Shown here in pieces: positions 1-64,000 of a DNA stretch of 64,000 nucleotides. Each line of letters opens with the position of its first letter. The first letter of the stretch is position 1. The position numbers and the translations under genes are program-made. Source of the DNA: Jiella endophytica (GTDB lineage: Bacteria; Pseudomonadota; Alphaproteobacteria; Rhizobiales; Rhizobiaceae); contig NZ_SOZD01000009.1 in the NCBI RefSeq assembly GCF_004519335.1, forward strand, positions 1 through 64,000, read 5' to 3'. Under the pieces are notes generated by a model. That model saw nothing but the letters and a program-made list of their open reading frames with translations, ran no database searches and was not told where the DNA came from.

Positions 1-323
1 ATCTTCGCCTCCACGGGACATCTCCATGGATGCTTCCAGAATCAATCAGAGCCAAAACCGCAAGCCCGATCAGCTTCAAATCACCGCCGGCCATATGCGA
101 TTCGCCTGCCCTTGCGGGGGAGATGCCGGCAGGCAGAGGGGGGCGCCTGACGCCGTACGTCCGACAGGACGCGTCATCTATGCACGCGGCTCCACAAGTG
201 CGACGACGTGGAGTCACATCGCGGCGATGCCCTCACCACCGCCACAACAACATGCGCCGACGCCGCCCGCGGGAAAACCCGGGGCGGATCGGAGCACCAT
301 GATCGCTGGAGGTCAGGCGACGA
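1..323. other. Left edge, no gene recognised; one palindromic repeat
   Basis: No reading frame here looks coding: the short frames have no recognisable domain and run into the gene on the opposite strand. The one structure is an inverted repeat with arms GCCTGCC (104-110) and GGCAGGC (128-134) around a G-rich spacer, of the kind common between genes in Rhizobiales. The stretch lies downstream of the ldtR stop, so it probably carries the end of that transcript. Confidence 0.4.
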
Positions 324-833
324 TCAGAGGCGATAGAGGATCTGGTCGTTCCAGAACCGGTCGAGACGCTGCAGCGCCTTGTTCATCTTGGTGAATTCCT
401 GCTCGTCGAGGCCACCGACCTTGTCGATCGAGCCGATGTGGCGGTCGTAGAGGTCGGCGACGACCTGGGCGACCTCCATGCCGGTTTCGGTCAGCGACAC
501 CCGGACGGCGCGGCGGTCGACGCGGGACTTCTGGTGGTCGATGAAGCCGAGCTCGACGAGCTTCTTCAGATTGTAGGAGACGTTCGAGCCGAGATAGAAG
601 CCGCGGGTGCGAAGCTCGCCGGCGGTCAGCACCGAGTCGCCGATATTGAACAGGAGCAGAGCCTGCACGGCGTTGATGTCGGTGCGACCGGCCCGGTCGA
701 ACTCGTCCTTGATCACGTCCAGCAGACGGCGGTGAAGCCGCTCGACCAGCTGCAGTGTTTCGAGGTAGAGAGACTTCAGTTCCGTCTTTTCTTCCTGAAC
801 AGGAACCGTCTGCGTCTTGTTGGTCGTGACCAT
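324..833 (-). CDS. ldtR: MarR-type winged-helix regulator, LdtR
   Basis: A 169-residue MarR-fold transcription factor. It matches the rhizobial/Liberibacter LdtR family, which controls L,D-transpeptidase genes and so cell-wall remodelling and osmotic tolerance (family knowledge). The sequence shows an N-terminal helix-rich dimerisation part, a winged-helix core around TAGELRTRGFYLGSNVSYNL and a wing with SRVDRRAV. I chose the ATG at 833 because a GGAG lies 7 bases upstream; an upstream TTG at 893 would add 20 residues but has no ribosome site. The downstream gene on the same strand encodes a small membrane protein, an arrangement I associate with rhizobial genomes. The regulator's ligand and targets cannot be read from this window. 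Confidence 0.85.
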   Translation of the reverse strand: MVTTNKTQTVPVQEEKTELKSLYLETLQLVERLHRRLLDVIKDEFDRAGRTDINAVQALLLFNIGDSVLTAGELRTRGFYLGSNVSYNLKKLVELGFIDHQKSRVDRRAVRVSLTETGMEVAQVVADLYDRHIGSIDKVGGLDEQEFTKMNKALQRLDRFWNDQILYRL

Positions 834-1004
834 GATATTGCTCCGCTGTTGAAGTGATGGATTATTGTTTTGTCTATCCATCTTGGAGACCAATCTACGC
901 GGCGCATCTAAAATTCGACTTAAACCTCAGACTTAACACGATCTTACGGCGGTCGAACGAATTTCTTGCTTAACGATTTTCCTTCGCCTGCCCGCCGGGC
1001 CGGC

Positions 1005-1427
1005 TCAGCGCCCGAGCCGCCGGCCATCCTCGCGCCAGGCTAGGAGGCGCAGCACCGCCAGCGTTCCAAGGCCGAGGGCGTGAGCGACGAGGCCGAGAGC
1101 GTTCGGGCCGAAGAGGTCCGGAAAGCCGAGATGCATCACCACCTCGATGATGGCGATCAGCACCCAGATCACCGCCCCCCATCCCGCCGTCATCCAGAGG
1201 CCGATGCCGGCCACCGGATAGAGCACCGCCAGCGCCGGCGCGGCGATGCGCCACCAGATCGGCATCAGGTCAAAGCGGCCGAGATGGGCGGCGTCGATGC
1301 CGATCAGCCGGACCCAGTAGAAGATGCCGACGGAAAACAGAAGGAGCCCCGCCAGCCGGTAGAGCCAGACGGTGAGCCGGCGATTGAGGCTGGTCGCCTT
1401 CGATTCGCCCGACAGCTCGATGGTCAT
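1005..1427 (-). CDS. DUF6163-type small membrane protein
   Basis: A 140-residue protein with about four predicted transmembrane segments: LYRLAGLLLFSVGIFYW, then two hydrophobic stretches around IAAPALAVLYPVAGIGLW and AVIWVLIAIIEVVMHLG, and a last one near LVAHALGLGTLAVLRLL. It resembles the DUF6163 family, found next to ldtR in Rhizobiales; the function is unknown. The ATG at 1427 has a GCGAGG about 6 bases upstream and is preferred over a longer start at 1478. It lies upstream of ldtR on the same strand with a gap of about 170 bases, so co-transcription is possible but not shown. Confidence 0.7.
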   Translation of the reverse strand: MTIELSGESKATSLNRRLTVWLYRLAGLLLFSVGIFYWVRLIGIDAAHLGRFDLMPIWWRIAAPALAVLYPVAGIGLWMTAGWGAVIWVLIAIIEVVMHLGFPDLFGPNALGLVAHALGLGTLAVLRLLAWREDGRRLGR

Positions 1428-1575
1428 GGTCGGCCTCGCCCCGGGATCGCGTCGCTTGCGCCGGCGGATCGTCGGCATGGCCGGGCCGCCGGGCTGCGGA
1501 ACCTAGTGCCTGGCGGGGCGAAAGGTCAATCTTGCGGCTTTCGCCACAAGGGCATAGGCAAAGCTCTGGTGGATT

Positions 1576-1630
1576 GAATTTGACACTCGAGTCCCGGGCG
1601 AGGTCGGGAGACGCATCGAATGTCAAATTC
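1576..1630. repeat. Inverted repeat upstream of hemB (IR-1)
   Basis: Perfect 10-base inverted repeat: GAATTTGACA (1576-1585) and TGTCAAATTC (1621-1630), with a 35-base spacer. It sits between two divergent genes and could form a hairpin or a paired operator. A second, longer inverted repeat follows 40 bases further on. Confidence 0.6.
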
Positions 1631-1669
1631 GGAATTCCACGAGAAGCACTGACTTGGCGAGTGGTCTTT

Positions 1670-1724
1670 CGATTCCGACATTTGCCGGGTCAGTGTCACA
1701 AGACAGTACCAAATGTCGGAATCG
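1670..1724. repeat. Inverted repeat upstream of hemB (IR-2)
   Basis: Perfect 15-base inverted repeat: CGATTCCGACATTTG (1670-1684) and its reverse complement (1710-1724), with a 25-base spacer. The right arm ends about 78 bases before the hemB start, a position fitting a 5' leader hairpin or an operator pair. It is not one of the RIME-like copies seen elsewhere in the window. Confidence 0.65.
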
Positions 1725-1801
1725 GACCGCTTGCGTGGACGGCGCGAATGGGGCCGCCCGGCGCATGACCCATGCCGCGCCACCAGAAACGGACAGCCGC
1801 C

Positions 1802-2824
1802 ATGACGAATTTTTCCGTCTCCACCACCGAGCGCATCGACGCCGTAACCGGCGGCACGCGCCTGCGCCGCCTGCGCCAGGCCGACTGGAGCCGGCGGCTG
1901 GTGCGCGAGACCCAGCTCTCCACCGCCGATCTGATCTGGCCGATCTTCGTGCGCGAGGGCAGCGGCGAGAAGCAGCCGGTGGCCTCGATGCCGGGGGTCG
2001 ACCGGCTGACGGTGGAAGGCTGCGTCGAGGCGGCGAAGCGGGCCCGCGACCTCGCGATCCCGGTCATCGCGCTGTTTCCCTATACCGACCCCGGCTTGCG
2101 CGACGAGACGGGCAGCGAGGCGCTCAACCCCGACAATCTCGTCTGCCGCGCCACGCGGGCGATGAAGGCGGCGGTGCCGGAGGTCGGCATTCTCTGCGAC
2201 GTCGCCCTCGATCCCTATACCAGCCACGGCCATGACGGGGTGATGCGGGGCGAGCGCATCCTCAATGACGAATCCGTTGAGCTTCTCTGCCGCCAGGCGG
2301 TCGTCCAGGCCGAGGCCGGCTGCGACATCATCGGCCCGTCCGACATGATGGACGGACGCGTCGCCTGCATCCGCCACGCTCTCGACGCCGCCGGCTGCCG
2401 GGACGCGATGATCATGGCCTACAGCGCCAAATACGCCTCGGCCTTCTACGGGCCGTTCCGCGACGCGGTCGGCTCCGGCGGCATGCTGAAGGGCGACAAG
2501 CGCACCTATCAGATGGACTACGGCAACACCGACGAGGCGCTACGCGAAGCCGCCCAGGACCTCGCCGAGGGCGCCGACATGATCATGGTCAAGCCGGGTC
2601 TTCCCTATCTCGACATCCTTGCCCGGCTTGCCGCCGAATTCGGCGTGCCGACCTTCGCCTACCAGACCTCGGGCGAATACTCGATGATCATGGCGGCGGC
2701 TGAGAACGGCTGGATGGACGGCGAAAAGGCGATGGTCGAGACGCTGTCGGCCTACAAGCGCGCCGGGGCGTCGGGCATCCTCACCTACTTCTCGCCGATG
2801 GTGGCGGAGATGCTGCGCGGGTGA
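1802..2824 (+). CDS. hemB: Porphobilinogen synthase (delta-aminolevulinate dehydratase)
   Basis: HemB condenses two 5-aminolevulinate molecules to porphobilinogen, the second step of tetrapyrrole (haem) synthesis in the cytosol. The 340-residue length is normal. The Schiff-base lysines are seen in YSAKYASAFYGPFRDA and MIMVKPGLPYLD. The metal loop reads CDVALDPYTSHGHDG: it has aspartates where zinc enzymes have cysteines, so this is the Mg-dependent type known from Pseudomonas and Bradyrhizobium (inference from motif). I use the ATG at 1802; an ATG at 1772 would add ten residues, and neither has a strong ribosome site. The gene stands alone, behind two long inverted repeats. Confidence 0.96.
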   Translation: MTNFSVSTTERIDAVTGGTRLRRLRQADWSRRLVRETQLSTADLIWPIFVREGSGEKQPVASMPGVDRLTVEGCVEAAKRARDLAIPVIALFPYTDPGLRDETGSEALNPDNLVCRATRAMKAAVPEVGILCDVALDPYTSHGHDGVMRGERILNDESVELLCRQAVVQAEAGCDIIGPSDMMDGRVACIRHALDAAGCRDAMIMAYSAKYASAFYGPFRDAVGSGGMLKGDKRTYQMDYGNTDEALREAAQDLAEGADMIMVKPGLPYLDILARLAAEFGVPTFAYQTSGEYSMIMAAAENGWMDGEKAMVETLSAYKRAGASGILTYFSPMVAEMLRG

Positions 2825-3186
2825 GAGGATCGGCGTCCGCCCGACCAGGCTGCGGCGCGGGCGCCCCGTTCGTGCCTCCAGTGCGTCCTGATGCAGAGGA
2901 CGTCAGCCCGGCTGCAACGAGGAAGCGCGACTGTCAGCGCATCGCCTGAACGTCCGCATTTTTAGAGACATATGTCGACGCGGCGTCATCCTCGGGCTTG
3001 TCCCGAGGATCTACTGCGGGTTGATCGTCAGACCGTCCGCCAGCGGAAGGTCGGTCTGTGATGCTTCTGGTGTGCCGGCGGCAGCAGATCCTCGGGACAA
3101 GCCCGAGGATGACGGCGTTCCGACGTGTTCGCCCGGTTTCATCTTTCCCCCACCCGCCCTTGACCTTTTCCAGTCTCCCGGCGACG
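2825..3186. other. Intergenic stretch between hemB and the ABC operon
   Basis: No gene supported. It holds the composite palindromic element at 2982-3117, followed by about 70 bases that probably include the promoter of the permease operon. Confidence 0.5.
2982..3117. repeat. Composite MITE-like palindromic element
   Basis: Two nearly identical copies of a 36-base palindrome lie in inverted orientation at 2982-3017 and 3081-3117. Each contains ATCCTCGGG / CCCGAGGAT arms around a 5-base loop (2988-2996 and 3002-3010 in the left copy). Between them is a third hairpin with arms CAGACCG (3029-3035) and CGGTCTG (3052-3058). The palindrome resembles the abundant CCTCGGG...CCCGAGG repeats of Rhizobiales. 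The nested layout suggests a non-autonomous mobile element or the joining of two such repeats. Confidence 0.7.
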
Positions 3187-4179
3187 GTGGGCGATGCCGT
3201 CGCACGACGTCAGGGGAACCGGAAAGGACCTGCCATAAGCGCCTCGCCCGCCATTGCAGAACCTTCCGCCGGCATCGGCTATGCCGGCCCCGTCGGCCGC
3301 TTCCTGCGGCGGCGGGCCGAGGGCAGGACCATCCCCGTCATCGCCGTCTGCCTCGCCATTCTCGGCCTCTGGTACTGCGCCGCCATCGGCGTCAACTGGG
3401 CGACAGAGACCGACAAGCTCGCCCGGGCCGGCGACTATTCGACCTTGAACGCCGTCGCCGCCACCTGGTCGGCCGAGCGCCCGGTGCTCCCGGTGCCGCA
3501 TCAGATCGTCGCCGAAGTCTGGAAGACGGTCTTCGAGGTGCGGCCGACTTCGCCGCGCTCGCTGCTCTTCCATGCCTGGGTGACGCTCTCCTCGACGCTG
3601 CTCGGCTTTCTCTTCGGCTCGGCCCTCGGCGTGCTTCTCGCCGTCGGCATCCTGTTCTCGCGAACCCTCGACAAGAGCCTGATGCCCTGGGTGGTGATCT
3701 CCCAGACCATCCCGATCCTCGCCATCGCGCCGATGATCATCGTGGTCCTGAATTCCATGGGGGTGCAGGGGCTTCTTCCGAAGGCGTTCATCTCGACCTA
3801 TCTCTCCTTCTTCCCGGTCACCGTCGGTATGGTGAAGGGGCTGCGTTCGCCGGACCGGATGCTGATCGACCTGATGCACTCCTATTCGGCGAACTCGCTG
3901 CAGACGCTGGTCAAGCTGCGCTTTCCCGCCTCGCTGCCGTTTCTCTTCACCTCGATGAAGGTGGCGGTCGCGGCTTCCCTCGTCGGGGCCATCGTCGGCG
4001 AACTGCCGACCGGCGCGGTGGCAGGTCTCGGCGCGCGGCTTCTCGCCGGCTCCTATTATGGCCAGACGATCCAGATCTGGTCGGCGCTGGTGATGGCCTC
4101 GCTGATGGCTGCCGTCCTCGTCTGGCTGGTCGGGCTCTGCGAGAGGGCGGCGCTGCGGCGGCAGGGGATGCTGCGGTGA
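3187..4179 (+). CDS. ABC transporter permease (taurine/nitrate/HMP-type), first of pair
   Basis: Inner-membrane permease of the BPD_transp_1 family (SsuC/TauC/ThiX-like). It shows an N-terminal anchor (IPVIAVCLAILGLWYC), a periplasmic segment, then about five further membrane helices. The coupling loop SYSANSLQTLVKLRFPASLPFLF carries the EAA-like motif that contacts the ATPase. The start is uncertain: a GTG at 3187 is the nearest conventional start codon, but the best ribosome site (AAAGGA, 6 bases upstream) precedes an ATA at 3235. The stop overlaps the start of the next permease. Neighbours supply a second permease and a binding protein but no ATP-binding subunit. Confidence 0.85.
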   Translation: MGDAVARRQGNRKGPAISASPAIAEPSAGIGYAGPVGRFLRRRAEGRTIPVIAVCLAILGLWYCAAIGVNWATETDKLARAGDYSTLNAVAATWSAERPVLPVPHQIVAEVWKTVFEVRPTSPRSLLFHAWVTLSSTLLGFLFGSALGVLLAVGILFSRTLDKSLMPWVVISQTIPILAIAPMIIVVLNSMGVQGLLPKAFISTYLSFFPVTVGMVKGLRSPDRMLIDLMHSYSANSLQTLVKLRFPASLPFLFTSMKVAVAASLVGAIVGELPTGAVAGLGARLLAGSYYGQTIQIWSALVMASLMAAVLVWLVGLCERAALRRQGMLR

Positions 4180-5159
4180 GCAAAGCCAGCCTCGCCCCCG
4201 CTCTTCGAGGCTCCCAATCGCCGGCGACACGGCTCGGCGGCCTTGCCGTCTTGACCGCACTCCTCGCGCTGGCGGCCATCATGCTGCTGCCGGACGGCGG
4301 CTGGCTGCTCGCCCTCGCCGCTCTCGCCGTCTGGGCCGCCGCCTGGGCGCTGACCGCCACGATGGCGCGGCTGCAGCCGAAATCACCGGCAGCGGGGCGG
4401 GCCCTCGCGATCGCCATCCCGCTCACCTTCGGCGTGACGCTGCTCTTCCTGTGGGAATGCGTCGTGCGCGGCCTGAACGTTCCGCCGGTGCTCCTTCCGC
4501 CGCCCTCGGCGATCGCGGCGACGATCGTCTCCTCGGCCGGGCTGCTCTTTGCCGATTTCGTCCAGACCTTCCTGAAGGCGGTGATCGCCGGCTACGTCCT
4601 CGGCTGCGGCGCCGGGTTCCTCACCGCCCTCCTCGTCGACCGGTCGCCGTTTCTCAAACGCGGCCTCCTGCCGATCGGCAATCTCGTCTCCGCCCTTCCC
4701 ATCGTCGGCGTCGCGCCGATCATGGTCATGTGGTTCGGCTTCGACTGGCCGTCCAAGGCGGCCGTCGTCGTCGTCATGACCTTCTTTCCGATGCTGGTGA
4801 ACACCGTCGCCGGCCTTGCCGCCTCCTCCGCCATGGAGCGCGACCTGATGCGCACCTATGCCGCGAGCCACGGCCAGACGCTTTTCAAGCTGCGGCTGCC
4901 GGCGGCGCTGCCCTTCATCTTCAATGCCCTGAAGATCAACGCCACCCTCGCCCTCATCGGCGCCATCGTCGCGGAATTCTTCGGCACGCCGATCGTCGGC
5001 ATGGGCTTTCGCATCTCCGCCGAGATCGGCCGGATGAACACGCCGATGGTCTGGGCCGAGATCACTGTGGCCGCCCTCGTCGGCTCGCTCAGCTACGGCG
5101 CGATCGCGCTGATCGAGCGGCGCGCCACCTTCTGGCATCCGTCGGTCCGCAAGGGATAG
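4176..5159 (+). CDS. ABC transporter permease, second of pair
   Basis: A 327-residue membrane protein paired with the preceding permease; together they should form the channel of a type I importer. Two hydrophobic N-terminal helices precede a standard permease core. The EAA-type loop is YAASHGQTLFKLRLPAALPFIF. The GTG start at 4176 overlaps the upstream stop by four bases (GTGA), with AGGGGA upstream, so translational coupling is likely. The binding-protein gene follows after 40 bases. The substrate class cannot be settled from the permease itself. Confidence 0.88.
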   Translation: MSKASLAPALRGSQSPATRLGGLAVLTALLALAAIMLLPDGGWLLALAALAVWAAAWALTATMARLQPKSPAAGRALAIAIPLTFGVTLLFLWECVVRGLNVPPVLLPPPSAIAATIVSSAGLLFADFVQTFLKAVIAGYVLGCGAGFLTALLVDRSPFLKRGLLPIGNLVSALPIVGVAPIMVMWFGFDWPSKAAVVVVMTFFPMLVNTVAGLAASSAMERDLMRTYAASHGQTLFKLRLPAALPFIFNALKINATLALIGAIVAEFFGTPIVGMGFRISAEIGRMNTPMVWAEITVAALVGSLSYGAIALIERRATFWHPSVRKG

Positions 5160-5199
5160 GCGGCCAAAGCTTCGACAACAAGCAACAGGGGAATTTCAG

Positions 5200-6195
5200 A
5201 TGAAAGCATCACTGATCGGCATGGCGATCTGCCTTTCGGCCACCGGCCTTGCCGGCTCTGCCCATGCGGCCGACGCGCTGACGCTGCAGCTGAAATGGGT
5301 GACCCAGGGCCAGTTCGCCGGCTACTACGTCGCCAAAGAGAAAGGCTATTATGACGAGGCCGGCCTCGACGTGACGATCAAGCCCGGCGGCCCGGACATC
5401 GCCCCGGAACAGGTGATCGCCGGCGGCGGCGCTGACGTCATCGTCGACTGGATGCCGGCGGCTCTTGCTGCCAGGGAAAAGGGCCTGCCGCTGGTCAACA
5501 TCGCCCAGCCCTTCAAGAAGTCCGGCATGGAGCTCACCTGCCGGAAGGATACCGGCATCGAGAAGCCCGAGGACTTCAAGGGCAAGACGCTGGGCGTCTG
5601 GTTCTCCGGCAACGAATATCCGTTCCTCTCCTGGATGTCGAAGCTCGGGCTTTCCACCGAGGGCGGTCCTGACGGCGTCACCGTCATCAAGCAGGGCTTC
5701 AATGTCGACCCGCTGATCCAGAAGCAGGCCGACTGCATCTCGACCATGACCTACAACGAATACTGGCAGGTGATCGACGCCGGCATCCCGGCCGAGGAAC
5801 TGACCGTCTTCAAATACGAGGACCAGGGCGTCGCCACTTTGGAGGACGGTCTGTATGTGCTCGAAAAAAGCCTCGACGACCCGAAGATGGTCGAAGACCT
5901 CGCCAAGTTCGTGAAGGCCTCGATGAAGGGCTGGGCCTATGCCGCCGAGCATCCCGACGAGGCGGCCGAGATCGTCCTCGACAACGACATGACCGGCGCC
6001 CAGACCGAGGAGCATCAAAAGCGCATGGTCGGCGAGATCAACAAGCTGGTCGACGGCTCCGACGGCACGCTCGACACGTCTGCGGCGGAGAACACCGTCG
6101 ACGTGCTGATGTCCGGCGGCTCCGACCCGGTGATCACCAAGAAGCCGGAAGGCGCCTGGGTCTCGACCGTCACCGACAAGATGAAGGCGATGTGA
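5200..6195 (+). CDS. ABC transporter substrate-binding protein, NMT1/THI5-like
   Basis: A 331-residue periplasmic binding protein. A signal peptide ends near AHAADA, followed by LTLQLKWVTQGQFAGYYVAKEKGYYDEAGLDV, the hallmark opening of the NMT1/THI5-like family (ThiY, RibY and related proteins) that binds pyrimidine precursors, riboflavin or similar aromatic compounds. Two conserved-looking Cys (in LTCRKDTG and KQADCIST) could form a disulfide. AGGGGA lies 8 bases upstream of the start. It ends the permease operon; with no ATPase nearby, the importer must borrow one or have one encoded elsewhere. The ligand is not determined. Confidence 0.88.
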   Translation: MKASLIGMAICLSATGLAGSAHAADALTLQLKWVTQGQFAGYYVAKEKGYYDEAGLDVTIKPGGPDIAPEQVIAGGGADVIVDWMPAALAAREKGLPLVNIAQPFKKSGMELTCRKDTGIEKPEDFKGKTLGVWFSGNEYPFLSWMSKLGLSTEGGPDGVTVIKQGFNVDPLIQKQADCISTMTYNEYWQVIDAGIPAEELTVFKYEDQGVATLEDGLYVLEKSLDDPKMVEDLAKFVKASMKGWAYAAEHPDEAAEIVLDNDMTGAQTEEHQKRMVGEINKLVDGSDGTLDTSAAENTVDVLMSGGSDPVITKKPEGAWVSTVTDKMKAM

Positions 6196-6564
6196 GGAGC
6201 AAGCTTCTCCCATCACCTGACGAGACGGGTGCCCGGCTGCCGCGGTGCCGGGCACGGACCGCGGCGCGCCCGGCCTGCGGCTTCGGACCGAAAGTCGGAA
6301 TCGCTTTTTTCGGAAAGCACGATGCGGTGACCACGAGGGTTCGAGTGTCGCTTGCGCGTCCGACGGGACACTTGGCGCTCTCGCGTTGCGAATGAGATGC
6401 CGAGGGGACGCGAGGCACGGTGCCGGAGAGATCGTCTGGCGTCCCGGCACGGATGGCCCCGGCGGCATCCCCCGCCGGCTTTCGCCTGGCGCGCTGACGC
6501 GCGGTGTTGATTGTTTGGCGCCGATTCCGTATCAGGCCCCTCATCCGGACCGAACGTCCGGCGC
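6196..6564. other. Intergenic stretch before tRNA-Lys
   Basis: No gene supported. It contains one RIME-like repeat (6283-6390) and presumably the tRNA promoter; no clear intrinsic terminator was found for the ABC operon. Confidence 0.5.
6283..6390 (+). repeat. RIME-like repeat, copy A (diverged)
   Basis: About 108 bases. It opens with CCGAAAGTCGGAATCG, continues through TTTCGGAAAGCACGATGCG and ends near GGCGCTCT. It aligns with the copies at 50035, 56601 and 58606 and, inverted, at 20283. Size and double-palindrome structure match Rhizobium-specific intergenic mosaic elements. The left palindrome is imperfect in this copy. Confidence 0.55.
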
Positions 6565-6640
<76 letters not shown>

Positions 6641-6645
6641 CTTTC

Positions 6646-7260
6646 TCAGGCGTGGCCGGCCTCGCCCGCCAGGAAGGCCGGCTCGATGCCGAGCAGGCCG
6701 AGCGCCCGCTTGTACTTGGCCTCGAGATCGGTGTCGAAGACGATGCCGAGATCGGCCTTGCAGGTCAGCCAGCCATTGGCGGCGATCTCTTCCTCGAGCT
6801 GGCCCGGCGCCCAGCCGGAATAGCCGAGCGCCATGATCGCCGTGCGCGGCCCCATCCCCTCCGAGATCGCCCTCAGAATGTCGACTGTCGGCGTCAGCGC
6901 GATGTTCTCGGCGACGTGGACGGTCGATTCCGAATCGTAGTCGTCGGAGTGGAGGACGAAGCCCCGCCCCTTTTCCACCGGCCCGCCGACGCACACCGAG
7001 ACCTCGCGCCCGCCCGACGGCAGGCGGATATCGTCCTCGCTCTCGACGACCCCGAGCTGGGTTAGCAGCGCCGGAAAGCTCATCGGTTGCGACTTGTTGA
7101 TGATGAAGCCCATGGCGCCGTTGGGCGAATGGGCGCAGAGATAGATCACCGTGCGGGCGAAGGGCTCGTCGCTGACCGTCGGCATGGCGATCAGGAAATG
7201 CCCTTCCAGCGAGTGGGCGACGTCACCTTCGACGGAATCGAGATCGATATCGAGCTTCAT
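6646..7260 (-). CDS. YqgE/AlgH family protein
   Basis: A 204-residue cytosolic protein of the DUF179 (YqgE/AlgH) family. Typical motifs are LEGHFLIAMP near the N-terminus, GAMGFIINK, a GGPV-containing loop and LGYSGWAPGQLEEEI near the C-terminus. The biochemical role is unresolved; AlgH was linked to alginate regulation in Pseudomonas. AGGTAGG lies just upstream of the ATG at 7260. It is divergent from the DsbD-like gene. Its 3' end lies 5 bases from tRNA-Lys, with which it is convergent. Confidence 0.95.
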   Translation of the reverse strand: MKLDIDLDSVEGDVAHSLEGHFLIAMPTVSDEPFARTVIYLCAHSPNGAMGFIINKSQPMSFPALLTQLGVVESEDDIRLPSGGREVSVCVGGPVEKGRGFVLHSDDYDSESTVHVAENIALTPTVDILRAISEGMGPRTAIMALGYSGWAPGQLEEEIAANGWLTCKADLGIVFDTDLEAKYKRALGLLGIEPAFLAGEAGHA

Positions 7261-7577
7261 CCTACCTCACCCGCATGGTTGCGACTGCGGAACGCGTTGC
7301 CGCGCGTCTTCGCGGCGCCCTCGCCGCGCCCTGACGCGCATCCGGTGTCGCGTCATCCGGTCGATGGATGCATCAGGCACCGCAAGGGCGGCACATGTCG
7401 CACCGGAACCAGCATCGGAAGACCTGCTTCCATCATTTCGGATCACGCGCGAAAAAGCTTCCGTGAAACCAAGGTGACATCCGCGCCGAATAATGACCAG
7501 AGCAGAATTGCCACGCGCTTTCCAAATCGGAAAAAAACCCGTTATCTCAGCGCGAAAACGGTAAGAGAGACCGACAA
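7261..7577. other. Divergent promoter region yqgE / DsbD-like gene
   Basis: Bidirectional intergenic stretch of 317 bases without a supported gene. It becomes A/T-richer close to the DsbD-like start, which fits a promoter, but no clear -35/-10 pair or operator could be assigned. Confidence 0.4.
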
Positions 7578-8483
7578 ATGACAGGCATTTTTCGCCGTTA
7601 CGGCTGCCTTGCGGCTGGCCCGGGGGAGACATTCCGCAGGCCCCGAGGTGCCGTCCTGCGGTCGGGCTGCGCGGCGGTTGTCGGATGTTTCGGCCTCCTT
7701 GCCGGCCTCGCCCCCTCGCCGGAAGCCTTTGCCGAGGGCGGTGACGCCGGCGTCTTTCGCAACGAGGAAGTGACGCTTCAGCTGGTGCGCGCCGGAGAGC
7801 CGGTGGATGGCGCGGTGCGTGCCGCACTCCTGATCGATCTCGCGCCCGGCTGGCACACCTACTGGACCGATCCCGGCGCCTCGGGTGTCCCACCGCAGAT
7901 CGACCTGTCGAAGACCGCCGGCTTCCAGACCATCTACCAGCATCTGCCGGCGCCCACCCGCTTCGGCGAGGGGCCGACCCGCGCCAACGGCTACGAGGGC
8001 AGAACCGCCTTCGCTTTCGAGCTCGATGTCGAGCCCGGCGAGACCATCGATGCGGTGAAGGCTTCGGTGTTTCTCGGCGTCTGCAAGGAGATCTGCATCC
8101 CGGTCTCGGCCGAGCTCACGGCCGAACCTTCCGGCGCTGCCGGCGACGCGGCGGTGGCCGCGGCCTTCGCCGCATTGCCTCAGGAGGCCGGCGACGACCG
8201 CTTCACGGTCACCTCAGGCGCCGACGGCAAGAGCCTGGACGTTTCGGTCAAGGATGCTGGCGGGGCCGGCAAGACGCCCGAGCTTTTCGTAACCTCCGGC
8301 GACGGCTGGTTCTTCGACGAACCCGGGAAGCCGATGCGACAGGGCAGCAGCACCGTCTTCACGGTGCCGATCGCCGAGAGCCCGGCGGAAGCTGCAGGAG
8401 CGCCGGAGGCCGTCGACCTTCTCCTCACCGATGGCGGCAAGGGCGTCGAGGCGACCGGCGTGCCGGTGGTTTCGGGACGCTGA
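7578..8483 (+). CDS. Secreted protein with DsbD N-terminal-like domain
   Basis: A 301-residue exported protein. A signal peptide ends after PEAFAEG; the mature part resembles the periplasmic alpha domain of DsbD/ScsB reductases. It contains WHTYWTDPGASGVPPQID, a common signature of this group, and a Cys pair in VCKEICIP. Unlike full DsbD there are no transmembrane or thioredoxin domains, so it can only be a partner in thiol exchange (inference). The peroxiredoxin gene starts about 135 bases downstream on the same strand, which fits an envelope/redox link. Confidence in the domain is good, in the role modest. Confidence 0.8.
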   Translation: MTGIFRRYGCLAAGPGETFRRPRGAVLRSGCAAVVGCFGLLAGLAPSPEAFAEGGDAGVFRNEEVTLQLVRAGEPVDGAVRAALLIDLAPGWHTYWTDPGASGVPPQIDLSKTAGFQTIYQHLPAPTRFGEGPTRANGYEGRTAFAFELDVEPGETIDAVKASVFLGVCKEICIPVSAELTAEPSGAAGDAAVAAAFAALPQEAGDDRFTVTSGADGKSLDVSVKDAGGAGKTPELFVTSGDGWFFDEPGKPMRQGSSTVFTVPIAESPAEAAGAPEAVDLLLTDGGKGVEATGVPVVSGR

Positions 8484-8618
8484 GCGGGCTTTCAGAGGGT
8501 CAATTGCCGAAAGCGTGAAGACCGAAGCTGGACAAGCCTTCGCCAGGCGCCAGATCGACACGCGATGAGACGGATCACATGGGTTCGTCAGCCATTGCCA
8601 TCCAGCGGAGTGACAGAC

Positions 8619-9104
8619 ATGACCATCGCCATCGGCGACAAGATCCCGAACGCCACCGTCAAGACCCGCACCGAGGACGGCCCGGCGGACCTTTCGACCG
8701 AGGAGATCTTCTCCGGCAAAAAGGTCGTGCTCTTCGGCGTTCCCGGCGCCTTCACCCCGACCTGCTCGATGAACCACCTGCCGGGCTTCGTCACCCACAA
8801 TGACGAGTTCCGCCAGAAGGGCGTCGACACCATCGCGGTGGTCGCGGTCAACGACATCTTCGTCATGGGCGCCTGGGAGAAGTCGACCGAGGCGGGCGGC
8901 AAGATCCTGTTCCTCTCCGACGGCAACGGCGAGTTCACCAAGGCGCTCGGCCTCGATATCGATCTCTCGGTCGCCGGGCTCGGCGTCCGCTCGAAGCGCT
9001 ATTCGATGCTGGTCGAGGACGGCGTGGTCAAGCAGCTGAACATCGAGGAAAGCCCCGGCCAGGCCGACAAGTCGAGCGCCGAGGCACTGCTCGAACAGAT
9101 GTGA
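8619..9104 (+). CDS. Peroxiredoxin, Prx5 (type II) family
   Basis: A 161-residue thiol peroxidase that reduces H2O2 and organic hydroperoxides using thioredoxin, glutaredoxin or glutathione. The peroxidatic Cys is in PGAFTPTCSMNHLPGF, the signature of the Prx5/AHP1 subfamily. The downstream part SVAGLGVRSKRYSMLVEDG is also typical. The usual resolving-Cys position seems absent: no other cysteine is visible, so a 1-Cys mechanism is likely (inference). The ATG at 8619 has GGAG 8 bases upstream. It probably belongs with the DsbD-like gene. A strong hairpin terminator follows at 9205. Confidence 0.95.
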   Translation: MTIAIGDKIPNATVKTRTEDGPADLSTEEIFSGKKVVLFGVPGAFTPTCSMNHLPGFVTHNDEFRQKGVDTIAVVAVNDIFVMGAWEKSTEAGGKILFLSDGNGEFTKALGLDIDLSVAGLGVRSKRYSMLVEDGVVKQLNIEESPGQADKSSAEALLEQM

Positions 9105-9204
9105 GGCGGGCCGTCCGGCAGACGAGTGTGGGGTCGGGGAAGCGTTTGATAGTGTTCCCTCGCCCGGTCGGCGCCTTGCCCTCGCATACCGTCTTATGAA
9201 GAGG

Positions 9205-9240
9205 AGCAAGACGTCTCGTTACGTCTTGCTTCCGTTGTTT
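9205..9240 (+). terminator. Intrinsic terminator after peroxiredoxin
   Basis: Perfect 10-base stem AGCAAGACGT (9205-9214) / ACGTCTTGCT (9221-9230) with a 6-base loop, followed by a T-rich tail. It lies between the convergent peroxiredoxin and M42 peptidase genes. Confidence 0.75.
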
Positions 9241-9257
9241 TGCGTTCTTCGCGTCGC

Positions 9258-10295
9258 TCAATGCGCCGCGACGAAGGCTGTCAGGATCTTACGGGCGGCG
9301 CGAAGATCGCGCTTGTCGATCATCTCGGCGACGGTGTGGATGTAGCGCGTACCCACCACGATGCCGACCGCCCTCGCGCCGGCGCCGGCCTGCTGCGCCG
9401 CGGCGCCGTCCTGCCCGCCCCTTGCAAGGATCGTGCGCTGGCAGGCGATGTCCTTTTCCTTCGCCAGTTCCTCGATCTCGCGCACCAGGGCGTAGTCGGC
9501 GATGAAGGAGCCGTCCTTCATGTGCAGGCCGAAACCGGCGCCCTGGACCGTCGTGCGGTCCTTCTCGGGAACCCCCGGCGTGTCGCAGGCGAGCGTCGTG
9601 TCGACGCCGATGGCGATGTCCGGCGCGACGCCGTAGGAGGCGGTCTTGGCACCACGCAGGCCGACTTCCTCCTGGGCGGTGAAGGCGACGGTCAGTTCGC
9701 AGTCGTGGCCGTGACCGTTCTCGACCAGCTTCCTCACCGCTTCGATGCCGAGCCAGCAGGCGATGCGGTTGTCGAGAGCTTTCGAAACGATCTTCTCGCC
9801 CATCTCCTCGAAGGGCTCGTGCATGACGACATAGTCGCCGACGCGGATCCTCTCTTTCGCGGCCGCACCCAGACCGGTGTCGACGACGAACTCGTTCGGC
9901 TCCGGCATCTTCTTGCGCTCGTCCGGCGACTGGATGTGGATCGGCTTGCCCTCGGCATTCATCACGCCCGGAATGTCGCCGTCCTCGGTGCAGACGAGGA
10001 CGCGGCGGGAGAACAGGTTGCGCGGATCGAAGCCGCCGACCGGGTCGACATGGACGAAGCCCTTGTCGGTGACGTGGGAGACCAGGAAGCCGATCTCGTC
10101 CATGTGGCAGAGGAGAAGGATCTTCTCGGGGCTGGCGCCCTTGCCCTTGCGGGTGCAGATCAGCGAGCCGAGGGCGTCGGTGCGCATCTCGTCGAAGAGG
10201 CCCTTCGCCTCCGCCTCGATCAGGGCGCGCACGCGGGTCTCGCGGCCGGGAACGCCCGGCGTCTCGCAGAGCCGCTTCAAAAGGTCGAGATTCAT
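9258..10295 (-). CDS. M42 family metallopeptidase (aminopeptidase)
   Basis: A 345-residue cytosolic aminopeptidase of the M42 (FrvX/CelM/glutamyl aminopeptidase) family with two metal ions. Visible motifs: LLCHMDEIGFLV with first metal ligands, DNRIACW with a bridging Asp, FTAQEEVGLRGA with the catalytic Glu pair, GVDTTLACDTPG, and a C-terminal IHTVAEMIDKRDL supplying the last His. These enzymes form large oligomers that trim peptides. I chose the ATG at 10295, preceded by GAGGAT, because upstream in-frame starts add low-complexity residues. It is followed on the other strand by the peroxiredoxin terminator and preceded by gmk on the same strand. Confidence 0.93.
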   Translation of the reverse strand: MNLDLLKRLCETPGVPGRETRVRALIEAEAKGLFDEMRTDALGSLICTRKGKGASPEKILLLCHMDEIGFLVSHVTDKGFVHVDPVGGFDPRNLFSRRVLVCTEDGDIPGVMNAEGKPIHIQSPDERKKMPEPNEFVVDTGLGAAAKERIRVGDYVVMHEPFEEMGEKIVSKALDNRIACWLGIEAVRKLVENGHGHDCELTVAFTAQEEVGLRGAKTASYGVAPDIAIGVDTTLACDTPGVPEKDRTTVQGAGFGLHMKDGSFIADYALVREIEELAKEKDIACQRTILARGGQDGAAAQQAGAGARAVGIVVGTRYIHTVAEMIDKRDLRAARKILTAFVAAH

Positions 10296-10415
10296 TGCGG
10301 GATCATCCTCAAAACGCATCGGCCGCAAGCAGCCGGAAATAATGTCGGTGGACGCTGAGGCCGAGACCAGGCACTGCGCCGACGGGGTCACTTCGGCAGG
10401 CGGCGGAAGCGGCGT

Positions 10416-11081
10416 TCAGCCGGCCTCGTCGCCGAGCAGCACCTTGGTGAAGGCCTCGAGCCCCGGCCGGCGGTCGCGCTTCAGCCTTTCGGCGGCAATG
10501 ATCGCCCGCACCGCCTGGAACGCCCGGTCGAGGTCGTCATTGACGACGACATAGTCGTAGTCGCGCCAGCGTTCGATCTCGACCTTGGCATTCTTCAGGC
10601 GGATAGCGATCGTCTCGGCGGAATCCTCGGCGCGGCGCGTCAGCCGGTTCTTCAACTCCTCCATCGAGGGCGGCAGGATGAAGATCGAGACGACGTCGTC
10701 CTTGGCCTTCTCCTGCAGCTGCAGCGCGCCCTGATAGTCGATGTCGAAGAGCATGTCGCGGCCCTCCAGCATCGCCCGTTCGGCCGGCGCGCGCGGCGTG
10801 CCGTAAAAATTGCCGTGCACCTCGGCCCATTCGAGCAGACCGTCGCCGGCGCGCAGGAGGTCGAATTCCTGCTTGTCGACGAAGCGGTAGTGGATGCCGT
10901 CGATCTCGCTGGTGCGCCGCTTGCGGGTGGTCACCGAGACCGACAGCTGGAAGGCGGGATCGAATTCGAGGAGGTTGCGGGCGATCGTCGACTTGCCCGC
11001 CCCCGAGGGCGAAGAAAGCACCAGCATGATGCCGCGGCGGGCGATGTCCGGCGTCGAGCCGAGGTCGGTCGGAAGGGTCAT
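10416..11081 (-). CDS. gmk: Guanylate kinase
   Basis: Phosphorylates GMP to GDP with ATP, an essential step in purine nucleotide supply. The 221-residue protein has the P-loop [10 protein letters not shown] near residue 25, the GMP-binding part around VSVTTRKRR and [12 protein letters not shown], and the lid region with RLTRRAEDS. It overlaps the upstream yicC gene by four bases (ATGA), so the two are translationally coupled; mltG-yicC-gmk is a conserved order in Hyphomicrobiales. Confidence 0.98.
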
Positions 11082-11965
11082 TCGATGTTCTGCACCTGCT
11101 CGCGGAACTGGTCGACGACGACCTTCAGGTCGAGCCCGATGGCCGTCAGCGACGCTGCGTTGGATTTGGAGCAGATCGTATTCGATTCGCGGTGAAATTC
11201 CTGCGAAAGAAAATCGAGCCGCCGGCCGATGACGCCGCCGTCGGCAAGAAGCGTCCCGGTCGCCGCCAGATGGGCGCGCAGCCGGTCGATCTCCTCGCGG
11301 ATGTCGGCCTTGGCGGCGAGGATCGCGGCCTCCTGATGCAGCCGCGCGGGATCGAGATCCTCGCTGGCGCCGATCAGCGCCTCAACCTGTTCCTGAAGCC
11401 GCCTGCGGATCGCCTCGGTGGTGCGCGCAGGGTCGCGGTCGGCCTTTTCCGCCAGTTCCGAGATCTCGCCGAGGCGGGCGGAAAGCACCTTCGCCAGCGC
11501 CGCACCCTCCTCGCGCCGGACCTCCTCGAGCCGCGCCAGCGCATCCTCGAAGCCGGCGACGACTGCCGCGTCGCGGGCTTTCGCACCGGTCTCGTCGAGG
11601 CTCTCCTCGGCGATATCGATCAGCCCCTTGATGGCGAGGAGACCGTCGGCGGTGGGCGGTGCGGCATGGCCCTCGGCAACCAGCTTGCCGGACATGGCGA
11701 GCAGGCGCGACAGCATCTCCTCGTTGACGACGAGGCTCGGCGCGCCGCCCTCGCGCCGCCATTGCAGATTGGCCTGGAGATTGCCGCGGGTGATGACGGC
11801 CGACAGACGGCGTTTCAGGTCGGCTTCCAGATGCTCCATGCCCTGGGGCAGGCGGAAGCGGACGTCGAGGCCCTTGCCGTTGACCGCGCGCAGCTCCCAG
11901 ACGAAGGAGCCCGCAGCCGTCTCGACCTCGGTCCGGGCAAAGCCCGTCATGCTCCTCACCGCCAT
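11078..11965 (-). CDS. yicC: YicC family endoribonuclease
   Basis: A 295-residue YicC/YloC protein. E. coli YicC is an endoribonuclease affecting small-RNA turnover (family knowledge). The N-terminal [13 protein letters not shown] is diagnostic, and the C-terminal DUF1732 part includes [20 protein letters not shown], also diagnostic. The ATG at 11965 has AAGAAGGG upstream and matches the family start; an ATG at 12046 would add an unconserved 27-residue leader. Its stop overlaps the gmk start by four bases. Confidence 0.95.
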
Positions 11966-12115
11966 CGCGCGCCCTTCTTGTCGTCGGTCCTGCCGCCTGC
12001 GGCCCCAAACGGTCGAGCGGCTTCGTTGGACGATTGAGTGTCCCATCGCGGCCGAAGGATCAAGTCCCGGCCCGGCAAGGCCGCAGAAATCGCCCGTCTC
12101 CGGCTGTCGCGCCGA

Positions 12116-13240
12116 TCAGCCGCCGCTGCCCGGCGCCGCGTCCCGCTCGGCCGCCCGCTGGCGCTCCAGCGCCCGGTACTTGGCGACGTTGTTGTTGTGC
12201 TCTTTCAGGCTCGACGAGAAGACGTGACCGCCGGTGCCGTCGGCGACGAAATAGAGGTCGTCGGTCTCCATCGGATGGGCGACGGCTTCGAGCGCCGCCT
12301 TGCCCGGATTGGCGATCGGGCCGGGCGGCAGGCCGCGGACCTTGTAGGTGTTGTAGGGGGTGTCGCTGTCCTTGTCGGACTGCGACACCGGCTGGCCGGA
12401 GGGCTTTCCGGCGCCGCCATAGACGCCATAGAGGAAGGTCGGGTCGGAATCGAGCCGCATGCCCTTCTTCAGCCGGTTGATGAAGACCGAGGCGACATGC
12501 GCCCGCTCGCCGTCGATGCCGGTCTCGCGCTCGACGATCGAGGCGAGCGTGATGAACTGGCCGATGTCCTTGATCGGCAGGTCGGGGTCGCGGCCCTTCC
12601 AGATCTCCTCGACCAGCTGGTCCTGGGCGGTCTTCATCCGCCGGACGATCTCCTTGCGGGTGGCGCCGCGCTGGACGAGATAGGTGTCGGGCTTCAACGT
12701 GCCCTCCGGCACCTCGCCGGGCATCTCGCCGGAGAGGAAATCGGCATTGGCGATGCGCTCATAGGCGCGGTTGACCGTCCAGCCTTCCGGAATGGTCACG
12801 GCGTGCATGATCGAATCGCCGCTCTTCAGCTTCTCCATCACCTGGCGCATCGACGCACCGGGCGGGAAGGCGAATTCGCCGGCCTTCAGCTGGCCGCCGG
12901 CGCCGGAAAGCCGAACACCGTATTCGAACACTTCGGCGCTGGAAATGATGCCCTCGCCCTCGAGACCGGAGGCGATCGCCGAGACGCCGGTGGAGCGCGG
13001 CACCACATAGGTCGCCTCCTGCTTCAGCGGCCCCGGGCTGTCGAATTCGCTCTTGCCCCAATAGAGCAGCGCGCCGGCCGCGAGCACCACGAAGAGCGCC
13101 GCCGACAGGCAGAAGTTCAGGAACACCACCACCTGATTGCGGGCATGGCGCGAGCGCCTCGGCGGCTTGGGGGCAGGCGACGGCTTGAACGAACGGCCGC
13201 CATAGCCCCGACGATCCCCGTCTGCGTATTGGTCGTTCAC
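12116..13240 (-). CDS. mltG: Endolytic murein transglycosylase MltG
   Basis: Inner-membrane lytic transglycosylase that cuts nascent peptidoglycan and is thought to set glycan strand length. It has a cytosolic Pro/Arg-rich N-terminus, one transmembrane segment (FLNFCLSAALFVVLAAGALLYW), a LysM-like subdomain and the YceG core. The catalytic Glu lies in LASIVERETG; other family motifs are LKPDTYLV, RLKKGMRLDSDPTFLYG and GLPPGPIANPG. I chose a GTG at 13240 because AAGGGGG sits 5 bases upstream; the exact start is not certain. It heads the mltG-yicC-gmk run. The fabF and acpP genes that often precede mltG in this order are absent. Confidence 0.95.
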   Translation of the reverse strand: MNDQYADGDRRGYGGRSFKPSPAPKPPRRSRHARNQVVVFLNFCLSAALFVVLAAGALLYWGKSEFDSPGPLKQEATYVVPRSTGVSAIASGLEGEGIISSAEVFEYGVRLSGAGGQLKAGEFAFPPGASMRQVMEKLKSGDSIMHAVTIPEGWTVNRAYERIANADFLSGEMPGEVPEGTLKPDTYLVQRGATRKEIVRRMKTAQDQLVEEIWKGRDPDLPIKDIGQFITLASIVERETGIDGERAHVASVFINRLKKGMRLDSDPTFLYGVYGGAGKPSGQPVSQSDKDSDTPYNTYKVRGLPPGPIANPGKAALEAVAHPMETDDLYFVADGTGGHVFSSSLKEHNNNVAKYRALERQRAAERDAAPGSGG

Positions 13241-13426
13241 CGACACCCCCTTCTTCGCGTCCCCGAATCCCCGCCCTCTGCCAGCATGGCAATGTGGCAA
13301 AACGCCGGACAACGCAAGGAATGCGACCCCCTTGGGGAGGTGGGGCGGCCGCCGGTCCGGCGTCTGAAACCGGGGCTACGAGCGGCATCGGGCGCGGAAA
13401 GCCGCTCAAGGCCGGGGGACCGGCCG

Positions 13427-13903
13427 TCAGGCGAAGACGTTGAGGTCGCCGCGCAGCCGGTCGGCCTCACCGGCGATGCCGAGAGCCTTTTCGAGCGCTG
13501 CCTGGGTCTCCTCCCACAGCGGCACGGCCCTGACGAGCAGCTTGAGACCCTCCTCGGTCAGGCGCGGCCGGCGCGAGCGCTTGTCCTGCGGATCGGCCGA
13601 AACGATGACGAGGCCGCGGCGCTCCAGTGGCTTGAGATTGGCGGTCAGCGTCGTGCGATCGAGGCCGAGAAGCTGCGCCACTTGGCCGAGCGTCGGCGGC
13701 GCGGGGCGATTGAGCGACATCAGGATCGAGAACTGCCCGCCGGTGAGGTTCAGCGGCCGGAAGGCGTCGTCGAACCGCCTCGCAATCGCCCGCGCAGCCC
13801 GCTGGGTATGCAGGCACAGGCAGCGGTCGCGAACGTCGATCGTCGTCGTGAAGGGGACGACGGTCTTCAACGGTTCGTGAGGCGAATCATTCCGGTTTGA
13901 CAT
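13427..13903 (-). CDS. MarR family transcriptional regulator
   Basis: A 158-residue MarR protein. The winged-helix core includes LTGGQFSILMSLNR, the recognition-helix region LGLDRTTLTANLKPL and the wing DPQDKRSRRPRLTEEG. Two N-terminal cysteines (RCLCLHTQ) are placed where some MarR proteins sense oxidants or electrophiles; this is inference. It is transcribed away from the GST gene, with 52 bases between the two starts and a perfect 12-base palindrome in that gap. By location it most likely represses the eight-gene cassette and itself. Confidence 0.92.
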   Translation of the reverse strand: MSNRNDSPHEPLKTVVPFTTTIDVRDRCLCLHTQRAARAIARRFDDAFRPLNLTGGQFSILMSLNRPAPPTLGQVAQLLGLDRTTLTANLKPLERRGLVIVSADPQDKRSRRPRLTEEGLKLLVRAVPLWEETQAALEKALGIAGEADRLRGDLNVFA

Positions 13904-13914
13904 GGTTCATTTAT

Positions 13915-13926
13915 GTTGATATCAAC
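13915..13926. promoter_or_regulatory. Candidate MarR operator palindrome
   Basis: Perfect palindrome GTTGATATCAAC centred between the divergent marR (start 13903) and GST (start 13956) genes. Size, symmetry and placement fit a MarR-dimer operator that could control both genes. Confidence 0.65.
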
Positions 13927-13955
13927 CTATCCGTCAAGTCGAAGGGGAGGTTTCG

Positions 13956-14630
13956 ATGCAGGGCAATTCCGTTGTCGTTACGGCCTATGACTGGGTGCCG
14001 TCCTTCGCCCAGGGCCATGTGCGCGACCTGAGGGTTCGCTGGGCGCTCAACGAGGCCGAGACCCCTTACGAGACGCGGCTGATCGACCACCAGCAGAAGA
14101 CCGAGGCGGAGCATCTCGCCCGCCAGCCCTTCGCCCAGGTTCCGGTGATCGACCTCGACGGCGGCTCGATGTTCGAATCCGGTGCCATCGTCTGGACCAT
14201 CGCCGAAGCGAGCGACAACCTCCTGCCGAAGGACGCGGCCGGCCGGCGCAAGGCGCTCACCTGGTGTTTCGCCGCCCTCAACACCCTCGAGCCGGTGGTC
14301 GCCCGCCTCGCCGAGGTCGAGTTCTTCATCGACGACGCCGAGGTGAAGGAAAAGCTGCGGCCTCGCGCGATCAAGGCGGTCGAGACCCGGCTCGCCCAGC
14401 TTCAGGCCGCACTCGGCGAGGCCGAGTATCTGACCGGCGAATTCTCCGCGCCTGACATCCTGATGGCGACGGTGCTGCGCGACCTCGGCCATTGCGACGT
14501 GCTTTCGAAATTTCCCGCCCTTTCGGCCTATCTCGAGCGCTGCCTCGCCCGGCCGGCCTTCGCAAAAGCCCTCGACGAGCAGGTGAAGCCCTTCGCCGAA
14601 AACGCCCACCGCTACGAACAGGCGGCCTGA
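13956..14630 (+). CDS. Glutathione S-transferase family protein
   Basis: A 224-residue cytosolic GST. The N-terminal thioredoxin-like domain includes the cis-Pro segment FAQVPVIDLDGG and the glutathione-contacting FESGAIVWTIAE; the C-terminal helical domain includes YLTGEFSAPDILMATVLRDL. GSTs conjugate glutathione to electrophiles. It has AGGGGAGG upstream of the ATG at 13956. It is the first gene of the MarR-linked cassette. The substrate is unknown. Confidence 0.92.
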   Translation: MQGNSVVVTAYDWVPSFAQGHVRDLRVRWALNEAETPYETRLIDHQQKTEAEHLARQPFAQVPVIDLDGGSMFESGAIVWTIAEASDNLLPKDAAGRRKALTWCFAALNTLEPVVARLAEVEFFIDDAEVKEKLRPRAIKAVETRLAQLQAALGEAEYLTGEFSAPDILMATVLRDLGHCDVLSKFPALSAYLERCLARPAFAKALDEQVKPFAENAHRYEQAA

Positions 14631-14667
14631 CGCGGGCCCAATTCGCGAAAGCCTCCGGAGACGAGAC

Positions 14668-15363
14668 ATGCAGAATAGCGAACTGACGCCCGCGGCGGAG
14701 CTCGCGCGGCTGAAACCGGCGCATTTTCCCAATGAGAGCGCCGACTATCGCAAGGCGCGGACAGCGCTTCTCGCCGAGGAGATCGAGCTGAGGCGCCACA
14801 TCGCCCGCGTCGCCGCGCTGCGCCGGGAGCTGCCGCCAGGCGGCGAGGTGACCGCCGACTATCGCTTCGTCGGCGAGGACGGCGAAGTCGGGCTCGGCGA
14901 TCTGTTCGGCCGGCACGACACGCTAGTCCTCTACAGCTTCATGTACGGGCCGGCCCGCAAGGCGCTCTGCCCGATGTGCGGCGCGACGATGACCGCCTGG
15001 GACGGCGAAGTCCCGCATATCGAGCAGCGGGTGGCCTTCGCCACGGTCGCCCGCTCGCCGATCGGGCGCATCCGCGAGCTTGCCGCCGAGCGCGGCTGGC
15101 GGAACCTCAAGCTCTTCAGCGATGTCTCCGGCGACTACACCAAGGACTATGTCGGCGATCCTGACGCCGACATGCCGGCCTACAACGTCTTTACCCGCAA
15201 GGGCGGGACGATCCGGCACTTCTGGGCCCCGGAAGGCGGCAGCGAGATCGCCGATCCCGGCCAGGACCCGCATATGGCGCCGGACCTCAATCCCCTCTGG
15301 ATCATCCTCGACACGACGCCCGAGGGGCGCGGCGCCGACTGGTATCCGAGCCTTCGCTACTGA
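14668..15363 (+). CDS. DUF899 family thioredoxin-like protein
   Basis: A 231-residue DUF899 protein, a thioredoxin-fold family of unknown function often placed with small stress enzymes. The central VLYSFMYGP and LCPMCGATMTAWDGEVPHIEQR segments are characteristic; the CPMC pair sits where a redox motif would be expected. The C-terminal part (YNVFTRKGGTIRHFWAPEG) is also typical. A CCGGAGACGAG ribosome site precedes the ATG. It lies 37 bases after the GST gene. Confidence 0.88.
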   Translation: MQNSELTPAAELARLKPAHFPNESADYRKARTALLAEEIELRRHIARVAALRRELPPGGEVTADYRFVGEDGEVGLGDLFGRHDTLVLYSFMYGPARKALCPMCGATMTAWDGEVPHIEQRVAFATVARSPIGRIRELAAERGWRNLKLFSDVSGDYTKDYVGDPDADMPAYNVFTRKGGTIRHFWAPEGGSEIADPGQDPHMAPDLNPLWIILDTTPEGRGADWYPSLRY

Positions 15364-15400
15364 CCCTCATCGACATCGTTGAAAGACAGAAGGACGTCCC

Positions 15401-16006
15401 ATGCGCCAGGTGATTGCCGGATTGTTCCAGTCGCTCGACGGCGTCGTCCAGGCGCCGGGCGGGCCGCAGGAAGACGAAAGCGGCGGCTTTGCCTTCGGCG
15501 GCTGGGGCGTGCCGCATTTCGACGAGGTCCTCATCGGCTTCATGGGTGAACTCTTCCAGGGACCGTTCGACCTGCTGCTTGGTCGCAGGACCTACGAGAT
15601 CTTCGCGGGCCATTGGCCGAAGATCGAGAACGATCCCTTCGCCGACGCGCTGAACACGGCGGCGAAATACGTCCTGACGTCGTCCACGGAGCCGCTCGCC
15701 TGGAACAACTCCCATCGGTTGGCGGATTTCGACGCGCTGGCCACTTTGAAAGAAACCGAAGGGCCGCGGCTGATCGTCCAGGGATCGAGCACGATCTATC
15801 CGCAGCTCCTGTCTCGGCGGCTGGTCGACCGGCTGTTTCTGATCACCATGCCGGTCGTCCTCGGCAGCGGCAAGCGGGCGCTTCCCGGCGCCGCGCCGAC
15901 AGCCTGCAAGCTCGTCGACCACCGCGTCTCGGAAAGCGGCGTGATCATCGCGGTCTACGAGCCCAAGGGGGACGTCGCGACGGGCTCCTTCGCGATGGAA
16001 GGCTGA
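15401..16006 (+). CDS. Dihydrofolate-reductase-like (RibD C-terminal) protein
   Basis: A 201-residue member of the RibD_C/YwjB-like reductase group. It starts with the typical strand RQVIAGLFQSLDGVVQAPGG and contains LLLGRRTYEIFAGHW and the NADPH-binding-like LIVQGSSTIYPQLL, followed by VDRLFLITMPVVLGSGKR. Members are presumed NADPH reductases of unknown substrate; it is not the essential FolA. Third gene of the MarR-linked cassette; the next gene starts 6 bases after the stop, so coupling is likely. Confidence 0.9.
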   Translation: MRQVIAGLFQSLDGVVQAPGGPQEDESGGFAFGGWGVPHFDEVLIGFMGELFQGPFDLLLGRRTYEIFAGHWPKIENDPFADALNTAAKYVLTSSTEPLAWNNSHRLADFDALATLKETEGPRLIVQGSSTIYPQLLSRRLVDRLFLITMPVVLGSGKRALPGAAPTACKLVDHRVSESGVIIAVYEPKGDVATGSFAMEG

Positions 16007-16012
16007 AGCGCG

Positions 16013-16669
16013 ATGCTCGAACTCTTCGCCCATCCCTTCTCCTCCTACTGCCAGAAGGCGCTGACAGCCCTTTATGAAAACGACACGCCCTTCCGGCTGC
16101 GGATGCTTTCACCCGAAAATCCCGACAACTTCGCCGAACTCCTTGGCCACTGGCCGTTCGGCAAGTTTCCGGTGCTCGTCGATGACGGCCGGCCGGTGAT
16201 CGAGGCTTCGGTCATCGTCGAATATCTCGACGTCCATCATCCCGGCCCCGCCCGGCTGGTTCCGGCCGATCCGGAGGCGGCGCTGAAGGTGCGCTTCTGG
16301 GACCGCTTCTTCGACAACTACGTCGCAACGCCGCAGAACAAGTTCGTCGACGACGCCCTTCGGCCGGCGGACAGCCGCGATCCCCTCGGCGTCGAGCGCG
16401 CCGGGGCGATGCTCGACAAGGCCTATGGCTACCTCGAACGCCACATGGCGGGCCGCCAGTGGGCCGTCGGCGAGAATTTTTCCCTCGCCGACTGCGCCGC
16501 CGCGCCGCAGCTCTTCTATGCCGACTGGACGCATCCGATCGGCGATCGCTTTCCCGCCGTCACCGCCTATCGCGAGCGGCTGAACGCCCGAGCGTCCTTC
16601 GCCCGCTGCATCGAGGCGGCGCGGCCCTATCGCCCGCTGTTCCCGCTCGGCGCGCCGGACCGCGACTGA
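16013..16669 (+). CDS. Glutathione S-transferase family protein
   Basis: A 218-residue GST distinct from the first in this cassette. The N-terminal domain begins MLELFAHPFSSYCQKALTAL with a CPYC-like region reduced to SSYC, then HWPFGKFPVLVDDGRPVIEASVIVEYL; the helical domain ends with the typical NFSLADCAAAPQLFYADW. The start lies 6 bases after the reductase stop. Two unrelated GSTs in one operon suggest several electrophile types or sequential conjugation (inference). Confidence 0.92.
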   Translation: MLELFAHPFSSYCQKALTALYENDTPFRLRMLSPENPDNFAELLGHWPFGKFPVLVDDGRPVIEASVIVEYLDVHHPGPARLVPADPEAALKVRFWDRFFDNYVATPQNKFVDDALRPADSRDPLGVERAGAMLDKAYGYLERHMAGRQWAVGENFSLADCAAAPQLFYADWTHPIGDRFPAVTAYRERLNARASFARCIEAARPYRPLFPLGAPDRD

Positions 16670-16706
16670 GCCTTCGGAAATCTCAGCATTCAAACCGGAG
16701 TCCCCC

Positions 16707-17129
16707 GTGAGCCAGAAGATCTTCATCAACCTGCCTGTCACCGACGTGAAGCGCTCGACGGCCTTTTACGAAGCGATGGGGGCGAGGAAGAACGAGCGCT
16801 TCTCCAACGAGACGACGTCCTGCATGGTCCTCAGCGAGGAAATCCATGTCATGCTCCTCGAGCACACGCGCTGGCGGGATTTCACCACCAAGACCATCCC
16901 CGACGCGAAGGCGAGCGCCCAGGTGCTGCTGTGCCTGACGCTGGAAAGCGGCGCGGCTTGCGATGCCGCCGTCGAGACGGCGGTTGCCGCCGGCGGCGCG
17001 GCCGACCCGACACCGAAACAGGATTACGGCTTCATGTACGGCCGATCCTACGAGGATCCGGACGGGCACATCTGGGAAGTGAGCTGGATGGATCTCGCCG
17101 CCATGGAAAAGGCGATGGGCGAAGGCTGA
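16707..17129 (+). CDS. VOC (glyoxalase/bleomycin resistance) family protein
   Basis: A 140-residue single vicinal-oxygen-chelate protein. It shows the two beta-alpha-beta-beta-beta modules: KIFINLPVTDVKRSTAFYEAMG at the start and YGRSYEDPDGHIWEVSWMD at the end. It starts with GTG at 16707, with GGAG 6 bases upstream. Such proteins act as metal-dependent lyases or isomerases, or simply sequester antibiotics; the activity here is unknown. Fifth gene of the MarR-linked cassette. Confidence 0.9.
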   Translation: MSQKIFINLPVTDVKRSTAFYEAMGARKNERFSNETTSCMVLSEEIHVMLLEHTRWRDFTTKTIPDAKASAQVLLCLTLESGAACDAAVETAVAAGGAADPTPKQDYGFMYGRSYEDPDGHIWEVSWMDLAAMEKAMGEG

Positions 17130-17173
17130 AGCCGCGCCGCCGAAAAGCCGCGCGCACCGAGGAGGATGAGGAC

Positions 17174-17881
17174 ATGACCTATGTCATCGGCTATGTGACC
17201 GCCGTGCCGACGGTGAACCGCGAGGCCTTCGCCGACCACTGCCGCAAGGCGTCCGGCGTGATGACCGATCTCGGCGCGATCCGCATGGTCGACGTCTGGG
17301 GCGACGACGTCCCCGACGGCAAGGTCAACGACTTCAAGGGCGCCGTCGCGGCCAGACCGGACGAGACCGTCTGCTTCGGCTGGATGGAGTTCGCCGACAA
17401 GGCGGCGGCGGAAACGGCCACCGACCGGATGAAGAGCGACCCGCGCATGCAGGCCCTCGCCGACATGCCCTTCGACGGCAAGCGGATGATCTATGGCAGC
17501 TTCGAGGCCCTTTTCGAGGCAGGCGAGACGGTGCCGGGCGGCTATGTCGACGGCTTCGTCATCCCGGTGCCGGACGCCAATCGCGAGGGCTACGCCAATC
17601 TGGCGCGGGCGAGCTGGCGGATCTTCCGCGAGCATGGCGCGAAGCGCCAGGTGGAGTGCTGGAGCGACGACGTCCCCCGCGGCGAGGTCACGGATTTCTA
17701 CCGCGCCGCCCATGCGAAAGACGGCGAAGCCATCGCCTTCGCCTTTCTCGAATGGCCGGACAAGGCGACGCGGGACGCCGGCATGAAGGCGGTGATGGAG
17801 GACGCGCGGATGAGCGACATGCCGCAGGAAATGCCCTTCGACGGCAAGCGGATGATCTATGCCGGCTTCGCTCCCGTCTGA
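17174..17881 (+). CDS. Tandem DUF1428 protein
   Basis: A 235-residue protein made of two DUF1428 (YbaA-like dimeric alpha/beta-barrel) units in one chain. Each half repeats the same landmarks: YVIGYVTAVPTVNREAF versus YVDGFVIPVPDANREGY, WGDDVPDGKVNDF versus WSDDVPRGEVTDF, and the near-identical MPFDGKRMIYGSFE versus MPFDGKRMIYAGFA. DUF1428 proteins are usually about 118 residues and dimerise; here the dimer appears to be encoded as a fusion. Function unknown. The ATG at 17174 has GGAGGATGAGG upstream. Sixth gene of the cassette. Confidence 0.88.
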   Translation: MTYVIGYVTAVPTVNREAFADHCRKASGVMTDLGAIRMVDVWGDDVPDGKVNDFKGAVAARPDETVCFGWMEFADKAAAETATDRMKSDPRMQALADMPFDGKRMIYGSFEALFEAGETVPGGYVDGFVIPVPDANREGYANLARASWRIFREHGAKRQVECWSDDVPRGEVTDFYRAAHAKDGEAIAFAFLEWPDKATRDAGMKAVMEDARMSDMPQEMPFDGKRMIYAGFAPV

Positions 17882-17926
17882 GAGCGCCGAAATCCGGGAC
17901 AGCAATCTTTCAGGAAGGAGGCCGCC

Positions 17927-18706
17927 ATGGCCAATCCGCAGGGAACACCGATCTGGTACGAGCTTCTGACCAGCGACCAGAACGCGGCGCAGGGCTTTTA
18001 CGAAAAACTGCTCGGCTGGACGATCGCCCGGCCCGAGATGGGACCGCCGGGTGTCGACTACCGGGTCGCCGCGGCCGAGGACGGACCCGTCGGCGGTATC
18101 ATGAAGATGCCGGAGGGGGCGCCGATGCCGCCGAGCTGGCTGATCTATTTCGGCGTCGACGACGTCGACCGGGCGACGGAAAAGGCGACGAGCCTCGGTG
18201 CGGCCGTCCACATGCCGCCGATGGACATTCCGGATGTCGGGCGCTTCTCCTTCCTCGCCGATCCGCAGGGCTGCCTGTTCTATCTGATGCGGGGTCTCTC
18301 CAGCGAGGACAGCCGCGCCTTTCAGGACGGTGAGACGGCGATCGCCGGCCATGCGGTGTGGAACGAGCTGTCGACGCCGGACCAGGCCGGAGCGCTCGCC
18401 TTCTACGGCGATCTCCTCGGCCTCAGGCAGGACGGCGCCTTTCCGATGGGCGACCTCGGCGACTACAAGTTCTGGTATGTCGGCGAGACCCGCATCGGCG
18501 CCGTCATGCCGCAGATGCCCGGCGGCAAGTCGGGCTGGCAGGTATATTTCTCGGTCGACGACATCGACGCGGCGCATGGACGTCTCGAACTGGCGGGCGG
18601 CATGGCGCTCTACGGGCCGAGCGAGATCCCCGGCGGCTCCTTCACCCTCGTCTGCGCCGACCCGCAGGGCGCCCGTTTCGGCCTCGTCGGACCGAGAAAG
18701 GCTTGA
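17927..18706 (+). CDS. Two-domain VOC family protein
   Basis: A 259-residue protein with two vicinal-oxygen-chelate domains in tandem, resembling the CFP30/Rv0577-type group. First half: TPIWYELLTSDQNAAQGFYE and SFLADPQGCLFYLMRG; second half: HAVWNELSTPDQAGALAFYG and TLVCADPQGARFGLVG. Some relatives are implicated in methylglyoxal handling (family knowledge, not proven here). An AGGAAGGAGG ribosome site precedes the ATG. The next gene follows after only 3 bases. Confidence 0.9.
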   Translation: MANPQGTPIWYELLTSDQNAAQGFYEKLLGWTIARPEMGPPGVDYRVAAAEDGPVGGIMKMPEGAPMPPSWLIYFGVDDVDRATEKATSLGAAVHMPPMDIPDVGRFSFLADPQGCLFYLMRGLSSEDSRAFQDGETAIAGHAVWNELSTPDQAGALAFYGDLLGLRQDGAFPMGDLGDYKFWYVGETRIGAVMPQMPGGKSGWQVYFSVDDIDAAHGRLELAGGMALYGPSEIPGGSFTLVCADPQGARFGLVGPRKA

Positions 18707-18709
18707 CCG

Positions 18710-19192
18710 ATGACCATCGAAGACAAGCTCGCCACCTGCCTGTGGTTCGACGGAAACGGCGAGGAAGCTGCCCGCTTCTATGTCGACCTCTTTCCGGATT
18801 CCTCGATCGACCGGATCATGCATGCTCCGGCCGACTATCCGTCCGGCAGCACCGGCAACGTGCTGCTGGTGGAGTTCACGCTGTGCGGCCGGCGCTTCCA
18901 GGCGCTGAACGGCGGCCCGAACTTTACCTTCACGGAGGCGATCTCGCTGTCGGTCGACTGCGACACGCAGGAGGAGGTCGACCGCTATCACGCAGCGCTT
19001 TCGGCGCATCCCGAAAGCGAGGCCTGCAGCTGGGTGAAGGACCGCTTCGGCCTGTCCTGGCAGATCGTCCCGCGCATCATGACGGTGCTCCTGAACGATC
19101 CCGACCGGGCGAAGGCGAAGCGCGTGATGGAGGCGATGATGACGATGAAGAAGATCGACATCGCCGCCATCGAGGCCGCCGCCCGGGGCTGA
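18710..19192 (+). CDS. PhnB-like VOC family protein
   Basis: A 160-residue protein of the PhnB/3-demethylubiquinone-methyltransferase-like VOC subgroup (an annotation name, not a demonstrated activity). Typical segments are LATCLWFDGNGEEAARFYVDLFPDS, FQALNGGPNFTFTEAISL and CSWVKDRFGLSWQIVPRIM. It closes the MarR-linked cassette and is convergent with the sulfotransferase gene 23 bases away. No clear terminator hairpin was seen between them. Confidence 0.9.
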   Translation: MTIEDKLATCLWFDGNGEEAARFYVDLFPDSSIDRIMHAPADYPSGSTGNVLLVEFTLCGRRFQALNGGPNFTFTEAISLSVDCDTQEEVDRYHAALSAHPESEACSWVKDRFGLSWQIVPRIMTVLLNDPDRAKAKRVMEAMMTMKKIDIAAIEAAARG

Positions 19193-19215
19193 GCCGGGCG
19201 GCGCGCGGTGGCCCC

Positions 19216-20148
19216 TCAGGCGGCGAGGGAGGCGGCGTTGCCGGCCAGCCGGCCCTCCGCGAGCCAGGCGGCGCAGTCCGCCGGCAGCTCTGCGGCGACC
19301 TTCGCCTCATAGGCGGCGACGTCCTCGGCCGTCAGTTCGTCGTGCCAGCGGCCGTTGGTGCCGCGATGGATGAAGGTCTCGGCACCGCCGTCCCAGAACG
19401 CGCCGCCGAGCGGCGCCGATTGTGCTGCATGGGCCTTCATGTAGTCGAAGCTGCAATGCTGAAGGATCGTCGGCCAGGACGCCGGATCGGCCTCGATGCC
19501 GAGGAATGCCGCGATCCGGGCGATCTCGCCCGGCATGTCGGCCTTGAGATCGGCGAAATGCACCATCAGCACGTTGGGCAGGTCGCGCACCGCCCACCAG
19601 GACCTCACATGGGAGAAGAACGGCCAGAACGGATGGCCGTCCTGTTCCAGCCATTCGAGGAAATAGCGCCGGGTCGAGGCCGGCGGCGGCTCGATCGGCG
19701 GGCCAACGCGCCCGGGCGTCTCGTTGAGTTTCGCATACCAGTCGGCATTCGCCCGGGCATGGTGGTTGTACATGCTCCAGATCACGTCGCGGCCGTCGCG
19801 GCCGACGAAGACGTAGCGGGCCTTCGGCGAGAAGACGAGCGCGTCCACCGGCAGATGGGTCTTGATGAAGCGCCGATGGGTCTGCGCCTCCATCGCCTCG
19901 AGCTTCACCGCCTTGGGCGGAACCCTCAGGTCCAGCCAGGGCGAGAGCTCGGCGACCGAGATCTCGGCAGAACCGCCGAAGATCAGCTGGCCGATGATCT
20001 GCTGGGTCCAGGTCGTGCCGGATTTACCGTAGGTGGCGATGACGACGTCGTCGTTGCGAAACGCAAAATCGTTCCAGATCGTCGAATCGAAGTGGTGGTT
20101 GTGGAACTCCCGCGTTTTCTGCGGCCAGGCATTCGTGACAGCGTCCAT
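19216..20148 (-). CDS. PAPS-dependent sulfotransferase family protein
   Basis: A 310-residue cytosolic-type sulfotransferase (Sulfotransfer_1). The 5'-phosphosulfate loop is YGKSGTTWTQQIIGQL near residue 40, and the 3'-phosphate site is VFVGRDGRDVIWSMYNHH near residue 115; a candidate catalytic His is in FIKTHLPVDAL. The C-terminal GGAFWDGGAETFIHRGTNGRWHDEL corresponds to the family's conserved cofactor/dimer region. Substrate unknown; no PAPS synthesis genes are nearby. It is convergent with the detoxification cassette and appears monocistronic. Confidence 0.92.
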   Translation of the reverse strand: MDAVTNAWPQKTREFHNHHFDSTIWNDFAFRNDDVVIATYGKSGTTWTQQIIGQLIFGGSAEISVAELSPWLDLRVPPKAVKLEAMEAQTHRRFIKTHLPVDALVFSPKARYVFVGRDGRDVIWSMYNHHARANADWYAKLNETPGRVGPPIEPPPASTRRYFLEWLEQDGHPFWPFFSHVRSWWAVRDLPNVLMVHFADLKADMPGEIARIAAFLGIEADPASWPTILQHCSFDYMKAHAAQSAPLGGAFWDGGAETFIHRGTNGRWHDELTAEDVAAYEAKVAAELPADCAAWLAEGRLAGNAASLAA

Positions 20149-20282
20149 GAGTGGAACCTCGCGTGAAGGGACGCGGCCATCTACTCAGGGTTTGTTTCGT
20201 CAGGATTTCTATTTGAGCGGGGAGGCTGCGACGCCCTCCGGAGCGCTGTCACGACTGCGTCAAAGCGCCGTGTGTTGGAATG

Positions 20283-20357
20283 GTCTCAGGGCGGACGCCC
20301 CACTCGTTGAAGCAACGCATCGTGCTTTCCCGACAATCGATTCCGATTTTCTGGCCG
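20283..20357 (-). repeat. RIME-like repeat, copy B (inverted)
   Basis: Read on the minus strand it gives GAAAATCGGAATCGATTGTC, then GGGAAAGCACGATGCG, the same core as the copies at 50035, 56601 and 58606. The far end is diverged, so the boundary is approximate. Confidence 0.6.
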
Positions 20358-20373
20358 ATGCCGCATCGGCCAA

Positions 20374-20401
20374 CAAAAACGCCGCCCCTTTCGAGGCGGC
20401 G
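20374..20401 (-). terminator. Intrinsic terminator of the DUF4167 gene
   Basis: On the minus strand, a CGCCGCC/GGCGGCG stem around a TCGAAAGG loop is followed by a run of five T residues. It lies about 55 bases after the stop of the DUF4167 gene. Confidence 0.75.
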
Positions 20402-20455
20402 CTATCATCGCATCGCCAGCGTCCCGAAGTAACGGCCGGCGGGAAAACGCGTCGA

Positions 20456-21442
20456 TCAGCCGTTCGAGGCTAGGAGGAAGTCCGGCAGCTGCTGCTCGCC
20501 ATCGTCCTCGTCGGATTTCTTGGAACGGGTGGTGCGGCGGCGCTTCGGCTTTTCCTCGCCATCGGTCTCGGACTTCGCCTTGCGGCGCGTCTTCTTCGGC
20601 TCGGCGGCGGCCGGCTCGGCCTCGGGCGACTTCGCCTCCTCGGCCGGCTCAGCGGTCTCGCCAGCTGCCTCGGCGCTCGCCTCGGTCTTGTCGGAAAGAC
20701 GCGGCCGGCGCGTGCGCGGCCGGCGCTTGGCGCGGCTCTGGGTCTCTTCCAGCGCCTCTGCCGCCGTCATGCCGATCGGCGTTTCGGCCTCGTCGCTGCC
20801 AGCGGTCTCGCGCGTCTGCTCTTTCGCGGCATCGTTGCGCTCCTCCGAGCGGCGATCGCGGCCATGGGCCTCGGCGCCGTTCATGCCGCCATGGCCATTG
20901 GCGCGGTTGTCGTCGCGCACCATGACCGGCTGCGGGCCGGTGCCGGCCGGCGGCTGATTGCGGTCGCGGCGATCGCGATGGCCGTTGTCGTCGCGGTTGC
21001 GCTGGTTGTCGCGGCCGTTGCCGTAGTCGCGGCCGTTCTGGTCACGGCCCGAATGCTGCGGCCGGCGCTCGTTCCGGTCGCCCCGGTCGTTCCGGTCGCC
21101 ACGGTCGTTGCGGCCATAGCTGCCGTTGTCGACCATGTCGTCATCGTCGTCATCGTCGTCGGAATCGCGCATGTCGCGATCGTCGCGCGGCTGCTGAAAC
21201 TGCGCCTGGGCGGCGGCGATGATGCGGTTGTAGTGCTCGGCGTGCTGGAGATAGTTCTCCGCCATGACACGGTCGCCGGCGGCAGCGGCGTCGCGCGCCA
21301 GCATCGAGTATTTTTCGGCGACGTGCTGGGCCGATCCGCGGATCTTGACGTCAGGGCCGTTCGACTCGTAGTTGCGCGAAAGCGGATTCGGACCCTTGCG
21401 CCCACGACCGCGCATACGGTTCTTCTGCTGTCCTGGCCTCAT
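20456..21442 (-). CDS. DUF4167 domain protein with long disordered tail
   Basis: A 328-residue protein. The N-terminal ~85 residues form the DUF4167 domain typical of Hyphomicrobiales (MRPGQQKNRMRGRGRKGPNP, then VKIRGSAQHVAEKYSMLARDA and AENYLQHAEHYNRI). The rest is low complexity: an acidic run of eight Asp, repeats of NDRGDRN type, then Ala/Glu and Lys/Arg-rich segments ending LPDFLLASNG. Such R/G/D-rich tails suggest RNA or nucleoprotein binding; the function is unknown. The ATG at 21442 fits the conserved start. A hairpin at 21467-21485 lies in the leader. Confidence 0.88.
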   Translation of the reverse strand: MRPGQQKNRMRGRGRKGPNPLSRNYESNGPDVKIRGSAQHVAEKYSMLARDAAAAGDRVMAENYLQHAEHYNRIIAAAQAQFQQPRDDRDMRDSDDDDDDDDMVDNGSYGRNDRGDRNDRGDRNERRPQHSGRDQNGRDYGNGRDNQRNRDDNGHRDRRDRNQPPAGTGPQPVMVRDDNRANGHGGMNGAEAHGRDRRSEERNDAAKEQTRETAGSDEAETPIGMTAAEALEETQSRAKRRPRTRRPRLSDKTEASAEAAGETAEPAEEAKSPEAEPAAAEPKKTRRKAKSETDGEEKPKRRRTTRSKKSDEDDGEQQLPDFLLASNG

Positions 21443-21750
21443 ACTCTTCCTGTCTCTTGTGTATCGGGAACATCCGCGATGTTCCGCGTCGGGAGCGCGT
21501 AAAACAGCTCCTGTGCTCGGCCCTCTCCCAGGACGGGCCGGCGATGGAAATGTTCTAAAGTCGGTTTCGACTGGCGATCCGAAATCCCAGTTCAACGGAC
21601 GACCGTTCGGTCATCTCGAGCATCTCCCGGCCCTGCCGTCTGAGATGTCCCCCTCGATTCCTCCGTACGCCGCAGACAATAGAGGTGAAACCAAACAGCG
21701 ACAAGCCTTATTTCCCGGATTTGGCAAATCCTCCTGCAAGCCTGCGGGCT
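21443..21750. other. Intergenic stretch prmC / DUF4167
   Basis: No gene supported. It holds the DUF4167 leader with the 21467-21485 hairpin; the far side, near the prmC stop, has only a weak AAGCC/GGCTT hairpin without a T run. Confidence 0.45.
21467..21485. promoter_or_regulatory. Leader hairpin or operator upstream of DUF4167 gene
   Basis: Perfect inverted repeat GGAACAT / ATGTTCC with a 5-base loop, 24 bases upstream of the DUF4167 start codon. It could be an operator or an RNA hairpin near the ribosome site. Confidence 0.45.
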
Positions 21751-22791
21751 TCACGAAAGCTTGGACACCGGGTCCGCGGCTCTGGTCAGCGTCAGGACGC
21801 GCTCGATGCCGGAAAGATCTCGCGTCCGGCGGGACGACGCAAATCCGCCCGCTGCGAAGAGCGCCTCGACGTCGCCTGCCTGCCCACGTCCGATCTCCAG
21901 AACGGCAGCTCCGCCCGGCCGCAGCAGGCGAGCCGCTTCGCCCGCGATCGTCCGGTATGCGTCGAGCCCGTCCGCCCCGCCGTCGAGGGCGAGCATAGGA
22001 TCGTGCCGGCGCACCCCGATATCGAGCTCGGCGATCTCACTCGTCGGAATATAGGGCGGATTCGAGACGATCAGATCGAATTTTCCGCCGAGGGGCGAAA
22101 GATGATCGGCCCTGACCGGAAAGAACCGGTCGGCGACCCCCGCCGCAACGGCGTTCCACCGCGCGGTCGCGAGCGCGCCCTCGGAAATGTCGATGGCGAT
22201 GGCCTCGGCCGCCGGGCAGAGGGCCAGCAGCGAGACGGCGATGGCGCCCGCTCCGGTGCCGACATCGGCGAACAGGCAGCGGCCGCTCGCCGCGATCGCG
22301 GCTTCGACCAGCGGCCGGGCGACCTCGACGAGGATCTCGGTTTCCGGCCGCGGCTCCAGCGTCTCCGGCGACAGGGCGAATTCGTGCTCGTAGAAGGCCC
22401 GCCGGCCGATGATCCGGTGCACCGGCTCGCCGGCGATACGGCGCTCCAGTAAGCCGGCAAAATTCTTGATTTCGTTGCCTGCCAGCGGCAGAGCGCTGTG
22501 GCGGTGGATATCACTTGGCCCGGCGCCAGTCGCTTCGGCGAGCAGCAGCCGGGCATCGAGTTCCGGCGTCGGGATCGCCGGTCCTGAGCCTCTTGTCGCG
22601 GCAACCGAGCCGGCCTCGCGCAGCCGGGCCACCGCCTCGCTGTAGAGGGTGCCGAGCCGAATGGCGGCGTCCGAGGGCAATGGCGCAGAGGCTGGAGACG
22701 GCGCGGCGGCAGGCGGAGCCGCGCCCGCCGGACCGTCCCTCAACGGTTCCCCGGCCGTGGCCGCCACCGGCGTCTTTTCTGCCCGGATCAT
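21751..22791 (-). CDS. prmC: Release factor glutamine methyltransferase
   Basis: PrmC methylates the Gln of the GGQ motif in release factors RF1 and RF2, using SAM. The 346-residue protein has an N-terminal helical domain, the SAM motif FADVGTGAGAIAVSLL and the catalytic NPPYIPTSEI. It begins with an Ala/Pro-rich extension of about 40 residues not usual in the family. The ATG at 22791, with GAGG upstream, lies 10 bases after the prfA stop, so it is coupled to its own substrate's gene. Confidence 0.96.
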   Translation of the reverse strand: MIRAEKTPVAATAGEPLRDGPAGAAPPAAAPSPASAPLPSDAAIRLGTLYSEAVARLREAGSVAATRGSGPAIPTPELDARLLLAEATGAGPSDIHRHSALPLAGNEIKNFAGLLERRIAGEPVHRIIGRRAFYEHEFALSPETLEPRPETEILVEVARPLVEAAIAASGRCLFADVGTGAGAIAVSLLALCPAAEAIAIDISEGALATARWNAVAAGVADRFFPVRADHLSPLGGKFDLIVSNPPYIPTSEIAELDIGVRRHDPMLALDGGADGLDAYRTIAGEAARLLRPGGAAVLEIGRGQAGDVEALFAAGGFASSRRTRDLSGIERVLTLTRAADPVSKLS

Positions 22792-22801
22792 GCCGGGCGC
22801 C

Positions 22802-23887
22802 TCACGCCTCGTCCTCGCCGCCGACGGCGGCCAAAAGCTTCGCCTGATGGTCGGAAACGAGCGCCTCGACCAGTTCGTCGATCTCGCCCTCCATCACCCG
22901 GTCGAGCTTGTAGAGGGTGAGGTTGATCCGGTGGTCGGTCACCCGGCCTTGCGGAAAATTGTAGGTGCGGATGCGCTCGGAGCGGTCGCCGGAGCCGACC
23001 TGGCTCTTGCGGGCGGCGGAGCGCTCGTCGTCGGCCTTCTGGCGTTCCATGTCGAACAGCCGCGCCTTCAGCACCTGCATCGCCCTCGCCCGGTTCTGGT
23101 GCTGCGACTTTTCCGAGGAGGTCACCACGATCCCGGTCGGCAGGTGGGTGATGCGCACCGCCGAATCGGTGGTGTTGACGTGCTGGCCGCCGGCACCGGA
23201 AGAGCGCATCGTATCGATGCGGATGTCCTCGGCCCGGACGTCGACGTCGATGTCCTCGGCCTCGGGGAGGACCGCGACGGTCGCGGCCGAGGTGTGGATG
23301 CGGCCGCCGGATTCGGTCTCCGGCACGCGCTGGACACGGTGGACGCCGGATTCGAACTTCAGCCGCGAGAAGACGCCGGCACCGCGGATCGCCGCGATCA
23401 CCTCCTTGTATCCCCCGACTTCGCCCTCGCTCGCGGAAAGAATCTCGAGCTTCCAGCGATTGAGTTCGGAATAGCGCTGATACATGCGGAAGAGGTCGCC
23501 GGCGAAGAGCCCCGCCTCGGAGCCGCCGGTGCCGGCACGGATCTCGAGGATCGCGCCCTTCTCGTCGGCGGCGTCCTTGGGCAGAAGCAGCAGCCTGATC
23601 CGCTGGGTCAGCACCTCGATCCGGTCCCTCAGGCTGTCGATCTCGAGCTCGGCGAGTTCGCGCATCTCCCGGTCGGCGGAGGGATCGGTGAGGAGGGCGC
23701 GGGACCCCTTCAGCTCCTCCTCGGCCCGGCGGTAGTCGCCGATCGCCGCATTGACCTCCTCTAGGGAGGCGTATTCCGCGGCGAGCTTCGAATAGACCTC
23801 GTGCTCCGGCCCTTTCGCCATTTCCCGCTCGAGAGTGGCGAAGCGGTTCTGGATCTCGTTCAATGTCGCGTTCGGCAGGGTCGCCAT
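22802..23887 (-). CDS. prfA: Peptide chain release factor 1
   Basis: RF1 recognises UAA and UAG stop codons and triggers peptide release. The 361-residue protein has the GGQ motif in [18 protein letters not shown] and the anticodon-like tripeptide region in [17 protein letters not shown] (PxT form). Length and domain order are normal. It is followed by prmC, whose product modifies its GGQ glutamine; prfA-prmC is a widely conserved pair. Confidence 0.98.
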
Positions 23888-24002
23888 GATGTCCGGTTCA
23901 ATGCCTGAATGAAAATGTCTGCGGCATTAAGGCCGGGCGGAAGCCGACGCTCCGCCTGCTCGCTTTGCCGCAATGCGCTTTAGCTGATCTCAGCGCATGT
24001 CG

Positions 24003-26267
24003 CTAATATGGGATGGCATGGCGCTCGGCGAAATCCTTCAGGAACGCCCGCGCCGATCCTGTCTCCTCGCCATCGTCGAGAAGCGCATGGAGTTCGCCCG
24101 AAAGCGCCGCGGCGTCGAGGGTCGTCAGCATCGCCTTGACCGGGCCGATCGACGGCGGCGCCATCGAAATGTTCCGGAAGCCGAGGCCGATGAGAGCCAT
24201 CGCCGAGAGCGGCCGGCCGGCCATCTCGCCGCAGAGCGAGAGATGCACGCCGTTCCTCTCGCTGGCCGCGACCACGCTGCGCAACGCCCTGAGGAACGGC
24301 ACCGACAGGTCGTCGTAGCGGCCGGAGACATTGGCGTTGCCGCGATCGACGGCGAAGAAGAACTGGAACAGGTCGTTCGAGCCGATCGAGACGAAGTCGA
24401 GCCCCGCCATCAGCGGATCCAGCTGATAGAGCAGCGACGGCACCTCCAGCATCGCGCCGATCGACAGCTTCTTCGGCGGCTCGTAGCCGAAGCGCGTGAG
24501 ATGGTCGAGCTCGCGGTCGATCAGCGCGCGGGCAGCGCGGATCTCAAAAAGATCGGTGACCATCGGAAACATGATCCGGCTTTCCCGGCCGGACGAGGCC
24601 TTCAGGAGCGCCCGCAGCTGGGTGCGCAGGAGGCCGGGCCGGTCGAGCGCCAGCCGCATCGCCCGGTAGCCGAGCGCCGGGTTCTCCTCCGGGCCGTGGC
24701 TGAGATAGGGCAACAGCTTGTCGCCGCCGACATCGAGGGTGCGGAAGGTCACCGGCTTGTCGCCGGCGGCATCGAGCACGGCCCGATAGAGACGCTCCTG
24801 GTCGCCGGCCCGCGGCATGGTCGAGGCGACCATGAACTGCAGCTCGGTGCGGAACAGGCCGATCCCCTCGGCGCCGGATTCGGCGAGCTGCGGCAGGTCG
24901 ACGAGCAGCCCGGCATTCATCTGCAGGCCGATCATCGTGCCGTCGACGGTGCGCGCCGGCTGGTCGCGCAGCGAGCGGTAGCGCTGCTGGCGTTCGGCAC
25001 GGAAGCGCAGCTTGTCGGAGAAGAGGTCGTGGACCTCCGGCGGCGGGCGCAGATGCACGTCGCCGCTCTCGCCGTCGACGATGATCGAATCGCCTTTCTC
25101 CGAGCGCGAGACGACGCCCTTCACCTGGCCCGCGACGGGAATGCCGAGGGCCCTGGCGACGATGACGACGTGGCTCGTCGCAGCGCCCTCCTCGAGGACG
25201 AGGCCGCGGATCTGGCCGCGATGATAGTCGAGCAGCTCGGCGGCGCCCATGTTACGGGCGACGACCACCGCGTCGGCGATGTCGGCGCTGACGCCGCCCT
25301 GGCCGATCAGCTGGCGTAAAAGCCGGTTGGCGAGATCGTCGAAGTCGTGCAGCCGCTCGCGGATATAGGGGTCGGTGAGGTGCATCATGCGCGCCCGCAT
25401 GTCCGATTGCACCTTCTCGACCGCCGCCTCGGCGGTGAGGCCGTTGCGCACCGCCTCTTCAAGCCGGCGCACCCAGCCGCGGTCCTGGGCGAACTTGCGA
25501 TAGGTCTCGAGCACGGCGCGGTGCTCGCCCTCGTCGGCGACGTCGCGCCGGTCGAGCATGTCGGCGATCGATTCCCGCAGGATCGCCAGCGCCTCGGTCA
25601 GCCGCGACACCTCGGTCTCGACGTCCTCGTTGAAAAGGCTCGAGACGACCACCCGCGGCTCGTGCAGGACGACGCGGCCGATGCCGATGCCGTCGCAGAG
25701 CGGCTCGCCCTCGAAGCTGACCGGGCGGGTGAGGTCGAGGGTGGCGCCGGGGCGGGTCAGCCCCTCCAGCCCGCCGGCGGCGATCATCTCGGCGATCACC
25801 ATGGCGACGGTCTCGAAGGCTTCCGATTCCTCCTCGGGATAGACCCGGCCGGCCGCCTTGTTCTGGACGACGAGCACGCCGAGGGTGCGCCCTGCCCTCA
25901 ACACGGGCACGCCGAGGAAGGTCGCATAGATCTCCTCGCCGGTTTCGGGAAGGTAGGTGAAGGCCGGATGGTTCTGGGCGTCGGAGAGGTTCAGCGGCCG
26001 GGCGGTCGCGGCGATGGTGCCGACGAGGCCCTCGCCGAGCTTCAGCTGGGCGAGATGCACCGAACCGGGATTGAGGCCTTCGGTGGCATACAGTTCGAGC
26101 ACACCGTCGGAACGCAGCACATAAAGCGAGCAGACCTCGGTCTCCATGTGCTTGGCGATCAGCTTGACGATCTGATCGAGACGCGCCTGCGGCTCCAGGG
26201 GCTCGATCATGAGCTCCCGGATGCGGCGCATCAGCACCCGCGGTCCTGAGGTGTCGCTCCTGTTCAA
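24003..26267 (-). CDS. ptsP: PTS-Ntr enzyme I (phosphoenolpyruvate-protein phosphotransferase)
   Basis: EI-Ntr passes phosphate from phosphoenolpyruvate to NPr in the regulatory nitrogen PTS. The ~754-residue protein has an N-terminal GAF domain (about residues 20-150, with LVGTIAATARPLNLSDAQNH), the swivelling phosphohistidine domain with the active His in EEGAATSHVVIVARALG around residue 370, and a C-terminal PEP-binding barrel with MFPMVTDLFEIRAAR, SIGSNDLFQFFFAVDR and LCGEMAGRP. The start is uncertain: a TTG at 26267 has GGAAGG 6 bases upstream; another TTG at 26294 would add nine residues. lysC lies upstream on the same strand. Confidence 0.95.
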   Translation of the reverse strand: MNRSDTSGPRVLMRRIRELMIEPLEPQARLDQIVKLIAKHMETEVCSLYVLRSDGVLELYATEGLNPGSVHLAQLKLGEGLVGTIAATARPLNLSDAQNHPAFTYLPETGEEIYATFLGVPVLRAGRTLGVLVVQNKAAGRVYPEEESEAFETVAMVIAEMIAAGGLEGLTRPGATLDLTRPVSFEGEPLCDGIGIGRVVLHEPRVVVSSLFNEDVETEVSRLTEALAILRESIADMLDRRDVADEGEHRAVLETYRKFAQDRGWVRRLEEAVRNGLTAEAAVEKVQSDMRARMMHLTDPYIRERLHDFDDLANRLLRQLIGQGGVSADIADAVVVARNMGAAELLDYHRGQIRGLVLEEGAATSHVVIVARALGIPVAGQVKGVVSRSEKGDSIIVDGESGDVHLRPPPEVHDLFSDKLRFRAERQQRYRSLRDQPARTVDGTMIGLQMNAGLLVDLPQLAESGAEGIGLFRTELQFMVASTMPRAGDQERLYRAVLDAAGDKPVTFRTLDVGGDKLLPYLSHGPEENPALGYRAMRLALDRPGLLRTQLRALLKASSGRESRIMFPMVTDLFEIRAARALIDRELDHLTRFGYEPPKKLSIGAMLEVPSLLYQLDPLMAGLDFVSIGSNDLFQFFFAVDRGNANVSGRYDDLSVPFLRALRSVVAASERNGVHLSLCGEMAGRPLSAMALIGLGFRNISMAPPSIGPVKAMLTTLDAAALSGELHALLDDGEETGSARAFLKDFAERHAIPY

Positions 26268-26475
26268 CCCCTGCCTTCCGTCCTGTGCCGCCAAGGATGT
26301 CCGGAATCAATCCGGTTCCGAAACTGCTTCATCACCGCCATGGCAATCCGGCCCATGCGACTCAACGGCCACGAGACCATGGTGCCGGATTTGCGGGTTG
26401 CGAGGCAAGAACCCAGCCGTTTTCGGTTGCCGCCGGCCATCGCGGCGGGCCGCGACGGTTCCGGGGGGTCGAGAG

Positions 26476-27732
26476 TCAGGCCTTGTCGAGGCCGTAGACG
26501 CCGTGCAGCGCCCGCACGGCCAGTTCGGTGTAGTCGCCGTCGATCAGGATCGAGATCTTGATCTCGGAGGTGGTGATCGCCTTGATGTTGATACCGCGGG
26601 CGGCGAGCGCCTTGAAGGCCGTCGCCGCGACGCCGGTGTGGCTGCGCATGCCGATGCCGATCACCGAGACCTTGGTGAGTCCGGATTCGCTCTGCAGCGA
26701 ATCATAGCGCATCTCGGCCTTGGCCTTTTCGAGGATCGCCGTGGCCTTCTGCAGGTCGCCGGCCGGCACCGTGAAGGTCATATCCGTCGCATCGCCGGAT
26801 TCGGAGATGTTCTGGACGATCATGTCGACATTGACGCCGGCATCGGCCAGCGGACCGAAGATCGCCGCCGCGACGCCCGGGCGGTCCTCGACGCGCCTCA
26901 GCGAGATCTGCGCCTCGTCCCGCGAATAGGCGATACCCGTCACCACCTGCTGTTCCACGATTTCGTCCTCGTCGCATATGAGGGTTCCCGGCGGATTGTC
27001 GAAATCGCCCATGCCGGGAGCATCCGGATCCTCGAAGGAGGAGCGCACGAAGGTGCGCACCTTGTGTACCATGGCGAGCTCGACCGAGCGCACCTGCAGC
27101 ACCTTGGCACCGAGCGAGGCCATTTCGAGCATCTCCTCGAAGGAGATCCTCGCCATGCGCCGGGCCTTGGGCTCGATCCGCGGATCGGTGGTGTAGACGC
27201 CGTCGACGTCGGTATAGATGTCGCAGCGATCGGCGGCGATCGCCGCGGCGATGGCGACGGCGCTGGTGTCCGAACCGCCGCGCCCGAGCGTCGCGATGCG
27301 GTTGTCCGGGGCGATCCCCTGGAAGCCGGCGACGACCGCCACCTGCTGCTCCTCGTCGAAGCGGCGGACGATCTCGGCGGCGTCGATCTCCTGGATCCTC
27401 GCGGCGCCATGGGAGCCGTCGGTGCGGATCGGGATCTGCCAGCCCTGCCAGGAGCGGGCGTTGATGCCCATCTGCTGCAGCGTGATCGCCAGGAGCCCGG
27501 CGGTGACCTGTTCGCCCGAGGCGACCACCGCGTCATATTCGCGGGCGTCGTGGATGGGCGAAGCCGCGCGGCACCAGCCGACCAGCTCGTTGGTCTTGCC
27601 CGCCATCGCCGATACCACCACGGCGACATGGTGACCGGCATCGACCTCGCGTTTGACATGCCGGGCGACATTGCGGATGCGGTCGACGTCGCCGACGGAT
27701 GTTCCGCCGAATTTCAGGACGAGACGGGCCAT
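26476..27732 (-). CDS. lysC: Aspartate kinase
   Basis: Phosphorylates aspartate, the first step towards lysine, threonine, methionine and diaminopimelate. The 418-residue protein begins MARLVLKFGGTSVGDVDRI, with the kinase motif, followed by VVSAMAGKTNELV and TLGRGGSDTSAVAIAAA. Two C-terminal ACT domains (SLRRVEDRPGVAAAIFGPLADAGVNVD and SVIGIGMRSHTGVAATAF) indicate allosteric control, usually by Lys and Thr. The ATG at 27732 is chosen from the conserved N-terminus. lysC-ptsP-prfA is the usual rhizobial order. Confidence 0.97.
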   Translation of the reverse strand: MARLVLKFGGTSVGDVDRIRNVARHVKREVDAGHHVAVVVSAMAGKTNELVGWCRAASPIHDAREYDAVVASGEQVTAGLLAITLQQMGINARSWQGWQIPIRTDGSHGAARIQEIDAAEIVRRFDEEQQVAVVAGFQGIAPDNRIATLGRGGSDTSAVAIAAAIAADRCDIYTDVDGVYTTDPRIEPKARRMARISFEEMLEMASLGAKVLQVRSVELAMVHKVRTFVRSSFEDPDAPGMGDFDNPPGTLICDEDEIVEQQVVTGIAYSRDEAQISLRRVEDRPGVAAAIFGPLADAGVNVDMIVQNISESGDATDMTFTVPAGDLQKATAILEKAKAEMRYDSLQSESGLTKVSVIGIGMRSHTGVAATAFKALAARGINIKAITTSEIKISILIDGDYTELAVRALHGVYGLDKA

Positions 27733-27924
27733 GGGCTGCGTTTGTTCACCTGGGCGGCGCGGCACCCTGGCGGGTCCGGCTGTTCCTTCGTTCGTTCACC
27801 CCCGGAGGCAGCGGTGCGCCTGCCCCTTCGGCGCGCGTTCCCTAACCGATGGCGGCGGTCGGCGCAATCTTTCGCTTCCGGGGGCCACCGGCTGCCCGGA
27901 TCCGGCACTGCGGCGAGAGACCGT

Positions 27925-28524
27925 TCACCGCGGCCCCGATCTTGCGAGAGGCTTGTCGAAGGCGTCCATCCGATAGCGGCTGGTACGGCTGGAGAGCGCC
28001 GGCAGCAGGCGTCGGCGGCAATGGCGCTCGACGAGACGCGCCGCGGCGGCAGGCCGCGTTGCGGCATCGCCGAATGGAACGACGTGATGCAGCGCGACCA
28101 GCCGGCCGCCAGGCGCCAGCGCCGCCTCGATCCGCCTGAGGCACGCCTCGAGATCGCGGCGCGGCAGGTAATAGAGGATCTCCGACGCGACGATCAGGTC
28201 GAACGGCCCCCGCGGCAGTCCTTGCGGCAGCAGGCCTCTGACGAAACGGACGTTCTTCGCCCCTACATTCCTCGCCGCCGCATGGGCGAGCGCGGTGGGC
28301 GATGCATCCTGCGCGACGAGCCTCAGCGCCGAGCGGCGGAGCGCCGCGGTGGTCTCGCCATTGGCGCAGGCGAGTTCCAGCACCCGGCCCCGGCAGCGTG
28401 GGCCGCAGCCTTTCAGAAGCACCTCACGCTTGTTCCGCTCAAATAGTGAGCCGGCATAGTTCCACGGATCGGGATCGGCTCGGAACAGCGCCTCGAAACC
28501 GTCGGCATCGATCACCCGTCCCAT
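27925..28524 (-). CDS. NodS-like SAM-dependent methyltransferase
   Basis: A 199-residue class I methyltransferase of the NodS-like group. NodS N-methylates the deacetylated sugar in rhizobial Nod factors (family knowledge). Visible features: FRADPDPWNYAGSLFERNKRE at the start, the SAM-binding strand VLELACANGETTAAL, and FDLIVASEILYYLPRRDLE. It is the last gene of a four-gene cluster; its start overlaps the PIG-L gene by 13 bases. A role in methylating an amino sugar made or trimmed by its neighbours is inference; nod-box sequences and other nod genes are not present. Confidence 0.85.
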   Translation of the reverse strand: MGRVIDADGFEALFRADPDPWNYAGSLFERNKREVLLKGCGPRCRGRVLELACANGETTAALRRSALRLVAQDASPTALAHAAARNVGAKNVRFVRGLLPQGLPRGPFDLIVASEILYYLPRRDLEACLRRIEAALAPGGRLVALHHVVPFGDAATRPAAAARLVERHCRRRLLPALSSRTSRYRMDAFDKPLARSGPR

Positions 28525-29228
28525 GGCCGCACATAGATCTCCAGCGGCCCGGTCAGCCGTGCGATGGTCTCTTCGCCGAGCAGGAAGCCGTCCGGATCGT
28601 CGTCGATCAGGGCCGTCGTCTGCGACAGATGCGCCGCCACCGCCTGGCGCTTGGCGACCCTGAGATGCGAGACGTCGAAGGCGACGAACTCGGCCTCGTC
28701 CGGCGCCGGTCGGTCACCGAGTTGACCGAACTCGTCGAGCCAGATCGCATATTCCATGGTCGCGATGGCACGGCCAGACGCGGCGATCGCCTCCGTCGAC
28801 AGGCGCCAGGAATCGCGATGGTCGCGATGCGGATCGCGGCGCCACGGCAGCAGGACGAGATCCGGCCGGAAGCCGGCGAGCAGCTGCTCGACCCTGTCGC
28901 GCGCGGCGGTCCATTCCGCCGAGCCCGGCTGCGGCATGTCGGCGTCCCTCAGCCGCAGGAAGCTGCGCGGCTGATTGCCGAGACCGAGACGGGCGAGCGC
29001 TTCGGCCGCTTCGCTCTCCCGCTGCGAGGCGAGGCGCTGGCGCGGCCAGCTTTTTGAGGCGGGATGCGAGGCGCCGCCGTCGGTGACGAACAGCGTGTGG
29101 ATCTGCCGCCCGCCCGCCGCCAGCATGACCATCAGACCGCCGCAGCCGAGAGACTCGTCGTCCGGATGCGGCGCGATGACGAGGATGCGGCGGGCATCGA
29201 TGTCGCGGGGGTCGAGAAGGCGCGGCAT
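28512..29228 (-). CDS. PIG-L family deacetylase
   Basis: A 238-residue LmbE/PIG-L metal-dependent de-N-acetylase. The zinc-site motif is ILVIAPHPDDESLGCGG near residue 15, and the third ligand lies in DPHRDHRDSW. These enzymes remove acetyl groups from N-acetylglucosamine-type sugars or small glycosides. The ATG at 29228 lies just inside the end of the upstream acyl-CoA dehydrogenase-like gene, so they are coupled. Together with the neighbouring glycosyltransferase and NodS-like methyltransferase it suggests synthesis of a modified amino-sugar compound (inference). Confidence 0.92.
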   Translation of the reverse strand: MPRLLDPRDIDARRILVIAPHPDDESLGCGGLMVMLAAGGRQIHTLFVTDGGASHPASKSWPRQRLASQRESEAAEALARLGLGNQPRSFLRLRDADMPQPGSAEWTAARDRVEQLLAGFRPDLVLLPWRRDPHRDHRDSWRLSTEAIAASGRAIATMEYAIWLDEFGQLGDRPAPDEAEFVAFDVSHLRVAKRQAVAAHLSQTTALIDDDPDGFLLGEETIARLTGPLEIYVRPWDG

Positions 29229-29230
29229 CG

Positions 29231-30325
29231 TCACCGGCCGGCCGCCATTTCGCCGGCGAGAAAGGCGTCGGCAAATCCGGTGAGGGCGCCGTCGGGGTTC
29301 GGCTGGCGAAGATAGGTGCGAAGGTCGGGGATCAGCCGCTCCAGAGGATGCGGCGCATTGAAGCCGGCGGCACCGACCGCCCGCTCGGCGGTTTCGAGAA
29401 CCTCCATCGCCAGTTGCTCGACCACCGTCCTGAAGCCGTTGGCAACGGCACGCAGCCGGGCGCCATCGGGATCTGCACCCACCGCCGTCTCGGCCGCGTC
29501 CCAGGCGTCTGCGGCCGATTCCAGCCACAGCCGACCGGTTTCGAGCGCCAGCCCCATCCTCCCCAGACGATGCGCCTGATGGGGATTTCCGGACCGACCC
29601 GAAGCCTGAAGGTGATCGACTGCCGCCTGCGCCACCGCCCGCATGCCGCCGACATGGACTGCGGAAAAACGGATGGCGCCGCCAGTGAACCACGGCTCGG
29701 CGATGTAGTCGCCGGGTACGCCGAGCGGCGTGATGGCCTCTGCCGGCACCGGGGCGAAATCCACCACATGGCTGCCGGAGGCCGTCATGCCGAGGGGTCG
29801 CCACCAGGAGCGGTCGACCGCGACCGCATCGAGCCCGACGATGAACATCTGCCGGCCGTCCGGGACCGGGGCGGTGACGATCGCATGGCTGAGGCCGTCG
29901 ACGCCGGAGGCAAAGTTCTTCCTGCCGGTGAGCCGGCCGTCGCGAGAGGTCAGCGGATCGCCCGGCTGGTCGGTGTTCCAGACGCCGAAGAGGCCGCCCG
30001 CCTCGGCCAGCGCGTGTACCTTTCTGACGATCTCCGGCGGGCCGAACCGCCGGACGAGATCGAGCGCGTTGACATGGCCCTCATAGAGCCTGCCGAGGCC
30101 AAGATCGCCCTGCCCGACCGCGGCGAGCAGCCTGAGGAGAGAGCGCCCCTCGCCTTTGCCGATCGGCGGCCTCGAACAGAGGCCGCGCTTGCGCAGGACA
30201 TCAAAGCCTTCCGCGGGAAAGGCGTCGCGGTCGTCAGCGCCGCCAACCGCGGCGGCGATCTCCTTCGACAGACCGTCGAACCCTTCGACATTTCGGCTTT
30301 TCGCGATGATGGTCTCATGCCGCAT
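29231..30325 (-). CDS. Acyl-CoA dehydrogenase-like flavoprotein
   Basis: A 364-residue protein of the acyl-CoA dehydrogenase superfamily. N-terminal helical domain, middle segment with GGLFGVWNTDQPGDPL and RLTGRKNFASGVDGLSHAIVTAP (the beta-domain of the fold), and a C-terminal helical domain with RAVGAAGFNAPHPLERLIPDLRTYL. The sequence is shorter and more diverged than beta-oxidation enzymes; a catalytic Glu could not be assigned. The start at 30325 overlaps the glycosyltransferase stop by 11 bases. Its role in a sugar-modifying cluster is unexplained. Confidence 0.82.
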   Translation of the reverse strand: MRHETIIAKSRNVEGFDGLSKEIAAAVGGADDRDAFPAEGFDVLRKRGLCSRPPIGKGEGRSLLRLLAAVGQGDLGLGRLYEGHVNALDLVRRFGPPEIVRKVHALAEAGGLFGVWNTDQPGDPLTSRDGRLTGRKNFASGVDGLSHAIVTAPVPDGRQMFIVGLDAVAVDRSWWRPLGMTASGSHVVDFAPVPAEAITPLGVPGDYIAEPWFTGGAIRFSAVHVGGMRAVAQAAVDHLQASGRSGNPHQAHRLGRMGLALETGRLWLESAADAWDAAETAVGADPDGARLRAVANGFRTVVEQLAMEVLETAERAVGAAGFNAPHPLERLIPDLRTYLRQPNPDGALTGFADAFLAGEMAAGR

Positions 30326-31472
30326 GGCCGATATCCTCATAGCCGGCGAGATGGGCGGTGAGTTCCGCGATCGCCTCTGCGACGGGCACGCTCGCCGGCG
30401 CATCCGGCTCGTCCGGGGCGAAGCGCTCGACGAGAAACGCCCGGAAGCTGCCGTCGCCCCGTCGGGCGCGCCATTCATGGGCCGCAATGCCGAGAAGGCT
30501 GGCGAGATCCTGATCGCCGGCAGGGCCTTCCAGCCGGCCGGACCGCAGATAGGACCGCAGCCGGGCACGTTCGACGACGGCCGACGGCGCCTCGACGAGA
30601 TGCGGCCGATCGGCATTCGCCATGTCCACCCAGTCGCGCAGGCAATCGGCCATACCGCCAAGTGCCCGGCCGACGGTGCGCGCCGAGACTTCCACGACGA
30701 CCTCGGGCGCATGCCGCAGCCGAAACCCGGCGGCCCGAAGCCGCGAGACGAAATCGAGGTCCTCGCGGGTCGGCAGGGCGGCGAACCCGCCGATGCTGTC
30801 ATAGACTTGCGCCCGGAAGGCGAGGCTCGCGCCGGTGTGGTGTCGATGGCGCGGCCAGGGATCGTGGGCGATCGGGTCGATGATCGCGGTGAGCTGGTCC
30901 GCCAGCATCGCGTAGCACTCATGGTCGCGGGCCCGGGCAAGAAACTTCTCGCCGAGCATCGCCTCTTCGGCGGCATTGCCGACGATCTGCCCGCCGACGG
31001 CATCCGCTCCGGCGGCGATCGCCGCAAGATTGGCCTCGATCCAAGTCTCAAAGGGCCGGGCGTCGGCGTCGGTGGTCAGCAGCACGGCTTCGTCGGAGCG
31101 TGGCGACAGCGACCGCGCGACGTCGAGCGCCAGCCGGCGGGCCGAGCCGACATGGGCGCATGGCGGCGGGAAGTCGACCACCACCGGATAGAGCGCAATG
31201 CCTGGCTGCGTGGCGGCGGCCTCGGCGGCGATCTTGGCGGAGGCATCGGTGCAGTTGTTGAAGACGAGGACGAGCGGCAGAGGCGCCGAAGCGGCGGCAA
31301 GGAATGTCTGCCGGCCGAGCGCCTCGATCAGCCCGGCGATCCGTTCGGCTTCGTTGCGCACCGGCACCGCCACCAGCGGCAGCGCCCGCCGCCCGCCGAC
31401 ACCGCCCGGCCCGGGCACGCACCGGGGCGCGGCATCGGCGATCTGCGCAGGCTGGGGGAACTCTGGCGACAC
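30315..31472 (-). CDS. Family 2 glycosyltransferase
   Basis: A GT-A fold glycosyltransferase of about 385 residues. The nucleotide-sugar region begins LPLVAVPVRNEAERIAGLIEAL; the metal-binding DxD-type motif is LLTTDADARP, followed by GGFAALPTREDLDFVSRLRAAG, a typical acceptor-side ED motif. No transmembrane segments are evident, so it is a soluble enzyme rather than a NodC-like processive synthase. The start is uncertain: GTG at 31472 has GAGAGG about 13 bases upstream; an upstream GTG at 31562 would add 30 residues. First gene of the four-gene cluster. Confidence 0.85.
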   Translation of the reverse strand: MSPEFPQPAQIADAAPRCVPGPGGVGGRRALPLVAVPVRNEAERIAGLIEALGRQTFLAAASAPLPLVLVFNNCTDASAKIAAEAAATQPGIALYPVVVDFPPPCAHVGSARRLALDVARSLSPRSDEAVLLTTDADARPFETWIEANLAAIAAGADAVGGQIVGNAAEEAMLGEKFLARARDHECYAMLADQLTAIIDPIAHDPWPRHRHHTGASLAFRAQVYDSIGGFAALPTREDLDFVSRLRAAGFRLRHAPEVVVEVSARTVGRALGGMADCLRDWVDMANADRPHLVEAPSAVVERARLRSYLRSGRLEGPAGDQDLASLLGIAAHEWRARRGDGSFRAFLVERFAPDEPDAPASVPVAEAIAELTAHLAGYEDIGHAA

Positions 31473-31822
31473 GGAACAGACCGTCCTCTCAAAAACCTTG
31501 CCGTTGCTAAGCGCGGCGCAACTGCGAACTCCCGCTCTGCCGGCCGAAGCGGTCAAGCACATCGAAAGCGAATGTCGACGCCCTGTGGGAGCGAGCGCTC
31601 ATGGTGACGTCAGATCGCATGACGAATTTGCACCGCTAGAAGGTTGTAAGGCTGACGGTCGTTCCCGCATCCGCAGGGGTTTTCGCTTTGCCGGCTGTCC
31701 ATTGCCGGGGTCGCCATCCCCGCATGGCTGCCACGCAATTCCCTTATTGCCGCGTCATGCGCTTGACTTCGCGGCCACGGAGCGAACATGCCGCCTGCAA
31801 ATGCAATGAACGGAACGGATCG
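31473..31822. other. Divergent intergenic region, four-gene cluster / ubiG
   Basis: No gene supported. It must carry both divergent promoters. A TTGACT at 31763-31768 could be a -35 element for ubiG but has no good -10 partner. Confidence 0.4.
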
Positions 31823-32566
31823 ATGCCGGACGCAACGACGATCGACGCGGGCGAGGTGGAACGCTTTTCGCGCCTCGCCAGGGAGTGGTGGAACCCTGCC
31901 GGCAAGTTCAAGCCGCTGCACAAGTTCAACCCCGTCCGGCTCGATTATATCCGCAACGAGATCGCCACCAATTTCGCTCGCGATCCTCTGCAGCCGAAGC
32001 CCTTCGAAGGCCTGTCGATCCTCGATATCGGCTGCGGCGGCGGGCTGATCTCCGAGCCCCTGGCGCGGCTCGGCGCGACGGTGGTGGGCGCCGACGCGTC
32101 GGAGACCAATATCGAGGTGGCGCGGCTGCACGCCTCGGGCACCGGCCTCTCGATCGACTACCGGGCGACGACGGCCGAGGCGATCGCCGCCGGCGGCGAG
32201 ACCTTCGATGTCGTATTGGCGCTCGAGATCGTCGAGCATGTCGCCGATGTCGATCTCTTCCTGTCCTCCTGCGCGGCGATGGTGAAGCCCGGCGGCCTGC
32301 TCTTCGTCGCGACGATCAACCGGACGTTCAAGGCACTGACCTTCGCCATCGTCGGAGCCGAATATGTGCTCGGCTGGCTGCCGAAGGGGACGCACCAATA
32401 TTCGAAGCTGGTGCGGCCGGAGGAGATCGAGCGTCCGGTCCAGGCGGCGGGGCTGTCGATGATCGACGAGACCGGCGTCGTCTATCACCCGCTGGCCGAC
32501 GAATGGCGGCTCTCGCGCGATCGGGACGTGAACTACATGCTGCTTGCCCGGCGTCCGGAAGTGTAA
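31823..32566 (+). CDS. ubiG: Ubiquinone biosynthesis O-methyltransferase
   Basis: UbiG carries out both O-methylation steps of ubiquinone synthesis with SAM. The 247-residue protein opens with the family signature [27 protein letters not shown], followed by the SAM motif [21 protein letters not shown] and the membrane-associated stretch with [28 protein letters not shown]. The ATG at 31823 matches the family start. Divergent lysC/ubiG is the usual rhizobial layout; here four genes lie between them. Confidence 0.97.
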
Positions 32567-32917
32567 ACTCTGCTATATCCGCGTTTTACTCTTCAGCTTG
32601 TCGCCTGAAACCCGAACTATACTTGCTGGTGCGACATATTCGCGCCTTCTCGGGTGGATGCCGTCACGACGTTTCGCAATCTCCGCAGATCCGATACAAT
32701 CAAGAGTTAAAGCATGCGCGATGTAATTTCATCGTCGCGCAACTTAATGCAGCCTAATCTTTGCCCGGCCACGAATATTTGGACGGGAAACTTACAAAAT
32801 ACAGAGGCTCACAGGCACGTGATCAAGGTCAGGACAAGCCCGGGCCGCTAGGGTGCTGAAATCGGGCCAACAATATCAACCGAGCACGAAGGGCCAGAAC
32901 CGGAAAGAGGTGATGAA
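32567..32917. other. A/T-richer intergenic stretch after ubiG
   Basis: No gene supported. Noticeably richer in A/T than its surroundings, with a hairpin around GCGCGA...TCGCGC near 32714-32740. It probably carries the promoter of the following small gene and may mark a past insertion. Confidence 0.4.
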
Positions 32918-33268
32918 ATGGCAGCCAACAGAGACGGTATTCCGAACGAGACCACCTGTCCGGTTTCCCTCGACCTTCTGGCCAAGCTGCTGCGGTCGGA
33001 CGGGGACCTCCGCGACGACCTGATCCGCGCGATCCCGGCGATGGAGCGGGCCAGGCTCGCCTTCTTCTGCTACAACCGCGTCCACCTTCGCGCCCTCGCC
33101 TTCCGCATCACGCTGCTCTGCGAGCTGAAGGAGCTGCGCATTCTCGCTGGCACCAAGGGCGACATGCTCTATCAGCAGGCGACCGAATACGGCATCTACG
33201 ACGACCATCAGGACGCCATCCTGCCGAAGCGCCGGGGCATCACCCTCGCCCGCACCGCCCGCGGCTGA
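32918..33268 (+). CDS. Conserved-looking small protein, function unknown
   Basis: A 116-residue protein I do not recognise. A strong GAAAGAGGTGATG ribosome site sits directly before the ATG, and codon use matches neighbours, which supports a real gene. It is predicted mostly helical and soluble, with a Cys in each of three places and a basic C-terminus (LPKRRGITLARTARG). It has no signal peptide or membrane segment. It is alone between ubiG and the DMSP lyase gene. Confidence 0.6.
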   Translation: MAANRDGIPNETTCPVSLDLLAKLLRSDGDLRDDLIRAIPAMERARLAFFCYNRVHLRALAFRITLLCELKELRILAGTKGDMLYQQATEYGIYDDHQDAILPKRRGITLARTARG

Positions 33269-33474
33269 GCGCACCGTGGCCCGGCGCTGTTCGGGCCATT
33301 TCGACAGCCAGCGGCGATCCGATAGCCGCTGCTGCGAGCCGCGCGTTGGGGCGAGGATTCTCGGCCTGAAAGCGCCCCCGCGATCTCGTCGCCGGCGACC
33401 GTCCTTCATCCGCACGACCGCTGCGACAGGCAGCCGGACTCGCCGCGCCGCATCGGCGCGATAGCTCCATCGGC

Positions 33475-34146
33475 ATGAGCGAAAAGCTGTCCGACTGCCC
33501 CGACTGGAAATACCTCCTGCAGGAGTTCGACGTCCTCTACCGCCACGGCTCGGCCGGCGGGAGCAAGGCGATCCGCAGCCATCGCAAGCGCGTGCGCGAC
33601 ACCCTCTCTGCAATCGTCGAGGAGGATCCGCCGATCGTCATCGACGCGCCGGCGGTCAAGCCGGTCACCGCCCATCTCTCCCGCGCCCTCGACCTCGGCG
33701 CGCGCTCTGCCGTCAGCGGCATTGCCCGGGCGCTCGGCCATGTCGCCGCTTCGCTCGTCTGGTCCTACGGCTATCCGAGCGTGCCGAAGGCGCTGTCGCG
33801 CAAATACGCCTATGCCGAGGTGCTGGGGCCGACCGGCCCGGTCAAGGCGGACGGGCTGATCCTCGGCTTCGTGCTGTTTGCGCCGGGCACGACCTATCCC
33901 CAGCACGCCCATCAGGGCATCGAGGAGAGCTACGTCTCGGTGGCCGGCGCCTGGTCGGAGAACGACGGCGCCGTCTATGCGCCGGGCTCGCTGATCCTCA
34001 ACCGCTCCGGCGTCGAACACCGCATCACCACCGGCGAGCAGGATCCCTGCCTCCTCGCCTATGCCTGGACCGGCCCGGCCGAGCGCCTCGCCGCCCCGGG
34101 CATGAAGTTCTCCTCGCGGCGGGGAGTCCCGCGAGCGGGTGCCTGA
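33475..34146 (+). CDS. dddL: DMSP lyase, DddL family (cupin)
   Basis: A 223-residue protein matching the DddL-type dimethylsulfoniopropionate lyases, which split DMSP into dimethyl sulfide and acrylate (family knowledge). The C-terminal cupin shows metal-ligand candidates H144, H146, E150 or E151, and H182, with Y153 nearby, in the context YPQHAHQGIEESYVSVAGAW and NRSGVEHRI. The N-terminal half is helical, as in the family. No acrylate-handling genes (acuI, acuN/K, dddA/C) are in the window. DddL occurs in marine Alphaproteobacteria, including Fulvimarina. Activity is predicted, not shown. Confidence 0.82.
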   Translation: MSEKLSDCPDWKYLLQEFDVLYRHGSAGGSKAIRSHRKRVRDTLSAIVEEDPPIVIDAPAVKPVTAHLSRALDLGARSAVSGIARALGHVAASLVWSYGYPSVPKALSRKYAYAEVLGPTGPVKADGLILGFVLFAPGTTYPQHAHQGIEESYVSVAGAWSENDGAVYAPGSLILNRSGVEHRITTGEQDPCLLAYAWTGPAERLAAPGMKFSSRRGVPRAGA

Positions 34147-34400
34147 GACTAACCAAGCTGCAAGCAACGAAACGGTTGCGTCTGCTACGGTTGCGAATTC
34201 CTCGCTTTTGGACAGCAGCGACGGAGACCGACGGCAAAAGCTCCAAGCAGACAAGCCGATAAAAGCCCGGACACGCGTCGCAATAGCATCAACCGGGGGC
34301 CGGGAGCTTCCTTGGCGACGGTCAATTACCGACTATTCCTTAACGGCAACTTCTGCTAGCTTACTTTCCAGCGGCTCTGAATGACGTCTCGGAGGACCCG

Positions 34401-35036
34401 ATGCCCTATGTCGACTGGGCGATCAAGGGGCCGAAGATCGCGGCGTGCAGTTGCGACTATGGCTGTCCCTGCGAATTCAACGGCAGACCGACCGAGGGCC
34501 TCTGCGAAGGCCTCGAATGCATGCGTATCGACGAAGGCTGGTTCGGCGAGTTGCGGCTGGACGGGCTGAAGGTGGCGGCCGCCTATCGCTGGCCAGGCCC
34601 CGTGCACGAGGGCGGCGGCATCGTCCAGGGCTTCATCGACGAGGCGGCTTCGGATGCCCAGGTCGAGGCGCTCGCGACGATCCTCGGCGGCGGCGAGCAG
34701 GAGCCGACCACCGTCTTCAACATCTATGGCGCGACCATCGACCAGGAGCTGCCGCCGGTCTTTGCAGCGATCGGTTTCGGCTGCGACATCGAGGCCCGCA
34801 CCGGCTGGTTCGGCATCGACGGCAAGCTGAACCTCTCCCTCGAGCCGATCAGGAACCCGGTGACCGGTGCGCCGCACCGGGCCCGCATCGTGCTGCCGGA
34901 GGGGTTCGAGTTTCGCGAGGCGGAGGTCGCGAGCGGCACCTTCACCGCCGAAGGCGATATTGAGATGCAGCGACGCAGCCGCTACGGCGCCCTCTGGCAG
35001 GCCGCCTACGGGCCCTATGGGATCATCGCCCCCTGA
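34401..35036 (+). CDS. DUF1326 domain protein (copy 1)
   Basis: A 211-residue cytosolic protein of the DUF1326 family. The N-terminal ACSCDYGCPCEFNGRPTEG holds four closely spaced cysteines (CxCxxxCxC), a likely metal or redox site (inference). Further on: YRWPGPVHEGGGIVQGFIDE and LEPIRNPVTGAPHRARIVLPEGFEF. GGAGG lies 6 bases upstream of the ATG. A second family member and a DUF2182 membrane protein follow, a combination seen repeatedly in Proteobacteria; the function is unknown. Confidence 0.88.
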   Translation: MPYVDWAIKGPKIAACSCDYGCPCEFNGRPTEGLCEGLECMRIDEGWFGELRLDGLKVAAAYRWPGPVHEGGGIVQGFIDEAASDAQVEALATILGGGEQEPTTVFNIYGATIDQELPPVFAAIGFGCDIEARTGWFGIDGKLNLSLEPIRNPVTGAPHRARIVLPEGFEFREAEVASGTFTAEGDIEMQRRSRYGALWQAAYGPYGIIAP

Positions 35037-35200
35037 CAGCGGGAGGGTCCGCGGCGCCCCGCGTCGGCCCGCATTGCCTGCCGCGCCGCCGGCTTGGCCG
35101 CAGTCTGGTCAAAGATGGTCGGCGATCGGCCGCGTCCCGGGCCGCCGGCTTGCGAAAGACCGATCGAAAGGGATCGCGCTTGTAATGGGAGAACCACGTC

Positions 35201-35833
35201 ATGACCCCCTGGGAAATCGAAGGCGTCGAACTGGTCAACTGCAACTGCGCCTATGGCTGCCCCTGCCAGTTCAACGCCCTGCCCACCCACGGTCACTGCC
35301 AGGCGGCGGGAGCCATCGAGATCCACCGGGGACATCATGGCGATGTCAGCCTCGACGGCACGCGCATTGCCTTCATCTTCCAGTGGCCGGGGCCGATCCA
35401 CGAGGGAGGCGGGAAATGCCAGCCGATCGTCGACGAAAGCGCCGACGAGGCCCAGCGCATGGCGCTTCTGAAGATCATGTCCGGCGAGGATTCCGAGCCC
35501 GGCCGCACGATGTTCAACGTCTTCGCCTCGACCCTCGACCAGGTCTTCGACCCGGCCTTCCGCAAGATCGCCATGACGGTTGACGTCGACGAGCGGCGCG
35601 GCAGCATCCATGTCGACGGCTTCATCGACACGGCGGGCGAGCCGATCCGCAACCCGGTGACCGGCCAGCCCCACCGCGCCCGCATCGACCTGCCCAACGG
35701 CTTTGAATATTCGCTGGCCGAGATCGGCAGCGCCTCGACGCAGACCAAGGGGCCGATCGCGCTGTCGCTGAAGGATTCCTATGGCCAGTTCGCCCGGCTG
35801 CATCTCAGCGGCCAGGGACCGGTCCGGCACTGA
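35201..35833 (+). CDS. DUF1326 domain protein (copy 2)
   Basis: A 210-residue paralogue of the preceding gene, sharing the same landmarks: NCNCAYGCPCQFNALPTHG (CxCxxxCxC), FQWPGPIHEGGGKCQPIVDE and IRNPVTGQPHRARIDLPNGFEY. The two copies are clearly diverged, so the duplication is old and they may form a heterodimer (inference). The DUF2182 gene starts 1 base after its stop, implying coupling. GGGAG lies 8 bases upstream of the ATG. Confidence 0.9.
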   Translation: MTPWEIEGVELVNCNCAYGCPCQFNALPTHGHCQAAGAIEIHRGHHGDVSLDGTRIAFIFQWPGPIHEGGGKCQPIVDESADEAQRMALLKIMSGEDSEPGRTMFNVFASTLDQVFDPAFRKIAMTVDVDERRGSIHVDGFIDTAGEPIRNPVTGQPHRARIDLPNGFEYSLAEIGSASTQTKGPIALSLKDSYGQFARLHLSGQGPVRH

Positions 35834-35834
35834 C

Positions 35835-36818
35835 ATGGCCGGCACGGCGCCGCAGCCCTCGACCGTCGAAATGCTCGTCCGCCGCGATCGTTGGATCATG
35901 GCGGCGGGCATCCTCGCGCTGATGGTGCTCTCCTGGCTTTGGCTGCTCGTCGGCGCCGGCACCGGCATGAGCGTCTGGATGATGAGCCGGCCGGCGATCT
36001 TTCCGGGCGGCGACGCCGGCATGGCGACCATGCAGACCATGCCGGGCATGCAGCCGAGCCCCGAGACGCCGGCCACGCCCAACATGGCTGGAATGGCGGG
36101 AATGGCGCCGATGCCCGACCAGGCGGCAACGCCCGGGAAACCGGCGATGCCCGGTGAGGAGGTGATGCCGGAAACGCCTGTGATGCCGTGGTCGGCCGGA
36201 ACCTGGCTGGTCATCGCGGCGATGTGGTGGATCATGATGATCGCCATGATGCTGCCGAGCGCCGCGCCAATGGTGCTGCTGCACGCGCGGGTCAGCCGCC
36301 ACGCCCAGGTGAAGGACCAGATGCCCGCCGGTCCGGTGCCGACGGGCACCTTTCTTGCCGGCTACCTGCTCGTCTGGCTCGGCTTCTCGCTGGTCGCGAC
36401 GGCCCTCCAGCATTTCAGCGAAAGGCTCGGCCTGCTCTCGCAGCCGATGATGTGGTCGGTCAGTGCCTGGCTGGCGGCCGCGGTGCTGATCGCCGCCGGC
36501 CTCTACCAGCTGTCGCCCTTCAAGCGCGCCTGCCTCGAACATTGCCGCTCACCGGCGGAATTTCTCTCGCGGCACTGGCGGCCTGGCCAGGCGGGCGCGC
36601 TGCGCATGGGGATTACGCATGGCGCCTATTGCCTCGGCTGCTGCTGGGCGCTGATGGCGCTGCTCTTCGTCGGCGGCATCATGAATGTCTACTGGATCGC
36701 CGGCCTCGCCATCGTCGTGCTCCTGGAAAAGCTGCTGCCGCGCGGCGACAGGCTGGCGCTGGCGCTCGGGCCGGTGTTCATCCTCGCCGGGGCATGGATC
36801 GCCATCGAAGCCTTGTGA
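35835..36818 (+). CDS. DUF2182 membrane protein with Met-rich loop
   Basis: A 327-residue integral membrane protein of the DUF2182 family (described as predicted metal-binding). After the first membrane segment comes a loop of about 80 residues rich in Met and Pro (for example MATMQTMPGMQP and NMAGMAGMAPMPDQ), resembling Met-rich copper-binding stretches. Later helices carry MWWIMMIAMMLPSAAPMVLLHA and GAYCLGCCWALMALLFVGG, both characteristic. It is coupled to the two DUF1326 genes. A role in copper or other soft-metal handling is inference from Met and Cys motifs. Confidence 0.88.
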   Translation: MAGTAPQPSTVEMLVRRDRWIMAAGILALMVLSWLWLLVGAGTGMSVWMMSRPAIFPGGDAGMATMQTMPGMQPSPETPATPNMAGMAGMAPMPDQAATPGKPAMPGEEVMPETPVMPWSAGTWLVIAAMWWIMMIAMMLPSAAPMVLLHARVSRHAQVKDQMPAGPVPTGTFLAGYLLVWLGFSLVATALQHFSERLGLLSQPMMWSVSAWLAAAVLIAAGLYQLSPFKRACLEHCRSPAEFLSRHWRPGQAGALRMGITHGAYCLGCCWALMALLFVGGIMNVYWIAGLAIVVLLEKLLPRGDRLALALGPVFILAGAWIAIEAL

Positions 36819-36902
36819 TGCCGCGTCCGCCCTGGGACGGACGGCGACAGGCCGAAGCCGTTGCGCAGGCTTGTTCCGGTCTAAGGGGCGGCCACGCCTG
36901 TC

Positions 36903-37919
36903 CTACGGCCAGAGATGGTGCTTCTTCAAAAAGGCCTCGATCGCCTCCCCTTCGCCCTCGACGACCGCCTCGAGAGCATTGAAGGGCGTGCCGTCGAAAT
37001 AGCGCGGCGGCGTGCCCGGCCCGTCGGGGCTGCCATGGCCGGTGTCGATCGAATGGCGCCATTTCTCCGCATGGGCCTTCCATTCCGCCTGGTCGACGAG
37101 GGTCGGCGCGTCGAGCCAGACGTTCCAGGTCAGCACATTCGTCGGCTGCAGCAAATTGCCCGAGCCGAGATTGAAGATCCGCATGACGAGGGCATTGAAG
37201 TCGTCGACCAGCGGATGGCGCCGCGACATGATCGGCCCGATCTGCACCGCCACATTGGCGACCGCCCAGGCCTCGGCCTCGTGCCGCGCGAAGTCCGGGT
37301 TGGGAAAGCCGTCATTGATGCCGGAGCGCACCGAGATGATCGGCTGCTCCGGATCGCCGACATGATGCAGCGTCACCTGGATGGCATTGGCCTTGTCGGC
37401 GGGAAAGGGCAGGTTCTCGGCCCTGAAATAGGCCTCCAGCCACTGGTAGAGGCGCTTGTCCCTGGCGCTCGGGCCGAACCAGATCTTGCCGGTCACCGTC
37501 ATGTCGGCAGCGACGAGGTCATAGTCGAGATCGCTCGCCGTCTCGTTGACCCAACCGCGCTGGCCGGTGACCGTCACCTCGATGTTGAGATCGCCGATGG
37601 TCGGCGAATAGGTGCCCTGCTGCGGGCAGATGATCGAGAAGATCCGGCCGGCATCGTCATAGCCGGCGCGGGAGATGTCGGGCGCGAACATCTGGTAGCA
37701 GCGCGACGACGGATCGCCGATCACCGTTTCCCAGCTGAATTCCGGCCAGAGCACGTCGAGCTGGCGCTGCAACAGCGGTACATTCGCCATGTTGTCGAGC
37801 ATCGGTAGCGGCGAGAGGTCGGGATCGGGATAGGAAAATTTCGGATTGGAAGCGGAGAACCCGCCGACCCAGCCGGGCGCCGGCGTCTTCGATGGCTGGA
37901 TGACCTTATAGGACTGCAT
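36903..37919 (-). CDS. Unrecognised 338-residue protein
   Basis: I do not recognise this family. The 338-residue protein has no signal peptide or membrane segment and is rich in aromatic residues. It reads as a two-part alpha/beta protein: an N-terminal half with FSIICPQQGTYSPTIGDL, ITVT-like strands and KIWFGPSARDKRLYQWLEAYF, and a C-terminal half with SRRHPLVDDFNALVMRIFNLG and WNVWLDAPTLVDQAEWKAHAEKW. Codon use matches the genome. It lies alone, convergent with the DUF2182 gene, and opens after a 200-base gap from the cyclase-like gene on the same strand. Confidence 0.7.
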   Translation of the reverse strand: MQSYKVIQPSKTPAPGWVGGFSASNPKFSYPDPDLSPLPMLDNMANVPLLQRQLDVLWPEFSWETVIGDPSSRCYQMFAPDISRAGYDDAGRIFSIICPQQGTYSPTIGDLNIEVTVTGQRGWVNETASDLDYDLVAADMTVTGKIWFGPSARDKRLYQWLEAYFRAENLPFPADKANAIQVTLHHVGDPEQPIISVRSGINDGFPNPDFARHEAEAWAVANVAVQIGPIMSRRHPLVDDFNALVMRIFNLGSGNLLQPTNVLTWNVWLDAPTLVDQAEWKAHAEKWRHSIDTGHGSPDGPGTPPRYFDGTPFNALEAVVEGEGEAIEAFLKKHHLWP

Positions 37920-38117
37920 GGCTTGCCTCCTCGATCGCCGGTCCGCCGCGGCCTCATGCCGCTGCGGTATTTTTTCCCATTCTGACAGTCTGCGTCATTC
38001 CGACCGCAATATCCAGTTGCGATTATCGCGCAGTAGATCCGTTTATACATCGTTGAAGATGAGAGAAGAGCGTCCCGATGCTTTGCCGAGCGCCCGGTGA
38101 TCTTCGCTGATCGCCGG

Positions 38118-39902
38118 TCAGGTGGCGTTTTCGAGGACCGTCTCGCCGTTTTCGGCAAGGCCTGCTGCGGCGAGCCCGGCGCAGTAGCGATCGAGCAGGC
38201 CGCGATTCATGAAGGTCAGTGCGTCGCGGACGATCGAGAGGCTGGCGCCGGGCCGGCTTTCCAGGAACACCGCGAGCGCCTCCCTCGCCGGGACGATCTG
38301 GCCGGCATTTCCGAGAAACGCCGCCAGGTCGCGATAGGGCCAGGACATGCCGGACTTTTCGGCGAGCGCCCGTCTCGTCCAGCGCGCCGCCTCCACCGAC
38401 CAGCCGGAGGAAAAATGCGCAAGGCCGATCCCGATGAAGGAGTTGAAGGCCAGAGGGTCCAGCGGCGACAGGCGCAGCGACCGCTCGAAACAGGCAAAGG
38501 CGTCGTCCGGCTGGCCGGCATAGACCCGGGCAAAGCCCCGCCGCGTCCACGCCCAGGCGTGGTTGACGTCGAGATCGAGCGCCCGGTCGACCAGGGCATT
38601 CGCCCGCTCGAGGTCGCCCTCGATCAGCATGGTCGCCGTCGCCGCGGCGGTGAGCGCCAGCGGATCGTCGTCGACCTCCCCAAGCGTTTCCTCGAGCAGC
38701 TTGCGGCCGCGCAGCCGCTGCTCGGAGATGTCGGTCGCCCAGTTATAGGCGATGTGCTGGGCATGGGCCCAGGCGCCGATCGCCGCGGCCCGGCCATTGT
38801 CCGGCTCGAGCGCCAGCGCCTCCTCGACGAGGGCGATGGCGCGTTCGTTCTCGACGTGGCGGTTGGCCCAGAGATACGGCAGCGCCCGCATGACGAGGTC
38901 GTAAGCTGCGAGGTTTTCCGGCGGCTTGCGGCGCGAGCGCTCCACCTCGGCCTGGCGGATCGTCGGGTGGAGGGCGCCCGACACCGTTTCGGCGATCTGG
39001 TCCTGGATCTGGAAGAGGTCGTCGGCCCGCGCCTCGATCCGATCGCTCCAGATCTGCAGCGCGGTCTCGCCGTCGACCAGTTGCAGCGAGACGCGCATCC
39101 GGCTGTCGGAGAAGCGCACGCTCCCCTGCAGGATGTAGCGGACGCCGAGTTCGGCGGCGATGTCCTTCGCCCCGAGGGCGGTGCCGCGATAGAGCGCTGC
39201 CGACTGGCGGGCGATGACGAGGAATTCGCGCACCCGCGACAGGCTGGCGGTGATCTCCTCGACCATGCCGTCGATGAAGGTCTCGCGAACGGGGTCCTTG
39301 CCGACATTTTCGAAGGGCAGCACGGCGACCGAGGGCTGGGTCGCCGGATCGGGCACGGCGATGCGGCGGCTGCGCGCGGCGCTGACGATCCTCGGCGACC
39401 AGATCCAGACCCGCTCGCGCTCGGAAAATCCCTTGAAGCTGCAGGGGCCGACATCGGTGAAATAAAGGTTGGTCTTGCCCTTCAGATATTCGAAGACGCC
39501 GCGGGTGATCGCCATTCCGCCCGGCGGCGAGACGGTCTGGACGCGCGTTGCGAGCACGATGCCCTCGCCGAAGCGGTCGATGTCGGTGACGACGACGTCG
39601 CCGATGACGACGCCGATCCGCACCGGCAGGACATCCTTGCCGTCGATCCGGTCGGCCACCAGCGAGCGCTGGAAGCGCGCCGCCCATTCGACGGCGTTGA
39701 CCGCGCTGGCGAATTCGATCAGCAGGCCGTCGCCGCTGGTGTTGAAGATTTCGCCGCCGAATTCGCCGACCGTCGGAAGCACGCATTTGCGGTAAGCGCG
39801 ATCGACCGCGGCCAGGGTCCCGGCCTCGTCGGCGGCAATCAGGCCGGAATAGCCTTCGACATCCATGGCCAGGATGGCGGCCAGACGGCGAGTGAGCGCC
39901 AT
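38118..39902 (-). CDS. Class III cyclase-like protein with FlgO/TolB-like and TPR regions
   Basis: A 594-residue cytosolic protein: a class III nucleotidyl cyclase domain (about residues 5-165), a FlgO/TolB-like domain (about 190-320, PSVAVLPFENVGKD, LGVRYILQGSVR) and TPR-like helical repeats to the end. Metal-binding Asp residues D14 (AMDVEGYS) and D58 (TSGDGLLIEF) are present, as is the transition-state Arg R120. However, the purine-specifying Lys is replaced by N54, and the transition-state Asn by V116. The cyclase may be inactive, altered or a regulatory nucleotide sensor (inference). This multi-domain layout is common in rhizobia. Confidence 0.9.
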   Translation of the reverse strand: MALTRRLAAILAMDVEGYSGLIAADEAGTLAAVDRAYRKCVLPTVGEFGGEIFNTSGDGLLIEFASAVNAVEWAARFQRSLVADRIDGKDVLPVRIGVVIGDVVVTDIDRFGEGIVLATRVQTVSPPGGMAITRGVFEYLKGKTNLYFTDVGPCSFKGFSERERVWIWSPRIVSAARSRRIAVPDPATQPSVAVLPFENVGKDPVRETFIDGMVEEITASLSRVREFLVIARQSAALYRGTALGAKDIAAELGVRYILQGSVRFSDSRMRVSLQLVDGETALQIWSDRIEARADDLFQIQDQIAETVSGALHPTIRQAEVERSRRKPPENLAAYDLVMRALPYLWANRHVENERAIALVEEALALEPDNGRAAAIGAWAHAQHIAYNWATDISEQRLRGRKLLEETLGEVDDDPLALTAAATATMLIEGDLERANALVDRALDLDVNHAWAWTRRGFARVYAGQPDDAFACFERSLRLSPLDPLAFNSFIGIGLAHFSSGWSVEAARWTRRALAEKSGMSWPYRDLAAFLGNAGQIVPAREALAVFLESRPGASLSIVRDALTFMNRGLLDRYCAGLAAAGLAENGETVLENAT

Positions 39903-40114
39903 CGCAACTTGGATCCTGTTGGCGACAGACGATCAGAAATAGCAGATAATCTTCTCACCGGCCAATCGGCGGGACGGAGGGTTCAGCCGCGTGACGGTTT
40001 CTGCAAGCCCTGCCCTGGCCTCCGGGCCCCATGACGAGGCCCGTTGCCGCACCGGGCGGTCGGTCCGAGGACCGGGATCGACCGAACCCGTGCCGGATTT
40101 CGCTTGATATCACC

Positions 40115-40128
40115 ATAAACCCGGTTAT
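40115..40128. promoter_or_regulatory. Candidate ArsR operator dyad
   Basis: Imperfect dyad ATAAACCCGGTTAT, 11 bases upstream of the arsR-like start, where autoregulatory ArsR/SmtB sites usually lie. A loosely similar ATAAC...GTTTTAT stretch occurs before the downstream permease gene. Confidence 0.35.
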
Positions 40129-40139
40129 ATGATTCGGTC

Positions 40140-40457
40140 ATGAAGCAGGATCATGCCCGGACCGCGAGAGCGCTCGCGGCCCTCGGCCACGAAGCCCGTC
40201 TCGAGATCTTCCGCCTGCTGGTGCGCGCCGGCGACGACGGACTGATCGTCGGCGACATCGCCGCCCATACGGCCCTGCCGCTGTCGACCCTTGCCCATCA
40301 TCTCAGGGCTCTGGTCGCGGCGGGGCTCGTCGCACAGGAGCGGCGCGGCCGCGAGATACTCAACCGCGCCGACTATGGCGCGCTCAACGGCGCGCTTCGC
40401 TATCTGACCGAGGAATGCTGCAAGGGGGTGGCGGTGGTGAGACAGGACGTGGCCTGA
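40140..40457 (+). CDS. ArsR/SmtB family regulator
   Basis: A 105-residue winged-helix regulator. It shows ALAALGHEARLEIFRLLVRAG, the recognition helix LPLSTLAHHLRALVAAGLV and the wing RRGREILNRADYGAL. A C-terminal vicinal Cys pair in LTEECCKG is a likely arsenite or metalloid sensor site, as in C-terminal-type ArsR proteins (inference). The ArsP-like permease gene follows 200 bases downstream and is its likely target. Confidence 0.92.
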   Translation: MKQDHARTARALAALGHEARLEIFRLLVRAGDDGLIVGDIAAHTALPLSTLAHHLRALVAAGLVAQERRGREILNRADYGALNGALRYLTEECCKGVAVVRQDVA

Positions 40458-40659
40458 TGCCATTGGGCCGGGAGATCGACATTCGGTCGCTGCTATCGAG
40501 CCCGCTCGGCGCTTGAGCACTGCCCCTTTGTCCCGGCCAAAGACCGGGACGGACGCCATGAGACGCCGGTCTGCCCCTGAGCGCCCCGTCAACGTCTCCT
40601 CTGCTCTGAAATAACTGTATTTCTGGTTTTATGATGACAAAACGAAGGAGTGTGGTCCG

Positions 40660-41709
40660 ATGGCCGAACTGATCATGCAGCCGGGAAACCGCGGCTCGGG
40701 CATCGCCCGTGCGCTGGCAAGGGAGCGCGTCTGGATCGCCGCGGCGATCCTCCTTCTCGCGCTGTTCCTGTTCGATCCGGCACAGGGCGGCGCCAGCCTC
40801 GCCTTCGCCATCCGGAACATCCTGCAGACTGCGCCCTATCTGGCGCTCTCCGTCCTTCTCGCCGCCTATGCGCGGGCCAGCGGCGCCGACGGCCTCATCG
40901 CCTCGGCCTTCACCGGATCGCCGACGCTGATGGTCCTCCTCGCCGCTCTGATGGGCGGGCTATCGCCCTTCTGCTCCTGCGGGGTGATCCCGCTGATCGC
41001 CGCGCTCCTGTCGATGGGCGTGCCGCTTTCGGCGGTCATGGCCTTCTGGCTGGCTTCGCCGGTCATCGACCCGTCGATGTTCGTGCTGACGGCAGGGGTG
41101 GTGGATCTCCAGTTCGCGGTCGCCAAGACCCTGGCGGCGATCGGCATCGGGATCTTCGGCGGGATGGTGACGATGGCGCTTTCCGGGCGAGGGCTGCTCG
41201 CCTCGCCGCTGCGCGAGGGTGTCGGCAATGGCGGCTGCGGTGCCGCGTCGGTTCGCCAGCGCAAGCGCGTGGTCTGGCGCTTCTGGGAAGAGCCGGCGCG
41301 GCGCGCGAGCTTTGCCCGGGAAGGCGTCGGCTCGGCGCTCTTCCTGCTCAAATGGCTGGCCCTCGCCTTCATCCTCGAGAGCCTGATGATCGCCCATCTG
41401 CCCGGAGACTGGGTGGCGAGCGCCCTTGGCGGCGGCGATTTCGCCGCCATCCTGATTGCCACCCTCGTCGGCGTCCCGGCCTATCTCAACGGCTATGCGG
41501 CCCTGCCGCTGGTCGCCGGCCTGATCGACCAGGGCATGTCGCAGGGCGCGGGCCTCGCCTTTCTGGTGGCGGGCGGGGTCACCTCCCTGCCGGCGGCGAT
41601 CGCCGTCTGGGCGCTCGCCCGGCCGCCGGTCTTCGCCCTCTATCTCGGCCTCGCGCTTGCCGGATCGCTCGCCTGCGGCGTGCTGTTCCAGCTCTGGCTG
41701 ATGCTCTGA
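40660..41709 (+). CDS. ArsP-like permease (organoarsenical or metal efflux)
   Basis: A 349-residue membrane protein of the ArsP_1/DUF318 permease family with about eight helices. The signature LSPFCSCGVIPLIAALLSMGVPL carries the conserved Cys pair; a matching inverted half reads LVGVPAYLNGYAALPLVAGLIDQGMSQGAGLAFLVAGG. ArsP exports trivalent organoarsenicals such as methylarsenite; other family members export Cu or Zn (family knowledge). A Cys-containing cytosolic loop (GNGGCGAASVRQRKR) is extra. ArsR control is suggested by the upstream gene. No arsenate reductase or ArsB/Acr3 is nearby. Confidence 0.88.
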   Translation: MAELIMQPGNRGSGIARALARERVWIAAAILLLALFLFDPAQGGASLAFAIRNILQTAPYLALSVLLAAYARASGADGLIASAFTGSPTLMVLLAALMGGLSPFCSCGVIPLIAALLSMGVPLSAVMAFWLASPVIDPSMFVLTAGVVDLQFAVAKTLAAIGIGIFGGMVTMALSGRGLLASPLREGVGNGGCGAASVRQRKRVVWRFWEEPARRASFAREGVGSALFLLKWLALAFILESLMIAHLPGDWVASALGGGDFAAILIATLVGVPAYLNGYAALPLVAGLIDQGMSQGAGLAFLVAGGVTSLPAAIAVWALARPPVFALYLGLALAGSLACGVLFQLWLML

Positions 41710-41764
41710 GGCTCCGGCGGCGCCGCCGTCGTGATGGGGGGTCGCCGGATTCCTTCACGCCCGC

Positions 41765-43966
41765 CTACCAGCTGTAGCGCAGCGTCCCGCGCACGGTGCG
41801 GCCGTCGTTGTAATATTCGGTGCCGTTATAGGTATCGACCTGGGCGACATAGCGCGTGTCGAAGATGTTGGTGGCGTTGACCTGCAGCGTCGCGTTGGCG
41901 CTGATCTTGTAGGTCAGTGCCGCATCCACCGTGGTGCGGGCGTCGAGATCGATGGCGTTGGCGTTGTCGGCAAAGGTGTCGCCGATGAAGCGGACGCCGG
42001 CGCCGAGCGTCAGGTCGCCGATCATCCCCTCGCCGGGGATCGTGTAGTCGCCCCACAGTGAGGCGATGTGCTCGGGCACCAGCTGCGGCCGGTTGCCGAC
42101 ATTGCCGTCGAGACCGTCTTCGAGGATCTCCGCATCCCAGTAGGAATAGGCCGCCGTCAGGTCGAAGCGGTCGGTCATCGCCACCTTCGCTTCCAGCTCG
42201 GCGCCGCGCACCCGCACCTTGCCGACCTGCTCCTGGGTCGTCGCGGTGACGTAATAGGGCACGTTGGTCTGGGTGAGGTCGAACAGAGCGAGGGTGAAGA
42301 GCCCGTCGAAGCCGTCCGGCCGGTATTTCGCGCCGACCTCGTACTGGGTGCCTTCCTGGGGCTTGGCCTCGCCGACGATGGTCGAGCGATCGGCGCCGAG
42401 CGGATCAAAGCTCTCCGAATAGTTCGCATAGAGGGACATCTCGTCCGTCGTCTTCCAGGTGACGCCGAACCGCTTGGTGAAGGCGTTGTCCGTGCTGTCG
42501 TAGGCGAGATCGTAGTCGGGATAGTCGCTCGTCGTGTCGACATGATCGAAACGGCCGCCGACGGTGAAGATCAGGCTGTCCTCGACGGTCAGTTCCTCCT
42601 GCAGATAGAGGCCCGTCGCCGCCTGGGTGTTGTTCCAGGTATAGCCCGGCGGCAGGGTGATGCAGGACAGGCCGCAATAATCGGGATCGTAGGGATCGAT
42701 CCCGCTCGCCGAGCCGTAGACCCGGTATTCGCTGGTGTCGTCGTGGCTGTAGTCGAGGCCGACGAGCAGCCGGCTGTCGAACTGGCCGGCGCTCGTGTCG
42801 TATTCGAGCTGGTTGTCGATGGAAAAACGCTTGGTCTTGCCGTAGACGGCCCAGGCGCTGCGCGTATCGGCCGGGTCGAGCGTGCCGCCATAGACCGATT
42901 CATAGGTCAGATCGAGGTCGGAATAGCGGGCGTTCTGGCGGAACTCGAAGCCGTCGCCGAAGTCGTGGCGGAACAGCCAGCCGATGTTCTTCTCCTCGGT
43001 GTCCATTTTGTCGAAGTCCGGCTCGCCCAGATAGGTGTCGGGATCGAGGCCGGAGCCGAGCGGGATGCCGTGGGAGGTGTTGCCCTTGCGCTTGTTGTAG
43101 TCGCCGAGGATGGTCAGGCTGGTGGAAGCGTCCGGGCTCCAGGTCAGCGCCGGGGCGATATAGAGCCGGTCGTCATTGGTGTGGTCGGCGCCGTTGTCGC
43201 CGTCCTGCCACTTGGCGGTGATGCGGTAGGACCAGTCGCCGGTCGCCGTCAGCGGCCCGCCGACATCGGTGCCGGTCTCGATGTGGCCGTCGCCGAAGGT
43301 CGTGTAGACCTCGCCGAAGGCATAGTCGGTCGGCCGCTTGGTGATGGCGTTGACGATGCCGCCGGGGGCGTTGAGGCCGAACAGCGTCGAGGTCGATCCC
43401 TTCAGAACCTCGATGCGCTGCATGCCATAGGGCTCGAGCCGCGCGCCGGTATAGCCGAAGATCCTGAGCGGCAGGCCGTCGCGATAGGTGCCGGTGCCGG
43501 TCTGGTAGAAGCCGCGAATGAGGTAGAAGTCGTAGCGATCGTCGCTGCCGTAGATGTCCGTCGAAACGCCGGCCGTGTAGGAAAGCGCCTCGTCGAGCGT
43601 GTGGACGTCGCGCTCCTGCATCTCCTTTTCGGTCACCACCGAAACCGCGGCGGGAACGTCGAGGATCGGCGTGTCGGTCTTCGAGCCGACCGCGGTATCC
43701 CTGGCGACGATGGTGCTGTCCGGGCCGACGGCACTGCCACCCTCCCCATCGATGGTGACGGTGTCGAGGGTGATCGTGCCGCCCTCGGCCTCCTGGGCGA
43801 GCGAAAGGGAGGGCTGGACGAGGCTCAGCGCGGTGCCGCAGAACAGCAGGGCTGCGGAGCGTCGGGTCCGGTGCCGCCGCAGTTTTACGACGGAGCGCCA
43901 ATCGGCCGCGTCGCGCCTGCCGCGCGATTCGATGTCAGCGTTGCCGCGCCCCTCGTCGAAATCCAT
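41765..43966 (-). CDS. TonB-dependent siderophore receptor
   Basis: A 733-residue outer-membrane receptor of the ferrichrome/FhuA-like siderophore group. It has a plug domain starting with TDTPILDVPAAVSVVTEKEMQERDVHTLDEAL and RIEVLKGSTSTLFGLNAPGGIVN, then a 22-strand barrel including NYSESFDPLGAD and a C-terminal aromatic residue (RGTLRYSW). The export signal region LFCGTALSLVQPSLSLAQ is preceded by about 35 unusual N-terminal residues, so the true start may be wrong, although no better start codon was found. It is divergent from an AraC regulator. The ligand is unknown. Confidence 0.93.
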   Translation of the reverse strand: MDFDEGRGNADIESRGRRDAADWRSVVKLRRHRTRRSAALLFCGTALSLVQPSLSLAQEAEGGTITLDTVTIDGEGGSAVGPDSTIVARDTAVGSKTDTPILDVPAAVSVVTEKEMQERDVHTLDEALSYTAGVSTDIYGSDDRYDFYLIRGFYQTGTGTYRDGLPLRIFGYTGARLEPYGMQRIEVLKGSTSTLFGLNAPGGIVNAITKRPTDYAFGEVYTTFGDGHIETGTDVGGPLTATGDWSYRITAKWQDGDNGADHTNDDRLYIAPALTWSPDASTSLTILGDYNKRKGNTSHGIPLGSGLDPDTYLGEPDFDKMDTEEKNIGWLFRHDFGDGFEFRQNARYSDLDLTYESVYGGTLDPADTRSAWAVYGKTKRFSIDNQLEYDTSAGQFDSRLLVGLDYSHDDTSEYRVYGSASGIDPYDPDYCGLSCITLPPGYTWNNTQAATGLYLQEELTVEDSLIFTVGGRFDHVDTTSDYPDYDLAYDSTDNAFTKRFGVTWKTTDEMSLYANYSESFDPLGADRSTIVGEAKPQEGTQYEVGAKYRPDGFDGLFTLALFDLTQTNVPYYVTATTQEQVGKVRVRGAELEAKVAMTDRFDLTAAYSYWDAEILEDGLDGNVGNRPQLVPEHIASLWGDYTIPGEGMIGDLTLGAGVRFIGDTFADNANAIDLDARTTVDAALTYKISANATLQVNATNIFDTRYVAQVDTYNGTEYYNDGRTVRGTLRYSW

Positions 43967-44439
43967 GATCCAGCCATTCTCTTGTCCGGCGATCGCGGCT
44001 GCGCGCCTCGCCCTACTGTTACTCGCATCCGCCCGAGCGCCCGTTTCGCCGGGCTGTCATGGGCGGCGTCTCCTTCGCTGACGGGGTCGTGACAGCCCTC
44101 CTTCAGCCCTCATCGGTTAACTTGAGTGAAAACATCCAGTATTGTAGAAACGCCGTGTCTTGTAGGAATCCCGGTGCCGAACCCCATCGGCCTGAAGGGC
44201 TGTGGCGGTTCTGCAACGTTCGGCGGGTCCTATCCGGGCTGGCCTCGAACCGTTCCAGAAATCCACATGCCTCACGTCGCCGCTTCACGTGAAACGAGGT
44301 CTCTGTTGCGCAAGAAAATCAGGTTTTCGACGGGGCCAGATCTGCCGGCTCAGGATTTAAGGTCCGGGTCCGGCAATCCCGCGCGCAGCGCCCGACCGGC
44401 ACACCGGTCTCAAGCCTCCAGCAGCGGCGGATTGCGACG
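43967..44439. other. Divergent region TonB receptor / AraC regulator
   Basis: 473 bases with no supported gene. It carries a parS-like site (44282-44295) and must contain both promoters. No convincing Fur, RirA or AraC direct-repeat site could be assigned by eye, and no riboswitch. Confidence 0.45.
44282..44295. other. parS-like ParB-binding site 1
   Basis: GCTTCACGTGAAAC, one mismatch from the palindromic parS core GTTTCACGTGAAAC. It is the only one of five sites lying outside a gene, and the farthest (about 15-17 kb) from parAB. Confidence 0.65.
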
Positions 44440-45336
44440 TTGAGTTTCCGCATTTCCATGCGCGCCCGCACCGAGGGCATCCGGCCGACCCGTCCGGTCA
44501 GATGGCGCAACCTCGACGGCATCGTCGGCGTCCACTGGGTCGCCGAGGGACATTCGCGAGCCAAGGGCTTCTACGTCTCGCCGGATCCGCGGATCGTCGT
44601 CTTCCTCAACGACGTCTCCGCGCAGATCCGGATGAGCAACCAGCCGGGCGGATCGCCGGCAGAGTTCCGGCCGATGCCGCGGGCGATCTACGTTCCCGCC
44701 GGGCAGCCGATGTGGACGGACTTCACCGCGGCCCACAGCTTCTCGCATCTCGATCTGCATCTCCACCGGGACCGCATGCTGCGGTTCCTCGCCCCCTCCG
44801 TCGGCAGCTCGGCCGCTCAAGCGGCGCTCCGTCGCCCTGCCGAGATCGAGGCCGCCGGCGCGATCGAGACCCTCGCAAAGCTGCTCGCCGACGAGCTTGC
44901 AGCCCCGGTGCGGCACGGCGTCTATGCGGAATCCCTCGTCGGAAGCATTGCGACCGCCATGCTGGAGCTTCCTCCCGACATCGACACGGGAGACGGCGGC
45001 CTGGCGCCGGCCGAGATGGAAAAGCTCGCCGCCCACCTCGAGGAAAAGGGCCGTCTGACGGTGGCCGACATGGCGGCGATCGTCGACCTCTCGGCGGATC
45101 GCTTCACCGCGCGCTTCAAGCAGACGACCGGCCAGACGCCGCTGCAGTGGCAGCTCGCCAGCCGCATCGCCCGCGCCAAGACATTGCTGATGCGCCGCGA
45201 GCTGACGGTCGCCGCCGTCGCCTCGCAGCTCGGCTTCACCGACCAGGCGCATTTCACCCGGATGTTCCGGCAGATCGCCGGGGAGACGCCGGCCGCCTGG
45301 CGTCAGGCGCAGGGCGCCGGCAGGCCGCCGCGCTGA
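44440..45336 (+). CDS. AraC family transcriptional regulator
   Basis: A 298-residue AraC-type activator. The N-terminal half is a cupin-like sensor domain; the C-terminal ~100 residues hold two helix-turn-helix motifs (LTVADMAAIVDLSADRFTARFKQTTGQTPLQWQ and LTVAAVASQLGFTDQAHFTRMFRQIAGETPAAW). It is divergent from the TonB receptor, so it probably senses the matching siderophore and activates uptake (inference by location). The start is uncertain: TTG at 44440 with GGCGG upstream, or ATG at 44458 without a clear ribosome site. Confidence 0.9.
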   Translation: MSFRISMRARTEGIRPTRPVRWRNLDGIVGVHWVAEGHSRAKGFYVSPDPRIVVFLNDVSAQIRMSNQPGGSPAEFRPMPRAIYVPAGQPMWTDFTAAHSFSHLDLHLHRDRMLRFLAPSVGSSAAQAALRRPAEIEAAGAIETLAKLLADELAAPVRHGVYAESLVGSIATAMLELPPDIDTGDGGLAPAEMEKLAAHLEEKGRLTVADMAAIVDLSADRFTARFKQTTGQTPLQWQLASRIARAKTLLMRRELTVAAVASQLGFTDQAHFTRMFRQIAGETPAAWRQAQGAGRPPR

Positions 45337-45459
45337 GACGGGCCGCCGGGGGACCGGGCTCATTGCGGTAGAGTTGCGGCCACGCTTTTCGCGCCTGTCG
45401 CCTCCGGCGAGCGTTCCCATATCGCCCCCTTCGGGGAGCGAGCGCGAAGGGGCACGGCT

Positions 45460-46524
45460 TTGAAAGACGCAGTCGAGGAACAGCTCACCAAGAAGGCGAC
45501 GATCGTCACCTCGGTGGTGCTCGCGATGACGGCGACGGTGGCGCTGGTCTGGGCGGCAGCCATGGCGCTGCTTCTGATCTTCGGCGGCATGCTGCTGGCA
45601 GCGATCGTCGCCGCGCTGGCAAGGCCCCTGCAATGGGCGGGGCTTCGCCGCGGCTGGGCCTTCGCGATCGTCATCGCCTTTCTCTTCGTCGCCATCGGCG
45701 GCGGGCTGTTCTACGGCGGCTTCACCCTGGTCAACCAGTTCCACGAGCTGTGGCGGCAGCTGCGCGAGCAGCTTCAGGCGCTCGCCCAGACCATGGGCGA
45801 CATGGGGCTGCAGCCGGGGGGCAACGGCGGCGACGGCAAGTCCGTCGGCCTCGACGACCTCCTGCCGAACCCCTCCGGCATCTTTTCCTCGGCGTCGCAG
45901 GCGATGTTCTCGGTGCTCGGTGCGCTCGGCAACGTCTTCGTCGTCGTCTTCATCGCGATCTTCCTGCTCGCCCAGCCGGAAACCTATCGCCGCGGCCTCG
46001 TCAGCCTGTTCCCGAAGGCGAAGCGGGCGCGGCTCGACGAGACCATCGGCGACGCGACCGAGGAGCTGATCCTCTGGGTCTGCGGCACCGGCATCTCGAT
46101 GGCGATCGTCTTCGTCGTCACCTTCGTCGGCCTCTGGCTGATCGGCATGCCGAGCGCCTTCCTGCTGGCCCTTCAGGCCGGCGTCCTCGCCTTCATCCCG
46201 ACCCTCGGCCCGTTCATCGCCGGCATTCCGATCGTTCTCGTCGGACTGTCGGAATCGATGCAAATGGCGCTGCTCGGCCTCGGCGTCTATGTGCTCGTCC
46301 AGAGCGTCGAGAGCAACGTCGCCCAGCCGGTCGCCCAGCGCTACACCAGCGCCCTGCCGCCGGTGCTGACCCTCGGGGCGCAGGTGGTGTTCGGCGTTCT
46401 CCTCGGCACCATCGGCATCGCGCTCGCCGTGCCTCTGATCGCCGTCATCATGGTCTTCGTGCGCGAGCTTTATGTGAACGACACGCTCGGCGGCCCCCAC
46501 GATTCGGCGCCGGATGCCGCCTGA
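45460..46524 (+). CDS. AI-2E/PerM family transporter
   Basis: A 354-residue membrane protein of the AI-2E transporter (PerM/YdiK) family with eight predicted helices. Typical parts are FLFVAIGGGLFYGGFTLVNQ, a soluble segment of about 60 residues, SLFPKAKRARLDETIGDATEELILWV and the C-terminal ESNVAQPVAQRYTSALPPVLTLGAQVVFG. Family roles range from AI-2 export to Na+/H+ exchange; no substrate can be named. It starts with TTG at 45460 with AAGGGG upstream. It stands 120 bases after the AraC gene. Confidence 0.92.
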   Translation: MKDAVEEQLTKKATIVTSVVLAMTATVALVWAAAMALLLIFGGMLLAAIVAALARPLQWAGLRRGWAFAIVIAFLFVAIGGGLFYGGFTLVNQFHELWRQLREQLQALAQTMGDMGLQPGGNGGDGKSVGLDDLLPNPSGIFSSASQAMFSVLGALGNVFVVVFIAIFLLAQPETYRRGLVSLFPKAKRARLDETIGDATEELILWVCGTGISMAIVFVVTFVGLWLIGMPSAFLLALQAGVLAFIPTLGPFIAGIPIVLVGLSESMQMALLGLGVYVLVQSVESNVAQPVAQRYTSALPPVLTLGAQVVFGVLLGTIGIALAVPLIAVIMVFVRELYVNDTLGGPHDSAPDAA

Positions 46525-46637
46525 ACGCTGTCGGCGAGGCCCAGACGGCGATCCTGGCGCAATGCGGCCGGGCGGAGGGCTCGCCCCAACCCGGCCGCAT
46601 GACGTCGTTTGCCGCAAGACGCGCGGCAGTTCCGGCC

Positions 46638-47132
46638 TCACTCGCCGGAATATTCCTGCGGGCCCTTGCTCAGGAACTCCTCGAGCGCCCGCTGGCCGGC
46701 CGCCGTCGTATCCATGTCGGCCGATTCCGCACCGGTCGTCGTCTCGGCGTCAGGCATCGCGCATTTCGGCGACAGTGACGTTCCCCAGGCGTTGAAGACG
46801 ACCGAATAGGGCGTCGACGAGGAATAGGTCAGATTGTCGGGCGAACAGGTGACGCGCTTGCCGAGGGCTGCCGAGACGATCACCGAATAGGGCGTGCCCT
46901 GGACCATGCCTTCCACCGGCAGGCGGATGCAGCGGGTCTTGCCGATCGGAAAGCTGGAGGACCAGGTGATGCCCTTGCCGACCTGGACGCCCATCCAGGC
47001 GGAATAGCCGGCGCCAACCAGGAGGTTGACGCAGGCGGCGGTCTGCGCGGCGGCCGGCGGGGCGGCGGCAAAGGTCGCTGCAGCAAGGGAAGCGGCCGCC
47101 GCGGCGGCTGTGAGGATGCGTCTGTGAGCCAT
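46638..47132 (-). CDS. Small secreted protein, function unknown
   Basis: A 164-residue protein with a clear signal peptide (RRILTAAAAAASLAAATFAAAPPAAAQ) and a mature part of about 135 residues. Three cysteines are spread along it (ACVNLL, TRCIRL, VTCSPD) plus one near the C-terminus (SPKCAMP), compatible with two disulfides. No known domain recognised; it ends acidic. GGGAG lies 8 bases upstream of the ATG at 47132. It is convergent with the PerM-like transporter gene. It may be an envelope protein, but no role is supported. Confidence 0.72.
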   Translation of the reverse strand: MAHRRILTAAAAAASLAAATFAAAPPAAAQTAACVNLLVGAGYSAWMGVQVGKGITWSSSFPIGKTRCIRLPVEGMVQGTPYSVIVSAALGKRVTCSPDNLTYSSSTPYSVVFNAWGTSLSPKCAMPDAETTTGAESADMDTTAAGQRALEEFLSKGPQEYSGE

Positions 47133-47395
47133 CGTGTTTTCTCCCATGAACGATGTGGCGCGAGCAGCTTGCATCCAATCTTCGTCGCCGCAATTACGGG
47201 ACGAGTTCGTTTAATATCAACAATTCGAGATTGCATCTGCGATCATTGCCCGCCGCATCGGTCGCGCTGCCCACCGCTGCGTCGAACGCGCCGACGCCCA
47301 GAGGGTAGGACAGGCCGCCGGAAACGATGCCGGGGCTGAAGCGTTGGCGAGGACAAGCCCGCCTCAGGGCCGCACCACCTTCCGGAGCATCATCC

Positions 47396-47794
47396 ATGGG
47401 CCTTGCCGCCGCCGCCAATCCCCTTCCCGCATTTCTTGCCGCCCTGCTCGCCTTCGGTTTCGGCTTCCTTTGGCACCGCTTCTTCGAAAAGCGCTGGATG
47501 ACCGCCCCCGGCTACGAGGGACGGCCGGGATTGAAGATCGCGCCGCTGGTCGTCGTCTTCATCGCCTATTTCGTCATCGCCGAGATGCTCGCCGGGCTGA
47601 CCGCCCATATCGGCGGCATCACCCTTGGCAATGCGCTGGTCAACGCCCTGATGGTCTGGGCCGGGTTCGTCCTCGCGGCGATGGTCGTCGACCACTCCTT
47701 CGAGGCGCGGCCGCGCAGGCTGACCTTGGTGAATGGCGGCCACTGGCTGGGCGCCTTCCTGATCATGGGAGTGGTCATCGGAACGCTTGGCTAG
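47396..47794 (+). CDS. DUF1761 small membrane protein
   Basis: A 132-residue protein with four predicted membrane helices, matching DUF1761: an N-terminal helix ([18 protein letters not shown]), then [43 protein letters not shown] and [19 protein letters not shown]. Function unknown. The ATG at 47396 has GGAG 8 bases upstream; an upstream start would add a non-hydrophobic leader. acs follows about 170 bases downstream. Confidence 0.85.
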
Positions 47795-47966
47795 AGCGCG
47801 CAGTGCTTCTCAAGGCCCGGGCTCGGGTCACGCCTTCGCGACACCCCCGAACGGGGCTTGCCGAAAGTCTAAGGGCCGTCACCTAGACCATGATGAACCT
47901 CTCGCCGTAAGTTCGGGCGGGAGGAGACCGCCTCGACGGCGGCAAGAGCAGCAATGGGAGGAAGCC

Positions 47967-49916
<1,950 letters not shown>

Positions 49917-49965
49917 GGAAGTTCAGAAGGCAACGATCGAGGCGATGCCGCGTTGGTGTCGCCAT

Positions 49966-49996
49966 GGCCCGGGTGGGGAACCGCCCGGGCCTTTTT
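49966..49996 (+). terminator. Intrinsic terminator after acs
   Basis: Perfect 8-base stem GGCCCGGG (49966-49973) / CCCGGGCC (49984-49991), a 10-base loop and then TTTTT. Located 50 bases after the acs stop. Confidence 0.9.
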
Positions 49997-50034
49997 CGTT
50001 CCACCGGCGGGCTCGCCTCGAGTCGCCACCGCTG

Positions 50035-50134
50035 CAGCATCGGCCCGGAAATCGGAATCGATTGTCGGAAAGCACGATGCGTGGATTCAAAATGAGAGCG
50101 CCTTGCGCATCCATCCGGAGCACTCCGCTCTGGA
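50035..50134 (+). repeat. RIME-like repeat, copy C
   Basis: About 100 bases. It begins GCAGCATCGGCCCGGAAATC, then GGAATCGATTGTCGGAAAGC, with ATTCAAAATGAGAGCG in the middle, and a second palindromic part ending CTCCGCTCTGG. It sits directly between the acs terminator and the MBL-fold gene. Confidence 0.7.
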
Positions 50135-50164
50135 CCCGAAATGATTTGAAGCAAGGGCATGACC

Positions 50165-51205
50165 ATGGCCAAAAACCCCTACTACTCCGGCCTCGTCTCC
50201 GACCATTTCGACGGGACCCGCTTCTTCAATCCCGGCCATTCGCCCACCGACCGCGGGTTCAGGGATCTTTTGAAATGGCAGTTCAACGGCGAGCGGGCGA
50301 AATGGCCGAGCCATGTTCCGGTGACACCCGCCCTCCCCGTTCCCCGCGTCGCCGGCCTGAAGGCGACGATGGTCGGCCATGCCAGCGTGCTGATCCAACT
50401 CGCTGGGCTCAACATCCTCACCGATCCGGTGTGGTCCGATCGCGTCAGCCCCAGCACATTCGCCGGGCCGAAGCGGGTCGCCGCGCCCGGCATCCGCTTC
50501 GAGGACCTGCCGCCGATCGACCTCGTGCTCCTGTCGCACAATCACTACGACCACTGCGACCTGCACACTCTGAGGCGCCTGCATGAGAGCCATCGGCCGA
50601 AGATCGTCACGGCGCTCGGCAACGACGCGCTCCTGTCCCGCGCGATCGCCGGCATCGACGTCGTCGCCGGCGACTGGGGCGACGAGATCGCGCTCGCCGA
50701 GGGCGTCGTTCGAGGGCCGGTCGACGGTGAAAGCCACCAGTCCGCACGCTCCGCGGCAGGCGATGCCCGCGTCGCGATCGTCCCGGCCCAGCACTGGTCG
50801 CGCCGGGGCATCCGCGACACGAGGATGGCGCTGTGGTGCGGATTCGTGGTGAAGGCCGGCGGCCTGACGGTCTATTTCGCCGGCGACAGCGGCTATGGCG
50901 ATGGGCGCATCTTCCGCGACATCGCCGCGCGCCACGGCGCCCCCGATCTCGCACTGATCCCCATTGGCGCCTATGCGCCCCGCTGGTTCATGAAGGCCCA
51001 GCACATGAATCCCGAAGAGGCGGTGAGCGTTTTTCAGGACGTCGGCGCGCAAAATGCGATGGCCATCCATTGGGGGACCGTCCAGCTCACCGACGAGCCC
51101 CATGAAGAGCCGGCTCATCTGCTGCAGGCAGCGCTATCGGAGCAAGGGATCGACCCCGGACGGTTTGTGGCGCTGGCGCCCGGCGGCAGCGTGGACATCG
51201 GATAG
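50165..51205 (+). CDS. MBL-fold metallo-hydrolase (NAPE-PLD/UlaG-like)
   Basis: A 346-residue metallo-beta-lactamase-fold hydrolase. The zinc motif is LLSHNHYDHCDL near residue 122; other metal-site parts are VPAQHWSRRG, YFAGDSGYGD and MAIHWGTVQL. The N-terminal GHASVLIQLAGLNILTDPVWSDR is typical of the NAPE-PLD-like group, whose members cleave phosphodiester or lactone bonds. Substrate not determined. The ATG at 50165 has AAGG 8 bases upstream; an ATG at 50159 is also possible. A RIME-like repeat ends 30 bases before it. Confidence 0.92.
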   Translation: MAKNPYYSGLVSDHFDGTRFFNPGHSPTDRGFRDLLKWQFNGERAKWPSHVPVTPALPVPRVAGLKATMVGHASVLIQLAGLNILTDPVWSDRVSPSTFAGPKRVAAPGIRFEDLPPIDLVLLSHNHYDHCDLHTLRRLHESHRPKIVTALGNDALLSRAIAGIDVVAGDWGDEIALAEGVVRGPVDGESHQSARSAAGDARVAIVPAQHWSRRGIRDTRMALWCGFVVKAGGLTVYFAGDSGYGDGRIFRDIAARHGAPDLALIPIGAYAPRWFMKAQHMNPEEAVSVFQDVGAQNAMAIHWGTVQLTDEPHEEPAHLLQAALSEQGIDPGRFVALAPGGSVDIG

Positions 51206-51407
51206 GACCTCGCCGCTTCGTCAGACTTTCGAGGGTATTGGCTGCATCTCGGATCGACAAGGCTATCGTCCTGCGCCGTGCATGCCGATTTGGTCGCACG
51301 AATCTGATTCCTTGTCATCTGATACCGGTACATCGGCTCTCAGGCACTGTGACGTTACGGCAATTTATGCTACCCTTGGTTTTATATGCAACCAGGAGAG
51401 TAGTCCA

Positions 51408-52988
51408 ATGCCCCATGGCGGTACCTTTGAAAACCACGTCGTAGCCCCTCGTTCCAAATTCTACCAAGGGCCGTTCGGCCGCATATGCAGCGATCTCGAA
51501 CCGTGGTTCCCGCCCTCGGTGGATCCGAAGAAGCCGAACGATCTCGACGACCATCTTCTGGCGATCGCAGAAAAGATGCTTGAAGCCGATAGCGTCACGC
51601 CCGAGGAGATTGCCCAGGACAGCGGTCGGATCCGCGATCTCGAGAACGTCTTCAGTTCGACGACGCCTGCCGGCTATACCTATTTCGGCCAGTTCGTCGA
51701 CCATGACATCACCTTCGATCCCGCCTCCAGCCTGATGCGGGAGAACGATCCGGCCGGCCTCCTCAATCACCGGACTCCGCGGCTCGATCTCGACAATGTC
51801 TATGGGCGCGGCCCTGATGACAGCCCCTATCTCTACGACCGCGACGACGTGGTACGCGACGCATCCGGGAAGGAAATCGTCGACAAGTTCCTGATCGGCG
51901 AGATCATCGAACAGCGCAGCGGCACGCCGACGCCCACGGGCCTACCCGACCTGCCGCGTAACGGCCAGGGACGGGCGCTGATCGGCGACATGCGCAACGA
52001 TGAAAACGCCATGGTCTCCCAGCTGCAGCTCGCTTTCCTCAAGGCCCACAACGCACTTGCCGACCGAGCTCGTGCGTTTGGCGCGGCGAACAGCTTCGAA
52101 GCCGCCCGCAAGACGCTGCGCTGGCTCTATCAATGGATCGTCTGGCACGATTTTCTCGCTCGAATCTTGCGCGATGACGTGCGCCAGGAGGCGCTCAAGA
52201 AAGAGAGCTTCGGTCCCTCCGGACAGTCGCTCGAGCTCGGGCTGAAACACGTCTACAGCTGGAAGGAGATGCCCTTCATGCCGGTGGAGTTCGCCGTCGC
52301 GGCTTATCGCTATGGCCACTCGATGGTCCGCAACAGCTATCAGACGAACGAACCGTTCCGCGGCTTTGGTAATTTCGCACCAATCTTCGATCGCTCCGGG
52401 GACCCGGCCGACCGCGACAGCCGCAAAGATCTCAGCGGATTTCGCGCCATGCAACGAACCAACATCATCCAGTGGGACTGGTTTTTGCCGACTCAGTCCT
52501 CGTCGGGCCCCTTCCCACAGATGGCGCGCAAGATCGACAGCCGCATGGCTAACGCGCTGGCCTTTCTCCGCGAGAGCGGGCGAAACATGAACATTCTCGC
52601 CTTCCGCAATCTGTTGCGCGGCGTGCGCTTCGAGTTGCCCTCCGGCACGAGCGTCGCGAGGAAGTTCTGCATCGATCCGATCGACATCGATCCGTCAGAA
52701 GACGCGCTCTGGTTCTATATCCTGAAGGAGGCCGAGATCCGCGAACGCGGCGAAAAGCTGGGACCTCTCGGCTCGACCATCGTCGCGGCGGTCTTTGCGG
52801 GCCTCCTCAAGGGCGATCCGTCGAGCTGGGTGAATAGCCAACCGTGCTGGACGCCTGCTGACGATCCGCTGCTGGAGGACGGCGAGGACAACAAGGACTC
52901 CCCCGGCAAATGGCAGCTGTCGTCGATCATCCGCATCGGCGGCTCGCCCGTCTCTTCTGCCGACGTCGAAAAGCTGGGCTCATCCTAA
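51408..52988 (+). CDS. Animal-type haem peroxidase family protein
   Basis: A 526-residue member of the peroxidase-cyclooxygenase (animal haem peroxidase) superfamily, uncommon in bacteria. Distal site: YFGQFVDHDITFDP, with the distal His and adjacent Asp that binds Ca. Proximal His: AAYRYGHSMVRNSYQ. RNDENAMVSQLQLAFLKAHNALADR and GDPSSWVNSQPCWTP are also characteristic. No signal peptide is visible. The ATG at 51408 has AGGAG 9 bases upstream. It has its own intergenic region; codon choice looks slightly less GC-biased than its neighbours, which fits acquisition (inference). Confidence 0.9.
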   Translation: MPHGGTFENHVVAPRSKFYQGPFGRICSDLEPWFPPSVDPKKPNDLDDHLLAIAEKMLEADSVTPEEIAQDSGRIRDLENVFSSTTPAGYTYFGQFVDHDITFDPASSLMRENDPAGLLNHRTPRLDLDNVYGRGPDDSPYLYDRDDVVRDASGKEIVDKFLIGEIIEQRSGTPTPTGLPDLPRNGQGRALIGDMRNDENAMVSQLQLAFLKAHNALADRARAFGAANSFEAARKTLRWLYQWIVWHDFLARILRDDVRQEALKKESFGPSGQSLELGLKHVYSWKEMPFMPVEFAVAAYRYGHSMVRNSYQTNEPFRGFGNFAPIFDRSGDPADRDSRKDLSGFRAMQRTNIIQWDWFLPTQSSSGPFPQMARKIDSRMANALAFLRESGRNMNILAFRNLLRGVRFELPSGTSVARKFCIDPIDIDPSEDALWFYILKEAEIRERGEKLGPLGSTIVAAVFAGLLKGDPSSWVNSQPCWTPADDPLLEDGEDNKDSPGKWQLSSIIRIGGSPVSSADVEKLGSS

Positions 52989-53417
52989 CGGCCTGCAAAG
53001 GAGGTATCCTGACCAAAGGGCGCCGGCAGTAGGTTTGCGAGACGGCACCGGCCGGAGAACTGCGGGTCCTTCGGCCGATGCGCTATCGTCACGACCGCAT
53101 GGCAAACGCCGAAAGGTGAGTGCCATTCGCGACGCATCGATCTCTTCCCTTGCTGGGAGATTAGGCCAATCGCTCTGTCCGGCAGCGGCTTCGAGCGGTT
53201 ATCCCGGTCGCGACAGGCGATCAATCGCTTATCGCGCTCGCTCCGGGACGGTTCCCGACCGGGTGTTCTCGCTCCGCCTTCGCGAAGTGGAATCGCGCCG
53301 TTCCGTGGCGCCGCCGGGACACCGGCATTGCGCTTTGGCATCTTCACGGATAACCCGTCGAACAACTTCAGCAGGGACGATCTCTGTCCCGGCGTGACTG
53401 TCCGACGAGATGCCCCG
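52989..53417. other. Intergenic stretch before leuS
   Basis: 429 bases with no supported gene. A Shine-Dalgarno-like AAAGGAGGTAT at 52997-53007 is not followed by a usable start codon. The right part should hold the leuS promoter. Confidence 0.45.
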
Positions 53418-56030
53418 ATGACCACCGAACGCTACAATCCCCGCACCGCCGAGCCGAAATGGCAGAAGGCCTGGGCCGACGCGAAGCTCTTCGAGACGCA
53501 GACCGAGGCGGCGGGCGAGAAATACTACGTCCTCGAGATGTTCCCCTATCCCTCGGGGCGCATCCACATGGGCCATGTGCGCAACTACGCGCTCGGCGAC
53601 GTGGTGGCGCGCTACAAGCGGGCGAAGGGCTGCAACGTCCTGCATCCGATGGGCTGGGACGCCTTCGGCATGCCGGCCGAGAACGCCGCGATGCAGAACA
53701 AGGTCCATCCGGCGAAATGGACCTACGAGAACATCGACACGATGCGCAAGCAGCTGAAGTCGATGGGGCTTTCGCTCGACTGGTCGCGCGAGTTCGCCAC
53801 CTGCGACGTCGAATACTATCACCGCCAGCAGATGCTCTTCCTCGACATGCTGGACAAGGGCCTCGCCTATCGCAAGAAGTCGAAGGTCAACTGGGATCCG
53901 GTCGACATGACGGTGCTCGCCAACGAGCAGGTGATCGACGGCAAGGGCTGGCGCTCCGGCGCCGAGGTCGAACAGCGCGAGCTGGTCCAGTGGTTCTTCA
54001 AGATAACCGACTTTGCCGACGATCTTGCGAGCGCCCTGGACAGCCTGCCCGAGTGGCCGGAAAAGGTCCGGCTGATGCAGCGAAACTGGATCGGCAAGTC
54101 GGAAGGGCTGATGCTGCGCTGGGCGCTAGCCAAGGGGACTGCCCCGGACGGCGAGCGCGAGGTGACGGTGTTCACCACCCGGCCGGACACGCTCTATGGC
54201 GCCTCCTTCATCGCCGTCGCCCCCGACCATCCGCTAGCGCAGAAGGCGGCCGAAATCGACCCTGCGCTTGAGGCCTTCATCGCCGAGACCCGCCGCACCG
54301 GCACTTCGGCCGAGGCGATCGAGACCGCCGAGAAGAAGGGCTACCGCACGGCGATCGAGGCGGTGCATCCGCTCGACGAGACATGGCGCGTGCCGGTCTA
54401 TGTGGCGAATTTCGTGCTGATGGAATACGGCACCGGCGCCGTCTTCGGCTGCCCGGCCCACGACCAGCGCGACCTCGACTTCGCCCGCAAATACGACCTG
54501 CCGGTTCGCCCCGTCGTCCTGCCGCCGCATGAGGATCCGGTCGCCTTCTCGGTCGCGGACAAGGCCTATGTCGAGGACGGCGTCATCTATAATTCGCAGT
54601 TTCTCGACGGCAAGAGCCCGGACGAGGCCTTCGAGGCCGTCGCCGAGAAGCTCGAGGCGAGCGATCTCTTCGGGGCACCCCAGGCGAGCCGGAAGGTCAA
54701 TTATCGCCTGCGGGACTGGGGCATCTCGCGCCAGCGCTACTGGGGCTGCCCGATCCCGGTGCTCCACTGCGAGAGCTGCGGCGTCGTCCCGGAGGCTCGC
54801 GAAAATCTCCCGGTAAAGCTTCCCGACGACATCGACTTCGAAAAGCCCGGCAATCCGCTCGACCGGCACCCGACCTGGCGCAAGGCCACCTGCCCGGTCT
54901 GCGGCGGCGATGCTTCACGTGAAACCGACACGATGGACACCTTCGTCGATTCCTCGTGGTATTTCGCGCGCTTCACCGCGCCGCGCGCCGACGAGCCGAC
55001 CGACCCGCAGGCCGCCAATGCCTGGCTGCCTGTCGACCAGTATATCGGCGGCATCGAGCACGCGATCCTGCATCTCCTCTATTCGCGCTTCTTCATCCGG
55101 GCGATGCGGGAATGCGGCCATCTCGACCTCGACGAGCCGTTCAAGGGCCTGTTCACCCAGGGGATGGTGGTCCACGAGACCTATCGCGACGGCCGCGAAT
55201 GGGTGGCGCCCGTCGATGTGAGGATCGTCGAGGCTGACGGCCGCCGCGTCGCGACCCGCATCTCCACCGACACGCCGCTCGACATCGGCGGCATCGAGAA
55301 GATGTCGAAGTCGAAGAAGAACGTCGTCGATCCCGACGACATCATCGCCTCCTACGGCGCCGACACCGCCCGCTGGTTCGTCCTGTCCGACTCGCCGCCC
55401 GATCGCGACGTGATCTGGTCCGAGGCCGGCGTGGAGGGGGCCCACCGCTTCGTCCAGCGGCTTTGGCGGCTGGTCACCGAGACAGCGCCGAAGCTTCCGA
55501 ACGCGGCCGGTGCGCCCGGCACCGACGGCGCGGCGCTGGAGATCCGCAAGGCCGCCCACCGCACGGTCGCCGGCGTTTCCGACGATATCGAGCGCCTCGC
55601 CTTCAACAAGGCGATCGCCCGCGTCCACGAGCTGGTCAACCAGCTCTCCGCCGCCTTCGGCAAGATCGACCCGGCCAATGCCGGCGAGACGGCAGCCGCG
55701 CGCGACGCGCTGTCGATGCTGACCCGCATCGTCGCGCCGATGATGCCGCATCTTGCCGAAAGCCTCTGGGAGGTGCTCGGCGAGACCGGCCTTGCCGCGG
55801 CCGCGCCCTGGCCGCAGGTGGACGACAGCCTGCTTTCGGACGATACGGTCACACTGCCGATCCAGATCAATGGCAAGAAGCGCGGCGACTTGACCGTGCC
55901 GGCCGCGGCCGGCAAAGCTGAGATCGAGAAGGCCGTGCTGGCGCTCGATGTGGTGAGCGCGGCACTGGCCGGCCAGGCGCCCAAACGCCTGGTGGTGGTG
56001 CCGGGGAGAATCGTCAATGTCGTCGTCTGA
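53418..56030 (+). CDS. leuS: Leucyl-tRNA synthetase
   Basis: Charges tRNA-Leu. The 870-residue class I synthetase has the HIGH-type motif [14 protein letters not shown] near residue 45, the CP1 editing domain in the middle, a zinc-type knuckle with CPVCGG, and the KMSKS loop as [13 protein letters not shown]. The C-terminal end PGRIVNVVV is normal. The ATG at 53418 matches the family start. A parS-like site lies at 54912-54925, encoding ASRET within the conserved RETDTMDTF segment. lptE overlaps its end by 14 bases, and holA follows, a common alphaproteobacterial order. Confidence 0.98.
54912..54925. other. parS-like ParB-binding site 3 (inside leuS)
   Basis: GCTTCACGTGAAAC, one mismatch from the parS core. 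In the leuS frame it reads Ala-Ser-Arg-Glu-Thr, the last three residues lying in the conserved RETDTMDTF block. Confidence 0.65.
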
Positions 56031-56598
56031 TCGCGCCCGGCGCGTTCCTGCCGTGGGCTCGCCGAAAGGCCGATGGCTGCGCCTTGCGCCCGTGGCGGCC
56101 CTCGCTGCGGGGCTGCTGTCCGGCTGCACCGCCGGCCCGCTCTACGGCACCCACGGCGTCGGCGGCACCGATATCGGCGGCGAGGCCGCGCGGCTGCCCT
56201 ATGCCGGCCGCATTGCCATCACCGAGGCCGACACCCGCACCGACCAGCTGGTGCGCAACGAGCTCCTGTTCCGGCTGAACCGCGGCAGGCCGGTGGTCGA
56301 TCCGGTCTACGAGCTGCGCCTGTCGGTCAGCGGCAAGGCCCGCGGCACGATCGTCGAGAGCGAGGGCGTCTCGCGCTCGGTCATCTACATCGAGCGGGCG
56401 AAATACCAGCTCGTGCGGCTGTCCGATCAGCAGGTCGTCGCTTCCGGCGAACGCTCGGCGACGGTGCCCTACGACCAGACGATCCAGCTCTATCAGAGCC
56501 AGCGGTCCCTGAAGAATGCCCGCGAGGAGGCGAGCAAGCAGCTCGCCGGCCAGCTGGAACTCGCGGTGGCGAGCGCCCTGTCGCGCAGCGGCGGCTGA
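56017..56598 (+). CDS. lptE: LPS assembly lipoprotein LptE
   Basis: Outer-membrane lipoprotein that plugs the LptD barrel during lipopolysaccharide export. The 193-residue protein has an N-terminal signal with the lipobox LLSGC (Cys about residue 36), then a LptE-like domain with [25 protein letters not shown] and [11 protein letters not shown]. Sequence conservation in this family is low; position between leuS and holA strongly supports the call. It overlaps the leuS end by 14 bases, implying coupled translation. Confidence 0.92.
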
Positions 56599-56600
56599 GC

Positions 56601-56702
56601 TGCAGCATCGGTCCGAAAATCGAAATCGATTTTCGGGCCGATGCGCAGATTCAATAACTTGGAACGTCGTTCGTGCGTCCATTTGAACGCACGACGCTCT
56701 AG
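56601..56702 (+). repeat. RIME-like repeat, copy D
   Basis: About 102 bases. Left palindrome TCCGAAAATCGAAATCGATT / TTCGGG, middle ATTCAATAACTTGGAACG, right palindrome with TCGTGCGTCCA / TTTGAACGCACGA, ending CGCTCTAGGG. It separates lptE from holA. Confidence 0.75.
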
Positions 56703-56809
56703 GGCGTCGCGCCCACTGAGCGCCCCTCCCCGGTCAGCGGGGCGCGCTCCGGCGTGGATGAGGAGCCGCGCGGCCGAAAGACCGCCGTCAGCTGAAAGGA
56801 AGCCTGGCC

Positions 56810-57856
56810 TTGGCGCAGAAGAAAGCCGGCGAAGTCGAAGCCTTTCTCTCCCAGCCTGACTTTTCCTTTTCGCTCGTCCTCGTCTACGGGCCGGATAGCG
56901 GCCTCGTCGCCGAGCGATCGGCCAAGCTCGCCAAGAATTTCGGCGTCGAGCCTTCCGATCCTTTCGCGGCGGTGACGCTGTCGGCCGACGAGCTGGAAAA
57001 GGACATCGGCCGGCTGTTCGACGAGGCGAAGGCCCTCTCCCTCCTTGGCGGTAAGCGGCTCGTGCGGGTGCGCGGCGCCGGCGCCGGCCGGGCGCTTTCC
57101 GATGCCATTGGCGAACTTTCCGGCGAGAAGCTCGAGGACACGCTGGTGATCGTCGAGGCGGGCGATCTGAAGAAGAGCGCCGGGCTTCGGCTCAACGCCG
57201 AGCGCGGCCGCCACGCAATGGCCCTTCCCTGCTATCAGGACGAAGGCCGGGCGCTCGACCAGATGATCGACGAAGAGCTTTCGAATGCCGGCCTGTCGAT
57301 GGACCGCGACGCCCGCGACGCTCTGAAGGCGCGGCTCGGCGCCGACCGCATCGCCTCCCGCGGCGAGGTGAAGAAGCTCTGCCTCTATGCACTCGGCGCC
57401 CCGACGGTCACCGAAGAGGACGTCGCGGCGATCGTCGGCGACGTCTCGGCCGATGCCCTGGACGAAGCCATCGACGCGGCCGCTTCGGGCGAGGTGAAAC
57501 GACTGCCGCATCTGATCGACCGGCTGGCGACGGCCGGCACACCGACCTTCCAGCTGCATCAGACGCTGCTGCGCTATTTCCAGCAGCTGCAGGCGCTGCG
57601 GGAGGGCGTCGAGAGACGGGGCGAGCCCGTCGGCCGCGCCATCGACCGCCGCAGGCCGCATTTTCGCCGGCGACCGGCGATGGAGTCGGCACTGGCCGCC
57701 TGGACGCTCTCTGCCATCGACGCGAGACTGCAGGCGATCGAGTCCGACATTCTGGCCAGCCGCAAGGATGCCGGCCTGGCACTCACCATCACCCATCGCA
57801 CGCTGATGGACACCGCGGTCGAGGCGGCGCGGCTGCGGGCGCGCGGCCGGGGCTGA
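56810..57856 (+). CDS. holA: DNA polymerase III subunit delta
   Basis: Delta subunit of the clamp loader, which opens the sliding clamp at replication start sites. The 348-residue protein has the AAA+-like N-terminal domain (FSLVLVYGPDSGLVAERSAKLAK, with the degenerate nucleotide site normal for delta) and the C-terminal helical collar domain (AGTPTFQLHQTLLRYFQQLQALREGVERRGEPV). It starts with TTG at 56810 with AAAGGAAG upstream. It follows leuS-lptE after a RIME-like repeat. Confidence 0.95.
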   Translation: MAQKKAGEVEAFLSQPDFSFSLVLVYGPDSGLVAERSAKLAKNFGVEPSDPFAAVTLSADELEKDIGRLFDEAKALSLLGGKRLVRVRGAGAGRALSDAIGELSGEKLEDTLVIVEAGDLKKSAGLRLNAERGRHAMALPCYQDEGRALDQMIDEELSNAGLSMDRDARDALKARLGADRIASRGEVKKLCLYALGAPTVTEEDVAAIVGDVSADALDEAIDAAASGEVKRLPHLIDRLATAGTPTFQLHQTLLRYFQQLQALREGVERRGEPVGRAIDRRRPHFRRRPAMESALAAWTLSAIDARLQAIESDILASRKDAGLALTITHRTLMDTAVEAARLRARGRG

Positions 57857-58067
57857 TGCGTTGGCTAGAACTGTGCGACTTTAGCCGGCTTATTTCAATC
57901 ATCACCTCGCCTCCCGTTCGGCAAGGCAAAGAGTTTCTTCCGCAGGGCCCGACGTTTTGACCGGCAATCGACAGGGTTTCGTAGCTGCCGCCGTGGAAAA
58001 TCGCCGCAACGGGCTTGAACCGCAGGACATCCCGGCAAATCATGCAACGAAAACGGGAGAGGAACCG

Positions 58068-58466
58068 ATGGAAATCACACGCAGCGGCGAAACGCCTTCG
58101 GGGGCCGGCCCTTCGGAATACTTCACCGGCCATGTGCGGATCGATCCGATCGTGCGTCCACCCGAGCCCGCCCGGGTGCAGGTCGCCCGCGTGACCTTCG
58201 AGCCGGGTGCCCGCACCGCCTGGCACACCCACCCCTACGGCCAGACGCTGATCGTCACCGAGGGCTGCGGCTGGGTGCGCCGGGGCGGTGGGCCGAAAGA
58301 GACGATCCATCCCGGCGACATCGTCTGGATCGACCCCGGCGAGCGTCACTGGCATGGCGCGACCGCGACCACCAGCATGACCCATATCGCCATACAGGAG
58401 CGCAAGGACGGGCTTCCCGCCGACTGGATGGAGCAGGTGACCGACGCGGACTACGCCGGCGACTGA
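58068..58466 (+). CDS. Small cupin protein, hydroxynitrile-lyase-like
   Basis: A 132-residue single-domain cupin. Metal-ligand candidates are in [20 protein letters not shown] (two His and a Gln) and [22 protein letters not shown] (a further His). The pattern closely resembles the manganese cupins annotated as (R)-mandelonitrile-lyase-like, some of which have hydroxynitrile lyase activity in vitro; the natural role is unknown. GGGAGAGG precedes the ATG. It is an insertion in the otherwise conserved holA-parB interval. Confidence 0.85.
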
Positions 58467-58605
58467 GGGCGTCCCTGGCGCGATCGGGGACTGCCGAGCC
58501 AAAGGGGCCACGGCGTCCACAACGAGTCTCGACGGGCTCGTGCCGCGGCAGCGACCATGGGCGCCGCGATTCGTCGCGGCCGACGACGCGACCGGCTTGC
58601 GCGCT

Positions 58606-58708
58606 GCACATCGCCCGAAAATCGGAATCGATTTTCGGGCCGCACGGTGCTGCGACTCAATAGTTTCGAGCGTCCTCTGCGCATGCGTTCGGACGCACTG
58701 CGCTCTAA
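58606..58708 (+). repeat. RIME-like repeat, copy E
   Basis: About 103 bases. Left palindrome CCCGAAAATCGGAATCGATT / TTCGGG, middle ACTCAATAGTTTCGAGCG, right palindrome CTGCGCATGCGTTCGGACGC. Its right end CGCTCTA overlaps the parB stop codon on the minus strand (58705-58707), so the repeat forms the end of the parB gene. Confidence 0.75.
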
Positions 58709-59676
58709 AGCGAGCGCAGCCGCGGCGCGGTGAAGGCTGCGGTGTAGCCACCTCCCCGCTGCTCCAGCCGTTCGAGCAGCGCATCGAGATCGGCCTCGCT
58801 GTCGAGCGTGACGGTCAGCGTCGTCCTGCCGCCGGAGACGGCGATCGCCGCGTCGAGGCCCGTCGCCTCGCGAAACCGCTGCTCCTGGGCAATCTGTGCC
58901 TCGCTCTTCGCCGTCTCGCCGGCCGGCTTCCGGCCACGGCCTCGCGGCTTCGGAGCCTCCTCGGCGGCGGGGTCGCGGGCGAGCGCCTCGGCCTCGCGGA
59001 CCGAGAGGTTTTCGGCGACGATGCGGCGGGCGAGCCCCACCGGATCATCGGCGGTCACTACGGTTCGGGCCGCGCCGGCCGACAGCGCCCCGGCCTCGAC
59101 CATCGCGCGCACGTCGGTCGGCAGCTTCAGAAGTCGCAGCGTGTTCGCCACATGGCTGCGGCTCTTGGCAAGGACGTCGGCGAGATCGGCCTGGGTGTAG
59201 CCGTGCTCGTCGATCAGCGCCTGATAGCCCAGCGCCTCCTCGATGGCGTTGAGATCGGCACGCTGGACGTTCTCGATGATGGCGATTTCGAGCGACTGGC
59301 GATCGTTGATCTCGCGCAGCACCACCGGCACTTCGGCGAGCCCCGCCAGGGTCGCGGCGCGCAGCCGCCTTTCGCCAGCGACGAGCTCGAAACGTCCGCC
59401 GTCGCCGGCAAGCGGGCGCACCAGCAGCGGCTGCACCACGCCATGCTGGCGGATCGAGGCGGAGAGTTCGGCAAGATCCTCCTCGCGAAACGTCCGGCGC
59501 GGATTGTGCGGATTGGGGCTGATGCGATCAAGGGCGACGCTGCGCTCCGGCGCGATCGTCGGCGCGGCAGGCTGCGGATCGAAACCCGGCACCGGCCGCA
59601 TGGGAGCGGCGACGCCCGATCCGATCAGCGAGGCAAGGCCCCGGCCCAGTCTCTGGCGCGATCTGTCTTCGCTCAT
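58705..59676 (-). CDS. parB: Chromosome partitioning protein ParB
   Basis: CTP-dependent DNA clamp that loads at parS and spreads along DNA for origin segregation. The 323-residue protein starts with the family's LGRGLASLIG motif, then the CTPase domain with RQHGVVQPLLVRPL and the GERR box (VAGERRLRAATLAG), a helix-turn-helix with GYTQADLADVLAKSRSHVANTLRLLKLP, and a C-terminal dimer domain. The ATG at 59676 has AGGAG 7 bases upstream; an ATG at 59772 overlapping the parA stop (ATGA) would add 32 low-complexity residues. Five parS-like sites lie in this window. Confidence 0.97.
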   Translation of the reverse strand: MSEDRSRQRLGRGLASLIGSGVAAPMRPVPGFDPQPAAPTIAPERSVALDRISPNPHNPRRTFREEDLAELSASIRQHGVVQPLLVRPLAGDGGRFELVAGERRLRAATLAGLAEVPVVLREINDRQSLEIAIIENVQRADLNAIEEALGYQALIDEHGYTQADLADVLAKSRSHVANTLRLLKLPTDVRAMVEAGALSAGAARTVVTADDPVGLARRIVAENLSVREAEALARDPAAEEAPKPRGRGRKPAGETAKSEAQIAQEQRFREATGLDAAIAVSGGRTTLTVTLDSEADLDALLERLEQRGGGYTAAFTAPRLRSL

Positions 59677-59768
59677 GGGAGATCTCCTGCTCTCGCCCGT
59701 CTTCCGGCTTGTCGCCGCATCGCCATCCTGCACGTCCGCCGCTCCAGCGCCCTTCTCCTTCGCCCCGC

Positions 59769-60578
<810 letters not shown>

Positions 60579-60674
60579 TGGCTGAAAGTCCATGTTCTTC
60601 AACGTCTTGGCATCGATCGGCCGAAGCTTCGCCTGCCGGCGATCGGGCTTCTCCGCGCCCCTGGCGCCTGCTCG

Positions 60675-61466
60675 TCAGCCGAGGCGAGGCGCGATATCGG
60701 TAATCTCGAGGATGACCGAATCAGCTTCGACCTCGGAAACATGAACTAACATGGTGAATCGCCATTTGGCAGCCGCCGCCGCAATTTCCTGTTCATGACT
60801 GCGGCCTTTGGGAAAGAAACACCGGGTTTCACGTGAAACATGCGGCGCGACCATGGCGAGAAGATCGTCGAGCGGCGCCAGAGCCCGGGCGGTGATGACC
60901 TCAGCGCTCGCGATAACCGGCCCCGCGGCCTCGATGCGCACTGGATGGGCGCGGCCCTTCAGCCCCATTTCCCGCTGCGCTGCTGCGAGAAACGCCGCCT
61001 TCTTGTGGCTCGATTCGACCATGTCGACGGAGCTTTCCGGCCGACACGCCGCAACGACCAGCGCCGGAAGACCGCCGCCGGAGCCGAGATCGACGCCGCG
61101 CGAGAACGCCGGAAGCAGCTTTTCGAGACCCATGGCGTCGGCGATGTGGCGGCGCCAGACATCGCCGATCGTCGAGGGAGCGACGAGATTCACCCGCGCC
61201 TGCCACTCGGTGAGAAGCCCCACATAGATATCCAGCCGGTCCATGGTTTCACGTGAAACGGCGAAGTGCTGCGCGAACCAGGCCCGGCCCGAGATTTGCT
61301 GCGCCGCAACATCACCGGCGTTCGGTCGCTTCGCCTTGATCGGTTTCTTGGCCGAAGCATGGGGTTTGGGGCGAAGGACTGTCCCCTCGGCAAAAGAGCC
61401 TTCGCGGTCACTCTGAGGGCCGCGACGGTCCGCCGGGTGGGCGCGTGTCGGCCGGTCACGCCGCAT
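60675..61466 (-). CDS. rsmG: 16S rRNA m7G527 methyltransferase
   Basis: RsmG methylates G527 of 16S rRNA using SAM. The core is normal: [13 protein letters not shown], the SAM motif [16 protein letters not shown], and [20 protein letters not shown]. The only usable starts lie far upstream (ATG 61466, overlapping the mnmG stop by 11 bases), giving a basic N-terminal extension of about 55 residues beyond the usual length. Two perfect parS cores lie within the gene, each encoding VSRET. Its neighbours mnmG and parA are conserved. Confidence 0.95.
60826..60839. other. parS site 4 (inside rsmG)
   Basis: Perfect palindrome GTTTCACGTGAAAC, followed by A as in the parS consensus. In the rsmG frame it encodes Val-Ser-Arg-Glu-Thr. 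About 1.1 kb upstream of the parB start. Confidence 0.88.
61246..61259. other. parS site 5 (inside rsmG)
   Basis: A second perfect GTTTCACGTGAAAC, 420 bases from site 4 and also encoding Val-Ser-Arg-Glu-Thr in rsmG. The pair is probably the main ParB loading centre. Confidence 0.88.
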
Positions 61467-63363
61467 CGAGAAGCGCACCCCGTCGCATGGCAAGGAGCAG
61501 GAGCGCCAGTGCCGCCGGCGTCATTCCGTCGATGCGTTCGGCCTCGGCAACGGTCGCCGGCCGACGCGCCTGAAGCTTCTGGCGCAGCTCGTTGGACAGG
61601 CCGGCAATCGCGCCATAGTCGAGGCCGGGCGGGATCTCCCGCGCCTCGTCCCTGCGCAGCCGCTCCTGATCCTTCTTCTGGCGGTCGAGATAGACGTCGT
61701 AGGCCGCTTCGATCTTCACCCTGGCGAAGGTCTTGTCGTCGATCGCGGCAAGCGACGGCCAGACCGCAAGGAGCCGCTCGAATTCGACGGCGCCCTGGGC
61801 AAGAAGCTGCCAGGCGCTGCGCCGCCGGCCGTCCTGATTGACGGCGATGCCGTGTCGTCCGGCCTCTGCCGGCGTGATGGTCGCCGCTTCCAGCGCCCCG
61901 CGGGCAGCGACGAAGGCCGCCTCGCCTTCCGCGAAGAGTCTTGCACGCTCTTCCGAGGCGATGCCGAGCGAGATGGCAAGCGGCGTCAGCCGCCGGTCGG
62001 CATTGTCGGCCCTCAGCGACAGGCGGAATTCGGCCCGCGAGGTGAACATCCGGTAGGGCTCGGTCACGCCGGTCCGCGTCAGATCGTCGATCATCACGCC
62101 GACATAGGCGTCGGCGCGGCCGATGATGATGGGCGCGGACCCGCCGGCGAGCCGCGCTGCATTCAGCCCGGCGACGAGCCCCTGCGCGCCCGCCTCCTCA
62201 TAGCCGGTGGTGCCGTTGATCTGGCCGGCGAGGAACAGCCCCGGCGCCTTGCGCAAGGCGAGAGAGCGGTCGAGTTCGCGCGGGTCGACGTAATCGTATT
62301 CGATGGCGTAGCCGGGCTTCAGGATGCGGACATGCTCCAGCCCGGGGATCGAGCGCAGGAATACCTCCTGCACGTCCTCGGGCAGCGAAGTCGACAGGCC
62401 ATTCGGATAGACCGTGTCGTCGTCGAGGCCCTCCGGTTCGAGGAAGATCTGGTGGCCGTCCCGATCACCGAACTTGACGATCTTGTCTTCGATGGAAGGG
62501 CAGTAGCGCGGACCGACGCCCTCGATGCGGCCGGAATAGAGCGCCGAGCGGGAGAGGTTCTGCCGGATGATCGCGTGGGTCGCCGGCGTCGTGCGGGTGA
62601 TGCCGCAATCGATCTGCGGATTGTCGATCCGCTCCGTCAGGAACGAGAAGGGCACCGGATCGTCGTCCGGCCGCTGCCGGTCGAGACTGTCCCAGTCGAT
62701 GGTCTTGCCGTCGAGCCTTGCCGGCGTGCCGGTCTTCAGCCGGCCGAGTTCCAGCCCGAGCCGGCGCAGCGTCCCGGAGAGGCCGAGGGAAGGATCCTCG
62801 CCCATCCGCCCCGCCGGGATCTGCCGCTCGCCGAGATGGATCAGACCGCCGAGAAAGGTGCCGGTGGTGATGACGACGGCGCGGCAGGCGATCGACCTGC
62901 CATCGGCGAAGACGACGCCGCAAACCGCGCCCGAGTCGTCGAGGCAGAGGTCGAAGACGTCCCCCTCGACAACGGCGAGGTTCTTCGTCGCGGCGATCAG
63001 CTCCTGCATCGCCGCGCGATAGAGCTTGCGGTCGGCCTGGGTGCGCGGCCCCCAGACGGCCGGCCCCTTGCTGCGGTTGAGCATGCGGAACTGGATGCCG
63101 CCCTTGTCGGCGGCGATCCCCATCAGGCCGCCCAGCGCATCGATCTCGCGCACCAGGTGGCCCTTGCCGATCCCCCCGATGGCGGGATTGCAGCTCATCG
63201 CGCCGACCGTTTCGAAACGGTGGGTGACGAGGATCGTCGCCGCGCCCGCCCGCGCGGCGGCGCTCGCCGCCTCGCAGCCGGCATGGCCGCCACCGACGAC
63301 GACGACGTCGGCGCTCACCGGAATGTCGGGCAGAACGGGGGAAGGGGAACGGGTCTTGGTCAT
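61456..63363 (-). CDS. mnmG: tRNA uridine-5-carboxymethylaminomethyl modification enzyme
   Basis: MnmG (GidA) works with MnmE to modify U34 in the wobble position of several tRNAs; it binds FAD. The 635-residue protein has the Rossmann motif [21 protein letters not shown] near residue 20, [33 protein letters not shown], and the C-terminal helical domain with [39 protein letters not shown]. The rsmG start overlaps its stop, so they form one transcript. Upstream of mnmG the usual mnmE is not present. Confidence 0.98.
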
Positions 63364-63590
63364 GATGGTCGGACTGTCGTCTTAATCGTCGGGTCGGGCC
63401 GGGCAGAGGTCGTCGGCGAAAGCGGAGGACTGCGCCCTTACACCCGGCCGCCCTCAAGGATGCCGCCAGCGGCGGATCCCCGGTTGGGCCGCCGTGCGCT
63501 TTGCTCTATCATCCGTTCCTATAGGATAGACCGCAGCTTGGAACAATGTTGCGGTCGTTGCCCGTCCCGGCACCCCGGAGGTCGCATGCG

Positions 63591-64000
63591 ATGAGTCTTC
63601 TGGAGATCCGGGCTTCGACTCCTGCCGAGTTCTTCGCCTGGCAGGAGAGCCAGGACGAGCGCTACGAACTCGTCAACGGCTTCCCACTGCTTCAGCCACG
63701 AGCGCCGATGGGCCATAACCTCCTCGTCGTGAACATTCTTGGCGGGATCGGCCAGCGGCTGCGTCGCTCGCCTTGTCGCGCTTTCACTGCCAATATCGGG
63801 GTCGAAACCCTCCCCGGCCAGATCCGCCGGCCGGATGCCGGCATCGACTGCGGCATCTTTGACCCCGACGGCTATCTCGCCGCCAAGCCCATCGTCGTCT
63901 TCGAAGTGCTCTCACCATCGACGCGGGACTTCGACCGACTGCGCAAGGTCGATGAATACAAGCAGGTATCGACGATGCGCCACATCGTCGTCGTCGAGCC
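63591..64000 (+). CDS. Uma2 family protein (runs off the window)
   Basis: Partial: 136 codons to the window end. It belongs to the Uma2/DUF820 family, which has a PD-(D/E)xK nuclease fold. Visible: FFAWQESQDERYELVNGFPLL at the N-terminus, a candidate catalytic Asp in RRPDAGIDCGIF, VVFEVLSPSTRDFDRLRKVDEYKQ with the E-x-L motif, and a final HIVVVE strand. Usually about 190 residues, so around 55 are missing. Role unknown; such genes are frequent in cyanobacteria and scattered in Proteobacteria. CCCGGAGG precedes the ATG. Confidence 0.85.
   Translation, partial: MSLLEIRASTPAEFFAWQESQDERYELVNGFPLLQPRAPMGHNLLVVNILGGIGQRLRRSPCRAFTANIGVETLPGQIRRPDAGIDCGIFDPDGYLAAKPIVVFEVLSPSTRDFDRLRKVDEYKQVSTMRHIVVVE

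Follow-up and report, generated by a model that had tools for sequence, protein, structure and literature searches.

What do four overlapping genes between lysC and ubiG of Jiella endophytica do, and do they belong together? The window, which is the whole stretch of 64,000 nucleotides analysed, carries them with their flanks as follows.

26476-27732, minus strand: lysC, aspartate kinase (NF005154, 634 bits), flank of the insertion, outside the cassette
27925-28524, minus strand: NodS-like SAM-dependent methyltransferase (ATG start)
28512-29234, minus strand: PIG-L/LmbE-type N-deacetylase (GTG start; alternative ATG at 29228)
29231-30325, minus strand: flavoprotein resembling acyl-CoA dehydrogenases, a probable group D flavin monooxygenase (ATG start)
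30315-31472, minus strand: GT2 glycosyltransferase, which opens the cassette (GTG start; ATG at 31562 also possible)
31823-32566, plus strand: ubiG (TIGR01983, 294 bits), flank of the insertion, outside the cassette

The starts of lysC and ubiG (ATG) were taken by eye from the translations. The four cassette reading frames are intact and co-directional on the minus strand (27925-31472), and neighbours overlap by 11 bases (GT2/flavoprotein), 4 bases (flavoprotein/PIG-L, if PIG-L starts at the GTG) and 13 bases (PIG-L/methyltransferase), in agreement with the original prediction of overlapping or nearly touching genes. Pfam matches of all four proteins exceed the curated cut-offs. The same prediction took lysC and ubiG for neighbours that normally diverge, which is true for two same-genus genomes in which the cassette is absent at the site. 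Since the ubiG-lysC gap is merely 0.27-0.35 kb in these two genomes, the cassette is an insertion in the Jiella endophytica lineage.

The co-occurrence search proposed earlier was run on 247 genomes of the same family with profiles for the flavoprotein, PIG-L and GT2, the methyltransferase being seen in the fetched loci. The flavoprotein was found in 35 genomes, PIG-L in 36 and GT2 in 35. Far from rarely co-occurring, the three were common to an identical set of 35 genomes, the window genome included (genome lists were compared by eye). PIG-L adjoins the flavoprotein in all 35, and in 34 of them GT2 is no more than about 3 kb away. When 80 loci were picked by the flavoprotein alone, all four families were present at 51. 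A cassette was defined as flavoprotein, PIG-L and methyltransferase in one direction with GT2 on either side, and this is the layout in the window. The four families occurred at 77, 62, 59 and 59 loci and the next neighbour cluster at only 9, so a larger obligatory operon was rejected. Since the gene order recurs in several phyla and co-occurrence in the family census is near perfect, the arrangement is more than chance, and the proposal that the four families form a unit is supported.

The cassette is widespread but patchy, transferable between genomes and replicons, and not particular to the window genome. The flavoprotein scan gave at least 506 relatives and, among the matches listed, copies also in Cyanobacteria, Bacteroidota, Deinococcus, Thermomicrobia, Verrucomicrobiota and Kitasatospora; a class-wide draw of 190 genomes yielded the flavoprotein in three, one of which is the window genome. 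Copies with all four genes include some from Nostoc and Hymenobacter, and in Deinococcus radiodurans the stretch covered contains flavoprotein, PIG-L and methyltransferase. The larger genome searches scored the best 7-11 candidates per genome, which leaves absences uncertain. Some genomes carry the set in split form. In a 1.16 Mb genome (G292), flavoprotein, PIG-L and methyltransferase are together, with GT2 about 770 kb off among glycosyltransferase genes. In Methylobacteriaceae without PIG-L at the sampled locus, a cassette-type PIG-L was found elsewhere in 4/4 genomes tested, with a cassette-type GT2 nearby in two. Distance matrices of the families agree, as shared descent would also make them do. 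Some copies look decayed, namely one in genome G240 and one on a Jiella plasmid, where PIG-L was matched in two frames. Gene calling was noisy in high-GC loci.

The flavoprotein had been described as of the acyl-CoA dehydrogenase type, which is probably wrong. Pfam recognizes only the C-terminal domain of acyl-CoA dehydrogenases (ACADs) in it (PF00441, 34.4 bits). In the alignment, the catalytic Glu is absent from all 52 relatives at both columns that we take to be the ACAD catalytic positions, one near the C-terminus and the other at the isovaleryl-type position, placed by eye. The first column holds Pro in 51 rows and Ala in one; at the C-terminal position, the Glu is present in two ACADs encoded by the same genome. 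Searched against solved structures, the family profile gave 94.8 bits for DszC and 94.3 bits for methanesulfinate monooxygenase, compared with 72.0 bits for the top-scoring structure whose name is plainly that of an acyl-CoA dehydrogenase; two intermediate matches (88 bits) bear the depositor name "acyl-CoA dehydrogenase type 2", and the likeness to the monooxygenases is remote. Since the Glu is missing in all 52 of these relatives and the profile fits flavin monooxygenases best, the protein is likely misnamed. ACAD activity was rejected for the lack of the Glu, and a flavin monooxygenase is probably the best description. Like the group D enzymes DszC, methanesulfinate monooxygenase, KijD3 and nitrososynthase, the flavoprotein is ACAD-like without the dehydrogenase Glu, but it is only remotely similar to any solved member. 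Group D enzymes have the ACAD fold, use reduced flavin supplied by a reductase and catalyse, among others, aromatic and N-hydroxylations, according to the available part of PMC5481743. Reductase-type genes adjoin the flavoprotein or the cassette in a few loci only (L012, L061 and L099), and a flavin reductase is absent from the conserved neighbour set.

The PIG-L protein scored 96.5 bits with PF02585 (cut-off 28.2), and its nearest solved relatives with a named function are diacetylchitobiose deacetylases. H21, D23, D24, E25, D132, H134, D136 and H137, presumably the metal and base residues of the family, are invariant in 8 aligned rows. BshB and MshB, of bacillithiol and mycothiol synthesis, are likewise PIG-L-family de-N-acetylases and act on GlcNAc conjugates, but the cassette protein scores below their cut-offs (68.8 bits against 182.5 for the BshB1 equivalog, and under that of MshB too) and has different partner genes. 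Membership in either pathway was rejected on these scores. In Rubrobacter, a NodB-type deacetylase takes the place of the missing PIG-L. A polysaccharide deacetylase next to the flavoprotein was looked for in Methylobacterium as well; matches exist in the 10 genomes and 2 records searched, and the Rubrobacter one is the only one placed at the locus.

For the methyltransferase, the Pfam NodS model gave 43.7 bits (PF05401, cut-off 24) and general methyltransferase models up to 53.9 bits. With the family profile, NodS scored highest among structures that have a named function (95 bits). N-methylation is not assured, since the protein is far under the cut-off of the NodS equivalog NF041650 (53.6 bits against 300). 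GT2 scored 29.3 bits with PF00535 and 463-465 bits with the cassette glycosyltransferase profile, of which the window sequence is itself part; its best solved relative, at 27 bits, is uninformative, and the profile gave just 10.4 bits with one nodC (L118).

The original prediction of Nod-factor logic without nod genes stands for the deacetylase and methyltransferase steps, whose nearest solved relatives with a named function are diacetylchitobiose deacetylases and NodS, and the NodB-type deacetylase of Rubrobacter and the fused proteins described below strengthen it. By its score with the one nodC, GT2 is not NodC-like. The cassette shares with Nod-factor tailoring by NodB and NodS an N-deacetylase, a NodS-family methyltransferase and a GT2, but it has PIG-L for NodB, no NodA and an extra flavoprotein, and its hosts are mostly not known here as nodulating. 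By Pfam, neither NodB nor NodA is among the four cassette proteins, and NodA is no conserved neighbour family at the sampled loci either. The cassette is not a Nod system. Fused GT2/NodS-type methyltransferase/NodB-type deacetylase proteins also exist, in which a single polypeptide covers three of these reaction types. Their methyltransferase domains match the cassette profile at 100-130 bits, but the deacetylase is of the polysaccharide deacetylase family, not PIG-L, and the GT2 domain is weakly matched (16-25 bits); no flavoprotein is annotated in four stretches around such genes. In the tree, a single clade with support of 96/89, related to the cassette enzymes, unites three NodS with four of these trifunctional domains. 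A nesting of NodS among the cassette enzymes was rejected, the branch placing the clade with one alphaproteobacterial cassette set having support of 83/74 under a midpoint root.

Taken with these family assignments, the cassette would be a self-contained, mobile biosynthetic unit whose product is an amino-sugar glycoside or glycoconjugate with a modified nitrogen, including a flavin monooxygenase, a reading of its stepwise chemistry to which we give a probability of about 0.55. GT2 would either transfer an N-acetylated amino sugar, for which GlcNAc is the likeliest candidate, to an acceptor or take part in building the glycan core. PIG-L may then strip the acetyl group to leave a free amine, a chemistry established for the family although the substrate is deduced, and the NodS-like enzyme, by analogy with NodS, may methylate this amine. 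The flavin-dependent monooxygenase, so far called an acyl-CoA dehydrogenase, would act on the amino sugar or on the acceptor. An N-oxygenation of the KijD3/nitrososynthase type is the first guess, and C-oxygenation could also be considered; S-oxygenation would fit as well, since several Methylobacterium flavoprotein-methyltransferase pairs adjoin sulfur-acquisition genes. The cassette presumably moved between genomes and replicons and entered the ubiG-lysC gap in this lineage. Of the products suggested originally, the modified amino-sugar compound is retained as a conditional reading. The chief argument for the glycosylated acyl compound falls away because the flavoprotein is probably not an ACAD.

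Other readings of the same genes have to be weighed against this one. The cassette could decorate a larger glycan, a surface polysaccharide or glycolipid (for example, amino sugars of an exopolysaccharide), with no free small molecule, and we regard this as a possible though clearly less probable reading. Other glycosyltransferase genes lie by the copies L103 and L008, the G292 GT2 locus and Methylobacterium L121, and a UDP-galactopyranose mutase with a GT1 gene at L004, L080 and L089. However, no polymerase or flippase is a conserved neighbour, no further gene cluster exceeding 9 loci, and the conserved set of many copies, that of the window too, lacks any further glycosyltransferase family. 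A sulfur route, in which an S-oxygenating flavoprotein would help to make or recycle a sulfur-containing sugar conjugate or low-molecular-weight thiol derivative, seems improbable. The nearest profile matches, DszC and methanesulfinate monooxygenase, the SfnB and SfnG genes next to Methylobacterium pairs and the relatedness of PIG-L to BshB and MshB speak for it; the scores of PIG-L under the BshB and MshB cut-offs and a conserved set with no cysteine ligase speak against it, as does the fact that the sulfur genes were seen only with the Methylobacterium pairs and, in the case of an SfnG-type gene, at the distant Gloeothece locus L012.

Very doubtful is a Nod-like lipid, for which a true acyl-CoA or acyl-ACP dehydrogenase would unsaturate an acyl chain later attached to the deacetylated sugar. 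The public annotation and Pfam name of the flavoprotein suggest it and the gene combination resembles that of lipo-chitooligosaccharide building, but the catalytic Glu is absent from all 52 relatives aligned and no acyltransferase is found among the four genes or in the conserved neighbourhood. A chance grouping or passenger block of four unrelated genes agrees with the patchy spread in the class-wide draw, but it is already contradicted by the co-occurrence data, namely the joint presence in 35/247 genomes, the order kept over several phyla and the retention of the parts even when split, and we consider its probability negligible.

Neighbours of other copies weakly hint at a protective role of the amino-sugar product under light, drying or oxidative stress. 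In Acinetobacter nosocomialis, a gene legend in the available part of PMC9020721 names DUF2171, acyl-CoA dehydrogenase, GlcNAc-PI de-N-acetylase, methyltransferase and glycosyltransferase as genes 1-5 near a blue-light receptor gene, presented there as genomic context without assigned function. The Acinetobacter johnsonii plasmid locus L116 has the same annotated order. Beyond this legend, the titles, abstract openings and passages covered by the search held no literature on the cassette, and PMC12029717 was not relevant. A catalase cluster was seen at eight loci, one of its proteins being checked by Pfam. A stress-promoter motif matched 9 of 60 alphaproteobacterial copies, against 5 of 60 on the reverse strand and 8 with a shifted motif, with no full match at the window copy. 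As to a glycan context, a galactosyltransferase-like gene was present in 15 of the 35 cassette genomes of the family census and in 4 of the 212 others; it was not found in the window genome.

Four uninformative gene names, one of them probably wrong, have masked a cassette that is retained as a set even in a 1.16 Mb genome. As a speculation that we hold only tentatively, a pathway spread over several phyla, on plasmids and chromosomes, might lead to an undescribed N-methylated, N-oxidised amino-sugar glycoside protecting bacteria whose habitats are sunlit, dry or oxidising, and the N-methylation enzyme of Nod factors might come from the same older deacetylate-then-methylate toolkit. If oxygenation of the amine is true, sugar N-deacetylation, N-methylation and N-oxidation would be joined in one common bacterial pathway, and the NodS family would gain a setting outside symbiosis.

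The four overlapping genes of the cassette (27925-31472 of the window) are intact and share one strand, between lysC and ubiG, whose starts were placed by eye from the translations:

26476-27732, minus strand, lysC, cassette flank
27925-28524, minus strand, NodS-like methyltransferase (MT), transcribed last; intact
28512-29234, minus strand, PIG-L deacetylase, transcribed third; intact
29231-30325, minus strand, flavoprotein, transcribed second; intact
30315-31472, minus strand, GT2 glycosyltransferase, transcribed first; intact
31823-32566, plus strand, ubiG, cassette flank

Successive cassette genes overlap by 11, 4 and 13 bases in the window sequence, as in genes that would form one transcript. 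In G321, a genome of the same genus in which a search for the cassette found none, ubiG (match at 112546-113280) and lysC (113548-114816) are divergent with a gap of 267 bases. The gap is 352 bases in G219, also of this genus, with the cassette placed away from it, close to other glycosyltransferase genes. In a third genome of the genus (G391), ubiG and lysC lie 4.0 kb apart with the cassette in between, and the same site is occupied in L013, a Fulvimarina MAG, and in L014, from an uncultured Aurantimonas. The short gaps in G321 and G219 bear out the original prediction that the cassette splits normal neighbours; it is a local insertion. The window genome also carries a second PIG-L gene (C23:249682-250071, L002), with no cassette partners within the 3.4 kb read.

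Flavoprotein, PIG-L and GT2 occurred together nearly without exception in a census of 247 genomes of the family. The flavoprotein and GT2 were each found in 35 and PIG-L in 36, and one and the same set of 35 genomes carries all three (lists compared by eye). Since just a C-terminal flavoprotein piece remains with MT and PIG-L in the stretch read of the extra PIG-L genome (G240), its cassette looks like a decayed copy. PIG-L adjoins the flavoprotein in 35/35 cassette genomes, and GT2 lies no more than about 3 kb away in 34. The exception, G292, belongs to the same family and has a genome of 1.16 Mb, with 39% G+C in the stretches read; it keeps flavoprotein-PIG-L-MT (L100 5872-8323) beside catalase-like and thiamine-type genes, while its GT2 is about 770 kb off, inside a glycosyltransferase gene run (L101 3992-8238). 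In Methylobacteriaceae, the flavoprotein locus lacks PIG-L, a single cassette-type PIG-L being found elsewhere in the 4/4 genomes tested; in the stretches read, a cassette-type GT2 lies near it in two, and at L121 GT4, GT61 and galactosyltransferase-like genes accompany the displaced pair. That separated parts are still retained within one genome points to a shared pathway for the cassette genes. When the distance matrices of the four proteins were compared across 57 loci, the correlations were 0.83-0.94; none of 1000 permutations for each pair exceeded 0.23, and shared descent also feeds into the correlation.

Clustering of neighbouring ORFs gave the four families at 77, 62, 59 and 59 loci; the cluster ranking after them reached 9. 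Among weaker recurrent neighbours, a catalase cluster, represented by a long catalase, was near 8 of 106 loci in more than one phylum, and UDP-galactopyranose mutase with a GT1 gene stood beside three loci of three phyla. A gene resembling galactosyltransferases (E up to 1e-25) was present in 15/35 cassette genomes of the census vs 4/212 others; it was not found in the window genome.

Scanning the flavoprotein alignment against genome contigs yielded at least 506 relatives among 594 candidate stretches. In the best 80 loci, with families called by our own profiles at >60 bits, all four were present in 51, flavoprotein+MT in 15, the flavoprotein alone in 6, flavoprotein+PIG-L+MT in 5 and three further patterns in one each, some of the loci being cut off by a contig end. 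These 80 came from Alphaproteobacteria, Cyanobacteria, Bacteroidota, Verrucomicrobiota and Thermomicrobia. On plasmids, all four families also occur in Deinococcus and Kitasatospora, and plasmid records further add D. radiodurans, Pandoraea, Rubrobacter and Acinetobacter. At strict thresholds, prevalence was 3/190 genomes in the class and 35/247 in the family (window genome counted in both), and 42/242 in the class of one cyanobacterial carrier. PIG-L of a Jiella plasmid copy (L008 7900-8620) was matched in two frames, and this copy may be decayed.

Public annotation and Pfam name the flavoprotein an acyl-CoA dehydrogenase (ACAD). Against solved structures, its family profile scored highest with DszC (94.8 bits) and methanesulfinate monooxygenase (94.3). 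A pair of entries titled "acyl-CoA dehydrogenase type 2" came next at 88 bits, ahead of nitrososynthase (82) and KijD3 (78; structure 4kcf, so named in PMC5481743). The highest structure plainly named acyl-CoA dehydrogenase reached 72 bits, below KijD3. The catalytic-Glu column holds Pro in 51 of 52 relatives and Ala in one, and two ACADs of the same genome retain this Glu in an EGTN motif; at the isovaleryl-type position, a column placed by eye, Glu occurs in 0/52. Both columns, C-terminal and isovaleryl-type, are presumably the sites of the dehydrogenase base. The flavoprotein is better read as a group D flavin monooxygenase than as an acyl-CoA dehydrogenase. Such monooxygenases have the ACAD fold and are supplied with reduced flavin by a reductase (PMC5481743). 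Reductase-type genes were found near the flavoprotein in a Gloeothece locus (more distant), a Verrucomicrobiota MAG and Rubrobacter. Genes of the SfnB/SfnG type, flavin enzymes of sulfur acquisition, lie near nine Methylobacterium flavoprotein+MT pairs (L043, L044, L047, L054, L056, L067, L079, L081, L091), one label each coming from NCBIfam and the remainder from clustering; the three of these genomes tested have PIG-L elsewhere, and some also GT2. In Deinococcus (L004 5699-8062, L096 4543-6882), the flavoprotein gene is about twice the usual length; its N-terminal half had no Pfam match and is ~25% identical to a family 1 glycosyl hydrolase encoded adjacent in L004.

Among solved structures, PIG-L was closest to diacetylchitobiose deacetylases (87.8 bits), then to TT1542, BshB, glycopeptide deacetylases and MshB in that order, and its motif residues are retained. 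The MT profile matched 4isc at 184.8 bits, evidently a member of the same family, and then NodS at 95. Rubrobacter lacks PIG-L at its locus and has a polysaccharide deacetylase (PF01522, 92 bits) in that place, the plasmid order (L099 5081-9729) being NodB-type deacetylase, flavoprotein, MT, pyridine-nucleotide reductase and GT2. In addition, domains of GT2, NodS-type methyltransferase (61-86 bits) and polysaccharide deacetylase (59-109 bits) type are fused into one chain in four plasmid proteins of ~1000 residues:

L112 3396-6476; L113 3405-6407; L114 3378-6380; L115 3498-6410, trifunctional proteins, rhizobial and Sulfitobacter plasmids

The Rubrobacter replacement and these fusions support deacetylation, then methylation, as the probable steps acting on the GT2 product. 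A tree built from 104 methyltransferases unites NodS with the trifunctional domains in a single clade (96/89), placed with weak support (83/74) beside one alphaproteobacterial cassette MT set.

For a role in light or stress settings there are only hints, one being the catalase genes among the neighbours. GGAAC and GTT at a spacing of 15-18, the motif of the alphaproteobacterial general stress sigma factor, matched fully or partially upstream of 9/60 alphaproteobacterial copies, with 5/60 on the reverse strand. This pair ranked top among 90 permuted motif pairs, its frequency peaking at that spacing; upstream of the window copy there was no full match. A Bradyrhizobium plasmid copy (L009) has a BLUF-domain gene against DNA ligase, Ku and ligD genes on either side (643-1074; 11655-14918). 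In the cassette of an Acinetobacter johnsonii plasmid (L116 4213-7223) the GT2 is shorter, and trehalose synthesis genes lie nearby; a figure legend in PMC9020721 names the same genes around an Acinetobacter blue-light receptor gene. That legend was the only mention found in the literature covered (openly accessible, with few subscription papers), which gave no account of the cassette as a system. As in Nod-factor tailoring, the cassette is proposed to tailor an amino sugar, but its deacetylase is of another type and a flavin enzyme joins the set.
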